Positions 1 to 64,000 of a DNA stretch of 64,000 bases are shown here, one piece after another (position 1 is the stretch's first letter; every line of letters starts with the position of its first letter). A program made the position numbers and the translations under genes. The stretch comes from Turbatrix aceti. Its lineage: Eukaryota > Nematoda > Chromadorea > Rhabditida > Panagrolaimidae. The stretch covers positions 9,728,180 to 9,792,179 of the forward strand of contig OZ017770.1 of NCBI GenBank assembly GCA_963969345.1, in the 5' to 3' direction. The notes beneath the pieces are model-generated. The model was not told the origin of the DNA and did not search any database. It was given only the letters and a program-made list of their open reading frames with translations.

Positions 1-581
1 CTGGAAAAAATTATTTACACGACAAGAAAAAAATTTGAAGCAAAAAAAACGTTGCTTGAACGAAAAAATGAAAGCATACAAAACATTTTTTGACAAATAA
101 AAAAGTATCGCAAACAAAACATGGAAATTTGAATCGCAGAATGTCATGAAAATTATTTTTTTTACGAAAGAAATGTAAATTATTTTGTGTCGAAAGAAAA
201 TCGTTTTTTTGTATTTTTAAGGAATGTTGTGCACAAAATTTTTTTGGGTTAGAATTTTTGAAAAAAAACGTTGCTTGGCAAGAAAAATGTACGTAAAAAA
301 ACACCGTAATCGTGTATTTAAAATTGATCGTTGGCTGTCATTGCCTTCAGTTTTCTGCAGCATTGCATATCAAATTTCAAAAACAAGCCTTGATAAGGTA
401 AAAATTTACACACAAAAAAATTTACAACATTTTTTGCGTGCTCTGAATTTCTTTTGCGTTTAAAAAGGTTGCATGACAGAAAAAAAAGGATAACAGAAAG
501 AACCCGTAATCAAAACACAGAAATTTTATCGTGAACTGTCGTTACTCATTTTTTTATCGTATTGCAATTTTTTACTTTCAG
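1..581. other. AT-rich stretch without a gene
   Basis: Homopolymer-rich sequence. The block around 295-375 (CCGTAATCGTG ... TTGGCTGTCATTGCCTTCAG) and the block around 505-581 look like diverged copies of one another, both ending in a polypyrimidine-AG that resembles a 3' splice site. The second leads directly into the coding-like stretch at 582-894, so part of this may be intron. I see no supported ORF here. Confidence 0.4.
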
Positions 582-894
582 CCGTTCAAGATGTCGACGT
601 AGGTAGTCAGGATGAAGTTCATATGGATACCCCTCAGAGCCTCTGTCCCCGCGCCATTGATCCGACAAGCTCTGGTGGAAGGTAATCAAGTCTCCCTCGT
701 TTTCAACAATCTAGGAACTCGCCTAGAGGCATCTATATTGATCTCCGGAGATTCCTCGAATGGTTATTTTCCCTCACCTTTCCGATGGACGTCCGTATCG
801 GTTACAGTACAAGAGTACAACAAGCTCGTCATATGGCCAAGAATGCACACGTTGTAGCTAAAAACTACGGCAGTTCAGAAGCCTGGGTTGATTG
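582..894 (+). pseudogene. Broken 3'-terminal exon of an unrecognised gene
   Basis: A splice-acceptor-like TTTTTACTTTCAG ends at 581. The frame starting at 584 is then open to a TGA at about 892-894, except for one TAA at 683-685. The downstream part reads as ordinary soluble protein (PMDVRIGYSTRVQQARHMAK, ending GSSEAWVD). Long open reading on both sides of one stop suggests a terminal exon that lost function by a single change, or a sequencing error. I do not recognise the family, and no other exon is visible to the left because the window begins there. The alternative is chance openness, although the local base composition differs from the AT-rich flanks. Confidence 0.4.
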
Positions 895-1010
895 ACGTAG
901 TTTTTGATGGAAAATCTGACAAAAATATAACAATGCCGAAACCAATGCTGCCATTATGACCCTTTTTTAAATGCAAATTTTGGCATTTTTTAAGGTTAAA
1001 AAACCATAAA

Positions 1011-2523
1011 AATTCTCAAGCAAAAGCTACGTCGATCGATATGTACCTCGTATTTTAAACTGCCGTAAAATAGGCTAAAGAACAATATTTAAAGCACAAA
1101 ACATAGTATTAATAGCTCAATTTACTCATAATTTTAATTTTTGGTACTTCAATAAAAAAAATTATTATTAGTACGTCGGAATAAAAAAATAAGAAGTATA
1201 CCCGGTCCCCACCACCATTTTTGTTTTCTCAATTTCGCGACAGCGAAATTGAACCAAGGGCCACAGGTCAATAGGGGCCCTCCTTAATTGGTGTTTTGGG
1301 CGTTCCGCTACAACTCCTTGAAAAACACGCACTGCATGATCAACAATTTTTGACGACTTTTTGCAGATTTAAATTTATCTATTATGCTTTCAGAAAGAGT
1401 TATTGATTTCTTACGCCTGTAAATTCATTGTGTCATAATTATTTGTAGTATTTTTTATTTTTCTATTAAAGTTTATTGATAAGCTCTTCAAAAATCATTC
1501 GGTCATCCGCGTGAGTCGAAACCACCAGGGCAAGTAATTTTTTTTGTTATCAAATTGATCATTTTGATAATAAAAAATATTATAAATATTTATGATACAA
1601 TGAATTTACAGACGTAAGAAATCAATAACTCTTTCTGAAAGCATAAATGATAAATTTAAATCTGCAAAAAGTCGTCAAAAATTGTTGATCATGCAGTGCG
1701 TGTTTTTCAAGGAGTTGTAGCGGAACGCCCAAAACACCAATTAAGGAGGGCCCCTATTGATCTGGAGCCCTTGGTTCAATTTCGCTGTCGCGAAATTGAG
1801 AAAACAAAAATGGTAGGGGGGACCGGGTACACTTCTTTTTTATTTTTTTATTCCGACGTACTAATAATAATTTTTTTTATTGAAATTTAATTGACGGACA
1901 AAAATGAAAAACTGACATTTAGTACCAAAAATTAAAATTATGAGTAAATTAATCTATTAATACTATGTTTTGTGCTTTAAATATTGTTCTTTAACCTATT
2001 TTACGTAATCCTATGATGACGTATATAGTGAGTCGGTATGTAAATTGTAAAGTCAGTTATTGTCAAGCGTGACCCACAGCGGCACACAGTGACCCACGGC
2101 GGCGTGTGACAAAATTTATGACTTGGGAAAATTTTATTGTACGGCATTTCCCCTCTCCTCTCCCCCAACGACCCAATGCCACCCAGAGCGACTCACAGCG
2201 ACCTACGGCACAACAAATTTTCGCGATGGGAAAATCTTTTTTTCTAAAGGAATTTTTTTTAAGTTCATTTATTTATAGAACGCGACTTGTGTACGTAGTG
2301 AAGCTTGCATTTTGTTTTTTGTCCAGACGAATTCAGGCTAGTACGTGTGACGCAGGTTTTCAACAAACCCCAGCTTATGTAAAAGTAGGTCACCTGCCAT
2401 TTCTTTCGGAAAAACATGCGTCTGTTTTACTCGTCTTTCGTTGCTCACGATTTTGTATTCGTAGCGTTGTTATATTGTTTCTGCTGCTCAATTTTTGTTC
2501 TTACGTTTTACCCGGCGTTCTTT
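1011..2523 (+). repeat. Foldback (long palindromic) element, copy 1
   Basis: A left arm of about 400 bp (1080-1465) is repeated as its reverse complement at about 1581-2000, with a spacer of about 110 bp. Each arm carries the hairpin CAATTTCGC-GACA-GCGAAATTG and the block GGGCGTTCCGCTACAACTCC. Beyond the right arm is an outer region (2000-2520) with GTGACCCACRGCGGC-type repeats. The left arm instead ends in a different tail (TCTCAAGCAAAAGCTACGTCG, about 1017-1040). Copy 3 has the same asymmetry in the opposite orientation. No transposase is encoded. The outer region is cut at about 2524 by the RTE-like fragment. Confidence 0.8.
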
Positions 2524-3648
2524 ATATTTATTTATTTATTTATTTATTTCACCATTACTCAGTGGTTAGTTATCATTAGACCAGATGTGACGTCCACGTA
2601 GGCGTAAATGTCTCGATTCGTTTTGGTCGCGATTTCTTCTTCCCATCGTCGCTGTGGTCTGTTTTTCGTCTTGTTGAACACCGAGTTGAGCGAATCGGCC
2701 CAGCGTAGGGAAGGGTGTCCCACGGGTCGTTTTCCTTGTGGTATCCACAAGGAAAACGTCTGCCTCCAGGAGCTTTCACGCGTATGTCCATTTTCGGCGT
2801 TCCGCTTCCTTCACCCAGTCTTTGAGTTTTGTTCTTCGTCGGATGATTTTGTTTCGGACTTTGTCAGAACGTCGCAGCCCGAGGATGGCTCGTTCGACTT
2901 GGTGTTGAGCATTGCGCAACGTAGATCTTGCCGTTTCTGTCAGCGCCCAGGTTTCACAGCCGTACAACACCGATGGCAAGATGCAGGCATGGATCAGGCG
3001 GCGCTTCAAGTACATTGGCGTGCGTTTGGAGCGCAGGAGATCTGAGTTCCGGTAGTAGATGGACCTTGCTGTCGAGATGCGATTACGTATCTCAACGACG
3101 TGGTTGCGCGGCCACTGCATCTTTTGGCCTAGATAGACGAACGACTGCACCCGTTGGATAACCAGGCCGTGGAGGGAGAGCTCGAAATCATCCTCGATGT
3201 CCTTGAGGAGAAGTCCGGAGGAGATAGGTCGCTGATCCCGCCGTTTCTGTACCATCCACTGCGTCTTCTTGACGTTGACTTCCAGTCCGACGTCCTTGCA
3301 GGCGATGGCCATATCCGACAGCATTTCCTGAAGTTCTTCGCCAGTGTGGGAGAAAAGAACGACGTCGTCAGCGTATGCCAAATACGCTAGCCGCTGACCA
3401 TCAACCTTGACGCCTCTGCCTGTCAGCTGTGCGGCGTTAAGGGCTCGTTGGAGAACTAGGATGAAAATTAGCGGGCTCAGCGTATCGCCTTGCCGTACTC
3501 CTTTCTGCGTTTGGAACTCCGCCGTCCTGTCGCCGACTTTGACTGCCGAGTTTCCAGCTGCATACAGCCATCGCACCAGTTCGGTGATGCCGGGATCCAC
3601 GCCGATGGAGTCAAGCGCTGCCCAGATTGAATCAAAGCTGATCGAACT
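2524..3648 (-). mobile_element. 5'-truncated RTE-like non-LTR retrotransposon fragment, copy 1
   Basis: The element lies on the minus strand. Its 3' end is at the left, marked by a (TTTA)n run at 2525-2551, which is an (AAAT)n tail on the element strand. RTE-clade elements are known for short 3' ends with such microsatellite tails. The body encodes the reverse transcriptase from around motif A (FDSI) to the C-terminus. It stops abruptly at about 3645-3650 at the sequence GCATGATCAACAATTT, which also occurs inside the foldback arms. No matching target duplication was found on the right, so that border has been rearranged or is a mosaic. Confidence 0.75.
2776..3630 (-). pseudogene. Reverse transcriptase fragment (RTE-like), broken
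   Basis: The minus frame encodes a non-LTR reverse transcriptase: the motif A remnant FDSI, the GVRQGDTLSPLIF block, the catalytic YADDVVLF box (about 3370-3395) and the thumb/C-terminal block with CILPSVLYGCETWAL. The endonuclease and N-terminal fingers are missing. After the residues WTYA the frame is lost. Compared with the copy at 5516-5930, this copy has 6 nt in place of 26 nt near 2750 (net loss of 20 nt, a frameshift). The remaining C-terminus continues in another frame at 2559-2750. The copy cannot be autonomous. Confidence 0.8.
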
Positions 3649-3663
3649 GCATGATCAACAATT

Positions 3664-4107
3664 TGAGAAAAATTGTTTTATGTCCAAAAAATATATATGA
3701 AAATTTTTTTTATATCCAAAAATAAAATGGGAGAAATTCTTGATCGCACAAAAAAATTCTTGGTATGTGATTGAATGCAAGTACTTCGGGTGAATACAAC
3801 TGATTTTGTCTGTTACCAAGCCGATCGATGACGAATGTTTTTTTATCGACCGGTTTTATTTTTTCGGCTCGGGCCAGGCGGATTGGATTTTATGACCCTG
3901 TTTTATGTAGAAAACCCAGGCTCCACCCGGTGAGAACCCAGCTCACTGTGAGGCAGGAGACCGGCTGCCTTGGTTTTCTCTCTTGCAAGCAGCGAACGAG
4001 GACAAAGAGAAAAAAGAGTCCGCGAATTGAGAAGGAATGAGACGGACTGAGAAATATGCTTATGTACACACACAGTTGTTTGCTATTGGTTAAAGTTAAT
4101 TGGTTAT
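3664..4107 (+). repeat. Interspersed repeat B, copy 1
   Basis: Shared with 20005-20495 and 22246-22767. The recognisable core includes the CCGATCGATGACG block, the segment from CGGCTCGGGCCAGGCGGATT to GGAGACCGGCTGCCTTGG, and the end GTACACACACAGTTGTTTG. The copies are nearly identical over about 300 bp. No ORF is conserved and no internal pol III promoter or tail was recognised, so the class (MITE or SINE-like) is open. This copy lacks the last ~90 bp present in the other two. Confidence 0.75.
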
Positions 4108-4719
4108 CCAGTTTTTTTAGGTTCACAAGGTCATCAACTCGTCAATCGTCTGGCTTGGAATACCAACTCGTCAATAGTTTTAATGATATTTTGGTCTCTA
4201 TTTGCCCAAAACCAGCTGTAGATCAAAAAATGGCACTTGACCTACGATTCAACCCGGCACAATTGACCGGTGGCTTTTTGTTGAATCAAAAATGTCTAAA
4301 TTAAACAGTGTTGTCGGGTTACCCGACCCAACCCGAACCCGACCCAAAAATCCCAGGTTTCGGGTTGGGTTACCCGAATTTTTAGGGTTCAGGTTCGGGT
4401 TTGGGTTTTCGCCAACAAGAAAAACATGCCAATAAAAAACGAAAAAAGTTGAACAAAGCTTGAAGAATAACGCAAAAAAAAATTTGTAACTGCAAATGCG
4501 ATGATAAATTTGTATTAAAAGAATAGCACGTATGAAATGAAGATTTTTCAGACAACAAAAGTACGCTTGTCAAAAAAAAATAGCACGCAAAACATAGAGA
4601 TACGGATGAACAAAAGTTCATTCGCAGCGACGCTTTCTGTGCAGTTCTTGCATTCAACTCATTTTTATCCCGATTTGTTGTTCTGCTTTTTGGTTAATTT
4701 TTTCTACTTCCGGGTCCTG
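4108..4719. other. Unassigned intergenic sequence
   Basis: No gene seen. From 4306 it contains a short self-complementary CCCGA/TCGGG cluster (listed separately). The rest is AT-rich with no recognisable element boundary. Confidence 0.4.
4306..4412 (+). repeat. CCCGACCC/GGGTCGGG self-complementary cluster, possible hAT-type end
   Basis: The cluster begins CAGTGTTGTCGGGTTACCCG, which resembles the CAGNGTTG terminus of the two hAT-type MITEs in this window. It then has several degenerate repeats of ACCCGA and, after about 40 bp, their reverse complements (GGGTTGGGTTACCCG, GGTTCGGGTTTGGG). No opposite terminus or target duplication was found, so this may be a truncated element. Telomeric origin is unlikely because TTAGGG appears only once and by chance. 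Confidence 0.45.
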
Positions 4720-6805
4720 GCAGGTGACCTACTTTTACATAAGCTGGGGTTTGTTGAAAACCTGCGTCACACATACTAGCCTGAATTCGTCTGGACAAAA
4801 AACAAAATGCAAGCTTCACTACGTACACAAGTCGCGTTCTATAAATAAATGAACTTAAAAAAAATTCCTTTAGAAAAAAAGATTTTCCCATCGCGAAAAT
4901 TTGTTGTGCCGTAGGTCGCTGTGAGTCGCTCTGGGTGGCATTGGGTCGTTGGGGGAGAGGAGAGGGGAAATGCCGTACAATAAAATTTTCCCAAGTCATA
5001 AATTTTGTCACACGCCGCCGTGGGTCACTGTGTGCCGCTGTGGGTCACGGTTGACAATAACTGACTTTACAATTTACATACCGACTCACTATATACGTCA
5101 TCTAAAATAGGTTAAAGAACAATATTTAAAGCACAAAACATAGTATTAATAGCTCAATTTACTCATAATTTTAATAAATTTTGGTACTTCAATAAAAAAA
5201 ATTATTATTAGTACGTCGGAATAAAAAAATAAAAAAGAAGTGTACCCGGTCCCCCCCACCATTTTTGTTTTCTCAATTTCGCGACAGCGAAATTGAACCA
5301 AGGGCCTCAGCTAAATAGAGGCCCTCCTTAATTGGTGTTTTGGGCGTTCCGCTACAACTCCTTGAAAAGCACGCACTGCATGATCAACAATTTTTGACGA
5401 CTTTTTGCAGATTTAAATTTATCTATTATGCTTTCAGAAAGAGTTATTGATTTCTTACGCCTGTAAATTCATTGTGTCATAATTATTTGTAGTATTTTTT
5501 ATTTTCCAAATGATCATATTTATTTATTTATTTATTTCACCATTACTCAGTGGTTAGTTATCATTAGACCAGATGTTAGGAGGCACAAATGATGTCCACG
5601 TAGGTGTAAATGTCTCGATTCGTTTTGGTCGCGATTTCTTCTTCTCATCGTCGCTGTGGTCTAGTTTTCGTCTTGTTGAACACCGAGTTGAGCGAATCGG
5701 CCCAGCGTAGGGAAGGGTGTTCCACGGGTCGTTTTCCTTGTGGTATCCACAAGGTCAGTCGTCGGGCCCATCTGTTTTCGTCTGCCTCCAGAAGCTTTCG
5801 CGCGTAGGTCCATTTTCGGCGTTTCGCTTCCTTCACCCAGTCTTTGAGCTTTGTTCTTCGTCGGATGATTTTGTTTCGGACTTTGTCAGACCGTCGCAAC
5901 CCGAGGATGGCTCGTTCGACTCGGTGTTGACCAAATGATCCATTAAAGTTTATTGATAAGCTTTTCAAAAATCATTCGGTCATCCGCGTGAGTCGAAACC
6001 ACCAGGGCAAGTAATTTTTTTTGTTATCAAATTGATCATTTTGATAATAAAAAATATTATAAATATTTATGATACAATGAATTTACAGACGTAAGAAATC
6101 AATAACTCTTTCTGAAAGCATAAATGATAAATTTAAATCTTCAAAAAGTCGTCAAAAATTGTTGATCATGCAGTGCGTGTTTTTCAAGGAGTTGTAGCGG
6201 AACGCCCAAAACACCAATTAAGGAGGGCCCCTATTGATCTGGGGCCCTTGGTTCAATTTCGCTGTCGCGAAATTGAGAAAACAAAAATGGTGGGGGGGAC
6301 CGGGTACACTTCTTTTTTATTTTTTTATTCCGACGTACTAATAATAATTTTTTTTATTGAAATTTAATTGACGGACAAAAATGAAAAACTGACATTTAGT
6401 ACCAAAAATTAAAATTATGAGTAAATTAATCTATTAATACTATGTTTTGTGCTTTAAATATTGTTCTTTAACCTATTTTACGTAATCCTATGATGACATA
6501 TATAGTGAGTCGGTATGTAAATTGTAAAGTCAGTTATTGTCAACCGTGACCCACAGCGGCACACAGTGACCCACGGCGGCGTGTGACAAAATTTATGACT
6601 TGGGAAAATTTTATTGTACGGCATTTCCCCTCTCCTCTCCCCCAACGACCCAATGCCACCCAGAGCGACTCACAGCGACCTACGGCACAACAAATTTTCG
6701 CGATGGGAAAATCTTTTTTTCTAAAGGAATTTTTTTTAAGTTCATTTATTTATAGAACGCGACTTGTGTACGTAGTGAAGCTTGCATTTTGTTTTTTGTC
6801 CAGAC
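4720..6805 (+). repeat. Foldback element, copy 2 (symmetrical, interrupted)
   Basis: Here both arms carry the long outer region. The left side (4720-5505) reads inward as the reverse complement of the right side (5941-6805), an inverted repeat with arms of about 780 bp or more. The centre is interrupted by an RTE-like insertion (5516-5930). The right outer arm is cut at 6806 by the gypsy element, just after the sequence GTCCAGAC, which in copy 1 continues as GAATTCAGG. Confidence 0.8.
5506..5940 (-). mobile_element. 5'-truncated RTE-like fragment, copy 2, with target-site duplication
   Basis: The insertion (5516-5930, 415 bp) is bounded by the direct repeat CCAAATGATC at 5506-5515 and 5931-5940, which I read as a 10-bp target-site duplication. 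The left end carries the (TTTA)n run that marks the element's 3' end. The minus strand encodes the last part of the reverse transcriptase ORF (RVERAILGLRRSDKVRNKI and onward), followed by the same C-terminus as copy 1 but without its 20-nt net deletion. It sits in the spacer of foldback copy 2, so it is younger than that element. Confidence 0.85.
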
Positions 6806-6982
6806 TGTTACGTGTAGTGTGCACGTTGTGCACACTGAGACGTGACTCCTCCTACTCTGGGGAAATGGCTGCCTCGCAGCCCGGAGAACGAGAGAGACCA
6901 GTTGTGTAGTAGCTTATCGATACTATCAAGTTGTATTGGATCCAAATAAAGAGTTCCTAATAAGACCGAGCACTACATAACA
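6806..6982 (+). repeat. 5' LTR of the gypsy element
   Basis: 177 bp, starting TG and ending CA. It contains the palindrome-like GTGTGCACGTTGTGCACAC near its start and an AATAAA polyadenylation signal about 30 bp before its end. It is identical to 16277-16453. Confidence 0.95.
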
Positions 6983-8795
6983 TTGTGGAGGTCCTACCCG
7001 GCCTCCTGTCTTCCGGCCCCCGCGGAATAAACAGGAGGTCGGGGACGCATATTTTTTTTGTAATTACGGGTACCTCTGAAACTATCTGTTGTTGTAATTT
7101 TGTCTTCATGTCGAGTTTCTACACACTATCTATTTTTACTGGTATTTGAATTGTCGTCTGGTATTTTATTGGTTTTGCGGATATCGAATGAAGAAATGCG
7201 CGTTGGCATTCGGAATCGCTGGTCCAGGGCTAGCTTAAAAACAGCCTTCAAATAAAAAATGGTGTAGCAGGAACAAGAACCACCAGGATGGTGAGTCAAA
7301 GCTCTCATGAAATCGTCTCGATATCAGAAATGGCGAGGAAGGGATTCCCTCGACCCCTGCGCAGTTGTACTTACGACAACTAATCACCATTTAGTCTTAT
7401 TTCCATACAAAAGTCGGACCAAACAAGTATTTTTTTTTTTTTTTCAAAATGCGAGACGATGAAGCGATTCAACATCGAATGAAATTTATTACTATTTTAT
7501 CAAGCATGCAAAGAGAGCAGAACCCCCCACAGCATTTCGTTCCGCCGAGGATGGCGCCCCTCGACGTGGTCATTCGGTTCACAGTTCGCAACAGACCAAT
7601 CAATTTATTGGATAACACCAAAGCCAGTAAAATCAACAAATTACATGATCAGAATACATCGGCAACAGAGGATAGTCTTCAGACTCAACCACGGCTAGTC
7701 ATCGGCCACCAGATCACAGCGGCAACGACAGATGCGGCAACACCGCCGGCAACCACGGACGACACGCTGGCAAATCCAGAAGACCAGCTGAAAAAACAGC
7801 TCGATGCCGTGGAGCACGTGGAAAACGTGACAAAAGACGAGAAAATTCAGGATCGCCAGCAAACCAAGGAATACGATCCAGTTGCGCTCCATCACAGTAC
7901 ATGATGGACGCATCAAGGCGTGTGGCATCTCTTGTGAGGTGTGGACGCAAAAGACCGGTGCCGTCCAGCTGAAGTACCGCGCAGTGAAATACAGCCGAAG
8001 ACAATCAAAGACACCTACCCATGCGGACGCAGACACAGATTGTTTGGAGGGCAGTAGCCGCAGAACGTGAGGTTCGTCTCGACCCACTTCAAGACGGCAG
8101 CGTTTGGGATTTCCTCGGACATGTTAGCAGACAACTAATTCGCAGAATAGCAATGTGATCTACTGACAAAAATTGTCCTTGCGATGCTTACAGTCACGAA
8201 GTGACCGAAGGAGGGATCCCATTGCATAAGTAGATCCGCAATCACCCTCAAAGGAAAATCCATCTGGCAGCGCCTCATTAACATTTGTCACCTGCCGATG
8301 CTCACTGTCAAAAAACAACAGTTCAATGCATCTCTGTCCTTCGATTGCTCCGCGCGTTCAGAGAAAGTCTTTATCGCCAGAAAAGAAAAATACGCTCAGC
8401 AGGAAAGCGGAAAAAAAACCAGAAATAACCGCACAAGGCATCAAACATCATCCCAGCCACTAACACGTGAACGAGGCGATGTCAAGGGAGTTAGTGCGAT
8501 AATAACAACTGAGCAGGCACGCTCAACTGCAATTCTCTCCACAACAACGCCGAAACAAACAAGTTCTCTTCCGAGAAAAATGCAAAGCGGAAAGAGAAAA
8601 ACGAGCAAAGTCACGTACGGCGGCCTACTGTGTTTCCAAAAATAAAAATAAGGCATCAGAAATCTGGCAATAACCTCAAATGCATCAAACATCATCCCGA
8701 AAGGCGGAGAAGAACAACAAGAAAGGGAGAATAAACTTGACAGCGACATTCACACTCCCCGGCGGCGCGGTTGTTGTCATCTCGCGTGTGGTAGT
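6983..8795 (+). other. Long leader of the gypsy element with small ORFs
   Basis: 1.8 kb between the 5' LTR and the gag start. It holds a 151-codon ORF (7449-7904), preceded by a 14-T run, and a 115-codon ORF (8298-8645). I recognise neither. A strong 5'-splice-like sequence (ATG|GTGAGT, 7288-7296) suggests the leader could be spliced. Both ORFs are rich in Thr, Gln and charged residues and could be accessory products or simply untranslated leader. Confidence 0.5.
6986..7001 (+). promoter_or_regulatory. Candidate primer-binding site
   Basis: TGGAGGTCCTACCCGG starts three bases after the LTR's terminal CA. Read as the complement of a tRNA 3' end (CCA, discriminator, 7-nt acceptor strand, 5-nt T-stem), it implies an acceptor 5' strand GGTCCTA and a U discriminator. 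Both would be compatible with a tRNA-Gln type, but the host tRNA is not in this window. Confidence 0.55.
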
Positions 8796-11700
8796 ATGAT
8801 ATTACGGAACCAGCGCGTGATCCCTTATAACGAACCTAAAGCCCGACGCCGATTACAGAACCCCACTCTGGCCAACAACAGCGTCTTGGGTTATTTCTTC
8901 GGAAATAACGACGAGGAACAAGAAGAAGTGCAGGAAGCTCGACAGGAAATGGCCCAGCGAAGGCGAAATCGTCCGTTCCACGAGCTCGCCCCGTTTGACG
9001 GCTCAACAAGTTTGCCCGCCTTTATCAAACTCTTCAACCGGCTGGCCACAGCATCAGCATGGGACCCGGAGGAGCTCGTTGAGATCTTCCCTATTTACCT
9101 GCGCGGCTCGCCACTGGCCGCGTGGGAACAGGTCCCCGACGACCACAAAGAAGAATGGGAAGATGCACTGGCTGAATGGGCCGCTCGCCTTCCGAAAAAC
9201 AACGCTCCAGAACGAGCCCGGAACCAGCTGGCCAACAGGAAACAAAAGGTTGGAGAATCAGTAATGGAGCTCGCACAGGCAATGCGAGACTTGGCGGATA
9301 CGGCGTATCCGGAAGCAAACTTCACCCAAGAGGTGAAGGACCAACTAATAAAGGAGACACTACGGTACAACCTGCAACCAAAACTGAGGCAATTGGTACG
9401 CAACCGGCCGGCGGCCGCCACGCTCGACGAGGAGATCAACATGGCCGCTGAACAAGAAGCCGTACTCCAAGAAGGGCAGGAGGAAGAGGACGCAATTATT
9501 GCATTCGCCCGCCTGGATCTCCAAAATCGACGCACGAACAACGGTGTATCCTCGCGCGGCGGATGGCAACGGCGTGGAAATTCTTGGCGAGGTTACGGAA
9601 ACAGCAACCCGGGACAGTTCCAACGTTGGCAAAACAATCAACAAGGCTACCAGAACAATGCCGGCAATCGACGACCATGGCGACAAGATAACAACTTTAA
9701 CGACTACGGTAACAACGCTGGTCGTGGTCGCGGTCGTGGCCGAGGAGGTCAACGCGGACGTGGTCGCGGACAACAACGTGGTCGCGGCCGTGGATTCAAT
9801 CAGACGTTGCCTCTTCTGGCGGTCGTGGCAGTCATGTTCACAATGCTGCTAACTCCAACAGCGGCAGTGGACACAGCAAAGCAGGATGACACATTCCTAC
9901 GTGACGCCACCAACGAGGTTGTCGCTCTGCACTCAACACAACAGGCTCTGGTAACATCATGCCTTCCGGAACACCAGGTCGCAAAGAAAGTCATAGCCAA
10001 GCCGAAACACGTTGATTGTGCGCCGATTCCACCAGATGACTGGAAAGCCGTAAACCTACGTCTATTCGTACCGAAAACGACACCGACTCCAATTCCGATA
10101 GTACTCTGCACGCAAGTCGTTTACACCCGTTGGGCCTATTTCGTATTCTGGAAAAAGCAGGCGTGGAGTACTGTACCGCACACCATACATCGACCCGTAC
10201 CAGTCGAAGCTTGCAAAAGTTTCGCAGCTACCGGAAGCTACAATGGTATTGCACTTCGGCCAGTGACAACGGATAAGTGGACCACGGAGTTTGCCCTATC
10301 CGGTGATGAATACCCCTTCGTGGGTCAACACAATCTGACTTACACAACGGTGGTCGTTGAGCGAGCGCTAGCTCGGGCAGCTCGAGGACAAATGATGTCA
10401 CCGGCTGTCGATATGGCACGATGTCAACTGTCACAGGAGGCTTGCCAAGTCGCCAATTTGACGGTAGTCTGGACAGCACCCGAGGTATGCAACTTCATTG
10501 AAGTCGGCACATACAAAGGAAAAGCGGCAGACAACAAGATTATTCTACCAGAAGTGCAGATGGCATTTCGCACCTCGGAAAGTGGAAAACCGCCAGACTG
10601 TGTGCCGGAAGAAGCTCGAAAGTTGTCTAACGATGTCTGGGCAGTCATTCAAAACGTAGAACCCATGATACGACCAGCCGAACGAGCAGGACCGTACGTC
10701 CCGCAAAGGGTCAATGAACGAAAGCGGAGACAGGCTCATCGAATACAGGAAGTTGACGAAAATGCAGAGCCAGAAGTCCTACGGAAACCGATCATGGAAA
10801 CACCCAGACAAGCCCAAATCACGACAACTCTTAAACCGACAACAACAGTAACTACCACGGCGACACCAAAAACAAGCCAGACAACAACAGTACCTGTAAC
10901 ATCTACCACGATGCGTACAAGGCCGACCACAGGCAGGTCAACTGCGACGACTTCGACGACAACGAAAACCACTCCGTCGTCAACGACAATGACGAGTACA
11001 CGGCCCACAACCACTACAACGATGAGTTCGCCAACAACGAAAACGCCAGTCGTGACAAAGTCGACAACATTGCCGCCCACAACAACGGCAGCGCCGACGA
11101 CAACGACAACGGCAAAGCCGACAATGACAACGGCAAAGCCGACAACAACAACGGCAGCGCCAACGACAACGACGGCGACGGTCTCTACGACACAAAAGGT
11201 GACGACAACACTCCAGACCACTGCACACAGCCAACCAGAAACCACCACGAGAACGCAAACCACTTTGACAACAATAGTGCCCTCGACAACGAGTACTTCT
11301 GCGATGGAGACAACAACGACGGTGGCACCAACCACACCAACAACTGTCATCCCATCATCGGCGACAACGACACGCTGGATGCACGTCCCATTCCAACCAG
11401 TCGCACCACCCCATTCGGAAAAGCGACACAAGGACGCAGGCGAGGTAAAAAGAGCAAAAGGCATTGTGAACTCAACACAATTTCGCCGAGTACCCCGATA
11501 CAATCGATCAGTGCCAGCAACACTCACAGACTTGCAAGTATATTTCCTTCAACCAGTGTTGCACCGACATGGTCTGGGTACTTCCATGCGTCAACTACCT
11601 CCCGCACTAGCTCAAGTCGAAGGCCTTGCTCCCAGGACAAACCCAATTGAACAGCTTGATGGATCACACATCGAGGAAACACTCGGCACAGAGCAACTCG

Positions 11701-14700
11701 CACATGCAATCAACACGCGTGTGGAGTATGCAATCCATCAGCACCACCAACAACAAGTCGAAATGCTCACAGTTCTATGGCGAGCCACGTGTGAAAACTA
11801 CAATCGTGACGTCGACACCACAAATACTTTCCTTCAAATGGACCCCGATTTGGCAATTCGGAAGTGGTGGAGACGAAACGATGTCACAGCAGTATTGGCT
11901 GGCAATGCAATCGAAGTCCGGAAATGTTCAATACTAACGGTACAGAACGTCACGTGGAGCCCAGCAACAGGTCACAATGATTGTGCGTTGCGACCAAAGG
12001 TGATTTACAACAACCGCGAATACTACCTTGACTTGGCATCGTCCCGGCTAACTCGTGAAGCCAAGAGCAATGATTGTACACGGATGAGCGATCTCTATCA
12101 ACTTCAGAATGGCTCATTTGTACAAGGATCGGACATCATTAATGCCATCGTCGAGGAAAGTAAAATCGCGCCACCAGAAAACAAGGACACGGAACCGTTG
12201 ACAGCACCTGTAGTCTTCCAGAATGACGCAAACGAAGCTCTCAGTGCAGCTCGGCACCTTGAGAAACATTTAAACCGATTGGCAGTCCCAAACGACTTCC
12301 CAAACGATGAATTCATGGGCACCCTCAGTGATGAATGGAATATGATCGAATCAATTGGTCAAAAAATTGCCGAGGCGACAGAGCGTGGATGGTTCGAGAA
12401 AATCATGGATAAACTAGAAGAGCAGTTTGGAAGTTGGACAGTGATTTTTCTCATCATCACTGGCATCCTATCTTTGATGACCACGATTGTGCTACTTCGA
12501 TTTTTGCCAACCATGGTATTGCTTCGAGCAGCAGTAAGAACCTTTCGAGCACTAACAGCTAAGAAGGCGACACCGCCACCACGCCCGAGCGCACCCCCAA
12601 GGCTAGCAGTACATGCAACAGAGCTTCGTTCGTTGAAAGCCCCCGTGATTCACACGTTCATACCCACCGTGTGCGCCATCAATGTGCCAAAGAAGAACTT
12701 CACCACGGTGAGAGTAAACGGGAGAAAGACGCGAACGCTCATCGACACCGGTTCTAACGTCACGTTGTGTCGAGAATCCCTGGCACACACACTTCACTTG
12801 CCTATCGAAGCGCCAACACATCAATGTGCCACAGCAGTCAACAAGTCCACATTACCGTTTATCGGGCAGACCCACGGTGAACTGAAAATCGGCAACATGT
12901 CAATGCCAACTACAATGCTCATTGTCTCTGACGAGCATTGTCCAGCGCCGCTTCTCATTGGAGAAGATTTTCTACACCGCATGGGAAATGTGCAATTCGA
13001 CTACAACAAACGAACGATCACACTCGGTAATGGACAGACGACAGCAATGATCAACTTCATTGACGCTGCGCAGGCAACAAAACTGAAAGTCCAGGCTCTT
13101 GAACACCAAACGCTACAACCGCGTACCGAATCGATAATACTGGCCCACATACAAGACTGTCAACCAAACAAGGAGTACATTGTCGACTACACGGAAGAAA
13201 GAGTCGAAGGCTTCACAAGCGTCGCACGACAGGTTGTTCGAACCGACAAAACCGGAGTCGTGCCGATCCGGATACTGAACCCGCATAACACTGACGTTCG
13301 GTTGTGGAAAAACCAAACGATTGCGTTTGCTGAGCAAATCGATGATCAATCGTGTCCGACGGTATTTGAAGTTACAGTCAACACGAAAACGTACGTTCCG
13401 CCTGAAGCGAATCTACTGGACAAGATCCCAGAATATCCCTCCGAAATCACAAAGGAGAAGGATGAACTCAACCTCGAAGGTAGCATCCTTTCGCCGGCAG
13501 GAAAACGAAAAGTACGCAAGATCATCGACAGACATCCCAATGCATTCACGGGCAGCGACGGTATCATTGGCCACTACAACGGACCAATCCGGCACCGCAT
13601 CGACCTGACGGACGAGACCGCAGTAACCAGAGTACGCCCCCATCGCGTACCACTGAGTCTCAGAAGTGAAGTCCAGCGTCAGATCAAAGACATGCTGGCA
13701 CAGCGGATCATCCAACCGTCCACCAGCCCGTTTGCAGCACCGATCGTGCTGGTGAAGAAAAAAGACGGTAGTTACCGCTTCGCGGTGGACTACCGGGCCT
13801 TGAACAAGATCACGCGAAAACAAGTGTACTACCTGCCACAAATTTCCGAAATCATGGATATCGTCGGCGGCAAGGCAATCTATTCCACATTTGATCTTCA
13901 AGCAGGCTTCCATCAGATCGAAGTGGAGCCCCGACATCGCGAACGCACGGCATTCCTCACATTTGTCGGCCTCTTCGAATTCCTACGCATGCCATTTGGC
14001 CTCTGCGGAGCGCCGCAAACTTTCACTAATGTGATGGAAGGATTACGCCGTGAACTCAGTGCAGCGATCCTGATCTACGTGGATGACGTGATCATCAGCA
14101 GTCAAACAGAAGAGGAACATTTGCAGGACGTCGAGCAGTTCTTGACGGTCATGGAAAAGTACAACATGAAGCTGAAAAAGTCAAAGTGCACCATTGGGCA
14201 AGCAGAGATCAAATACTTAGGGCATCTCATTTCGGCCAAAGGTATTCGACCTGATCCGCAGAAAATTGCCGACATCAAAGGCCTCAAACGCCCAGCGACT
14301 CTCAAAGAGCTTCGCAGCCTCATCGGTGCGCTTAGTTACTTCCGACGCTTCATTCCAAAGTTCGCAGAAGTCATGCATCCCATGTACGATTTGACCAAGC
14401 AAGACAAAGACGTGAGCAAAGAATGGACTGCCGAACACGACACGGCACTTGAACAGGTCAAGCAGTTATTGGCGTCGGCACCAACACTGGCCGCGCCACG
14501 TGTCATGTTACCATTCGTCATCGAAACAGACGCGTCGGCGAAAGGAGTAGCGGCTGTGCTGTTGCAAGAACACGAAGACGGCCAACACCCCGTAGCCTTC
14601 GCGTCACGTAAGCTCAACAAACACGAAGCGAACTATCCAGCAGTCGAAACCGAGGCACTGGCAATTGTTTTCGCCATCAAAGAATTTCGCTGCTACGTAG

Positions 14701-16157
14701 AAGGCGCGCCTGAATCTGTACTAAGAACAGACAATAGCGCCCTCACTGCTTTACTCAGACGAAAAGACCTCACCGGACGCCTAGCTAAATACCAAATGGT
14801 CATCCAGGACGCAAATTTGAAGATCGAACATCGGTCAGGGAAGTCCAATCTTTGGTGTGACCACGTAAGCAGGTATCCGACGGAGCAACAGGTCAATGCA
14901 GTCATGGCACCACCAGAAGTCACAATCGAGAAGATTCAAGAAGAACAGAATAATGACCCGGAGACAAAAATGATATTGTTATACCTCAACAACCCCGTCG
15001 GCGATAATCCACTACCCAAGCAAATCCGCGCACGAGTCAAGATTCATGAAGGCACGATTGTACTGACTACTAAGGGTAACAAAAAGAATCGTCTGTGGAT
15101 TCCCACCACGCTACGTCGCGCCATGTTCAATGATTTCCATAGCCTGATCACACAAGGTGGACATCTTGGACAAGCACGCACACTCGACAAGATCAAGGAT
15201 CGTGCGTACTGGCCAGCAATGGACGCCGACGTTGCTAAGTGGACAAAAGAATGCGTCATCTGTCATCAAGCAAAAACGAAAGCAGGTGACCGCCAAGCGA
15301 CTCCACTACAGCCGATCCCACCAGCTACGCAACCGATGGAGCGAGTCCACATAGATCTGCTGGGACCGCTCCCCATAACGACGAAGGAAAACCGTTACGT
15401 ATTGGCCGTCATCGATGCTTTTTCGAAGTTCCTATGGGTCATGCCACTTACAAACATCACAGCAGACACAGTCATCAACGCTTTCATCGCAAACGTCATT
15501 GCTGTGGCTGGCGTCCCAACACTAGTCGTCAGCGATAACGGACGTCAATTTGTGAGTGCGGCCTTTATTGACTTGGGGAGGGCGATGGGCTTCGAACATA
15601 GAACCACGACCCCATACCACCCCCAGGCCAATGGCCAAGTTGAACGCTCCAACCGAACAATTGGCCACATCATCCGAAGCGCAGTGATGGAAACAACCGA
15701 AGTCGAATGGGACATCGCTCTACCATTCGCACAGATGGCCTATAACACGGCTACTCACGAGGCAACAGGGTTGGACCCTTTCCAGGTCATGTACCTGAGA
15801 GCGCCTCAGCTTCCATCAGACAACTTCCTACGCTTAGCAGACACAGAAACCAACTCCGCGCATATGCACGCTACAGCTGGAGCAGCACTTCGAATGTGGG
15901 AAACAATTCATAAAAAGCTGCAGACGCAAAATGAGCAGATGAAACGCAGCGCGGACCGTCAAAGAAAAGCCACTGAAAAGAAGATCGAAATCGGAGATCG
16001 AGTCCTGGTTACCGTCGACTACATGCCGCGTCAGAACAAGTTTTCTCCAAAATGGCGTGGACCATTCGAAGTCACCGCCCTACGCAACAAGAATGTACAG
16101 CTCGACGACAACACTTGGACTCACATTGATAAAATCAAACTCATGCATACACCTTAG
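8796..16157 (+). CDS. Gag-(env-like)-Pol polyprotein, 2,453 aa
   Basis: The start is the first ATG of the frame; the stop is TAG at 16155-16157. Residues 1-333 are Gag: a charged N-terminus, a helical capsid-like region, then RGG/GR-rich boxes (about 250-333) in place of a CCHC zinc knuckle. Residues 337-355 are strongly hydrophobic, like a signal peptide. Residues 356-1213 form a Cys- and N-glycosylation-site-containing ectodomain with a furin-type RKRR (642-645) and a Thr-rich mucin-like stretch (about 675-862). A second membrane span lies at about 1214-1243. Pol follows: aspartic protease LIDTGSN (about 1315), RT with IYVDD (Y1761), RNase H (about 1905-1990), and integrase with zinc-binding HHCC and D2187, D2247, E2283 (DD35E spacing), ending with WRGPFEV. 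The env-like call is inferred from topology, not from a recognised family. Confidence 0.93.
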   Translation: MILRNQRVIPYNEPKARRRLQNPTLANNSVLGYFFGNNDEEQEEVQEARQEMAQRRRNRPFHELAPFDGSTSLPAFIKLFNRLATASAWDPEELVEIFPIYLRGSPLAAWEQVPDDHKEEWEDALAEWAARLPKNNAPERARNQLANRKQKVGESVMELAQAMRDLADTAYPEANFTQEVKDQLIKETLRYNLQPKLRQLVRNRPAAATLDEEINMAAEQEAVLQEGQEEEDAIIAFARLDLQNRRTNNGVSSRGGWQRRGNSWRGYGNSNPGQFQRWQNNQQGYQNNAGNRRPWRQDNNFNDYGNNAGRGRGRGRGGQRGRGRGQQRGRGRGFNQTLPLLAVVAVMFTMLLTPTAAVDTAKQDDTFLRDATNEVVALHSTQQALVTSCLPEHQVAKKVIAKPKHVDCAPIPPDDWKAVNLRLFVPKTTPTPIPIVLCTQVVYTRWAYFVFWKKQAWSTVPHTIHRPVPVEACKSFAATGSYNGIALRPVTTDKWTTEFALSGDEYPFVGQHNLTYTTVVVERALARAARGQMMSPAVDMARCQLSQEACQVANLTVVWTAPEVCNFIEVGTYKGKAADNKIILPEVQMAFRTSESGKPPDCVPEEARKLSNDVWAVIQNVEPMIRPAERAGPYVPQRVNERKRRQAHRIQEVDENAEPEVLRKPIMETPRQAQITTTLKPTTTVTTTATPKTSQTTTVPVTSTTMRTRPTTGRSTATTSTTTKTTPSSTTMTSTRPTTTTTMSSPTTKTPVVTKSTTLPPTTTAAPTTTTTAKPTMTTAKPTTTTAAPTTTTATVSTTQKVTTTLQTTAHSQPETTTRTQTTLTTIVPSTTSTSAMETTTTVAPTTPTTVIPSSATTTRWMHVPFQPVAPPHSEKRHKDAGEVKRAKGIVNSTQFRRVPRYNRSVPATLTDLQVYFLQPVLHRHGLGTSMRQLPPALAQVEGLAPRTNPIEQLDGSHIEETLGTEQLAHAINTRVEYAIHQHHQQQVEMLTVLWRATCENYNRDVDTTNTFLQMDPDLAIRKWWRRNDVTAVLAGNAIEVRKCSILTVQNVTWSPATGHNDCALRPKVIYNNREYYLDLASSRLTREAKSNDCTRMSDLYQLQNGSFVQGSDIINAIVEESKIAPPENKDTEPLTAPVVFQNDANEALSAARHLEKHLNRLAVPNDFPNDEFMGTLSDEWNMIESIGQKIAEATERGWFEKIMDKLEEQFGSWTVIFLIITGILSLMTTIVLLRFLPTMVLLRAAVRTFRALTAKKATPPPRPSAPPRLAVHATELRSLKAPVIHTFIPTVCAINVPKKNFTTVRVNGRKTRTLIDTGSNVTLCRESLAHTLHLPIEAPTHQCATAVNKSTLPFIGQTHGELKIGNMSMPTTMLIVSDEHCPAPLLIGEDFLHRMGNVQFDYNKRTITLGNGQTTAMINFIDAAQATKLKVQALEHQTLQPRTESIILAHIQDCQPNKEYIVDYTEERVEGFTSVARQVVRTDKTGVVPIRILNPHNTDVRLWKNQTIAFAEQIDDQSCPTVFEVTVNTKTYVPPEANLLDKIPEYPSEITKEKDELNLEGSILSPAGKRKVRKIIDRHPNAFTGSDGIIGHYNGPIRHRIDLTDETAVTRVRPHRVPLSLRSEVQRQIKDMLAQRIIQPSTSPFAAPIVLVKKKDGSYRFAVDYRALNKITRKQVYYLPQISEIMDIVGGKAIYSTFDLQAGFHQIEVEPRHRERTAFLTFVGLFEFLRMPFGLCGAPQTFTNVMEGLRRELSAAILIYVDDVIISSQTEEEHLQDVEQFLTVMEKYNMKLKKSKCTIGQAEIKYLGHLISAKGIRPDPQKIADIKGLKRPATLKELRSLIGALSYFRRFIPKFAEVMHPMYDLTKQDKDVSKEWTAEHDTALEQVKQLLASAPTLAAPRVMLPFVIETDASAKGVAAVLLQEHEDGQHPVAFASRKLNKHEANYPAVETEALAIVFAIKEFRCYVEGAPESVLRTDNSALTALLRRKDLTGRLAKYQMVIQDANLKIEHRSGKSNLWCDHVSRYPTEQQVNAVMAPPEVTIEKIQEEQNNDPETKMILLYLNNPVGDNPLPKQIRARVKIHEGTIVLTTKGNKKNRLWIPTTLRRAMFNDFHSLITQGGHLGQARTLDKIKDRAYWPAMDADVAKWTKECVICHQAKTKAGDRQATPLQPIPPATQPMERVHIDLLGPLPITTKENRYVLAVIDAFSKFLWVMPLTNITADTVINAFIANVIAVAGVPTLVVSDNGRQFVSAAFIDLGRAMGFEHRTTTPYHPQANGQVERSNRTIGHIIRSAVMETTEVEWDIALPFAQMAYNTATHEATGLDPFQVMYLRAPQLPSDNFLRLADTETNSAHMHATAGAALRMWETIHKKLQTQNEQMKRSADRQRKATEKKIEIGDRVLVTVDYMPRQNKFSPKWRGPFEVTALRNKNVQLDDNTWTHIDKIKLMHTP

Positions 16158-16264
16158 TAATCATGCTTAACCCATATAACCACTTTTGTAATCCCGCTTA
16201 CGCTTTGTACACTGTACCACAACCTCCCTTGGGATCTGGGAATGACGGGGACGTCATTTCTCCC

Positions 16265-16276
16265 GGGTGGGGAGGA
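16265..16276 (+). promoter_or_regulatory. Polypurine tract of the gypsy element
   Basis: GGGTGGGGAGGA lies directly before the TG of the 3' LTR, the position where plus-strand priming occurs in LTR elements. It has one interrupting T. Confidence 0.75.
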
Positions 16277-16453
16277 TGTTACGTGTAGTGTGCACGTTGT
16301 GCACACTGAGACGTGACTCCTCCTACTCTGGGGAAATGGCTGCCTCGCAGCCCGGAGAACGAGAGAGACCAGTTGTGTAGTAGCTTATCGATACTATCAA
16401 GTTGTATTGGATCCAAATAAAGAGTTCCTAATAAGACCGAGCACTACATAACA
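16277..16453 (+). repeat. 3' LTR of the gypsy element
   Basis: Identical to the 177-bp 5' LTR. Its last three bases (ACA) abut the N gap. Confidence 0.95.
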
Positions 16454-16653
16454 NNNNNNNNNNNNNNNNNNNNNNNNNNNNNNNNNNNNNNNNNNNNNNN
16501 NNNNNNNNNNNNNNNNNNNNNNNNNNNNNNNNNNNNNNNNNNNNNNNNNNNNNNNNNNNNNNNNNNNNNNNNNNNNNNNNNNNNNNNNNNNNNNNNNNNN
16601 NNNNNNNNNNNNNNNNNNNNNNNNNNNNNNNNNNNNNNNNNNNNNNNNNNNNN
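16454..16653. other. Assembly gap (200 N)
   Basis: A run of 200 N begins exactly at the end of the 3' LTR. The round length suggests a placeholder. The sequence after the gap is not the continuation expected for foldback copy 2 (GAATTCAGG...), so adjacency across the gap is uncertain. Confidence 0.95.
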
Positions 16654-16689
16654 CGCCACAAAGTAGGTATGTACCGATGCTTGCCTGTT

Positions 16690-18875
16690 TTACTTTACTA
16701 AAGAAAAATGGAAGAGCTGTGTCAGAGGCCAGGAAAAGTAAAATCTTGGATTAACGGACTAGGGGTATAATTAATTGCCAAATAGAAAGACCCAATGATA
16801 GAAAACAAGGCACCGTTGATACAAAAAGGCAGATGCCAAAAAAAATAGAGATACCGACTGGCTAATAGAGGAACAAATTGCCGCACAGCAAAAAAATGAT
16901 GACAAAGAAGATGAAAAGGGAACGATGAGCAAGACGGACACATGCTTTTGTGCTAGAAAAAAAAGGCAAACAGTTATTTATGTGAGCTGTCATAGCTCGA
17001 CAGAAGCGCTGCATCAAACGTATCAACCCGAATCCATTCGGTAAGATAAAACACGCAGGCTTCACCAGATTAACGAAAAAAGCGCAGACAGCACAATAAT
17101 TTTGAAAGAAACACATAGACAACCACCTTTACTCCGAAACGACCGAGTTGACACGATCGACTGCTGCGCACAATCATGCCAAAACACACTAGTTGGGAGA
17201 ACAATTCGGTTGATCACCGTTTAACATAATCGATACAAAAAGGCATAACAAAAAGAAGATGTGAACATAACAACAATCTGTCAGACAAGTATCGAGCTTT
17301 ATACGAGTAAAACAATAGTGATGGATAACAATTACACATATGTATATAAAGAACGCCGGGTAAAACGTAAGAACAAAAATTGAGCAGCAGAAACAATATA
17401 ACAACGCTACGAATACAAAATCGTGAGCAACGAAAGACGAGTAAAACAGACGCATGTTTTTCCGAAAGAAATGGCAGGTGACCTACTTTTACATAAGCTG
17501 GGGTTTGTTGAAAACCTGCGTCACACGTACTAGCCTGAATTCGTCTGGACAAAAAACAAAATGCAAGCTTCACTACGTACACAAGTCGCGTTCTATAAAT
17601 AAATGAACTTAAAAAAAATTCCTTTAGAAAAAAAGATTTTCCCATCGCGAAAATTTGTTGTGCCGTAGGTCGCTGTGAGTCGCTCTGGGTGGCATTGGGT
17701 CGTTGGGGGAGAGGAGAGGGGAAATGCCGTACAATAAAATTTTCCCAAGTCATAAATTTTGTCACACGCCGCCGTGGGTCACTGTGTGCCGCTGTGGGTC
17801 ACGGTTGACAATAACTGACTTTACAATTTACATACCGACTCACTATATATGTCATCATAGGATTACGTAAAATAGGTTAAAGAACAATATTTAAAGCACA
17901 AAACATAGTATTAATAGATTAATTTACTCATAATTTTAATTTTTGGTACTAAATGTCAGTTTTTCATTTTTGTCCGTCAATTAAATTTCAATAAAAAAAA
18001 TTATTATTAGTACGTCGGAATAAAAAAATAAAAAAGAAGTGTACCCGGTCCCCCCCACCATTTTTGTTTTCTCAATTTCGCGACAGCGAAATTGAACCAG
18101 GGGCCCCAGATCAATAGGGGCCCTCCTTAATTGGTGTTTTGGGCGTTCCGCTACAACTCCTTGAAAAACACGCACTGCATGATCAACAATTTTTGACGAC
18201 TTTTTGCAGATTTAAATTTATCTATTATGCTTTCAGAAAGAGTTATTGATTTCTTACGCCTGTAAATTCATTGTGTCATAATTATTTGTAGTATTTTTTA
18301 TTTTTCTATTAAAGTTTATTGATAAGCTTTTCAAAAATCATTCGGTCATCCGCGTGAGTCGAAACCACCAGGGAACAGCAAGTAATTTTTTTTATTATCA
18401 AATTGATCATTTTGATAATAAAAAATATTATAAATATTTATGATACAATGAATTTACAGACGTAAGAAATCAATAACTCTTTCTGAAAGCATAATAGATA
18501 AATTTAAATCTGCAAAAAGTCGTCAAAAATTGTTGATCATGCAGTGCGTGCTTTTCAAGGAGTTGTAGCGGAACGCCCAAAACACCAATTAAGGAGGGCC
18601 TCTATTTAGCTGAGGCCCTTGGTTCAATTTCGCTGTCGCGAAATTGAGAAAACAAAAATGGTGGGGGGGACCGGGTACACTTCTTTTTTATTTTTTTATT
18701 CCGACGTACTAATAATAATTTTTTTTATTGAAGTACCAAAAATTAAAATTATGAGTAAATTGATACTATGTTGTTTTGTGCTTATAAAATTGTTCTTTAG
18801 CCTTTAGCCTATTTTACGGCAGTTTAAAATACGAGTTACATATCGATCGACGTAGCGTTTGCTTGAGAATTTTTT
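16690..18875 (-). repeat. Foldback element, copy 3 (inverted relative to copy 1)
   Basis: The outer region occupies 16690-17830. It includes the GTGACCCACGGCGGC block in reverse and a further ~700 bp also found, in the other orientation, at 24745-25440. The left arm is at about 17850-18300, the spacer with GTCGAAACCACCAGGG at about 18330-18390, and the right arm at about 18400-18790. The right end has the TTTAAAATACGAG...GACGTAGCG tail, the same asymmetric end as copy 1. The spacer has five extra bases (AACAG) compared with copies 1 and 2. No coding capacity seen. Confidence 0.8.
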
Positions 18876-18893
18876 TTTAAGATGTGCCATACC

Positions 18894-19548
18894 TAGTGTT
18901 TATCTGATATCAGGTTTAGCCTGATATCAGGGTCTGATAATGATACTGATATCAGATCAGTATCAGTCAGGCAAGAATTTTGAAAGGTCAACATGATATC
19001 ATGATAGCAAAAATCAATATCAGTCAGTATCATGGTCTCAGAAAAAAGTATCATGATACTGATATCTCGATCAAAAAAACGGAAGCAACAACAAAAAGCG
19101 GGTTTAAAGCAGTGTGGCAAAATTTCGGGAGAGATTACAATCCGTGAAAAAATCACCGGAGTATAAAAAATAGGTTTTACCGTCATTTTTTTCGTTATTT
19201 TTTATTTTTGAACACTGAAATCTTCTGCGAAATTTTTTTTACTCAAAAGAATCTCCGGATATTCTCCGGAGAAATTCTCTTGAGAGATTTTGAAGATTCA
19301 CTTTTTTTACTAGTTTTTCTAAACGACGACATTGCATGTTATTTATTCAAATGAAATTGAATTTGAGATTTTTTGTGGGATTTTTTTCATACCAGACAGA
19401 TATCACGATATCAGACTGATATCATGATATCAGCCTGATATCAGGTTACTATCAGTCAGGCACGTTTTTTTTCTTTCAACCTGATATCAGTATCAGATCA
19501 TGATACTTTTTTTAAGTATCAGATTAGATCATGATATCAAAAAAACAG
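18894..19548. repeat. Clusters of TGATATCAG / ATCATGATAT motifs
   Basis: Two clusters (about 18894-19075 and 19395-19548) are built from degenerate, self-complementary 8-10-bp words such as CTGATATCAG, TATCATGATA and CAGTATCAGTCAGG, with about 310 bp of unrelated AT-rich sequence between them. The clusters are roughly mirror images, as expected for subterminal repeats of a non-autonomous DNA transposon. I could not define terminal inverted repeats or a target duplication. Confidence 0.6.
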
Positions 19549-19559
19549 ACATCGATTGC

Positions 19560-20004
19560 AGAAAAGACGGCTAGCTAGTTATTTTGTTTTTTTTTATAAA
19601 TAAAATGAATATAAAATTCGGTAAAATTTTTGCAGAAAAACAAGTCAGTTTTCAGCGTTTGCTGTTAATTTTCACTTGTTCAATAGCTTTACAATTGCTT
19701 GCAAAAATGGAAAAGAAATAAAACTGTGACGATGCGGCGCGGTAACAGTCAGCCGCACAACAAATGCACGGTTACCAGTACTGAGGCCTCATGAGGTAGA
19801 ATACACACTGATGCGTAAGTAAATACATATAGTACATATAAAAGTAAAATCAATAATTACCGCAGAAAACATTCAGACAAGAACATGCATGATCAGCATT
19901 TGCAACGTCAGTCAACCCAATGAACTTGATACTGCTATCAAAAAGCTTATACTGCCGCGACCCGCAGCTAGCTATCGGGTAAGATAGCTGGCAAAATAAA
20001 ACAT
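19560..20004. other. Unassigned sequence
   Basis: Nothing recognised. It contains a short palindrome-rich spot (GGCCTCATGAGG region, about 19783) and no supported ORF. Confidence 0.3.
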
Positions 20005-20495
20005 GAAATAAAATATGGGAAATTCTTGATTGCACAAAAAATTCTTAGTATGTGATTGAATGCGAGTACTTCGGGTGAATACAACTGATTTTGTATGTTA
20101 CCAAGCCGATCGATGACGAAAAACGCGTGTATGTTTTTCTATCGACCGGTTTTATTTTTTCGGCTCGGGCCAGGCGGATTGGATTTTATGACCCTTTTTT
20201 ATGTAGAAAACCCAGGCTCCACCCGGTGAGAACCGAGCTCACTGTGACGCAGGAGACCGGCTGCCTTGGTTTTCTCTCTCGCAAGCAGCGAACGAGGACA
20301 AAGAGAGAAAAGAGTCCGCGAATTGAGAAGGAATGAGACGGACTGAGAAATATGCTTATGTACACACACAGTTGTTTGATATTGGTTAAAGCCAAATAAT
20401 GTCCGTAATTTTAGTTACTTTGCAGAACTTGTGCCAAAACAGTTTAAATGTAACCATTTACCTAAGAAAAGCCATTAAAAAAAGCAACGACAGAC
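20005..20495 (+). repeat. Interspersed repeat B, copy 2
   Basis: Same repeat as 3664-4107 and 22246-22767. It carries the additional 3' segment (AATGTCCGTAATTTTAGTTA ... ACCTAAGAAAAGCCATTAAA) shared only with copy 3, and an insertion (AAAACGCGTGTATG) after CGATCGATGACG. It abuts the 3' end of the small membrane-protein gene. Confidence 0.75.
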
Positions 20496-20510
20496 AAATT
20501 CAAAAAACAT

Positions 20511-20810
20511 CTAATGAAAAAGAACAGCAATGTAGCAGCTGGCCACGACAAATGCGGAGGCAAAGAAGGCAACGGAGTACGAAACCGTATCGTAGGTGAT
20601 AAAGTCGAACGCGGCCAGTCCAGTGAGGAAGAAGAAAGCGAAGGAAACCACGAAAAGGCTCACAATCCAGAACGGAGTAAATTGATTGACAGCGCGTCTA
20701 AAAATTAAAGATGTCGATAAAGAAAATGTTATGAAGTGCGATTTGTCAAAAACACAACAAACTTACTCGAACCTTGAATCCAAGTCAGGAATGAAGGGTT
20801 CGTCGGACAT
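20511..20810 (-). CDS. Small two-span membrane protein, 76 aa, two exons
   Basis: Exon 1 (20767-20810) begins MSDEPFIPDLDSRF and ends in a perfect donor, GA|GTAAGT. Exon 2 (20511-20697) follows a TTTAATTTTTAG acceptor and is in phase. Together they give 231 nt, an exact 77 codons including TAG. The protein has an acidic N-terminus, then two hydrophobic spans (about residues 23-41 and 50-74) separated by a short acidic loop (FDFITYD). I do not recognise the family with certainty. The topology and size resemble small ER assembly factors such as VMA21, but that is only a suggestion. It is surrounded by repeats and was found from splice signals, because neither exon is a long ORF with its own start. 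Confidence 0.6.
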
Positions 20811-21355
20811 GTTGATCGATTAGTCTAAAACGTGTTGCATAAATATCACGATCAATAAACGAACAAGCATATAACTGAGCGGAGTTTATGACATCGCTGT
20901 GCAATTTGCGGACAAATCCATTTGCCTTCTTAGGCGAGACCTGTAGCGTTCAATTGGCAGGAATACGCACGACACAAATGAAAAAGCAGAGCGAAAAGAG
21001 AAGAGCTCCAAGTAGTGTGCAAGGGGAACTCCCGACGCGAATACGAGTTATATGAGATGTCAAGAAGGAAGCTAACGAAAAAACATGAAATATGAGAAAT
21101 TTTGCGTTCACGATTCAGTTTGATCACCTTCAAAAATACTCTGTATCAAATTGAATGGAAACATCTCGGAACAACTGATTTTGGAGATGTCTGTAACCAA
21201 ACCGATCGATTCGTGACACGCAACTTTGAGGAAAACGGATGAACGAACGGAAAATGACACTCCCCTAAGAAAGACGCGAGAGCAGTAGTACTTTTTTCGC
21301 CGGCAGGGAAGAGAGTGCACGCACCATGCGCACCAGGCTATGATTTGTGCGCAGT
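20811..21355. other. Upstream region of the small membrane-protein gene
   Basis: No gene seen. About 21160-21225 contains a diverged version (ACAACTGATTTT, CTGTAACCAAACCGATCGAT) of part of repeat B. Confidence 0.35.
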
Positions 21356-21363
21356 GTCTTCAC

Positions 21364-21831
21364 CATGCTTGAGCGAACGTTCGCGTTCGTTCGCGAACAG
21401 ATTCGATTTTTCCTGTTCGTGTTCGTTCGTGAACAAATTTTTCTGAAATTTAATTGTTTGCGTTCGTTCGCGAACAATGCTAAATTTTTCGAACAGATGA
21501 AACGAACAAAAATCTAGGAAAAAGTAAGGCCGGGTGTCCAAATCAATGTTATTTGACAAAAAAAGGCAAATAACATGCTAAAAATTTAACCAATTAAAAG
21601 TGTAGGAGGACTTGTGTCCGAAACGAGAAAGATGGACTGCCCGAAATTACGTTTTTCTAGTCAGAGAAACAAAATTTTGAACAAATTATGAAAATAATTT
21701 GTTCAATGTTCGTTTGTGTTTGTTAGGGGACAAAGTCACAATTGTTCGCGTTCGTTCGGTTTTTCGAACCATTCTGAAAAATTGTTCGTGTTCGTTCGCG
21801 AACAAAAAAACAGGTTGTTCGCTCAACCCTG
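21364..21831. mobile_element. hAT-type MITE with GTTCGTTCGCGAAC subterminal motifs
   Basis: 468 bp, flanked by the perfect 8-bp direct repeat GTCTTCAC (21356-21363 and 21832-21839). Termini are CATGCTTGAGCGAAC at the left and GTTCGCTCAACCCTG at the right; the right end's complement, CAGGGTTGAGCGAAC, matches the left at 13 of 15 positions. An 8-bp duplication and a CAGGGTTG-like terminus are the hallmarks of hAT elements. Several copies of GTTCGTTCGCGAAC or its variants sit near both ends (21368-21490 and 21690-21820). Short subterminal repeats of this kind bind transposase in known hAT elements. No transposase is encoded. Confidence 0.85.
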
Positions 21832-22025
21832 GTCTTCACGTTGTGTTCTCACTTTCGGTCAGTTCTTTTACTTTTACATCAGTCAGTCATTTCTAGGCAG
21901 ATCGTTTATAGTAATTTCTCCCAGGCTTGATTAATCGTCGCTTTGCTTTTGCTATCAGTGCTATCAAGCAGTTATGTAATCTCCATGAATTGTAAGTCAG
22001 ATCGACGGCTGTAGTGATAGAGTAA

Positions 22026-22300
22026 CGATATAAAATTTTTGTGTTGAAAATTAATACAACATATTATTATGATATAACAAAACAAAAAAAAATCAATTTG
22101 ACGATATTAATATTTTTGGTTAAAGTAATACAACACATTTTTATAATAAATTTTTTTGAATAAAAAAATTGGACGTTAATAGAATTTTACAATGGAATTA
22201 TTTTTTTGATTTGAAAAAAAAATATTTACGCTCAAAAAAAAATCTAAGAAATTGTTTTATGTCCAAAAAATATGTATGAAAATTTTTTTTATATCCAAAA
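22026..22300 (+). repeat. AT-rich dispersed repeat C, copy 1
   Basis: Shares long stretches with the TTC7 intron at 34790-35095: ATATAAAATTTTTG, two rounds of ACAACAYATTTTTATAATAA, then TTTGAAAAAAAA...TTTACRCTCAAAAAAAA and the TGTCCAAAAAATAY run. It leads directly into repeat B copy 3, so the two may belong to one composite element. Confidence 0.55.
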
Positions 22301-22767
22301 ATAAAATAGGAGAAATTCTTGATCGCACAAAAAAATTCTTGGTATGTGATTGAATGCAAGTACTTCGGGTGAATACAACTGATTTTGTCTGTTACCAAGC
22401 CGATCGATGACGAATGTTTTTTTATCGACCGGTTTTATTTTTTCGGCTCGGGCCAGGCGGATTGGATTTTATGACCCTGTTTTATGTAGAAAACCCAGGC
22501 TCCACCCGGTGAGAACCCAGCTCACTGTGACGCAGGAGACCGGCTGCCTTGGTTTTGTCTCTCGCAAGCAGCGAACGAGGACAAAGAGAGAAAAGAGTCC
22601 GCGAATTGAGAAGGATTGAGACGGACTGAGAAATATGCTTATGTACACACACAGTTGTTTGATATTGGTTAAAGCCAAATAATGTCCGTAATTTTAGTTA
22701 CTTTGCAGAACTTGTGCCAAAACAGTTTAAATGTAACCATTTACCTAAAAAAAGCCATTAAAAAACC
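22246..22767 (+). repeat. Interspersed repeat B, copy 3
   Basis: The longest copy, from TTGTTTTATGTCC to GCCATTAAAAAA. It ends immediately before the duplicated PEBP acceptor and exon. Confidence 0.75.
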
Positions 22768-23042
22768 TATTTCAGGAGCCCCGTTGACTGCAAACTTTTT
22801 CGTAGCGAAAAACGAACACCAATAACATGACCAAACAAATCTGCTTGATTTTGATTGGCTGCAATGAATTTTTAATTCATTCTTTTTGTCAAAGCTTTTT
22901 TTCTTATTCATAAATCCAATCCGAGATATTTACATTATTTTTTTTTAATTTTATTTATTTACCGCCTCAAAAAGTGCAATATTTAAGTCTGTACAGTTCA
23001 AAACAATATCAATTTGAGGAAACTTCATGGGATAATGGGATA
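22768..23042 (+). pseudogene. Duplicated last exon and 3' flank of the PEBP gene
   Basis: CCTATTTCAG|GAGCCCCGTTGACTGC matches the last intron/exon border of the PEBP gene (38720-38777). The coding part (22776 to about 22826) stays in frame to the same TAA, with Ala-to-Thr and Gln-to-His changes. The match continues through the 3' flank (GATTTTGATTGGCTGCAATG, GAGCAATATTTAAGTCTGTA) with one internal deletion and ends near ATTTGAGGAAACTTCA. The other PEBP exons are absent, so this is a gene fragment or the remnant of a paralogue whose 5' part was displaced by repeat B. Confidence 0.8.
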
Positions 23043-23059
23043 AGCTCCTCCTGTATTTA

Positions 23060-23480
23060 GACACAATGCAGTTTATTCGCTTTGTGCGGACAATAAACTA
23101 ACAATCTGGTACCGAGACTGGTTGACCATTCTCCCAGGGACTGGTGAGCGAGCTACGAGCGCGAGGCAGAGGACGTGTGCGGCCACGAGGGAAACGCGCG
23201 TCGGCAAGACAAGCAGATCGGCAGCGACTGATGACGCGAAGTCATCATACTGGTCGGCGGGAATAGCAGGCAGTTGCGCGGGGCAAGCGCTCGTCCCGGT
23301 TGGGACACACAGCGGTCGTCGTCATCGAGTCATCACCTACGTCTATTTGTTCACGGTTGTTGTACGGGAGATTCTATTGATAAACTATTGTCCACTACGA
23401 AGTGTCGGAGATCTACGAGGAAGCGCGAGCTAGCCGGGAGTACTCCGGTAGCACAATCATTGTACTCAAGTGAACAATAT
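23060..23480 (+). other. GC-richer segment, possible retroelement LTR-end/leader remnant
   Basis: AATAAACTAACAA is followed by TCTGGTACCGAGACTGG, an arrangement like an LTR end plus primer-binding site. After it comes about 300 bp that is clearly more GC-rich than the surroundings. Frames of about 100 codons are open but show no recognisable domain. The evidence is compositional only. Confidence 0.25.
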
Positions 23481-23862
23481 ATAAAATATATATATATGAT
23501 ATGTATTTATGTATACAAATTTATTATGATATATTTATTTATGTTAAGGTGAGTTTATTTTTTTGAATTAAAAAGTCTTTTACAGCACCTGCAGATTGTG
23601 TTCTGTGCAAATGCAGCTTGCAAATAAAGTACTTTGTCACTTACATATATTTTTTTATTGAACGCTTACAAGATGTTTCATTTTTTGTAAGATGTCAGTG
23701 AAAAAATGGCTACGCAATGCCTGTGTTAATGTTACTTTTTGCGCTCAACAACACCTTTCACTATTGTTTTTATGCTAAATTTATTATTACAAATCAGAAT
23801 TTTTTCTTAATTTAACGAAAGTTAGTTGGTTTAATTTGATACCATTTTAGGACCACTATATA

Positions 23863-24290
23863 GATTGGTCATGCAGTGTCTTGCTGCCATTGCCGCCAAG
23901 TCTACGTAAAAGATACCGATCAGTTTCTGGATGACTCAGTTACCGGTAGAATCACTACCAAAGGATTGGCTGTTTTCCTGGAAACGGCTCATTTCGACAA
24001 CTTCCATGAAATGGTAAATCGGCATACCGTCTTTGGCGCCCGGCACCGAGATGCTCTCATCGCCCGTCTCCAGCTCAATGTGACTTATGAGGATCCAAAT
24101 CAGTACCATCTGGCTGCTGTTTACAAAGGCAACGTTCGACTCCTCATTTGTAATGTTTTGATTCACATGTTTTGATTCGTTTTCACGAGGAATTCAGATC
24201 TCCTATTTAATACGAATAAAAATTGTTTTCGCAGAATCCTTAGTGCCGTTATTCTGGAATGACTTGCATTTGAAAGCCCGTTGGAACCTG
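23863..24290 (+). pseudogene. Coding-like fragment of unknown origin
   Basis: After a TACCATTTTAG acceptor-like site, a frame from about 23864 is open to 24175. It has ordinary protein composition (KDTDQFLDDSVTGRITTKGL, then FGARHRDALIARLQLNVTYE). A TTTTCGCAG at about 24235 could start a following exon (from about 24236). An in-frame TAG lies just before the open stretch. I do not recognise the family. It could be an exon remnant or part of a mobile element. Confidence 0.3.
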
Positions 24291-24299
24291 ATGCATAAT

Positions 24300-25445
24300 A
24301 ATTATTATGCCGCTTTGAATTTGCTTGTGTTCGATCAAATGATTTTCAATAAAAAAATTATTTTTACGTTGAAATAAAAAAAATTAAAAGATGTGTACCC
24401 GAATCCCCCAAAAATATTTTGATAACAATATTAAAATTTATCCTCTTATCAAGCTGTTAAAATTCTTACACAACGCGCATGCGCTGGCGAGTTTAAGCTC
24501 TGATCATCAAAAAAACATACATACATACATAGATACACATAGACAACCACCTTTACTCCGAAACGACCGAGTTGACACGATCGACTGCTGCGCACAATCA
24601 TGCCAAAACACACTAGTTGGTAGAGTTGAACTCACTTTGTATCACGAATTCTGCGTTGGTCTTTGCTGCCTTTTACAAGTGGTTATTGCTGATGATTATG
24701 TTGCATCAGGCACAGCATGTGCTTTTTGGTCAATAGGGGAGAGGGGGGGGATTTGGTTGATTGTTTCTGCTGCTCAATTTTTGTTCTTACGTTTTACCCG
24801 GCGTTCTTTATTTACATATATGTATTTGTTATCCATCACTATTGTTTTACTCGTATAAATACTTGTCTGACAGATTGTTGTTATGTTCACATCTTCTTTT
24901 TGTTATGCCTTTTTGTATCGATTATGTTAAACGTTGATCAACTGAATTGTTCTCCCAACTAGTGTGTTTTGGCATGATTGTGCGCAGCAGTCGATCGTGT
25001 CAACTCGGTCGTTTCGGAGTAAAGGTGGTTGTCTATGTATTTCTTTCAAAATTATTCTGCTGTCTGCGCTTTTTTCGTTAATCTGGTGAAGCCTGCTTTT
25101 TTATTTTACCGGATGCATTCAGGTTGATACGTTTGATGCAGCGCTTTTGTCGAGCTATGATAGCTCACATAAATAACTGTTTGTCTTTTTTTTCTTGCAC
25201 AAAAGCATGTGTCCGTCTTGCTCATCGTTCCCTATTTATCTTCTTTGTCATCATTTTTTTGCTGTGCGGCAATTTTTTCCTCTATTAGCCAGTCGGTATC
25301 TCTATTTTTTTTGGTATCTGCCTTTTTGTATCAACGGTGCCTTGTTTTCTATCATTGAGTCTTTCTATTTAGCAGTCAATTATACCCCTAGTCCGTTAAT
25401 CCAAGATTTTCCTTTTCCCGGCTCCTGACACAGCGCTTCCATTCT
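24300..25445 (+). repeat. Foldback-family outer region, copy 4
   Basis: 24745-25440 is the reverse complement of 16700-17420 (for example TTGCACAAAAGCATGTGTCC, CCTAGTCCGTTAATCC, CGGCGTTCTTTAT). At 24340-24405 there is a diverged match to the arm end (GTGTACCCGAATCCCCC compared with GTGTACCCGGTCCCCCC). A separate inverted repeat of about 85 bp pairs 24537-24620 with 24955-25040. No coding capacity recognised. Confidence 0.7.
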
Positions 25446-26690
25446 TCTTTTGTCATCCGAACATCGGCAATTTTTGTTCTACATTTTCTTCGTTAAATAT
25501 AAAAAGTTGCTGAATTAAAAGTATTTTTTATTATTAACGAGAATCGTTATCAAAGTTTTTTAAAACACTGTTTGTTACTTTGTTTAGATCGTTTTTTACG
25601 TGTGCGCTCAAGCTGACTGTGAAGTCGCCAGAAGTCACAGATTTCTAATTTTTCAAGCTTGTAAAAAAAATTGAAAAAAAAATTTCGTACGCTTCCGGAA
25701 TTTTGTTTTGAAGTCCAGTCAATTGCACACCGGTATATTGTTTTGGGTTGTGCCGAACAGGACCGGATCATGCACACCGGTTCTTCATCAATGTCACCAG
25801 GATGATAGCACAATACATATCCTTTTTTATTTTTTACCCATTTTTTTTGCTTATGTCTATGGCACACTACATGCCGACCTTTATTCATGTTTTTAAAATT
25901 CACAGGTTATGCACGTGAATTTTAAAAACTAGTTTTTATCAATAAACTAGCTAATGCAAGGGCGGAGGAATGAAGCGCGTCGACAGCTTTTGTCTACCTG
26001 CTTGCAAAAAAAATTTGATGAAGGATGCGCGAACACTGCTTGCAAGCCAAGCACGTAGCGTTTCTGCTGTTTTAGCCGACAAACATCTAATTTTGGTCCT
26101 ACCCGTGGTCAAGCGTTTTCTAAAACCTCGGAGGTAAGCATCTTCTTCATTCTGAATGCGAGTTGGTATTTAATCGCTTGCTCAACCACTTTCTGAAAAT
26201 AGTACTAGCAGGTCATTTACAAAATCTCAAAGATAAGGAAAAAAATGCCGACTTTGCAATCGGCGGCCCCGTTTGTCAGATGAATGCGTTATCTAAACAC
26301 AATCTTTGATAATGCTATCTATGTTCGCCGTCATCGACAACTTTGATGGCAAACGGTTGTGAACGGCGTAATTGTGAGTTCTACTGAAGCTCCTCCTACA
26401 ACGCCGCTTCTATAAATACTCAAATTCACTCTTCATTCCGTATCCTTCAATGTAATATGTTTTCTTTTTTTAATGATGCCTTATAATATCTACTATGCTC
26501 GTCTTATAATATGTATGTTGTGTACACTACACGGGTCAAATATTAGCGCCTGTTTAGCGTGTGTAGAACAGGATTAGAGAACCGAGATATTTATATCATT
26601 ATGTATGCATGTATATTCTCTTATTTTAATTATATATGGAACAATCGAACTGAATTCGGCTTCAACAACGCCGGTACCATACTTGCCAGG
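25446..26690. other. 1.2-kb stretch without a clear gene
   Basis: On the minus strand at 25690-25890 a frame reads like protein (KGRHVVCHRHKQKKWVKNKK then IDEEPVCMIRSCSAQ, with several Cys) and could be an exon, but no convincing splice sites or neighbouring exons were found. The rest is AT-rich. Confidence 0.3.
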
Positions 26691-26694
26691 ACCA

Positions 26695-27061
26695 TTCGAT
26701 CCAATACCTTTTGCTGTCATTAGTCTCTCGAGACATCTTCTTCACCCAAACAGACAATAGCGCCGCCAACCTTGAGGTCCCAAACCGTGAGAAGAACCCG
26801 GCAGGGTTTTTCCTGTTGGACTCGAGATCGGCGGATCTCGAGTCTCTGGGACTGACCTACACGGACGAGGTCCCGCCCTCTAGGTTTTATTGAGGCAAGC
26901 GGGGAAAGGTGTCGTGTCCTGAGGCCCAATTTGGAAGCAGGTTGTAAAACTGTATAGTTTTACAGCCTGCGTCTAAAAGGCCCCAACCACACCCTGCCGC
27001 TCCCGTCTGGCTCCTAGAAGCCTCCGTACAGTCGCCTATAAATCGACTGCATAAAAGGAGG
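26695..27061 (+). other. Cluster of strong hairpins, possible structured RNA or element
   Basis: Three long inverted repeats lie within 245 bp: GACTCGAGATC/GATCTCGAGTC (26819-26844, 11-bp stem, GGCG loop), GCAGGTTGTAAAACT/AGTTTTACAGCCTGC (26937-26970, 15-bp stem with one T-G pair, GTAT loop) and CAGTCG/CGACTG nested in CCTCC/GGAGG (27021-27061). Just upstream of the second hairpin is AATTTGGAA, which resembles a weak Sm-site. No known snRNA or spliced-leader sequence was recognised. Confidence 0.4.
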
Positions 27062-27862
27062 TGAGGGAAGCCAGAAGGGGACCATTATTAGGTAATCTAT
27101 ATTTTTGTTGTTGTTGTTGTTTGAATCATCTAATAACGCTATTTGTGACGCGTGTGCCTGTGAGCCGAAAAGGATAAGAACCGAGGATAATTTACCTTTC
27201 AAATACACACGAGCTCCGCGAACCAAAAAGCTTCGTGCAATACTGGATCTCCTTCCATTCGTCTAGCATCCAAAACTTCCAGAATTTGGAAACTTGTAAA
27301 ACCCGGGTATGCGCTAATGAATGCTGATGGGCTGATAACAGTAATCTAGCGGCACTCCAAACCGCAACACCCCTCTTTATATCAGCCTCCCTTGCGATCA
27401 AGGTACCCTACACATATGTGTCCATAAATATTACCCCTCTTTAATGTAAGATATGTACCTTACGGTGATATATGTACATACAGAGCCCTATTATTGTTGT
27501 TGAGACCGTGCTGGCTGGCACGGTGACCTGGCCTGGATCATGTTGACACTCTCTGATGATAGAACCGAGATTACTTTACCCATATTTGGTTGTTGTTATT
27601 TATTCGTCTTTAAAATGAAAGTGGTGTTTGTGAAACCGAAGGATAAGAACCGCCGGAACTCTTCAGTTGTTTTATAGTATATTTTGTACGAGTTGAATAA
27701 ATTGTTGTTCAATTTAAATTTGTTGATTGGGATCAGGGGAACATAACACCTATAATTACACAGAGCTGTGGAATTCCAGGAAAAAAAAACGTGCAATGAT
27801 ATTTATTTTATTTTTCTGTAAATGTGCGTGGCATTCATCGGATAAAGCGCAAATGACTTTAG
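27062..27862. other. 3' intergenic region of the myosin gene
   Basis: No gene seen. The phrase AAGGATAAGAACCG occurs twice (about 27170 and 27640), each near a GTTGTTGTTGTT or GTTGTTGTTATT run, suggesting a diverged duplication of about 90 bp. A small palindrome, ACCGTGC/GCACGGT, lies near 27506. Confidence 0.35.
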
Positions 27863-30800
27863 TTAAGCTCTTCCAGGATATAGCATCTCAATTTGACTGC
27901 CATTGCGTCTGAAAACAATGTTGTTGTGCTCTGGAGAAGCGACGCTATGCAGACATCGTTGCTTTGATCCAAGAGTACAGGGAAGCTGTTTTCCGACCGA
28001 GATTGTTATTTCTTTCCGGAATTGTCTAAAAAACATTGAATCATTAGTTCTGATGAGTTTGTAGTTTTGATAGGAATACCCATACCTTTTCAGGTGGGAT
28101 GAAAGTACTCCAACGAGTTCACCGATGCGGTCTTCATTTTTGGGGTTCACGAGTCCACCGATAAAATCGTTGTTTCCAACGTGCAGTACTATAAGACTGT
28201 TGGATGTGTTGCTTACACTTATTCCGGAAATCTGAAAATGGGTTGCCTGTAAATATCTATTTTTTGTAAATATAAAAAATTACATTTGTCAGGTGAACAG
28301 GTTCCTTGAGTAATTTAAACCGCTTTGCATCTAGCTTTGCCAAAAATTTGTCGGTGACCAGAAGTACCCGAACAGTTGATTTGTTGTATTTGTTGTATTT
28401 ATAGATAAATGAGCTAAATAAAACTTTTGTGAAGGGATGTTGCTGTTTGAGTTGTTCGATTGCTTCGCGATAAGTTATGACATTAGCTGGAGGGTTGTTT
28501 TCGCTATCCTGCAAAAAAATTTAGTTTCGTTAAGCTTTTATGAAATATTTTCTGAACGACCAAATTTTTTTAATATCGTTTAGAAATCTACTAGATATAT
28601 AAAATTTTTTTATCAATGATTTCGAAAATTTAAATTTAAAAAAATAAAAAAACATATTTTTTTTATAATTAAATTAAATCGAAAAAGATTACAAAATTAA
28701 TACATACATGCTTATTCTTTTTTGTAAAAAAAAAATTAGGAAAATAAAAAAAATTGTAAAAAAATTTACCAATGACAAATAGTTGCCGTGCCAGAAGCGA
28801 TTGTAACCCCATTGCTCCCGACGATGGTTGAGCTCTTCAAAAGCAGCAATCTTTGGATAAAAGGATTCTCTCAGGTGTCGAGGCATTCTTGATACAATTA
28901 TCTCAGCTCGCCAGAGCTCATGCATTCTTTTAAGCCTGGAGGCAAAATTCTGCAGCACAACTGGTGGCGTCGGCCATTGTAGACTTTTTCCAAGATCCGG
29001 CATGTGTCTCACATTTTTAAAGGTGTTAATGACGTCCACGATGTACGAGCGCAGCTTGTATTTACGATACCTGTTCATGATGGTGTAGACAGCCTTCAGT
29101 CTCTTGTAGTACCGTCGGGCAAGTGCAGCACGAAGCATTTTTTGGAGAAAAGTTACAACATACGTCATTCTTTCGGAACGATGCTTTTCGAGTTTGAAGA
29201 CAGTTTGGGGAGTTTTGATAAATATTTTTGTCTTACCCTGCTCACAGTCATCGGCAAGCCTGAGTTCAGTCATGATTTGCATGCAATTGTCTCTTGCAGT
29301 GCCGCGTCGGGGATTTGGCCATGTCTTGGAGGATAGCAATTTGTAGCGGTGAAGAAACCGTTCGTAGGATACACGATAGGCAAAACCAGCACGTCGTACT
29401 CGAACATTTTCCAGCAGTCCAAGATACCGAACTTGGTGTTGGACTCGTTCGTAGTCGAATTCAGTGCTGGATTTGTTGTCATTTGGCTTGATGCATCTCA
29501 CGTAGAGCGGATCCTTGGATGCCAATTGTTTTACTAGATCGTTCATCGATGTCTTGAAAATTGTGCCTGCTGTAGGTGGACGCTTGTTGACAAGTTTGAC
29601 ATCGCGTTGACCATCAGGGAAAATAGTGCGTAGAAGTTCCATGTGACTGCCAAACATCAGACGCTTCAAATCTTGGTATAAAGTATCCTTGTTTTTATCC
29701 AAGAATCCGTTGACCGAATAAGTGACGTCTCCCGCGTAATGAGTGATGCAGAAATCCGTGCCAAAAGCAAGGGATTTGGCTTTAGTGTTCAGGGCTCGGC
29801 TTGAATAATGTCGATGATTGGCAAAGGCTTTGTTCATTTCGTTGAGGAATACTTCATCCGTAATTTTGCCAACATTGTAGCTAGCTTCATCCAGAATCGA
29901 AATAATCCCATTTCTTGGAGCTTCGACGAGATCACAAATTATTTTGTTGTTAAAATAATCCACCTTTTTCCACTGAATGCCTTCTCGCTGGTATTCTTCC
30001 TGCTCGAGTTTCAGGACCAATTCAATGAATAACTGTTGAAGTTTTTCATTGCAGTAGTTAATGCAGAGCTGTTCAAAACTATTGGTTCCAAGGATTTCAA
30101 ATCCATAAATATCGAGTACTCCGATGACTCCACTGTGCCTTTTTGTCGTCGATGCGGTGGCTTCGTTGATCTGGAAAACGACCCAGTTGAAGAGCCGTTC
30201 GTAGACCGCTTTTGCAAGAGCGTCTCTTGTATACGCCGCACTGTTGGCATTGTGATCCCTGGTGACGATATCTCCTCGGGCAGCGACCACTTGTCGGCAG
30301 AGTGCGTTGTACAATTGATTGTCTGTCACCTCAAAAAGGCCAGCCGCAATTTGGAGTTCCGGTTTGTTGATGACTTCTGCGTCTTCGTTTCGACCGTCGA
30401 CAAATTGAACGTTTCCGAGGTGAATGATAGCAGCAATGATGCGCCAGACATTTTGAATATCAACAGCAGCAAACGTAGAAATGGATCGAAAAGCCGACTC
30501 GACATCCCGGAATGCACGGGCGTCGTCGATGGATTGCACGTCGCCGGAGCCTCCCTGATTGAGGTAGAAATTTTTTGACCAGTTTTTGTCCAGCTGGTAT
30601 TCTCGGAGTTTTGCACTGTCCAGTCCTTTCAGAATCTGGTAAAATATGTGGAAATTTCTTTCGCCTTTTTGCAGACGAACAACCCTTGACTAAAACCATA
30701 AATAATTTTTTTGGAAGAAAAAAATTGTATTCAAACCTTTTCGAGCAAGTAGGTACTCATGTGCCCTGCGAAGGGATCACCAGCATGATCAAAGTTAATT

Positions 30801-31747
30801 TCCATATATTTTCCAAATCGACTGCTGTTGTCGTTGCGATTTGTTTTCGCGCATCCCATGGATTCCAGGATTACCGTTGATCGAATGAGAATCGCCTTTA
30901 CTCTGCAATAAGAAAAAAAAACTTTAGTTTGCGATTATGCGTATTTATTTGGTGACCTTATTTGAATAAGGCGACTTGATTTACGCTCAATTTCCTCATC
31001 GACCGGATTTTTTTTTCTTTTTTGTTCTTATGAATTTTTTCGTTTTTTTTTCTTTGCAGAATAAAAACAAAAAAAAATGTTGCAGACTTCCCTTTTTTTG
31101 GTCATATGCATCGTGCATGAAAAAAGCACGCAAAATACCTGTTGACTCAGCATGTGTGAAGGAATACTTGAGCAAACATTGAATAAAATGCGATTAAAAC
31201 TTCAAAATGCGCTTTTAAGTCAAAGAGGAAATTTTTCATAATTTTTTTTCAATTCATGTTATCCACACAACAACGTACCTTTCAATATCGCTGTGCTGTT
31301 GTGCATTGGTAATAGCCGCCAGGTAGCGCATCACTATCTTGCTTGATTCGGTCTTTCCGGCTCCTGATTCACCCGATATGACAATACATGTATCGCGGCC
31401 GACTCTTTTGAGTGATCGATAGGCTGCATCGGCAATAGCAAAGATATGGGGTCTCCTTTCGTAGAGCTCTCTTCCCTTGTAGCTTTCTATTATGGCTTTT
31501 TCGTAGAGAGGTAGGTTTCGATATGGATTAACCGCGATCAACACCTCACCGATATACGTATAGATCCGGCTTTTGTGAAATCTACAATTTATAAATATAA
31601 ATACGTCCGAATAGATTTTTATGCATTTATGTATGTCAAAACAAACCTCAGTTGAAGGGTTTCAACAATGGAAGGCATCGATATGTTTTCGAGCAAGACA
31701 AGGTCTTCTACGCCGTATTCGCGGGGGTCATGCTCCACCAACGCCAT
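27863..31747 (-). CDS. MYO1D: Unconventional myosin, class I (myosin ID type)
   Basis: Single-headed actin-based motor that links actin to membranes. Seven exons read in phase: 31647-31747, 31279-31581, 30737-30902, 28770-30689, 28284-28508, 28086-28231 and 27863-28025, giving 1,007 aa, very close to the family's usual ~1,006. Visible motor motifs are the P-loop GESGAGKT (about 104-111), switch [10 protein letters not shown] (about 158-166) and switch [10 protein letters not shown] with the following [11 protein letters not shown]. After the converter come one or two IQ-type helices ([18 protein letters not shown]) that would bind calmodulin, then a basic TH1 membrane-binding tail. There is no SH3 domain, so it is short-tailed. 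The tail motif around [16 protein letters not shown] favours the ID subclass. In flies this subclass sets left-right asymmetry; that role here is not implied by sequence. Confidence 0.93.
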
Positions 31748-33832
31748 CGTTCAAGCCTGTAAAAATTAAATAGTGCAAAGGATTGAAAAACCAATAATTT
31801 GGATTTTTATATATTACTTATAAAAAAAAATACGTATGTACAAAATCCTTCACGCAAACACTGTCGGAAAGAAACAGGGTGAACAAAAAAAGTTGGGTAT
31901 ACAAGACTGGAACAGAAACATTTCAACGTCGTAGACACAGGAAAGATGAAAAAAAAGATGATTCAAGAAAAACACTAAAAGGGAGTTATGATAAGCCCTT
32001 GTGCTTCGATTAATGATTGCTTACGAGGCGAGAATGTTTAAGAGAAGAAGAATGAATAAAAAGGGTGCGTGTACAGGCTGAAAGTTTGATTCAGGAAGAA
32101 ATGTTTTCTTTTTTTTGCAATCGGAGAAAAATATAAGTAACGGCGTTACTCTTCTTTGCTTGACTCATACATACAGTAAAAAAATCATGATTCTCCGGAA
32201 AATAGAAATAGAAAAATTGAAATTTAAAGTGGCGGTATTCAAAAATTGGGGTTGCATTTTTTTGTACTTATGAATGTTTAAAATTTTTTTTAATGTATGA
32301 AAAAAATTCTAAACATGAGGTAAAACAATATTCGCATGTGCGAAAAGAATTAATCTGATCCTGAACGAACGCCCGAATATTTATAAGTAATAGGTTGAAC
32401 AGGGAGGGTGTTTGAACAACATCTAAGCAAAGAAGAAGACAAGTTGGTACTACGCACGCAACGTTACCCTCCCTAACCCATTGTTTTGCACCCTGCGCCT
32501 GCGCAAGACAGCGTTTAAACTCAAATTGACTGTATGCAAAGAAAAAAAAAGAAAAAAAGCAAAAACGTTAAAAAAAAATTTATAAGTCACCTTATCTAAA
32601 TAACAAAAAATCTAGAAATTTACAGTAAACAAAATTCAAGGTTGCAAAAAACAAATGATTCATTTGCACCAAAGGGTGTTCCTTTTTGCAGCGATCGGAA
32701 AAGAAAAAAGAACAAAAAAGGAAAATAGAAAATGGAAAATCGGCCCTCTTTCTTCTGGGTCTTAGTCCACACACATGTTTGAAAATTCTTTGTCCGGTGG
32801 TCATGAAAACGACTATTTTGGAGTATTGCACCCCCCTCTCTTTCCTCGACGGGAAGCATTTTGGCAAGGTCAATTGAAAAAGAACCAAAAAAATAAGAGG
32901 AAGAAGAGTAAGAACAAAAACAAGCTGGCACTTAGAGATTTCTTCCTTCCTTACAATGACATCAATGCACGACAGCAAAATCGGAGACGAGCCGATTCAA
33001 AAGCTGGCAGCTGTCAAATCTTCCATCTCGCGCAGCTTTTTGCTCTGGTTGTCGTCTTTTATGGACAATCCTCCCCCGCTGGCAGACAATTAGCCAAACA
33101 TGCATCCTGCGGTTGTGGAGGTTTTGTGAGTTAATGATGTTTTGGGGGGTAATCTGAACTGTCTGGACGAAAAGAAAATTGGCTAAAATAAAAAAATTTG
33201 AGGAAATATTATTTTGGAGTAAAAATTTTTTTTTCATAAAGATAGTAAAAAATTGAAAAGGATAAAAAAAAAGAGTTTATCCCATTGAACCAATCTCCTC
33301 TACAAAAACTCAAACCGTCATGAAAAAGTAGCACACAAGCATCCCTCCCCAACAAAACGAAACCAAACCACAACAAAACAACCACCGCAAGGTATTTGGT
33401 TTCACCACCGACCAAAACGATCACCCTCTCCCCCTTTTTCCTTTCCATCCTCTTCTGTCTCCTCCGCCTGCGTCCTCTTTTGGTAGCAAGTTGCTGTACA
33501 AGTCGATGACTTGTCCTTCGACCGACCACCGATCACCGGCCACCGACCACCGGCTATCGTCCTCATAAAAGAGGTTTCATACCACACGTATAAATATTTT
33601 TGTATCATCTCTAAAGATTTTACGATGGATGCCCATTGCATACTACAGTCATTGTTCGGTTCGATCAAACGACGTAAAAATAACTAATCTGCATATATCC
33701 ACCTCAATCCAGCAAGAATCAAAATCATTATAATTTACTGAAATATTTAAATCCCGTTTCAATCAAAAAACTTTAATAAAAAGTTTGACAAGATTTGTAA
33801 ATAAATAAATAATATAAGCGATAATTTAGTAA
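31748..33832. other. Upstream region of the myosin gene
   Basis: About 2 kb between the myosin start and the TTC7 stop, both on the minus strand. I see no further gene. A short GC-rich array of GACCACCG-like units (about 33515-33557) stands out from the AT-rich background and could be promoter-associated. A non-coding first exon of the myosin gene may lie here. Confidence 0.4.
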
Positions 33833-36800
33833 TTAAATTACGTTGGCTGAACAAAAGATTCTTGGCACCGTGTCGAAGGGCATGATTGGCGTGCTATTCT
33901 GGCACTTGGCAGCGGTTTCAAAGCACGACTGTCCGTCTGCGAACCTGTTTTGCTTCGCGTAAACGACGCCGAGGTTGTACCAGTATTCGTGTTCCATCGG
34001 CAACATGTTAACGAGATCCCTGAAAAAAAATTAATTATTTAAATAAAATATTAGTTGTTTTCCAGTTTTCCCCGATGTTAACAAAAAATGTCAAACATAC
34101 CTGTAGGCTTTCTCTGCAAGCACGTAATTTCCCTCGGATTGGTAAATCTCAGCCAGCAGACTCAGGGAACGAATATGGGCAGGATTGCTGGCCAACAGAG
34201 CTCGGAGGCAAGACTTGGCATCACTAATGTACTGCGCTCCAAGAGTCTGATTTGACACATTCTTAGCCTTTGCTATGAGTGCGCGAGTCTGAAAAGAACA
34301 AAGCTTTGAAGTACGAAGTGATTGATGGATTTCCATCGACTTACGTATACAAAAAGAACGTCAAATGAATCGTTAAAAAAGTGCATAGCTTCTGCGATGC
34401 ACGTGTCAACCTCGCTAATGCGATCCTGTTCGATGAAGAATTCAGCAAGCTCGACCCAGATGTTGGCCTGGATTCGGAAGGTAGTCGAAATGTTGTTATG
34501 GATGCTTCCGCTTGAAAGTATGCCTAATGATCCAGAAATCGTTGACGCAGCTCCGCCGTACTCAGAAGCAGCGATAGCGTTAGAACTGCTTTCGTTGAGT
34601 TCCGCAGAGCTGTTCGCCAAGGATACGTAGGAAGCAGCAGCCATGCTGACAGACCCAGGGAAGATCGGGGCCATTGCATCTTTGCTGCTCAACTGAAATT
34701 TTCGAGACGTCAAAAATTTTATAACTAAAAAATGCAAAAAAATGAGCAGTAATAAAAAAATTAGATCGAAAAAACTAAAACTTAACAAAAATTTACGATA
34801 TAAAATTTTTGGATCAAATAAAAATACAACATATTTTTATAATAAAATGAAAAAACATTAATCAAATTTACGGTATAAATCTTTTTTGTTTAAAATAATA
34901 CAACACATTTTTATACTAATAAATTTTTTTTATAAAAAAATTTTATGTCGGTATGATTTTATGATAGAATTTTTTTTTATTTGAAAAAAAAAATTTACAC
35001 TCAAAAAAAATACGTTTAAAAAATTCAAAGAAATTGTTGTACTACGTCCAAAAAAAATACATATATATGAGAATTTTTTTCATGTCCAAAAATATTTTAA
35101 ACCATACCCTCGTATTGATCGTGCTGCTATCAAGCGTCTTGTCCTTCATCAGTCCATTGGTATGTCCAATAACACTGATATCACCTTCGTCCTCCACGAC
35201 ATGATAAAAGTTAAACGGCAGTTTCCTCCAGAATGTCAACAAATCTTTCGATGTAGTCAAAACGTCATTGACCCGGTTGAATTTTGCTTCCAACTTCAAT
35301 TTGAGCACCAATAAGCCGTAATGATTCGGAAAATCGCTCAGAGCCGTGTGAACGAGATTCAGAGCGCTTTTGAAGTCGCCCCGAGCGGTGTAGATGAGTG
35401 CCAAGAGCATGATGGCAGATGGCTGTTCGTCGTTGATTTCAAGTGATCGCTGGCAGTATTCTTTAGCTTTGGAGAGATCTCGGCCTTAAAAAATAAAGTT
35501 TTCTAATGGTCGGACGTTCATGAAAAAAAGTTATAAAACTTACATTTTGCATATTCACAGGCAGCAAACAGGTGAGCCAGTTCATCGTGAGGATCGAGTT
35601 CAATGGCCCGCTCAAAGTATGTAAGAGACTGCTTGTAGTACGTTTTCCTCGAAATCACCGATGACATGCAGTTAATTTTCTGACTAAAAGCCAGGCCGTA
35701 GAGGAGAAGACACCTCGCCGACTGCCAGCCGTCATTTGACAGCTTCAACGCTATTTGCGCGTGAACCATCGCTGAAAAAAAATTGTTAACAAAAAAACAT
35801 GAAAATTAATTCCCTACCGCTATCATAATCACAAAGATTTTCATAATAATTTTTCGCAGCCAGGAGACATTGCGTGACTGTTACGACGCCACCTGGGGTA
35901 TCGGTGGGGTCGGTAGTCTTGTTGCACCGCTCAAAGACTTTCCCGGCTCTTGCAAATTTTCCAGCTGCCATGAGAGCCAGTCCGTACTGCGCCCAGGTAA
36001 AATTGTCTTTGTCTGCATACCGGAGACCATGTTCGTAAACAGAAGATAGCATTCTGAATTGTCTGACTGATGGTAGCTGCTGCAAGAAATGATTTTCAGG
36101 TAAACCCGCGGAAGAAAAAAAGGACAAACCACAGCTAACGCATTCTGAACTTCATTTAAAGCCCGTGTACCAGAAACACTTTCTTCGAGTCGATCAACGT
36201 ATTTGAGATTCTTTAAAGCCAGTTGCTCGGATATCAAAAGTAATAAAATTATTTCTTCCTGCTTGGATGAAGGAGCAAAGAAATTTTTGTTGGAACCGGT
36301 ATAAAAGCTGAAAAAAATATTGAGTAATAAAAAAAATTGTACAATGCACAAGAAAAACTAACTGTAAACTCGCAGACTTGGAACTAATAGCATGAGAATC
36401 GTATCCCACGTCAATCATACCACGCATCAAAATCAAAGCAAGTTGAAGGCAAAATTTTTGTTGAAACTTGAAAACTCCATATTTGTCTCCCAGGACAGTC
36501 GTAATCTTGCGATACCATTCCAGGCCTTCATTTTCGGCCTTTTTTCGACGCATGAGCATGTATGGCATCCGTTCAAGGACGGATTCCAGAAGAAAGCCAA
36601 TTTGAACATTCTTTGGCGAAGCAACAGTTTGCACGCTGGATCCAGAAAGTTTTTCTATAAATAAAACAATATTAGCCTTGTTCGACCGAAAGGAATGCAA
36701 ACATACGTGCAGAAGAAGAAATCATTTTTTCAAGTTCGGCGATGTAGGAAAGTGACAGCTCTGCGGATTTTTCGAAGCAATTTATAACACGAATCTGCTT

Positions 36801-37417
36801 CTGTGTAACCAAGCCGGTTGTTTCGGCAGCGCTGCTGCCATTCGCATGCTTGATGCGTTCTAGAGCAAGTCCTGAAAAATATTCTGACAGTCAAAAAAAA
36901 TGTTTGTGGGTTAAAATTGTTACCTTTAATGGCGTAGCCTTCGGCAGCGAGCTTGAGCGCTCTCAGAGATGTAAACTGAGTCTTCGCGTTATCCAGTTGG
37001 CTATTTTCAATGCAAGAAAGCGCTTCGTTAAAATTAGCAGAAATGTAGTGAAGCTTAGCAAGCAGAATGCGTGCTTCCATGAGTTGATTGAGATCATTCT
37101 TGAGACAAGCCACGGATATCCTAAGCGTGTGATTGGTAGTCGTCAGGGGAACTGCGTTGTCGATTTTTGGTTCTATTTTTTCTGCAAAAAATGCATATAA
37201 ACATAATCAGGCTCATCAGACAAAAAAACTCACCGTCAGACGAAAGAATAAAAGTCTCAAGGTACATTTCGCCCTCGTACAAAGCAGCACTCTTCTCGAC
37301 ACCGGATCCCTTGGCTTTGATGAGTGGAAGGAGATCTTCCATACGAGTCCAGTTGCATTCGCCACGACATTTGTCGATCTCGGCTTCGAGCCGTGAACCG
37401 CGAAGCTTGGAACTCAT
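33833..37417 (-). CDS. TTC7: Tetratricopeptide protein 7 (TTC7), PI4-kinase complex scaffold
   Basis: TTC7, with EFR3 and FAM126, holds phosphatidylinositol 4-kinase III-alpha at the plasma membrane. The start MSSKLRGSRLEAEIDKCRGE parallels the family N-terminus (basic, then an ELERCR-like helix). About eleven exons are joined by introns of about 50-350 bp. Visible blocks in order are KLHYISANFNEAL, EEIILLLLISEQLAL, FTWAQYGLALMAAGKFARA, YFERAIELDPHDELAHLF, ALIYTARGDFKSALNLVHTA, IWVELAEFFIEQDRISEV and LAEIYQSEGNYVLAEKAYR. These are TPR helices. The C-terminus, PIMPFDTVPRIF, matches the family's typical PVLPFSIIPREL-like end. The stop is at 33833-33835. An AT-rich repeat sits in one of its introns (34790-35095). 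Some internal splice borders are approximate. Confidence 0.9.
34790..35095 (+). repeat. AT-rich dispersed repeat C, copy 2, in a TTC7 intron
   Basis: About 300 bp of the intron between the coding blocks at 34694 and 35102 resembles 22026-22300, including the doubled ACAACAYATTTTTATAMTAA unit and the ATGTCCAAAAAWATA run. It is by far the largest TTC7 intron here, consistent with an insertion. Confidence 0.55.
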
Positions 37418-38105
37418 AGAGTAGAGAATACGCGGACCGGACGCAAAATAAAAACGTTGATATTCTTTGTCTCAAAAATGAGTATGAGAAATTTGACACA
37501 CTTTGCCAAATGTCATTCTTATATGAAAACTGGGCATGCATGTATTTTTCCGGAAAAATAAATGTTTATGTACATAGTAGCAGCTACTTTTCTTCTCACT
37601 GCCATTGAAGAGGATGCATACAGCTGGTTTTTCTCATGTTTCAGTCGATAATACATATTTATAATAAATAAATATAATACGATTGCACAAACTACAGAAA
37701 ATCTTTTTTTTCAGAGCATAAATTTTTTTATGATACATAAACATTTGAAATTGCAAAAACATTTAAAAAACGGACATGTGCATATTTATTGGTTTAATGT
37801 AGCGAATTTGTTCTTTTAAAATTCTTTCAGCGTTCTTTATGCTTACTCACTCGATCAACTCGAAACAGTTGCCTCAAAGGAAAGGAGAGTAAATGATGTT
37901 TATGCGGAGGTGGATGTGTATACTCACTCCGCCTACCCCTGGCAAAACAACAGCGGTTCAGCCCCTTCATCTTTTGTCTTATCCCACATGTGCCGGTGAT
38001 ACACGACATAAATATATTTGCACCGAAAAGATTTATTTTTCGTCAGTCACCTTTTACTCTTTGGATTTTGAGCCGCCGAATCTACTACATAGACAACAAC
38101 AAAAA
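37418..38105. promoter_or_regulatory. Divergent intergenic region, TTC7 / PEBP
   Basis: 688 bp separate the start codons of TTC7 (minus) and PEBP (plus), so both promoters must lie here or in upstream exons. It is AT-rich with no clear TATA box. A short purine/pyrimidine-balanced segment at about 37860-38000 is the most GC-rich part. Confidence 0.5.
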
Positions 38106-38777
38106 ATGTCTGACATCGCTAGTGCCCTCACCGCTGCCGAACTCATCCCATCGGTGCTTCCAGAAGCCCCGAAGGAAAAATTGAACGTAGTCTTCGACGG
38201 CATCCAGGTTCAGCCGGGACAGGAGCTTGCAGTGCGTAATCTCAAAAATGCTCCCCGTGTTACGCTCAAGGTTGATCCAGAATCCACTTTCAGCCTTGTC
38301 ATGATCGGTAATTTTTTTAAATAAATTTATTTTCAATAAACAAATTTTTTTTAGATCCCGATAATTTGTCCCGAAAAAACCCATCTGTCGCCGAATGGCT
38401 TCAATGGCTGGTTAGTATCTACTATAAAATTTTTTTTAACACCCCGAAAAAAAAAACATGTTTAGGTGACGAACATCCCCGCTAGCAACATCAACGAGGG
38501 CATCAACGGCGGACAGCACCAACAGCCCTACGGCAGCCCAGCTCCACAGCCGCGTACGGACCTTCACCGCTACCTGATCGTCCTCTTTGAGCACCAGGGT
38601 CGTCGAATTCAGGTTCCCAAGTTCAACTCTCGTGCAAAGTTCAGCCTTAAGAATTTCATCGAAAAACACAAACTCGGTATGTATAAATCTTTTTTTAATT
38701 GCCTCCACATTTTAAAAACTATTTCAGGAGCCCCGCTGGCTGCAAACTTTTTCGTAGCGAAAAACGAACAGCAATAA
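38106..38777 (+). CDS. PEBP: Phosphatidylethanolamine-binding protein (PEBP)
   Basis: Cytosolic ligand-binding protein of the PEBP/RKIP family. Exons 38106-38307, 38355-38410, 38466-38676 and 38728-38777 join to a protein of about 172 aa starting MSDIASALTAAELIPSVL. The family ligand-pocket motif appears as a DPD box (MIDPDNLSRKNPSVAEWLQW), followed by the HRYLIVLFEHQG strand and the short FSLKNFIEKHKLGAPLAANF C-terminal block. The usual conserved His of the DPDAPSR...HW motif is here in EWLQWLVTN, so the CR1 block is divergent: Asn-Leu replaces Ala-Pro, and no HW follows. Its last exon has a second, isolated copy at 22776. Nematode members are abundant secreted-type antigens, but I see no signal peptide here. 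Confidence 0.9.
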
Positions 38778-39151
38778 CATAACGAAACAAATCTGCCTGA
38801 TTTTGATTGGCTGCAATGAATTTTTAATTCTTTCTTTTTGTCAAAGCTTTTTTTCATCTTCATAAATATGATCCGAGAAATTTAGATATTTTTTTTAACT
38901 TATTTATTTACTGCCTCGAAAAGAGCAATATTTAAGTCTGTATGTGCAAACAACGTCAAAAGTCAATGTTGATCGTAACTTTTCAGCATTTACATGATCT
39001 ACGAGATCTAAAGAAATTACGCAATTCAAAACAAAAATCAATTTGAGGAAACTTCAACTGGGATAATTTTAATGAAGGGAAAAAATTTTGAAACACTGAA
39101 GAAAAGATCCAGATGCACCCGTTGTGGTTGTGGTTGCGTAGATGATGATGA

Positions 39152-39178
39152 CAGGTAGGCAGGTAGGTAGGTAGATGG
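39152..39178 (+). repeat. (GGTA)n-like microsatellite
   Basis: AGGTAGGCAGGTAGGTAGGTAG, an imperfect tetranucleotide array just past the 3' end of the KDM5-like gene. Confidence 0.85.
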
Positions 39179-39187
39179 ATAAGTAAA

Positions 39188-42100
39188 TCAATCACGACAA
39201 ATCAAATTCTTGCAAACTTTATGCAGGAAGAACGGGGGCAGCTGAAAAAAACAAAACAAATAATATCATAACTTTTTTTTTAAAGGATAATAAAAAAACC
39301 ATACCTCATTGTCAATGCAGCGATAGACGACCTCAAGGACCCTTTCGGTTTCAGATACTTCGAAGTATCCCTTGTACCCAAAGCGGAACAAATCGCGGAC
39401 GTACTTTTTGATAGATGGTCTCACGTCGGCTAGGTTGAACCGGCGGCTATCGTCACATTCATGTTTCAAATATCTTAAGAATTCCGATATGATGGACATT
39501 ATGGATGGGACGGTAAACAGGTTCGTCAAAAAGTAGACAGCAGTGGTATCGCGAAGTTCAGTGAGCATCGACGTCGGAAAAGCCTTGGCCCCTGGCATCT
39601 TGGAGTATCTCAGGGCCAGGTCGTACATGTCAAACGCATCTTCGAAGGTTGTGGTCTGCGCGCCGAATTTTGTATAAGTGTCGATAAGCTCCTCGCCGAG
39701 ATCAGCAATTTGGTCACTGGAAAGGCTGGAGTAAAACTCCCGGGTGCGGACAAGATCGCTAAAAATCTTCCTGAGCGCGAAACCGTTTTCCGAAGACGGA
39801 TAATATTGTTTTTTGTTAGTTTTCTGGGTCGATTTCGGGGTCACAGAGACGGTTTTGATGGCATCTACGAGAGACTTGATTTCTTCATCCGTCGCGTTCT
39901 CAGGATTGCCCAGAATAGCAACCAGCGGAGTTTCGGGATCCGTCTGGGGTTTGCCAACCATCTTCCAAGCTTCAGATTCCAGATTACGGAGACCATACCT
40001 CTCCAGCAGCTCGAACTGTTTCGAAATAAGCGAGAGAGTGCTTCTCGAGCTGAGGCAGACGAAATCCGACTTCCGGCACTTGGAGCAAGAATCCGTCGCG
40101 TGATAGGGACAGGAAATGATGGAATGCTTGCAGACGAGGAAGATCGTGGAACACTGCATGTTGCAGACCGAGCACGAAGTCGTGTCCGGCATCATGATAT
40201 CATGGAGACCGTTGCTAGACTTTCCGAGGTTGTATCCAGCCATGAGGAGGTACTCGCGAGCAAAGGTTTCACGCTGAATGATGGCAGTCAGCTCGGTGTA
40301 GAATGCACCGAAGAGATTGGGTTCGAATTTGTAAGCGTCTTTGATCATGCGGAGCACCAAGGTGTCGTGTGAGAAAACAATAGGTCGTTGGACGTCTGCG
40401 TACTGGAGAATGGCTTGGCGGCCTTTTCGCAGCTAAAAAAATTTCTTTGCAACTTTTTGTGATTATAAATTTATGTTTTATTTTTTTTGTGGTTGCAAAA
40501 ATATAATAACTATTGAGAAGGAAAATGTTAAAATTAAAAAAAAAGATAATAAATAATATAATAAAAAAATTAAATAAATAAGTTATAATTTTTTTTATTA
40601 ATTTTTAAAAAATTAAAAATTTTTTGAAAACTTTTCGATCATAAAAACTCACCCAATCAAATGTAGCAAAGTTCACGGCCTCGGCGATGTTGTATCCCGA
40701 GTTGAAACCAGCGTGGTAGGACCTCGGACAGGTAATCACAAACTCTCCCTGGCGCTGTATGACTTTGTATACCCTGATTCCATGTTGCCAAAGCAGCGAA
40801 GGCGGAAACATGGTGTTCATGTGATGCAGAAAGTCCAGATCCTTCAGTGCCATGTTGGGAAAACACGCCCGCATCAATCGATCAAACTTGTAAGCGTCTG
40901 CCTCGGGAATGCCGTACCATACCTTGGGACTTCCTTCGTGATGGTAGTTTACGCTGTACGACCAGTGATCTTCGACGTGCCAGCAGAAGAAGGACATAAA
41001 ACCGCCGACGTAGACCCAGGGTACAGTCATGCCGGATACATCCTCGCCGAGGTAGTGCAGAACACTTCCGCCACCCGTTGACATGTTCAGGAGGTTCCAG
41101 GGATGCGTAGCGTAGTAGGCGTCGTCGGCGGAGGCATTTTCTTTCAGCTTGTCGTAGGCGAGAAAGCCACTGGTGAAGTTGTCAACTTTGAGGTCGGCAG
41201 CGTACATGGAGAATCTCGAAGAATTACGATCACCGATCCAGCGCCAAAGCATGTCTTCCATTTGTTCGATCGACGGCGAACCCATCCGGATTTCGTCTTG
41301 TATGGCTTCCTCCTTGAATTCGCGAAGGGAGTACGTGCTGACTTTTCGGATCTTAGAAGCCTTGTCCGGGATGTACGGCCGAGCCCTGAGAGTGACGTCG
41401 TCTTCGTTCTCAGTGTCGCTGTCCATTGATTGCCTGAAAATTTGTTTTTTATATAAAAACTATTAAAGAACACAAAAAAAACTCACCAAAAGTCATTGAG
41501 CAGTTCCCCGTATTGGAAAGCTTTGTGCATGACAAACTCTGACATCTTGGAAAACCTTTTACGACGGCGCGGAGCCACGCGGATCTTCTTCTGGGGTACA
41601 GGATCAACGTCCTCTGCCGTATGTCGCTTCCGAGAATCGGGGGAAATGGTAAAACGTCGAACAGTTGCCCGGCATCGGCCAGAACGACGTATTCCATTCT
41701 CAGATTCCGTAGAAGAACAAGCTGGTTCAAGCACGGGTGGTTCTATATTGCTAGACGACTCCTCCTCGTCATCCTCTGAGTGATCAGAATCCTCGAGTCC
41801 AATTTTCTGCAGAGAAGGGATGGCTGGCTTGACCGAAGCGGGTGGTTTTGGCTTGGCGACTTCGGCAGAGAGACGAGGGAGCTTTTCGACGATATTTTTC
41901 AGAGCCTGTTCGAAAGGCCGCATCATGAGTGCCAGAACGAGGGTCAGACTATCGTCGTCTCCGCCTTGGAGGATTTCGTCAATCCGAACAGAACGTGACA
42001 GCTCGGTGCTGATGAGACGGAGTTCGTCATTCGATATTCCGAGAATACGAATGACCGGGGTCATAATCTCCTGCCAGGTCATTTCGTAGAGGTGCTCGAG

Positions 42101-42929
42101 CTTCGATGACGGGCCCTGGTCGTCTGGGGATCGTTCCTGGACGAAGCTGCGCAGTTGTTTGGAAACTCCCTTGGCGAGGTTGTCGCGCAACTTTTCGGCA
42201 AGCTCAGTGGCATTCTTGTGACCGTTTTCCATGAGGGAGAAGGCCACGAGCTGGACGAACGACGTAAGAGGGTAGCCGAATGCCGTCGATTTTTTCTCGT
42301 AGATCAGATCATCGACATCGCATACATCCCAGTAGAAATCCCTTGCTCGTTTAAAGATGGTGCCGGCACGGCGATTGCATACAGCTTTGGCTGGCAGTAT
42401 GCACGTTTCGTAGAAACGCTTCAGGTTTTCGGCTTCGCGGGGTACAAGACCGATTCGTTCGCATATAAACGCAAATTTGCGACCATCGGGTATGATTCGA
42501 TGTTCCTTTGCGGCCTAAAAAAATATCTAACTGTAAAACATAAAAAAAAGTTACACAACTTACAACAATCAAATGCGAATAGTTAAACTTCTTTGAGAAA
42601 TTGAATTTCTCAACCGGGGCGTTCATAAGCGACATTATAGTTTCCAGCATAACACACTCACGATTGAACGCATTTGCCTTAGCAAAACACTGAGCACGGG
42701 GCTTGAAACGAGAATCCTGAACGGTGTGAAACTGATTTGGTGGTTTAAATGAAGAATGAGGAATGATTTTGACCACACCATATTTTTGAATTTCTGGATG
42801 CCGTTCAACAAATTTAGTAAAATTTTTCATATCATCTTCTGTAGCGTATAATATGGGTGCTTCAGGAATTTCTTGATATGCAAAGTGGCTATCAATAGTA
42901 CCGCTAGCAATAATGCCAAACGTGAACAT
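39188..42929 (-). CDS. KDM5: KDM5/JARID1-like JmjC histone demethylase lacking PHD fingers
   Basis: Predicted nuclear Fe(II)/2-oxoglutarate enzyme; the family removes methyl groups from H3K4. Five exons (42564-42929, 41487-42514, 40653-41433, 39305-40432, 39188-39241) give about 1,118 aa. Order: JmjN (PEAPILYATEDDM to HSSFKPP, about 22-65), an ARID-like helix block (FICERIGLVPREAENLKRFY), a long acidic/basic linker, then JmjC with the iron ligands present (His and Glu of CWHVED at about 617/619, His of SYHAGFNSGYN at about 705). Next comes a C5HC2 zinc finger (CSVCNMQCS to CSKCRKSDFVCL, about 813-850) and a helical tail. No PHD finger was found between ARID and JmjC or at the C-terminus, unlike typical KDM5. 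A 3' splice site (TTAATTTCAG) just upstream of the ATG implies a 5' non-coding exon or trans-splicing. Confidence 0.88.
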
Positions 42930-42986
42930 GATAAAGAGAAGACTTAGAGATCAATAATTTTCTGAAATTAATAAAAACTATGATTT

Positions 42987-43199
42987 ATGCCGAAAAATCT
43001 GAAAATCGGAGAAAAAAAGAAAGGAAAGGGCGAAAAATATCGTAAAAACAGAAGGGAGGACAATCTTGTCATAAAACGTGCCGAAGGACAAGATGCGTGC
43101 ATAGATGCTCTTTCTCGGTACTCACAAAAAGCAAAAAAGCAGTTGTTCCGCGCAAAAAAAGGATTTTATCATGCACGCTATGGGTCAGTCTTTTTTTGA
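42987..43199 (+). CDS. Small basic ORF, weak eIF1A-like N-terminus
   Basis: It starts MPKNLKIGEKKKGKGEKYRK, then NRREDNLVIKRAEGQD. The pattern (MPKN, Lys/Gly-rich, Arg-rich, then hydrophobic-K-x-x-EGQ) resembles the first ~30 residues of eIF1A. No OB-fold follows: the frame continues as basic sequence and stops after 70 codons, and I found no donor leading to further exons. It lies 58 bp from the divergent KDM5-like start. It may be a pseudogene, a first exon with a distant second exon, or chance. Confidence 0.25.
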   Translation: MPKNLKIGEKKKGKGEKYRKNRREDNLVIKRAEGQDACIDALSRYSQKAKKQLFRAKKGFYHARYGSVFF

Positions 43200-45385
43200 C
43201 GACAAAAAACATGTGAGTCATCAAATCGATCGTCTACGACGACATGTAACGGGAAAAAAAAGAGAGAAAGAACGCGTTCAAACTAAATTACACCGATCTA
43301 CGCTTCGATGAGACAAAAAAAGTCCCGACTGTCAAACAAAGAACACGAGCACAAGCATGAATATTCGTTATTCAAGGGCAATAGCAACTAAGTAAAGCCT
43401 GAAGATGACCGGATGGCACAGGTATTGGATGAGAAACGTGAAAGGGAGAAGGATATAAACTCCAGATTTGCATGTTATATGGATCTAACGCGTTCATTCA
43501 CTGCGTTGAATGAGACTCGACTTCTTCGCAGCGAGAGTACGTAGTGCGCACGCGCTTCACATGACTGCAAGTTGAGTTTATTCTCCGAATCGAGGATTTC
43601 GAGTGCCATGACATCATTTCCTTGTCATTTGGTCACTTTGTGTTTATGTATTTCATTGGTATGTTTTCATTGAAGGTTGAAGGACAGAATAGATGCAATT
43701 AACTTCACTGAGGAGTCCCACGCATTCAGAAATTCACGGATCGAACATCCGACTTTTCCCGAAGTCAATCTGACAATTTCTGTTCAAGTTTGACACCTGT
43801 ACAGGATACGGCCGTCAATCACGGCTACGAGACAAGGCGTCGCCAAACATTATTTTTTTGACGCAATAACTTTTAAGACAAAATGTGATCACATGAACTT
43901 ATCAGCTGCTGGGTTCTGCAGACACGCATGATAACTGACTACTGCTTGCCCAATGTCGGACAAGCCCATTTTTAAGAACAAAAAAAAGGAGTTTGTCCTG
44001 TCTCATAAAACTCGTTTTTGAGTATTGAGTGCTCAAAAATGGTCTCCAGACATTTTTTGCATTGTGCACATTTTGTAAAAATAAATACAGCAGTTGGAAT
44101 GATACTGACAATGTGTAAAAAATGAAAAAATGACAAGATGAAAAACGCTTCCGGGCATCTTTGGAAGGTCATCGTCGACGCGAAAGTTCACCGCGTTACC
44201 AGTAGAACGGCGTCTACTGGATGTCGTGCGCAATCGTAAAAAAAGTGTAATATAATTTTTTTTTGATATTTAAAAAAAAATTTTCAAAAACATTGTTGGC
44301 AGAATTTAACAATTTTTTAAATCTTTTTTGTAATATTTTTTTTATTCAATTTTTTGAAAAAGTGGAAAAATCAGATTAAGCTTATTTTTGGAACGAATTT
44401 TTTTTTCTTGTATCATGAAAATCGAGGTAAACAGTTGTTTATACAACTGTACGAGTATAAGAACTTACCTTACCGTCGAAGATAACGCTTCGAGCCAATG
44501 TGGTCTGCGTGCACCTTGTCTCCAATTATTCTTTATGTAGTCGCTAATACAACTGATTAGGACATCATAAACCTGCCAAAAATAAAGCAAGAGCAATTAT
44601 TGACCATTTATTAATCCCCAAGCTTACAAATGCGCAAAAGCCGTAAATTCATGCTCCTATGATTTATGGGCATTTGTATGTACTTTGTCCAAGTGTCCCA
44701 ACTCGTACAGTTTAGTAGTAGGCATACATATTACTGCATAACTTTTCCCTTGTGCCTTGGTACGTCACATCTCCCTTGATAATTAATCAACGCTTGCACT
44801 TGACATGCACACAGAGGAATTCAAACAAAAAAAATCTGACGTTTTTTGCAAATGAAAAAAAGCAGTCTGTTCGAATGCTACTTGTGCTCTTATAAAAAAA
44901 ATTTATACAAGAAGAAAAAACATTCCAAAGCATTGCTAATGAAACAAAACGATCACGCGAAAGATGTATCAGCTGCTGTTTTTCTATCACATGCAAAAGA
45001 AGTTTGTGTTAAAACAAACGCATGACATTGCTCCATGCTATCGTATCCGTGTTTTTTTTTTAAATCTTTGCTTCCCAAAAAAGGCAAAAAAAATATTCGT
45101 CCTGTGTTTATGCGTTCCTGAGTACAAAAAAAAACAGCCAAAACACTTTCGTCGCTTCTTTATACAATATGTACAATTGTCAGAAAAAAGAGGATCAAAA
45201 AGTTGCTTAAAAATGGTACTGGATGTAAAAAAAAACAGTATTACAATTAAAAGAAAAACTTAAAAAAATGAAAACGACGAAACAAAGGAACAGGAAACGT
45301 CTTTTTTGGGTGTTCTTTTTGTTTTTTGCCTTGATTTATACAATCCAAAAAGGAGGGTGAAAAAGTGGACGGCAGCAGCAACAGC
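43200..45385. other. Largely gene-less region between KDM5-like and ATG8 genes
   Basis: Apart from the candidate exons at 44030-44572, I see AT-rich sequence with long A or T runs. The part next to 45386 is probably the 3' UTR of the ATG8 gene. Confidence 0.4.
44030..44572 (-). CDS. Two candidate exons of an unrecognised gene
   Basis: Exon a (44469-44572) is flanked by TTTATTTTTGGCAG and AAG|GTAAGT, and only one frame is open (VYDVLISCISDYIKNN, then WRQGARRPHWLEALSS). It ends with two bases left over. The next acceptor-like site, ACATCCAG (at 44217), opens a frame that needs exactly one base and continues RRRSTGNAVNFRVDDDLPKM. The phase match supports a real gene, but the first exon(s) and the 3' end are not defined. 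The second frame runs to about 44033 before a stop and may be cut earlier by a weak donor. Confidence 0.4.
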
Positions 45386-45818
<433 letters not shown>

Positions 45819-46737
45819 GATGACTATTTACAGCATATGACTGATGAAACGGGGAAAAAGCAGAGCTTCACAAAACTGAAAAAAAAGAGTACAATTAGCA
45901 ATGTCACATGCTTTTTTTCTCTGTATCTCTGCATGAAACCAAACGCAAACGAAAACACAAGCATTATGTAAAAGTTTGTATAACGATACACCATTCGGTA
46001 GAGTCAGATTATTGACCGCTCACGGGACTATTGGTGCACAGAGATAGATAATCTATCGACAAAGAAAGCAAGTGGTCGGCTATTGACCCATCGTCGTATG
46101 ACCCAGCTAATGCAGGTGTATTTAGAAGAGGGGGGCGACGTATCTCATTGTCATTCAACGACTAAATGATTATAGCAATTATAACAATCCTAGCGAGCAT
46201 GCTCTACGGAAACAAAATTCTCTATTCTTTTCTTACTTCTGTCAGTAAATGAATTCTCAAAAAAAAGAGACATAAAACCAAGAGAACAAACTCAAATGAA
46301 GCAAAAATGAAACGTTCACGTGATACTAACTACGAAATCAGCTGATTTGTACTTTCTATCTTCCTTCTCCAGTCGCCATTCGTCTCATATACTACTGCAC
46401 GGGCGAAGAGGAGCGCAGGGGTTGTTGGTGTGTGTCTGAGTCATGGGACCCACAATTTTCGCTGCTGTGCTCCGCTCTGTGAGTGTCGTTCTGTCTGGAT
46501 GTCCAGCGCGTGACGCGTCGAATGACAGCGGTTCCAGTGTGTGCATAGCGCAGTCCAGACAAATGTCTGGAGAACGATGTTCTTGACACGAAAATTTTTT
46601 TCTAATTGTTATTATTAAAATACATATTTTATTTGAAATTCTACTCACCGCTATGCCATTAACGCACTAACTGTACTAACCATATTTTTGTCTGGATTTT
46701 TTTATTTATTCATGAACATGCTTTGAAAATTCTGCTA
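45819..46737. promoter_or_regulatory. Divergent intergenic region, ATG8 / FICD
   Basis: 919 bp between two divergent start codons. It contains the perfect palindrome TCCAGACATTTGTCTGGA (about 46553-46570) within a segment (46385-46600) richer in GC than the rest. Regulatory function is inferred from position only. Confidence 0.45.
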
Positions 46738-48476
46738 ATGCGGAAAAAAACGCCTGTTGCCAGTGGCAAGAGACACGTCGACCTTAACTACAATGCTCCG
46801 AAAAAATCAAGGAGTGCATCTTCTTCGGAGGCATCATTATCACCGAGATACTGGATATTCGTCGTGCTGATATCATTTATTGCATCTCTGACCGTTCAGC
46901 TTGGATTTAGCTTCTTTCATGGAATTTTAATAAATTATTCGGTGTGCTTCAATCCGATCATTCCGGAACACACAAAAAAGTATTTTGAGTGTGTAGGATT
47001 TCGACGAAAAGATCTCGCCATCGATGACCAGAGAATTTCCTACTTCTACGAGCCCTCTCCTGTCGAGCCGTGGATCGACATTGACGAAAAGGGAAAGCAA
47101 AAACCTCTCACCTGTAAGCATACCCTTACAGGACAAAAAAATTATTTAAAAAAATTTTAGCTGAAGTCAACCTTTTCCGGCTCGTTGAAGAAACCGCAGT
47201 CGAAGTCAATCCGGCAACCCAGGCGGAAGCCCTAGCGGCTCTGCAGGCTGCAAAGAGGTCACGCGAAGGCGGTCACAATCAGAAAGCCGAAGTCATAATC
47301 GAGCACGCCTATGCCCTCGCACCCCATCATCCGGACATTTTAACGGAATATGGCATTTTTATGGAAACAGTTCGAAACGATGTCCTGGAAGCCGATACTA
47401 TGTACCACAAAGCGCTTCACGTCAATCCACGACATACCGAGGCTCTGACGTAGGTTTCTTCATTGTTACATATTTAAATATGAATTACTAAAAAAATTTT
47501 TATGTTTGCAGACGACGACAAAAAACGCTGCCACTTGTCGAAGAAATTGACAACAAAATGTTACGTGAAATTCATAAAAAACGGGATCTTTTTCTGAGCA
47601 TTCCAAGGTACTGCCCGACGCTGAAGCGTGCAATGCGTGAGTCTTACTTCCAGCACATTTATCATACCATTGCGCTGGAAGGAAATACTTTTACCCTCGG
47701 CGAGACCCGGGCCATGCTGGAATCCAGACAGGTAATACCTGGGAAGAGTCTCATCGAGCACAACGAGATCCTCGGCATGGACGCTGCCTTGCGGTACCTC
47801 AACTCATCCCTGAAGACTGTCAAGACCATCGAAGTCAATGACATCCTTGCTATTCACAAACGAGTTCTCGGATTTGTGGATCCCATTGCTGCGGGAACTT
47901 TTCGTGAAACTCAGGTATACATTACGGATTTTGTTCCTGCTCCTCCGGAATACGTTGAACATGTTAGTTTGCAATTTACAATTTTTTACCTGTAATTTGA
48001 TCCTCAAAAATGTTTTCAGGACATGAATGAATTCATCGACTGGCTGAATGACGACGAAACCCTTCGAATAGATCCCGTTGAACTCGCCGCTCTTGTTCAC
48101 TACAAACTTGTCTTTATACATCCGTTCATCGATGGCAATGGTCGGACAGCGAGGCTTTTGATGAATTTTATTCTCATGCAAGCCGGCTATCCACCTGTCA
48201 TCATACCGGTCGAGCAACGGCGTCTCTACTTTTCAACTTTGAAACTCGCCAACGATGGAGATCTTCGACCATTTATTCGATTTATTGCCAGGATGACAAA
48301 TTCTAGTCTTGATGTGAGTTTTTTTTATCGAAAATGGAACCAAAAAAAATCCTCTTTTTTTTCAGTATTACATGTCTGCTTACCAGGTCGGTGACATTCG
48401 GGAATACTCAGAAACCATCATACCAGCATCGGGTTCATTGCATGCGGATTTACAGAGTCATATAATCGATCCATAA
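46738..48476 (+). CDS. FICD: FIC-domain protein adenylyltransferase (FICD)
   Basis: ER-membrane AMPylase that modifies and de-modifies the chaperone BiP. Exons 46738-47113, 47161-47449, 47512-47962, 48020-48313 and 48366-48476 give 506 aa. I chose the ATG at 46738, which leaves a basic cytosolic N-terminus before one membrane span (about 39-60), as expected for type II topology. A TPR-like region follows ([20 protein letters not shown] and [19 protein letters not shown]). The auto-inhibitory helix carries TIALEGN (Glu at about 278), and the catalytic loop is [12 protein letters not shown] (about 406-417, His 406). All key residues of an active, inhibited class II Fic enzyme are present. The usual human length is 458 aa; the extra is mainly at the N-terminus and the TPR approach. 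Confidence 0.95.
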
Positions 48477-48606
48477 TTTTTTCACCTTTCACTTTTTTCA
48501 CTCTTTGTACACATATTTTTTATTTGTATAGCTTTATTACAAATTCATATCACAAAAAAATATATAAATTGTTTTGTTGACTGCAGTACCCCATGTGCAT
48601 TGAGAC

Positions 48607-49145
48607 CAGAGTTGTTCAATTCGACAATTTTCAGTGCTCGCTCTGCTCGCGCTCTTTGAGCAATTCAATTTTCCGTGCTCGCTCTGCTCATGCTCTTTGA
48701 GTTCCTAAAATTTTCGCGCTCGCTCTGCTCGCGCTCTTTTATTCTCAGATCCTCTGCTCTTGCTCTGCTCACGCTCGTGAGTTGAGCAGGAGCAAGCAAT
48801 GAGCAAACATGGCTCACACAAAAAAAGTGAATTTTAAGACACAAATTCAGTCCTTTGCTAAAAGAAATACCGCATATTGCTTCGAGATACCCCCAACATC
48901 GTGTTTTTGGTCGAAATTACCAGTATTTTAGTATTTGTAGCACTAAATTTATAGTGAGCAGTGCTCATTTTTAAAATTTCTCGCGCTCGCTCTGCTCGCG
49001 CTCTTTGAGCAATTCAATTTTTCGTGCTCGCTCTGCTCATGCTCATTGAGCACTCCAATTTTTCGCGCTCGCTCCGCTCGCGCTCGTGAGCTGAGCAGGA
49101 GCGAGCAGTGAGCAGGAGCAATTTTGTGAGCATCGAACAACTCTG
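48607..49145. mobile_element. hAT-type MITE with GCTCGCTCTGCTCGCGCTC subterminal repeats
   Basis: 539 bp, flanked by the perfect 8-bp direct repeat ATTGAGAC (48599-48606 and 49146-49153). Terminal inverted repeats are CAGAGTTGTTC and GAACAACTCTG (11 bp perfect). This is a textbook hAT signature. Near both ends are tandem units of about 40 bp built on GCTCGCTCTGCTCGCGCTC, separated by TTTGAGCAATTCAATTTT-type spacers, with inverted GAGCAGGAGCGAGCAGTGAG units towards the inner or right side. No transposase ORF. It sits between the convergent FICD and FAM20 genes, outside both coding regions. Confidence 0.9.
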
Positions 49146-49302
49146 ATTGAGACCCGACCGAGGAGAAAGCATAGGAAGATAAAGGCAAAGACACCTGTTA
49201 AGCAGATAAGCGTGAATCGTAAACAACGTTTTGACAAGCATTTTGGGCTTTTTTGGGAGGAATTTCTTTGCTTTAAAAAAAATATTTTTTCTATGATAAA
49301 TT

Positions 49303-51374
49303 TCAGACAGGTAGATTGTCGTTGTTATTATCCTCTGGTTGTGGCTGAGGAGCTTCGATTGCATTTTGGATACTCGCCTTTTGTACTTTCTTGGTGGCAG
49401 TAGGGGCTTCTTCTTCGTCATTGTCTTCCGTATTTGGGATGAGCGGGTTGTGAAATTCTCCAATGACAATTTTGTCGGTGGATGATTTTTTGTCAAAGCA
49501 TTCCAACAGGTACTTCATGATCTTGTGTAGCCTGCGTTCAATTGCTGGATAATGCTTGTAGGCTAAGACTGGCATTATTGGATCTTTGCTCATCGACCTA
49601 AAAAATTTTAATTAAAAAAAAATTTTATGTCAAGGAAAAAATCTCACTCGTGTAAAGCCTTGGTAAGGGATACCGGTCCGTTGTAATAGGTGAGCAGGGT
49701 ATTCAGAGTCGACGGTTTGATGATGCAACACTGCCTCAGGGGCATGAGAATATCGTCATCGTCAAAATCCGTCCTTCCAAACGATCTACCGTTGTCCAGG
49801 TGAATGGCATAGGCAGGAGTATTTTCAAAGACATTGAACGATTCGTAGTGGTGTCTGTCTTGGTTTCCGATGAGGTAGTCCATGATGTGGAGGTCGATGA
49901 GATCGAGGAGTCGTCTGCCGTGGGCATATTGCTTGTCTGTCTTGACTTTCCACTGACAGTACCTCATGTCCTGTTGCCAGAGGGCGACTTGCGTTTTTTT
50001 GGAATACGTTCTAAAATTTTTTGGAATACAAAAAAAAATAAAACTACCAAAAAAGTTTTACAAACCGGCGATAGGGAGATTTGTTATGCTTCCTTGGAAC
50101 GCTGGAATCGTCAGGTAAGAACACCTGGACGGATCCTTCTTTGAGATCAGGTGCCCCACAGATGGCATGGGTAGTATCACAGTAGTAATCGCATTTTCCC
50201 ACAAAACAATGGTTTTTGGCTGAAAAATAATAGCGTTGATAAAATAAGATTCTCAAAAAAAAAAGTTAAAAAAGACAAACAAACCAGGTGACACAAAAAA
50301 TGTTTTTTTAAGCTTTTTATCGGCTTTGTCACGCAGTTCTTTTGTCATATTAACGACTCTTCCAACCGTCGGTACAGCACGTCGAAAACCCAATACTCTG
50401 TAAATATAAAAAATGTTTCATTTCGGTCGAAACAAAAAGAATAGCAAAAACTGACTTGTCCAAGTGAAAAGTTGCAATTTCTGCATTATGACGCTCAAAA
50501 TCGCCAAAATAAAAGTGATTAGGATCAGTTTCGTAGTCTCGACCGTATCGCATGGGCTTGAAGACTGCCTGCTTGTCATTTTCAAACGTAAAAATAAGTT
50601 TAACCTGTGTTCCACCATCCATGATTTGTACATTTCGAATTTCCAGGGTATTGAGGTCTTTTAACAAGTCATCGATAATTCCAGTGTCGTGATACAGATC
50701 ACACGTACCTATTTGTGAATAAAATCTTTCCCAAGTGTCACGTCGAGGTACTGTTTTACTAAAAAAAAAGAATTATTTATTTGTCTTAAAGGTGTCTAAT
50801 TATGGCTTACACGACGCCCTTGACTTCAAAATAAAAAAATTAATTAATTATTATCACACTTACCCCGATTTTTTAAACCAGTAATCGGCAAGCGTATTAT
50901 TAAGACGACATTCACGCTGAATTTCATCGGTGAGATTTAGGCTTCGGATATGCATAAATAATCTCTCGGCAACTTCGTTATCAAATTGTTTTTGTACCCC
51001 TGGAAAAAAAAGTTCATTTGTCATCCCATAAATGAATTAAATCAAAAATAATGATACCGACCTAATTCTTCGTAAGCTACCATAGGTGCATTTAACAGTG
51101 GAGCAGGCTGCGGTTGAAATGCCATTTGTTCGCCGGCCTTCACCTTAATTGGTGGAAAACGCCTGGGATAACTCTGAATACCCCTACCAAGCGGCCAGCC
51201 TAAAAGAAAAGACATTAATTAGAGTAATTAAATTTTATTTAAAAGTGAGAGAAACCTACTCTGATCAAGTTCATCGATAGATGATGATTTTGAAGCAATT
51301 AAAATTAGAAATCCAAAAAATAGTATACATACCACAATAAATACGCGTTTTGTGTAAAACCTTAACGTATTCAT
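49303..51374 (-). CDS. FAM20: FAM20-family secretory-pathway kinase
   Basis: Golgi/ER-lumen kinase that phosphorylates secreted proteins on Ser-x-Glu (FAM20C type) or xylose in proteoglycan linkers (FAM20B type). The start is ATG 51374, followed by one membrane span (about 11-27) and a luminal domain, roughly 540 aa in about eight exons. Landmarks: [20 protein letters not shown] (nucleotide-binding region), FVGKCDYYC and HAICG (disulphide Cys), [11 protein letters not shown] (catalytic loop), [11 protein letters not shown] (metal-binding Asp), [14 protein letters not shown]. The C-terminal ~45 residues form an acidic, then Gln/Pro/Asn-rich extension (EDNDEEEAP to [12 protein letters not shown]). 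An acidic DFDDDDI replaces the usual segment after the metal loop. Sequence around QCC favours FAM20C/nematode FAMK-1 over FAM20B. One intron appears to use GTCGGT as donor. Confidence 0.92.
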
Positions 51375-54300
51375 TGCTTTTTTATTCTTTGTATGAAATT
51401 TGTAAACGACGTTGAAATAAATATCAAAAATTAATAAATTGTTAGGTGCAACACCGCAGCATGATTTTTTGTATACTGAGATACAGAATACCAGTATGGA
51501 GAGTATGTAAGACAATTCTCGATGTGTCACTCGGCTTGATTAAATAGAAGGTTTGCCTTAAAAAAAATGTTTAAAGGAGCGTAATTCAACAAGCATGGTG
51601 AAAAAAAAAGAAAATAAGCACAACAATCGATGCAGATTAAAAGCTGTACGCGATTGCAATCACGGGACGGGGCACAATCTCGACATTCTGGTTTCAGGAT
51701 GAATACAAAGACAAGGGTTACGCGCCGCGTAACAAGTTTTACAAATTCAAGTATGCACGGGATAACCTCGGATATAACAAAACATACTAATTCACATTCC
51801 ACTTACTAAATATTTAGAATACTTACAAGTTGCACCTGCAGATAGACCAAAACATAAGTTTGTTTATATTTATGTAGTTGGTTACCAATCTTTTTATGTG
51901 TATTTATTTAAATTTTCTGCTCACGCAGAACTTAATTCAACACATAACACGTTGATACATATGCACGTAAACCCCAGTAGTAAATAGGCTTGATTCCGAT
52001 CTATAAGCCCTCCTTTCCCTCACCACAAGCAAATAAATAAATTCAACAAATAACTTTGTCAATCGTTGAACAAAAAGTCGTCAATTCTCCGTCGAGACCG
52101 TGACAGTTGACCACCAATCAAAGGGTGATGTCAGAGGTGACAGAAGAACTCGCTTCGACAAACCCCTGTGATTGACTGGAATAAGCAAGGCCCCCTCCTA
52201 AAAATCAGGCGAAACGAAGCGATTGAAAAAAAGAGCAACACGCCACAGGGCTTTAGTATGTGTAATTTAAATTGTACAAAATCAATTTGATAGTTAATTT
52301 TTTATTTAAAACGCTATTAGTACGACTTACTTCAACAAAAAGACTGCGACTTACTTCAACAATGCGCGCGCGTGTCAACACGCTCACCGATGATAGTGTG
52401 CTTGATTTTTGGTAAAATTTTAGTTGATCACAAAGTGCGAAAAAAAATCGTACGAAAAGGGGCATTGTATTTATATTTATGTACGCAATCGTTGGGGGAG
52501 GGGGGGGCAATATGTACATATCATAAATGCACGCTAACCTTGACTCAATAACACTGCAATAAAAACGGGAAATCAAAAATCCTGATTTTTATTCATTTTT
52601 TTTATGCTAGCGTTGATTTTTACAAATAGCCGATGTAATTATTTTGTATAATACATAGATAAAATTCTAAACAACAAATCAAGCCGAAAAATTATTGACA
52701 GAGATTTTATTTTGATTTTCAAACAAAAAACAAGAACAAAAAAATGATGGGATAAATCTAAGAATACATAAGTCAAAGAAAAGAACCCTGCTTCGTACTC
52801 CAATTTTCTACTTTTTTTTCATATTACACTTCCCGTAGCATATTAAATTTCAGTCTTTGTAACAGAGTAAGTCTAAAGCCCTGTTATTTTCTCTTCTTTT
52901 TCTTTCTCCGACAAAAGAAACGTACCGCTTGCTTCTTTTTCAAGCCAAAAGCAGTTTGTCATTAGTATTTGGAATTAGAATAAACAAAAAAAGAAATCTT
53001 TTTTTTTTGCTTCCAAAAATCGTTTTATTTTTGAATTAATCAGGCTGCATAAGGCAAAGAAACAAACTTTTGTCTAACCAGTTGTTGAGGATCCCCAAAA
53101 AAAGCAAAACGAGGAAGAACTTGTTTTTTGTAATTTTCTGCTTGTCATAAAAAAAAGTGAGTGAGATCAACTGGAGAGAAAAAAAACGAAGATAATTATG
53201 CAATCGAAAATAAATTGGTAAAAAGGCTTTAAAAAATTCGGCTAAGCAGAGGGAAAATTGATTTGCAGATTTTTTGTTCGTAAAAAACATGTGCAATTTT
53301 ATGCGAGCGCTAACCGATCGTAAAAAAGTCGAACAACTAAATTATAATTTACATCAATAGTTTCCTAATTAGTTACGCTTAAATAGAGAAAGTCAATTTC
53401 TTCTGTGATTAGGATTTAATTTTTAAAGGTCATTAGAAAATAAAATTTTTGAGTCGAAAAAAAGTTTTGCGCTCAATTCAATCAGACAATTTTTTTATGC
53501 ATCTTACCGTGAAATTTTAGTTTGTGTAGAAGTCCAATTAGTTCAATCGACTGATTTAAAGTTAAATTTTTTTTGATCTGAGAGGAACAAAATCAAAAAT
53601 AATTGAATCGAGTTATGATCAATTTAAAAAAATGTTGTTTTGAAAAAAAAGACCCCTTAAAATCGTAAAAAAATACGGATTTACGTAAAAATGCTAATTT
53701 TTGTCAGAAAAAAAGTTTGTATAGCTTAAAAATTTTTTTACACTGGTGCTACAGTAGGAAAAAAATTTATAATAGTTGGGTACAAAAAATTCGAACCGCC
53801 ATCTCGAATGCCCTACTCGAGAGGTGCCTATTGTCGAATCGAGCACTCCTTCACCCCATCACTCGGCTCGACAACGTTGTCTTGCTCGACTCGACAACTG
53901 TGGTCGAATTTTCGCTTCCTTATCACCCCGATCAAACAATGGCCTGAACACCAACCCATCCAACAACATAAAAAACGAAAAATGTAAGTTAATAGCTTTT
54001 CGTATTCAAAAAGAAACATATATATAAAACAACACGCAATACAGTGACAATTTGAAGAGAGACATCTTGAGATGTGACGTCACAATGAGTTTCGTAGATG
54101 GCATCGTTTAACTGCAGATGCATGTGATAACCAGGAACATGCCAGACACAAAAAAATATAATAATGCATGAATATTGGGGCAACCCATTGTTACGAGTTT
54201 TCTTGTCTTCGGTCCGGACCATCCAGATAAAAGTTGCTCTCTTTTTTTTTTATTTGTCGAAAGATCAAAGGTACATGAATTCAAACATAAAACGACTTTT

Positions 54301-56431
54301 GGATCGAACAAAAAGATTCAAAAAAGTGAAGACATGAAAAGAAGAAATCGATAGCGGTTTCACTAATTGCGATCGTTGAGATTAATTAATGGTCATCTGA
54401 TTTTTTTCTGTTATTGGAGTAACAAAAATCTGTTAAAATTATTTTGTTGCGAAAAAAAATGAATAAATAAATAAACGTGAAAAGTACAGGGTGCAGAAAG
54501 GAAAAAAATCAAATCAGATTGAGGGATGCAAGAGTTTAGTGATCATCATTTTTATGCGGTGCGCGGACACGAAACAAAACAAGTGGCAAGCCCCCACGCT
54601 CTACACGGTGAACACAGGCGCAAGGGTGGAGGGGGGGGGACAGACGAGACTACTCATCTTGCTCCCATCAAAACACCCCGCAGCATCAATTGATCAGTCC
54701 GTACGCATATATACATGTGCATAATGTTTGGAGCGGGGATAGATGCACTCTCGCATCTCAACAAGCAAGCAGGCAACCCACTACTAACTTTCTTGTTGGT
54801 AACTAACTGTTTGTATGTTTTTATCACAATTCAATTAGGATTTGTACCCCCTCCAAAAAAGTGGGTAATTGGTAGGAGAGATGACCGACCGGCCGGGCCG
54901 GCCTGGAAGACGGCGAAATTGGAAGAAAGTAGAGGAGGCCAAAATAAATAAACATTACGGACTTTTACTTTTTTTTCCACCCAGGCAATCACTCTGGGCT
55001 ATGTAACTTAAATTGAGCTCACATCAGCAGCGTGAGTGGCGGAAACAACCATTTATCGTTGAGCCAAGTAAGTTTTTTGGTACTACCCAAATTTGGATAA
55101 AGGGGGACTAATGCGGGCAAATATTTAGTAAATAGGTGTCGGATGCACATATGTTTGCATTTGGACATGCATCAATCCATTTTTATAGTATTATTATGAT
55201 TTTGCTTTGCGCCACACACACAATCACGATCAATTGTAGAATGTACATAAAAATATTGGTCTGAATGAGACTAAATGCACCGTTCAAATCAAGTCACAAA
55301 ATACATATTTACAGATAAAATAGAGTGCCTGAGTGTTTGACCTTCTGTAGATGAATTCAAAAATCCGGAAGTCAGTTGGCAGGAAAAAGAAAAGAAAAGA
55401 AAAACGAGGAGCAATAGTAAATATTATATGCTAGATTTTTTTGTTGTCCAACTGCAACCTTGCCTAGTCAAAGATTTGAGGGGTGCCCACCGTTTATAAC
55501 TTTCGATACATATTTATTTTGAAAAAAAACACAATGCAGGTGAGAAGAAAAAAAAGTATTTATTCCCATTTTTTTTGAAATGGGCTGGCATAAATCCTGC
55601 CAGCTTTTTGGAAGAGGGTGGATGAGGGGGGGGGGGCTAAAGTTCTCAGCTTAGCGTTTAGTACCCTGAGAAAATCCAGGAGTGTTTTGGTAGCTGCAAA
55701 AATAGGCATGAATGAACGGCGAAATTATTTAGTTTTTCAAATATTTTCCGAGTGTTAACAATTGGGAGGGGGGTCTGGCGATTTTCCTGTAGCTTAATTT
55801 TTTATGAACACTCACTCATAGGCCAGGCGATGTCGGGAGAAGGAGAAAAAAGAAAAAAAGAAGAACGTTATGCCAGCTTTCAATGGCTTTTTATAAGTTG
55901 TACCAGCAATTAAGGACACCAATAAAATGGTCCTTTTTTATAAAAATTGCGCTACACTGGAACAACTTCATTCTGAAGAGGATCACAAGTGTTTTGGGAG
56001 AGGGCAAAAATGAGTTTTCCTTCTACCAAGGAGTAAAAGGAAGAGTATATGATGATTTTCTTGTTTTCATAAAAAAAAATTTTTAATGCTCTAACCTTTT
56101 AAAAGCACGTCAAAAATACCAAAGCAGCCATTACATACAAATGTCAAAAATTTGTACTCATTAAAAAATTCTCTTTGTGCGAAACAACAGCGAACCAGAC
56201 AGCAACAAATCTGTTGAAGGAGAGACTGTTGGTCTTTGGGAAACTTTGCAGTCACTACTTTGTGCTAATAAATGCACAAAAGAGAGCTTTGCATAACTTA
56301 TTACGATTGTTTGTAGGGTTGCGCCGATTTACAAACTTTTATCTCCCCTCCAACAGTTGTTTTGTCAATCATTCCTGCATTTTATGTTCCATTTATGTAT
56401 GAAAAAAAATAATACACAGTAATAGTGCACA
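51375..56431. other. 5-kb region without a clear gene
   Basis: I found no exon chain here. Parts worth noting are a GC-rich spot at 52360-52400, a GGGGGAGGGGGGGG run near 52492, a TCGAC-rich cluster at 53815-53930 (listed separately), a GC-richer stretch at 54590-54920, and a GGTGGATGAGGGGGGGGGG run near 55617. Long introns or regulatory DNA of the flanking genes could lie here. Confidence 0.4.
53815..53930 (+). repeat. TCGAGTCGACAA-type self-complementary cluster
   Basis: Degenerate repeats of TCGAC/GTCGA words (TGTCGAATCGAGCAC, CTCGGCTCGACAACGTTGTC, GCTCGACTCGACAACTGTGG). It resembles in style the motif clusters inside the hAT-type MITEs, but no termini or target duplication were found. 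Confidence 0.4.
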
Positions 56432-58405
56432 TCAGACTCTAATAACATCGAGACAATTCCGTTCGTCGAGTCGTTGAAAGCCCGGAAGGCAATCGCATTT
56501 AAATGATCCGGGCAAGTTGATGCAAAGTGTGCCCATTTGACATCCGCCAAGCTAGAAAAAAATTTTTTTACAAACAAAGCAAAAAAGTTGCATGTCATAC
56601 CTGTTGGCGGGCATTGTCATCCCAAAGACATTCATCAATATCATAGCACGTTGTACCGTTGCCAAAAAATCCCTAAAAAAACACTGATTGTTACATTTTT
56701 TCTTTGAATGCGGTCTTTTTTGTGTCCTTGCCTGTTTGCATTTACAATGGGGCCCATACTCGCCATTGCTACACTCAGCATTCGGATCACAGGGTGAATT
56801 CTCGCTTGCCAAACAATAATCTATGTTTACGCAGACCGGGCAACACTGATTTTCGGGAGTTTGTTGTTGGGGGCAGGAGAGGGCGGGACAGTTATTGCTT
56901 TTTCTGTAAAAATGATTTTTTTCAGAGGGGGGATTATAAAAAAAATTATGTACTTGAATTGGCAGCTGACTTTTCCGTTCACGCATGAACACCGGACGCA
57001 GGGCTTTGGCCAGACTTCTTCGCCGTGATCGTAGGCCTGACCGTTGTAGAAGCACTAAAATGAGATACATAATCAGAATGCTTAATAGGCTGACAAGTGT
57101 TCTTACTTGTGCTCCACACTTAGGACAACACTCTCCAAATGTTTGAATGGGATGAGCACATGTCAGATAGGGACATCCGATGGGACCGCAATGCAATTCG
57201 CCGGTTGTTGAACACTGACATTCCGTGCAATTTATAGCATTTTGTTGTTTCTCACCAAATGAAATTATTCGACCTCCGAGCTGAAAAGGGAACAATGATT
57301 TAGTAAATGTAGTATATTTTGGAAAGTTGTGAAAATGACGTTTTGCACTGATCTATGATTTTTTATACAAAATAAAAATTTTTTTCACTCACCTGACAAC
57401 CACGTTGATGGATTTCGACGGTTTTTAGTCGGATATCCAGTCCTTGAACTAGGCTTTTCCAATGCTTAAATTGGTCTTCCAGGTACTGTAGCCTTTCGTC
57501 ATACCGAGTCATGGTGAGTGTGTTATCATCTACCGTGACATCCTTCCCGGAATCATCAGGGAAAGTAGAAAATTTTTTTTCAAATTCAGCAATGTCAACT
57601 TCAATTTCTTTTTCCGCGGGTGCATCTTCGTCATAGATGGTTTCAACTGGGGAATCCATCATTATTTCAAGATTTGGACACCTCAGCTGTATAGGATTGC
57701 CTGAATCTGCACTGAATTCCCGCAGTTTACCTTGAAATACGTATTTTTGTCTGATGTCTTCACCAATGTGAACTCTGACGTTTAGAACATTTCTGAAAAA
57801 AAATCAGGCTTATTGTTTTTGATACAACCAAAACACACGGATAATCCATATCGTAAACCGCTTTTTTGAGAAGTTGTCGACAGTTATCAATGATTTGTAC
57901 TTCATCCCCGTTGATGACAAATACAAGCTTGTGCCAGTCTCCGTCGTTAATTGGAGCATTCATTTTAAAGGTTTTTGGTGCCCCTGAGACCGTCAGGTGG
58001 GTAAAGGTAATCTAAAACAACCCGCAACAAATGTATTTAACAGGCAATGAGTTGGATAAAAAAAATTTTTATTACTTTGTTTTCCACTGTCGATACTTTT
58101 ATTTCGAGTAATTTTTGAAAAGGCAGCTGCCGATAGGCTGCCATCAAAACAGCTTCTGTATGGTCCTTTTGCTTGAAGTCAAATTGGATGGCTGCATTTC
58201 GATCAACAAATAGTTGCCATAAATTTTCGGCCTAAACGTCATATTTGTTGACAGTGAAAAAAAATAATACATACCGGAAGGCATGTAAAAAACCGGTACT
58301 TACTTGTAGCCTTGGCAGTCGTACGTTAGCAGAACGACTTGACGCCGTTGACACGCAACTTATCATTACATAAAAAAAGAGAAACGAAGAAGTAAATGTA
58401 AGCAT
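56432..58405 (-). CDS. NELL: NELL-like secreted protein (LamG/TSPN, VWC and EGF domains)
   Basis: Extracellular multidomain glycoprotein. The start (58405) gives a signal peptide, MLTFTSSFLFFYVMISCVST. Next is a laminin-G/thrombospondin-N-type domain (AAIQFDFKQKDHTEAVLMAA to VYDMDYP and beyond), an acidic linker and short coiled coil (ERLQYLEDQFKHWKSLVQGL), then VWC repeats (INCTECQCSTTGELHC to GECCPKC; CFYNGQAYDHGEEVWPKPC to CPALSC and QCCPVC). The end is EGF modules (LASENSPCDPNAECSNGEYG; DIDECLWDDN continuing into CINLPGSFKCDCLPGF, a calcium-binding type). The order matches NELL1/2, but it stops at 56432-56434 after about two to three EGFs with no further VWC, giving a shorter protein. About nine exons; the coiled coil in this family drives trimerisation. 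Confidence 0.88.
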
Positions 58406-59528
58406 GGTGTAATGTATTCTGGTTGCCAAACCTGCCAATAAAACCATCCAGACAAACAAAAGTCAAGTCAACAGGCAAAAGTTGGGTAGTAGTTATTAAT
58501 TCATTAACAATGCGCGTCCCTTATTGCACTGGAAGATGATCCACGAGATCGAATGGCATTTCTCGTTCGGTGTCGTCGGTGTAGTGTGACGCACCACTTT
58601 CTCTCACAAAAGTCTAGAAGAAGATGTATTAAAAGCCGTCAGGGAAAATTGAAAGAAAATAAACCCTATCTACTACCAGCCAACCAAACAGCAAAACCAC
58701 CACTCACTCACCACTGCCCTGGCTGGGGTTGGTTGTTGTGCCGCGCTTGCGCAAATCAGCTGTTGAAGAGGGGCAGAGGTCTTCTACATAGCCTTCCCTC
58801 TTTCCGATGGAAAAGATGACTCGCCTTCCTGAAAAAATAAAAGGATAGAACGTTGTCGTTTTTCATCAAAGACAACCACAGTGAGTTGCTGTGCAAAAGT
58901 CAATTTTCAGCTTTATTCTCTTATTAACTGGCATTCATTTTCCTTTGCGAAACTTTTTAAACTTATGCATGCGGATAATGTAATTTAGACTGGTGCGCTG
59001 TCTGCACTGTTGCCGAGAATTTTTTTTGTACATAAACAGGATGCGTGCCGGCAAAAAAATTTTTTTTTCATTTTTTCTCCCAAATATGGAATTTTTGAAA
59101 TTGGGTAAAAGTTAGTGTTTTCAGTTTTTTTTTCTGACTTCATAAAAAATAGAAAAAGAAAAAAAGATCGTGCTTACGTACATTGCGTTCATCCCATGTT
59201 AACAAAAAATTGCATACCAAATGCATTGTTTCTACTTTTGGAATTTGGCTCTTTACTCCCTCCACGTGTTTATTTTTACACGATCTCCCTGTGCCTCCTG
59301 GCAGCGAGCATTATTACTCATGCATTGCATCTTTTATACCGCCAAGTACATCTTCTTTTTCTTTGTTTAGGATTTTTACGGGCCAACGATGATAAAAATG
59401 GATACACCCCAAAAAATTATCGTTTCTCCTACACATTGCCATCTCCCAGAGGGTTGACAGTTTGACTCTTCTTTTACTTCCTGAGCAGACGACGGTTGGA
59501 TTCCTGTGTCTGTGTTTTCATACTTTCA
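58406..59528. promoter_or_regulatory. Divergent intergenic region, NELL-like / Ly6
   Basis: 1.1 kb between divergent starts. It is AT-rich with a GC-richer block at about 58690-58790. No ORF or RNA gene recognised. Confidence 0.4.
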
Positions 59529-60017
59529 ATGTCCTTCAAGCATTCGACGTCTATTACTATTACCAATCAACTCTGTGCAATCCGACTACGATTGTCACGA
59601 TGGATTGTTTTGGTATTTCTGCTGATTTTTGTTGCCGCAAAAACTCATGCAACCGAGTGTGTCAATTACCACGATTTCATCGAAGATGGAAAATACCGAA
59701 GAATAAATCTTGGATTCTGTGGCGCTAGTACCGGATGGTGTGTTCGGGCTATTTATTCCGATCCACACTACGAACAGAAAAATGGATTTTCCCTTGGATG
59801 TGATAAGACAGATTGCGTCAATGTCGGAAATCCAGTCGATGGTTGGGATGAACACGGATGCAAACGAAGCCGAGATTATGGACGAAATGGAAAAATATGC
59901 TGCTGCAACGATCGAAATCACTGCAACGCTGCTCCCGGAGATTATTCGCTTGCTTCGATGCTGCCAGTCTTTGCGATATCACTTTTTTCGACCCTTGCCT
60001 ACAGTATGTTTCTTTGA
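59529..60017 (+). CDS. Ly6/uPAR-type GPI-anchored protein
   Basis: A single-exon frame of 162 aa from the first ATG (59529). A hydrophobic signal segment (WIVLVFLLIFVAAKTHATEC) is preceded by about 30 residues that may be trimmed if a downstream start is used. The mature part has ten or so cysteines, including the terminal CCCNDRNHCN box typical of the Ly6 three-finger fold (CCxxDxCN type). It is followed by a small-residue site (NAAPGDYS) and a hydrophobic tail, a GPI-attachment signal. It should be displayed on the outer cell surface. Nematodes have many such proteins with neuronal roles; no specific orthologue was recognised. Its stop is 29 bp from the end of the convergent membrane-protein gene. 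Confidence 0.82.
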   Translation: MSFKHSTSITITNQLCAIRLRLSRWIVLVFLLIFVAAKTHATECVNYHDFIEDGKYRRINLGFCGASTGWCVRAIYSDPHYEQKNGFSLGCDKTDCVNVGNPVDGWDEHGCKRSRDYGRNGKICCCNDRNHCNAAPGDYSLASMLPVFAISLFSTLAYSMFL

Positions 60018-60046
60018 CATTTATTTTAGTCTGTTCCACGCTTGCT

Positions 60047-60648
60047 CATACAACTGACAAGATGGCATTATAAGTCATGATGAATACAAATACTATTACA
60101 ATTGACCACGCATTGTATACGTCCCATGTTGCCATACAGAAACTGTAAAAAAAAATTATCATTAAAAACTCTTTTCTTGTGTGTGTGTTAAAATAAATCT
60201 TACAAAAAGCCAAAGAGAAGCACAATTAGAGCAGCAATTAGCGTGCCATAGACAGGCTGAATCCATTGCTGTTTACGGTTAACAAGCTTGTAGATAACGG
60301 CAAGAATGTGTAGGAGAACAACTAACCACGCTGATATTTGTAAGTATAGCCTGCAGGTTAAAAAAACTGTTAATTCACACTTAATTTTTGGAGGTCTTAC
60401 CAATCAATTCTAATGTTGTAAAGAAGAGTTGTGGGCACCCGTAAAATCAGCATGGTCATGCCGAAACAGATAAACCACAAAACATCGTCTACGTGAATGG
60501 ATCGAAACCTGTCGAAAAATATCCTGAGGCTTTTCGAAGATTTGTGATTCTGCCGCCTCCCGGAAGCGAGGTGAAGGTTATCGGCCAGGTCAGACTCGCT
60601 CTCACGGCCGTGTTCGAAAAAAAAGCGCGACAACCGTCGAACCATACC
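60047..60648 (-). CDS. Small four-span membrane protein, not recognised
   Basis: Three exons (about 60400-60648, 60203-60352 and 60047-60144) join in phase to about 165-170 aa. The start is ATG 60648 (MVRRLSRFFFEHGRESESDL); a TTGGATTCAG acceptor just upstream suggests a 5' exon or trans-splice. A charged ~50-residue N-terminus is followed by four hydrophobic segments: VLWFICFGMTMLIL, LYLQISAWLVVLLHILAVIY, VYGTLIAALIVLLFGFF and IVIVFVFIMTYNAILSVV. The C-terminus ends directly after the last span. No motif was recognised, so no function is proposed. It ends 29 bp from the convergent Ly6 gene, so their 3' UTRs very likely overlap. Confidence 0.65.
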
Positions 60649-61032
60649 TTCTGAATCCAAAAAATTAGAACACGGCAAAGTGCAACACACAGATACTGGT
60701 CATGTGACCGGTTGAGGTGCAACAAACTGTAAAATTTTTTGTCATCTTCAATTCAAATTTTCTGTACAAACTCTTGCAAAGCTCCCATATTTATGACAAT
60801 TCAACAATCAAAACAGACGGCAATTTTAAACATACTCCAGGGAGATCGAAACACCAAGAAATCAAAAAGAAAAGGTACAAAGTGATGTGGCAACATTTTT
60901 TGATAATCTGAACAAATAATTTTCATATAACGACAACCCGCAGTGTAAATCTAGAGTAAGTGCGTAAAAAAAAACAATAGGCAAGTTTTGGGTACGATGA
61001 ATTATTAACTGGTATGGATAAAGTAAGATTTG
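60649..61032. other. Short intergenic region
   Basis: Nothing recognised between the four-span protein and the Robo 3' end. AT-rich. Confidence 0.4.
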
Positions 61033-63959
61033 CTAAACGTAGTCACGCGCGACCAAGTTGCTGGGTTGACGTGCGAGGCCGAGATCGTCTGAAAGCAAAT
61101 AGACTTTAGTACATTGTTAAACAACGGAATAGTATACAAAAATAAAGACTTACTGCTGCTTGAATTGCCATGAACAGCCCGCGTTCCCATATAAGGAATT
61201 CGACGGGTTTGCGTAAATGAACCATCCGTGATACTATCGCCATGCCGACGCTCATCTCTATCGCTCTCGAGATAATCCTTATCCTCATCGTTGCCATTCT
61301 CAGCGGCGGCAATCAGGGATGAGCGCTGGCTGTTTTCCTCATCGGTTGTACGCGAGCGACGACCGTTGTCGAGGTACCCTAAACAACTTTGACACATTTA
61401 TATAATTTTTGGGAGTTAGTTAAAAAGTTACCATACCCTGACGGGAACGATTACGAACTACCCGAGCGTTGGAAAAAGCAGGTGACTGCTCGGCTTCGGT
61501 GTAATCCTCGCGGGAAGAGTCCTCTTCCGGGTGGATGTATACATTGCCGTTGACAATGTGACGGGCGAAACCTTCCCTTGCGTAGGACTTGTCCTCCAGG
61601 GGCGGAGGAGGAGGGACAAAGTCCAAAATATTGCGCATTGGACTCGTTTGATTGGAAATCCTAGAGCCAAGCGTCATTCCCCGTCTGCCAGTGTCGTTGT
61701 TAGAATTGATGACTGAAAGCTCGGTATGCGAGCTACCAGAATGCTGGGAATCGCACGAAGGGTTCATATCCTTGCGCATCGAGCGAAACGTCCCTGTACG
61801 CTCAGATAATTCATGGCCATCTGGGTAGCTGGTTCTCTCGCCTCCAACCCGATCCATTGATGCTGCCAGTTGTCGGCGAGCATCGTTGTGGAACTTCTGA
61901 GCGGTATAAGCTGCTCGGTTGAGTGGAGGCGGTGGATAGGAGGGAACCGGAGGCACGCGATCTTCGGACGGATCATTCATTGCGCAGAAACCAACAGAAT
62001 ACAATGGGCCCTGGTCGTCGTCGTGCTGGTTGTAGTAATGGCTACCTGTATCCATGATTCGGGAATATGCAGACTCGGGAGGAGACATGTGATTTGCAGC
62101 TACGCCGTAGGGCATAACGGGTTGGAATACCCGATTTGGGAGAATTTCGAAAGATCGGGCATCCAGAAATACCTGACTTTGAGGATAGGTGGAATAATTG
62201 TCGTTAAAAGGCTGCTGGCTTTGATTGTATAAAACCGCAGAGCCATCTCCTTTCTCGTTTTCATGCTTGCAGTGATTGAAAAAGCAGAAAATGACCAGTG
62301 ACCCGACAACCAGCATCAAAAATCCCGCAAAAACGATTGAAATTTGGAGTTTGTTTCGTTCGAAAAAGCCAGCGCTATTGCGAATGCGTTCCAGCTCATC
62401 GGCAGTCAATTTGAGGTGTCGTTGGAGTGTTGCATTGTTGATGACAATGGGATCGCTGACATGATACTCCCCGACGCCAGCGCTGTTTTCGGCAGCCAAC
62501 TTTATGCGATAAGTTGCATCCTTGACGAGGTTGAAAAGCGTAATGCTGCTTGCCCGTTCGTTTGTCGTGATATTTCTCACAGAATGGTCAGGAAGATTCG
62601 AACTTACGGTGACTCGAAATCCCTTGAGCACTCCGTTGATGGCTTCCTGAGGCGGGGGCTTCCACATGACGTGAAGCGTATTGATTGCTGTCATTCGAAC
62701 TCGAACATTTGTAGGAGGCAGAGATGGTGGAGCTTCCATGGTCGTTGCGCCAAAGGAATTCGAGAGTTTTCCAGGCATGTTTTGATGGTAAGGCACAAGG
62801 AAGAACTCGTAGTAGGTGAAAGGCTTGAGATCGTTGACCACAATACTCGTCTGTTGGCTGTTTGTGATGTTGATCCAGTTGCGTCTCTCGGCATCCAGTG
62901 GCGGACCGCGCCATTTGACATAAAATCCGTCGAGCAGAGGTTCATAGTGTTCTGTTTCCCATTTCAGTTCAATTGCCGTCTGGTTCAGCGACTGAACAGA
63001 AGTCAGCTTGACGAGTTGGATATTGGCGAGATGATTCCAGACTTCATCAGAATTTTTTGTAGCATGCTCTGTTATTTCTTGTTTCATGACAATTGACTCG
63101 GTTGTCTCAGAGGGTGGACCGATGCCTTGCTTATTTTCTGCACGAACGACAAAAACATAGGTGTATCCTGGATGCAAATTCCGAACTCTGAATCTCGTTG
63201 TTGCAATTGGTTCGAGCACGTTAAACCAGGTGTTTCCAAGCTCCGGTGACCAGTATTGCAGCAAATAGCCAACAATGGTCGACGATCCTATTTTTTCCGG
63301 CGTCGTCCATTCAAGTTCGACAGAATCAGACGTCAGATTAATAACCGTAGGCTTGCCAGGGTGAGACGGAAACTTGGACACGTCATCCATGCGATGAAAG
63401 GTGGCCGAAGGATTAGTATGATTTTCCACCGCGAGTGAGGCTGTCCACGTAGCCTGACCGTCGGCGTTGGTTGCCCGACATGTGTATAGCCCGCTGTCTT
63501 CGAGTCTAAAATTGTGTACAATTGGTAAGTTTGATACAAATAAAATTGATACCAAAAACATGGCATGATTTGTTGTCCTATAATCTCAACAGCTAGGTCA
63601 CGATTAAAGAGAGGGAGAAGAAGAAAGCCATTGAGCAAACACAATAGCCACTTCGTGGCCATAAAAGAAGGGAAAAGGATGTAAACGTTGTTGTCCTGTC
63701 CTGTCAGGGGGGCCAGTCGGTCAAAAGTAACACTTACTTGAGATTTGAAATTCTGAGAGCTCCTGTCGACAGCAACACGTAACGACCATCCGAATCCTTT
63801 GTGTTAAACTGGATTTCTCTGCTATTGTGAAACCAACTGATTTCCGGAGTAATTCGGCCGTTAGCGCGACAAGGAAAAACAGCCATGTCATTGTACATAA
63901 GTGTTTGATTTTGAGAGCCATGTTCAATAACCGGTGGTGGAAATACGTTGCCACTTGCT
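61033..63959 (-). CDS. ROBO: Roundabout-type axon-guidance receptor (Robo/SAX-3), 3' part
   Basis: Cell-surface receptor for Slit that steers axons and migrating cells. Only the C-terminal part lies in the window; upstream exons run off the right edge. Exon 63738-63959 encodes most of an Ig domain (VIEHGSQNQTLMYNDMAVFP to ALRISNLK). The large exon 61437-63505 completes it (DSGLYTCRATNADGQATW) and adds three FN3 domains, one membrane span (SIVFAGFLMLVVGSLVIFCF) and about 270 cytosolic residues with Pro-rich runs (VPPVPSYPPPPL, FVPPPPPL) like the CC motifs that bind Ena and others. Two more exons follow (about 61147-61380, and a last short one), ending SNLVARDYV at 61033-61035. The Ig-FN3-FN3-FN3-TM order and the ATW Ig5 ending are diagnostic of Robo over DCC. 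Confidence 0.92.
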
Positions 63960-64000
63960 GGAAAAAAAGGTGTTAATTAACCAAAATAATAAAAAAATAT

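Follow-up and report, generated by a model that had tools for sequence, protein, structure and literature searches.

A glycoprotein B-like fusogen in frame between gag and protease in Ty3/gypsy-type elements of one host genome, and its possible expression as a polyprotein

Retroviral genomes follow the textbook order gag-pol-env, with Env made from a message of its own. In LTR retroelements, envelopes taken from other viruses have been described within the BEL/Pao group, where the accessible text reports that Cer7 obtained its envelope from a herpesvirus, Tas from a phlebovirus and Anakin from a chuvirus (PMC7642597). An envelope resembling herpesvirus glycoprotein B (gB) is described for the annelid Ty3/gypsy element Dingle in the available part of PMC7854359. 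A different kind of additional protein is CERV of the Cer1 element, which according to the available text is required for export of the genomic RNA (PMC10309623, PMC3315495).

Here we analyse an element found in a window of 64,000 nucleotides (the whole stretch of DNA considered), on contig C6 of a host assembly of 59.9 Mb in 28 contigs. We read it as one of a diverse host group of Ty3/gypsy-type LTR elements in which a gB-like fusogen lies in frame between Gag and protease and is made as part of one polyprotein, and give this reading a probability of about 0.6. The gene order, the common frame, the identity of the fusogen, the recurrence across families and the low dN/dS among related copies are established at the level of sequence, while the expression as one chain is argued below.

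Organisation and copies of the window element

Between two identical LTRs the window element has a single open frame of 2,453 codons (Table 1), and its translation in three pieces contained no internal stop, in agreement with the first-pass annotation. The protease, reverse transcriptase (RT), RNase H and integrase which that annotation had placed downstream all score above the Pfam cut-off and stand in the Ty3/gypsy order, and the LTR pair has the TG...CA ends of Ty3/gypsy (Metaviridae) elements. The usual order of env-bearing retroelements, with env downstream of pol, is not seen here, and a CERV-like gene 3′ of the integrase is absent, the end of the frame at 16157 and the start of the 3′ LTR at 16277 being 119 bp apart. 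The leader (6983-8795) contains 26 ATGs upstream of the gag start. No tRNA match was found for the primer-binding-site-like stretch, whose 15-base pattern occurs at 7 places, at least five of them copies of the element.

Table 1. Features of the window element, in window coordinates
Feature	Position	Strand	Basis or remark
5′ LTR	6806..6982	+	177 bp, TGTT...AACA, direct repeat 100% identical to 16277-16453
Primer-binding-site-like stretch	6986..7003	+	begins TGG..., just 3′ of 5′ LTR
Leader ORF, 151 aa	7449..7904	+	without Pfam match
Single open frame, 2,453 codons	8796..16157	+	no internal stop
Gag, residues 1-340	8796..9815	+	position and P0008 gag-region match; C-terminus RG-rich
Internal signal-like hydrophobic segment, ORF 341-359	9816..9872	+	hydropathy; small residues TAA near end
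gB-like ectodomain, N-terminal part	9945..10658	+	alignment A2; aligned to gB; model pLDDT 50-86 per ten-residue block
Furin-like RKRR motif, ORF 642-645	10719..10730	+	sequence motif
Mucin-like T/S/P-rich insert, ORF 656-882	10761..11441	+	composition
Fusogen C-terminal half, PF24664	11694..12158	+	Pfam E 2.5e-7, 29.5 bits, cut-off 27
Fusogen membrane span, ORF 1210-1239	12423..12512	+	hydropathy
Retroviral-type aspartyl protease	12705..12980	+	PF13975, E 8.4e-11
Reverse transcriptase	13752..14225	+	PF00078, E 7.8e-31
RNase H	14424..14807	+	PF17919 and PF17917
Integrase, H2C2 zinc finger and rve core	15099..15623	+	PF17921, PF00665
Polypurine-tract-like GGGGAGGA	16269..16276	+	immediately before 3′ LTR
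3′ LTR	16277..16453	+	177 bp, TGTT...AACA; 200-N gap adjoins 3′ end

Though a Pfam scan of the window Gag gave neither a gag nor a zinc-knuckle match, we count it as recognisable because the gag region of the protein P0008, which has a Retrotrans_gag match, finds the gag part of an identical copy on contig C2 (E 7e-11). The N-terminal Gag of the first-pass annotation is thus supported by position and by this match, with residues 1-340 assigned in place of 1-333. Its signal-like segment and membrane span are likewise present, at 341-359 rather than 337-355 and at 1210-1239 rather than 1214-1243. Both were located by simple hydropathy, which alone is no proof of a span, since the scan also peaks inside the window integrase; similar peaks inside the RT of P0008 indicate that they are not specific. 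Met codons occur within the hydrophobic segment of the window element too.

The copy on C2 contains no N and is flanked by the 4-bp target-site duplication ATTG; its gag, env and pol parts are 100% identical to those of the window element, while most of its 5′ LTR and leader are missing. Since it is identical and free of N, the window ORF is not an assembly chimera. Target-site duplications were read at this copy and at one on C5 (CTTA); the 3′ flank of the window copy consists of 200 N (16454-16653). With identical LTRs and an identical second copy, the window family has evidently spread recently. The C5 copy has lost a stretch from env into RT, and three others (L017, C6:10131200-10136700; L018, C4:9760500-9766000; L019, C6:1707400-1712900) have lost the same internal stretch, between position 828 in gag and position 1740 in pol, and with it env, protease and the RT core. 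They resemble a non-autonomous derivative that has spread; in L019 there is also a run of 200 N. We considered the deleted copies as spliced retrocopies and rejected this, as the junctions read in C5 and L018 are without GT...AG ends and look like short-homology deletions, the other two copies being judged by BLAST breakpoints only.

Around the element, 6046-6805 and 17543-18302 form 760-bp inverted repeats (99% complementary), whose left arm abuts the 5′ LTR, and the element has therefore apparently inserted into a palindromic repeat. A piece of another reverse transcriptase (PF00078, E 4.4e-18) lies at 2779-3600 on the minus strand, and L013 and L014 (C6, about 9.61-9.62 Mb) are decayed remnants of env and pol from a related element, lying in opposite orientations. 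Myosin, JmjC and fibronectin-type genes are carried by the host, and with its tandem SL1-RNA-like genes (below the Rfam cut-off) they point to a nematode as the most probable host.

Identity and recurrence of the fusogen segment

The first-pass annotation had called the segment between gag and pol envelope-like, and Pfam, profile and structural comparisons support it as an envelope-type fusogen, probably of the gB-like class III. PF24664 was above cut-off in Pfam scans of the window, L011 and L012, while PF00606 was found in L011 and L012 only and below cut-off. When the A2 env profile was compared with solved structures (PDB), it matched herpesvirus gB (E 1.8e-6); P0002 alone gave no PDB match at E 1, and A3, the env profile that stands for the second lineage, likewise none at E 0.1. 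A2 and A3 are nevertheless related to each other, as hhalign joins them with a probability of 98.9 across 224 columns of their N-terminal part. Herpesvirus gB has ten cysteines in five conserved disulfides, and ten cysteines, possibly paired likewise, are invariant across the five A2 rows, six in the N-terminal part (49, 68, 98, 133, 225 and 262 in P0002 numbering) and four in the C-terminal half (659, 704, 723 and 754). The AlphaFold model of the segment is weak (mean pLDDT 47.4, pTM 0.31), and in structural comparison all 50 of the matches listed for it were gB, which supports a gB fold. The mucin-like insert is shared by the window family, L011 and L012, and P0008 and P0009 lack it. A first protein search, in which 8,000 candidates were scored, many of them probably drawn by this T-rich insert, returned one match, and the P0005 region 880-1220 gave no homologue at E 0.01.

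Searching the host genome with PF24664 we found at least 31 loci, 30 of them above cut-off, whereas 14 control genomes searched in the same way gave no match. The RT and RNase H piece of the window had at least 67 matches in the host genome (both counts being lower bounds). When loci were paired if an RT match lay on the same strand within 5 kb of the fusogen, 25 of the 31 had one near and six had none, and the fusogen was upstream of RT in 25 of 25. The arrangement proposed in the first-pass annotation thus recurs at these host loci and in P0008, with P0009 a further case in which no gag was recognised. Fusogen and RT share a frame, as judged by equal frame length, at 22 of the 25 loci, in frames of 2,126-2,762 aa at 20 of them and of 1,712 and 1,859 aa at the other two. 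Of the 42 fusogen-free RT matches, 21 occupy frames of at least 900 aa, twenty measuring 948-1,566 aa and one 2,344 aa.

Individual loci give a similar picture. For instance, the single frame of L025 contains zinc knuckles at 79 and 97, a signal-like segment at 215, a membrane span at 773 and the protease motif DTGA at 878, and both L035 and L039 have gag zinc knuckles 5′ and a protease 3′ of the fusogen region, the fusogen call in L035 coming from the genome search, PF24664 being absent from the list of its Pfam matches. L046 was given a gag-env-pol label despite a fusogen match that falls short of the Pfam cut-off. P0008 (2,486 aa) is a single protein with gag, fusogen, RT, RNase H and integrase, and P0009 (3,263 aa) has helicase, fusogen, protease, RT, RNase H and integrase. 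The AAA-type helicase matches of P0009 (residues 583-1002, 5′ of the fusogen) either stem from a fused gene prediction or mark a genuine additional domain. In L011 gag, fusogen and protease share one frame and RT lies in a second, overlapping one, so that either the single frame is not universal or this copy has decayed. The fusogen is preceded by a hydrophobic segment and followed by a span in the window, L011, L012, P0008, P0009, L025, L026 and L035; L039 has the first hydrophobic peak and no second. Two aspartyl-protease stretches with DTG motifs (ORF 1376-1468 and about 1530) lie between fusogen and RT in L039. Additionally, four fusogen loci (C1:8247320, C1:11825330, C6:4965340 and C21:4313) have equal scores and the same 2,285-aa frame, which suggests that they too spread recently; L026 and L027, the two of these that were compared, match at all 1,251 codons.

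In an RT tree of 17 rows (15 host loci of the 67 matches, P0008, and P0009 on a long branch, without named reference elements), a branch with 100/100 support splits ten gag-env-pol rows from six fusogen-free rows, the latter defined solely by having no PF24664 match near. The remaining, unlabelled row, L055, has the 2,344-aa frame without a PF24664 match and falls on the gag-env-pol side. Being unrooted, the tree allows a single origin of the gag-env-pol elements without proving it.

We estimated dN/dS for nine pairs of close copies, over stretches reaching from late gag through env into early pol. Five comparisons over 1,137-1,139 codons gave 0.044-0.159 and a sixth, over 652 codons, 0.096; for the nearly identical L039 and L040 it was 0.302, based on a very small number of changes, and the last two pairs showed none at all. 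Values of 1.14 and 0.57 in two subregions of close copies come from five and three changes. Between L025 and L035, at dS of 1.25-1.76 and hence near saturation, dN/dS was 0.084 and 0.139 in the env core, 0.234 before it and 0.161 after it, and between L035 and L039 it was 0.355 with dS saturated at 2.24. On the whole these values point to purifying selection.

Routes by which Env may be made

In the reading we prefer, the genomic RNA would yield a single Gag-Env-Pol chain on translation. The hydrophobic segment that follows Gag would act as an internal signal that takes the Env part into the ER lumen while Gag stays cytosolic, and the second span would stop transfer, leaving Pol again in the cytosol. 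Signal peptidase might cut after the small-residue site, the element's own aspartyl protease on the cytosolic side, and furin possibly at the RKRR site, so that the chain threaded through the ER would end as three products, Gag, the Env fusogen and Pol. Small residues do precede the presumed cleavage point in most of nine compared rows, judged by eye. With the fusogen, particles might then pass from cell to cell, for example into the germ line. Retroviruses make far more Gag than Env or Pol, and the ratio of 1:1:1 implied by a single chain, being unlike theirs, is a point against the polyprotein.

Env could instead come from a separate subgenomic mRNA, arising either by a cis-splice that starts in the leader or by trans-splicing of an SL to a site in the 3′ part of gag, with the frame that is open throughout the genomic RNA a mere by-product. 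The model here is C. elegans Cer1, which in the available text has no stop between gag and pol, yet makes a spliced cerv mRNA (PMC10309623). A donor-like GTGAGT at 7291 in the leader would fit, though donor-like sites are fewer (3) than in shuffled sequences (6.6), and tandem SL1-RNA-like genes in the host genome, all below the Rfam cut-off, suggest trans-splicing. Five of the nine compared rows have a Met 3, 18, 21, 23 or 54 residues upstream of the signal, which makes a separate Env start possible there. However, the nearest upstream Met is 125 residues away in the window, 152 in L011, 176 in L012 and 67 in P0009, so that these four lack an Env start codon where one would normally be expected. 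Nor did simple consensus scans of the window element place a 3′ splice site close to where env begins: the acceptor consensus is matched just three times along the element, nowhere before 13731, and 6983-9950 has no CAG or TAG preceded by at least four T in six bases, although weak sites are possible. As the distant Met and the lack of a consensus 3′ splice site near the env start together favour translation through from Gag, we judge a separate message unlikely, if far from negligible. Splicing could also act by treating the env segment as an intron of the gag-pol mRNA, giving Gag-Pol when it is removed and Gag-Env when it is retained. The shorter frames of related fusogen-free RTs in the host (the 20 of 948-1,566 aa, presumably gag-pol) are what this would predict, but none of four internally deleted copies lacks just env (three deletions run from gag to RT and one from env to RT), the junctions in C5 and L018 have no GT...AG ends, and an acceptor-consensus site near the protease start is absent. 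The intron that the first-pass annotation had named as a possible refutation thus did not hold up, and we consider it very improbable.

The same annotation had raised a host mucin gene as the origin of the segment, and capture of such a gene, or an assembly artefact, might be suspected from the T-rich insert (10761-11441) and from the 200-N gap adjoining the 3′ LTR. The T-rich stretch is, however, an insert inside the fusogen, missing from P0008 and P0009, which nevertheless have the fusogen 5′ of RT; the fusogen recurs at the 31 or more host loci, in the same order wherever an RT is near; and the N-free copy on C2 is identical. We give this explanation almost no credence and regard it as refuted as far as sequence can refute it. 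A different doubt concerns function, and would be compatible with either way of making Env: the fusogen might act only between cells of the same animal, or have a role other than entry during assembly at the ER, the element being non-infectious. Fusogens of the gB type are the virion entry proteins of herpesviruses, which argues for entry, though the two roles would look alike here. The Drosophila MDG1-group elements offer a precedent, passing from soma to germ line by means of a small membrane protein instead of Env, as the available preprint text has it (PMC11952523). We think a non-infectious element rather doubtful.

The polyprotein reading can be carried further, by analogy and more tentatively. 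In flaviviruses, one chain contains the capsid, the glycoproteins inserted into the ER and the cytosolic enzymes. In what would be a deep lineage comprising the host elements and those of the P0008 and P0009 sources, Gag, a gB-type Env and the enzymes might similarly be one chain passing twice through the ER membrane, which would tether Gag beside Env at a fixed ratio and let assembly take place there; we put this at slightly below even odds. Flaviviruses are unrelated, and the likeness serves as a working analogy only.

Comparison with described elements

In the literature searched, which covers subscription papers sparsely, we found no element described as having an envelope in frame between gag and pol. 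A recurrent lineage with the fusogen inside the gag-pol frame would mean that envelope capture can give a different gene order, one that has lasted in many families, and the control of Gag, Env and Pol amounts, as well as their topology, would need rethinking. Surveys for env restricted to the region downstream of integrase would miss such elements. Since one host has many copies with long open frames, their expression is directly testable.

Several described elements share parts of this organisation. Cer1 is likewise a nematode Ty3/gypsy element without a gag-pol stop and with a third protein, but its CERV is described, in the accessible text, as encoded downstream of pol, nuclear and not envelope-like (PMC10309623, PMC3315495). 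The sORF2 of Drosophila MDG1 elements is a fusogen-like gene away from the 3′ end, as in the window element, though in the available preprint text it is a membrane protein of ~70 aa with its own ORF upstream of gag, and not gB-like (PMC11952523). Bdelloid rotifer LTR elements have also captured a viral fusion glycoprotein (TelKA, of paramyxovirus type); as far as the accessible account goes, their env-like gene is a separate ORF3, usually downstream of pol, and of class I type (PMC5408684). Cer7, Tas and Anakin resemble the window element in being retroelements with an envelope taken from another virus, and differ in having a BEL/Pao rather than a Ty3/gypsy pol, and in Roo, Tas and Cer7 the envelope is placed downstream of the polyprotein (PMC7642597, available part). 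In Dingle a Ty3/gypsy pol and a gB-like envelope already occur together; according to the available text its envelope lies downstream of integrase (PMC7854359), whereas that of the window element stands in frame between gag and protease, a position without counterpart in the literature searched.
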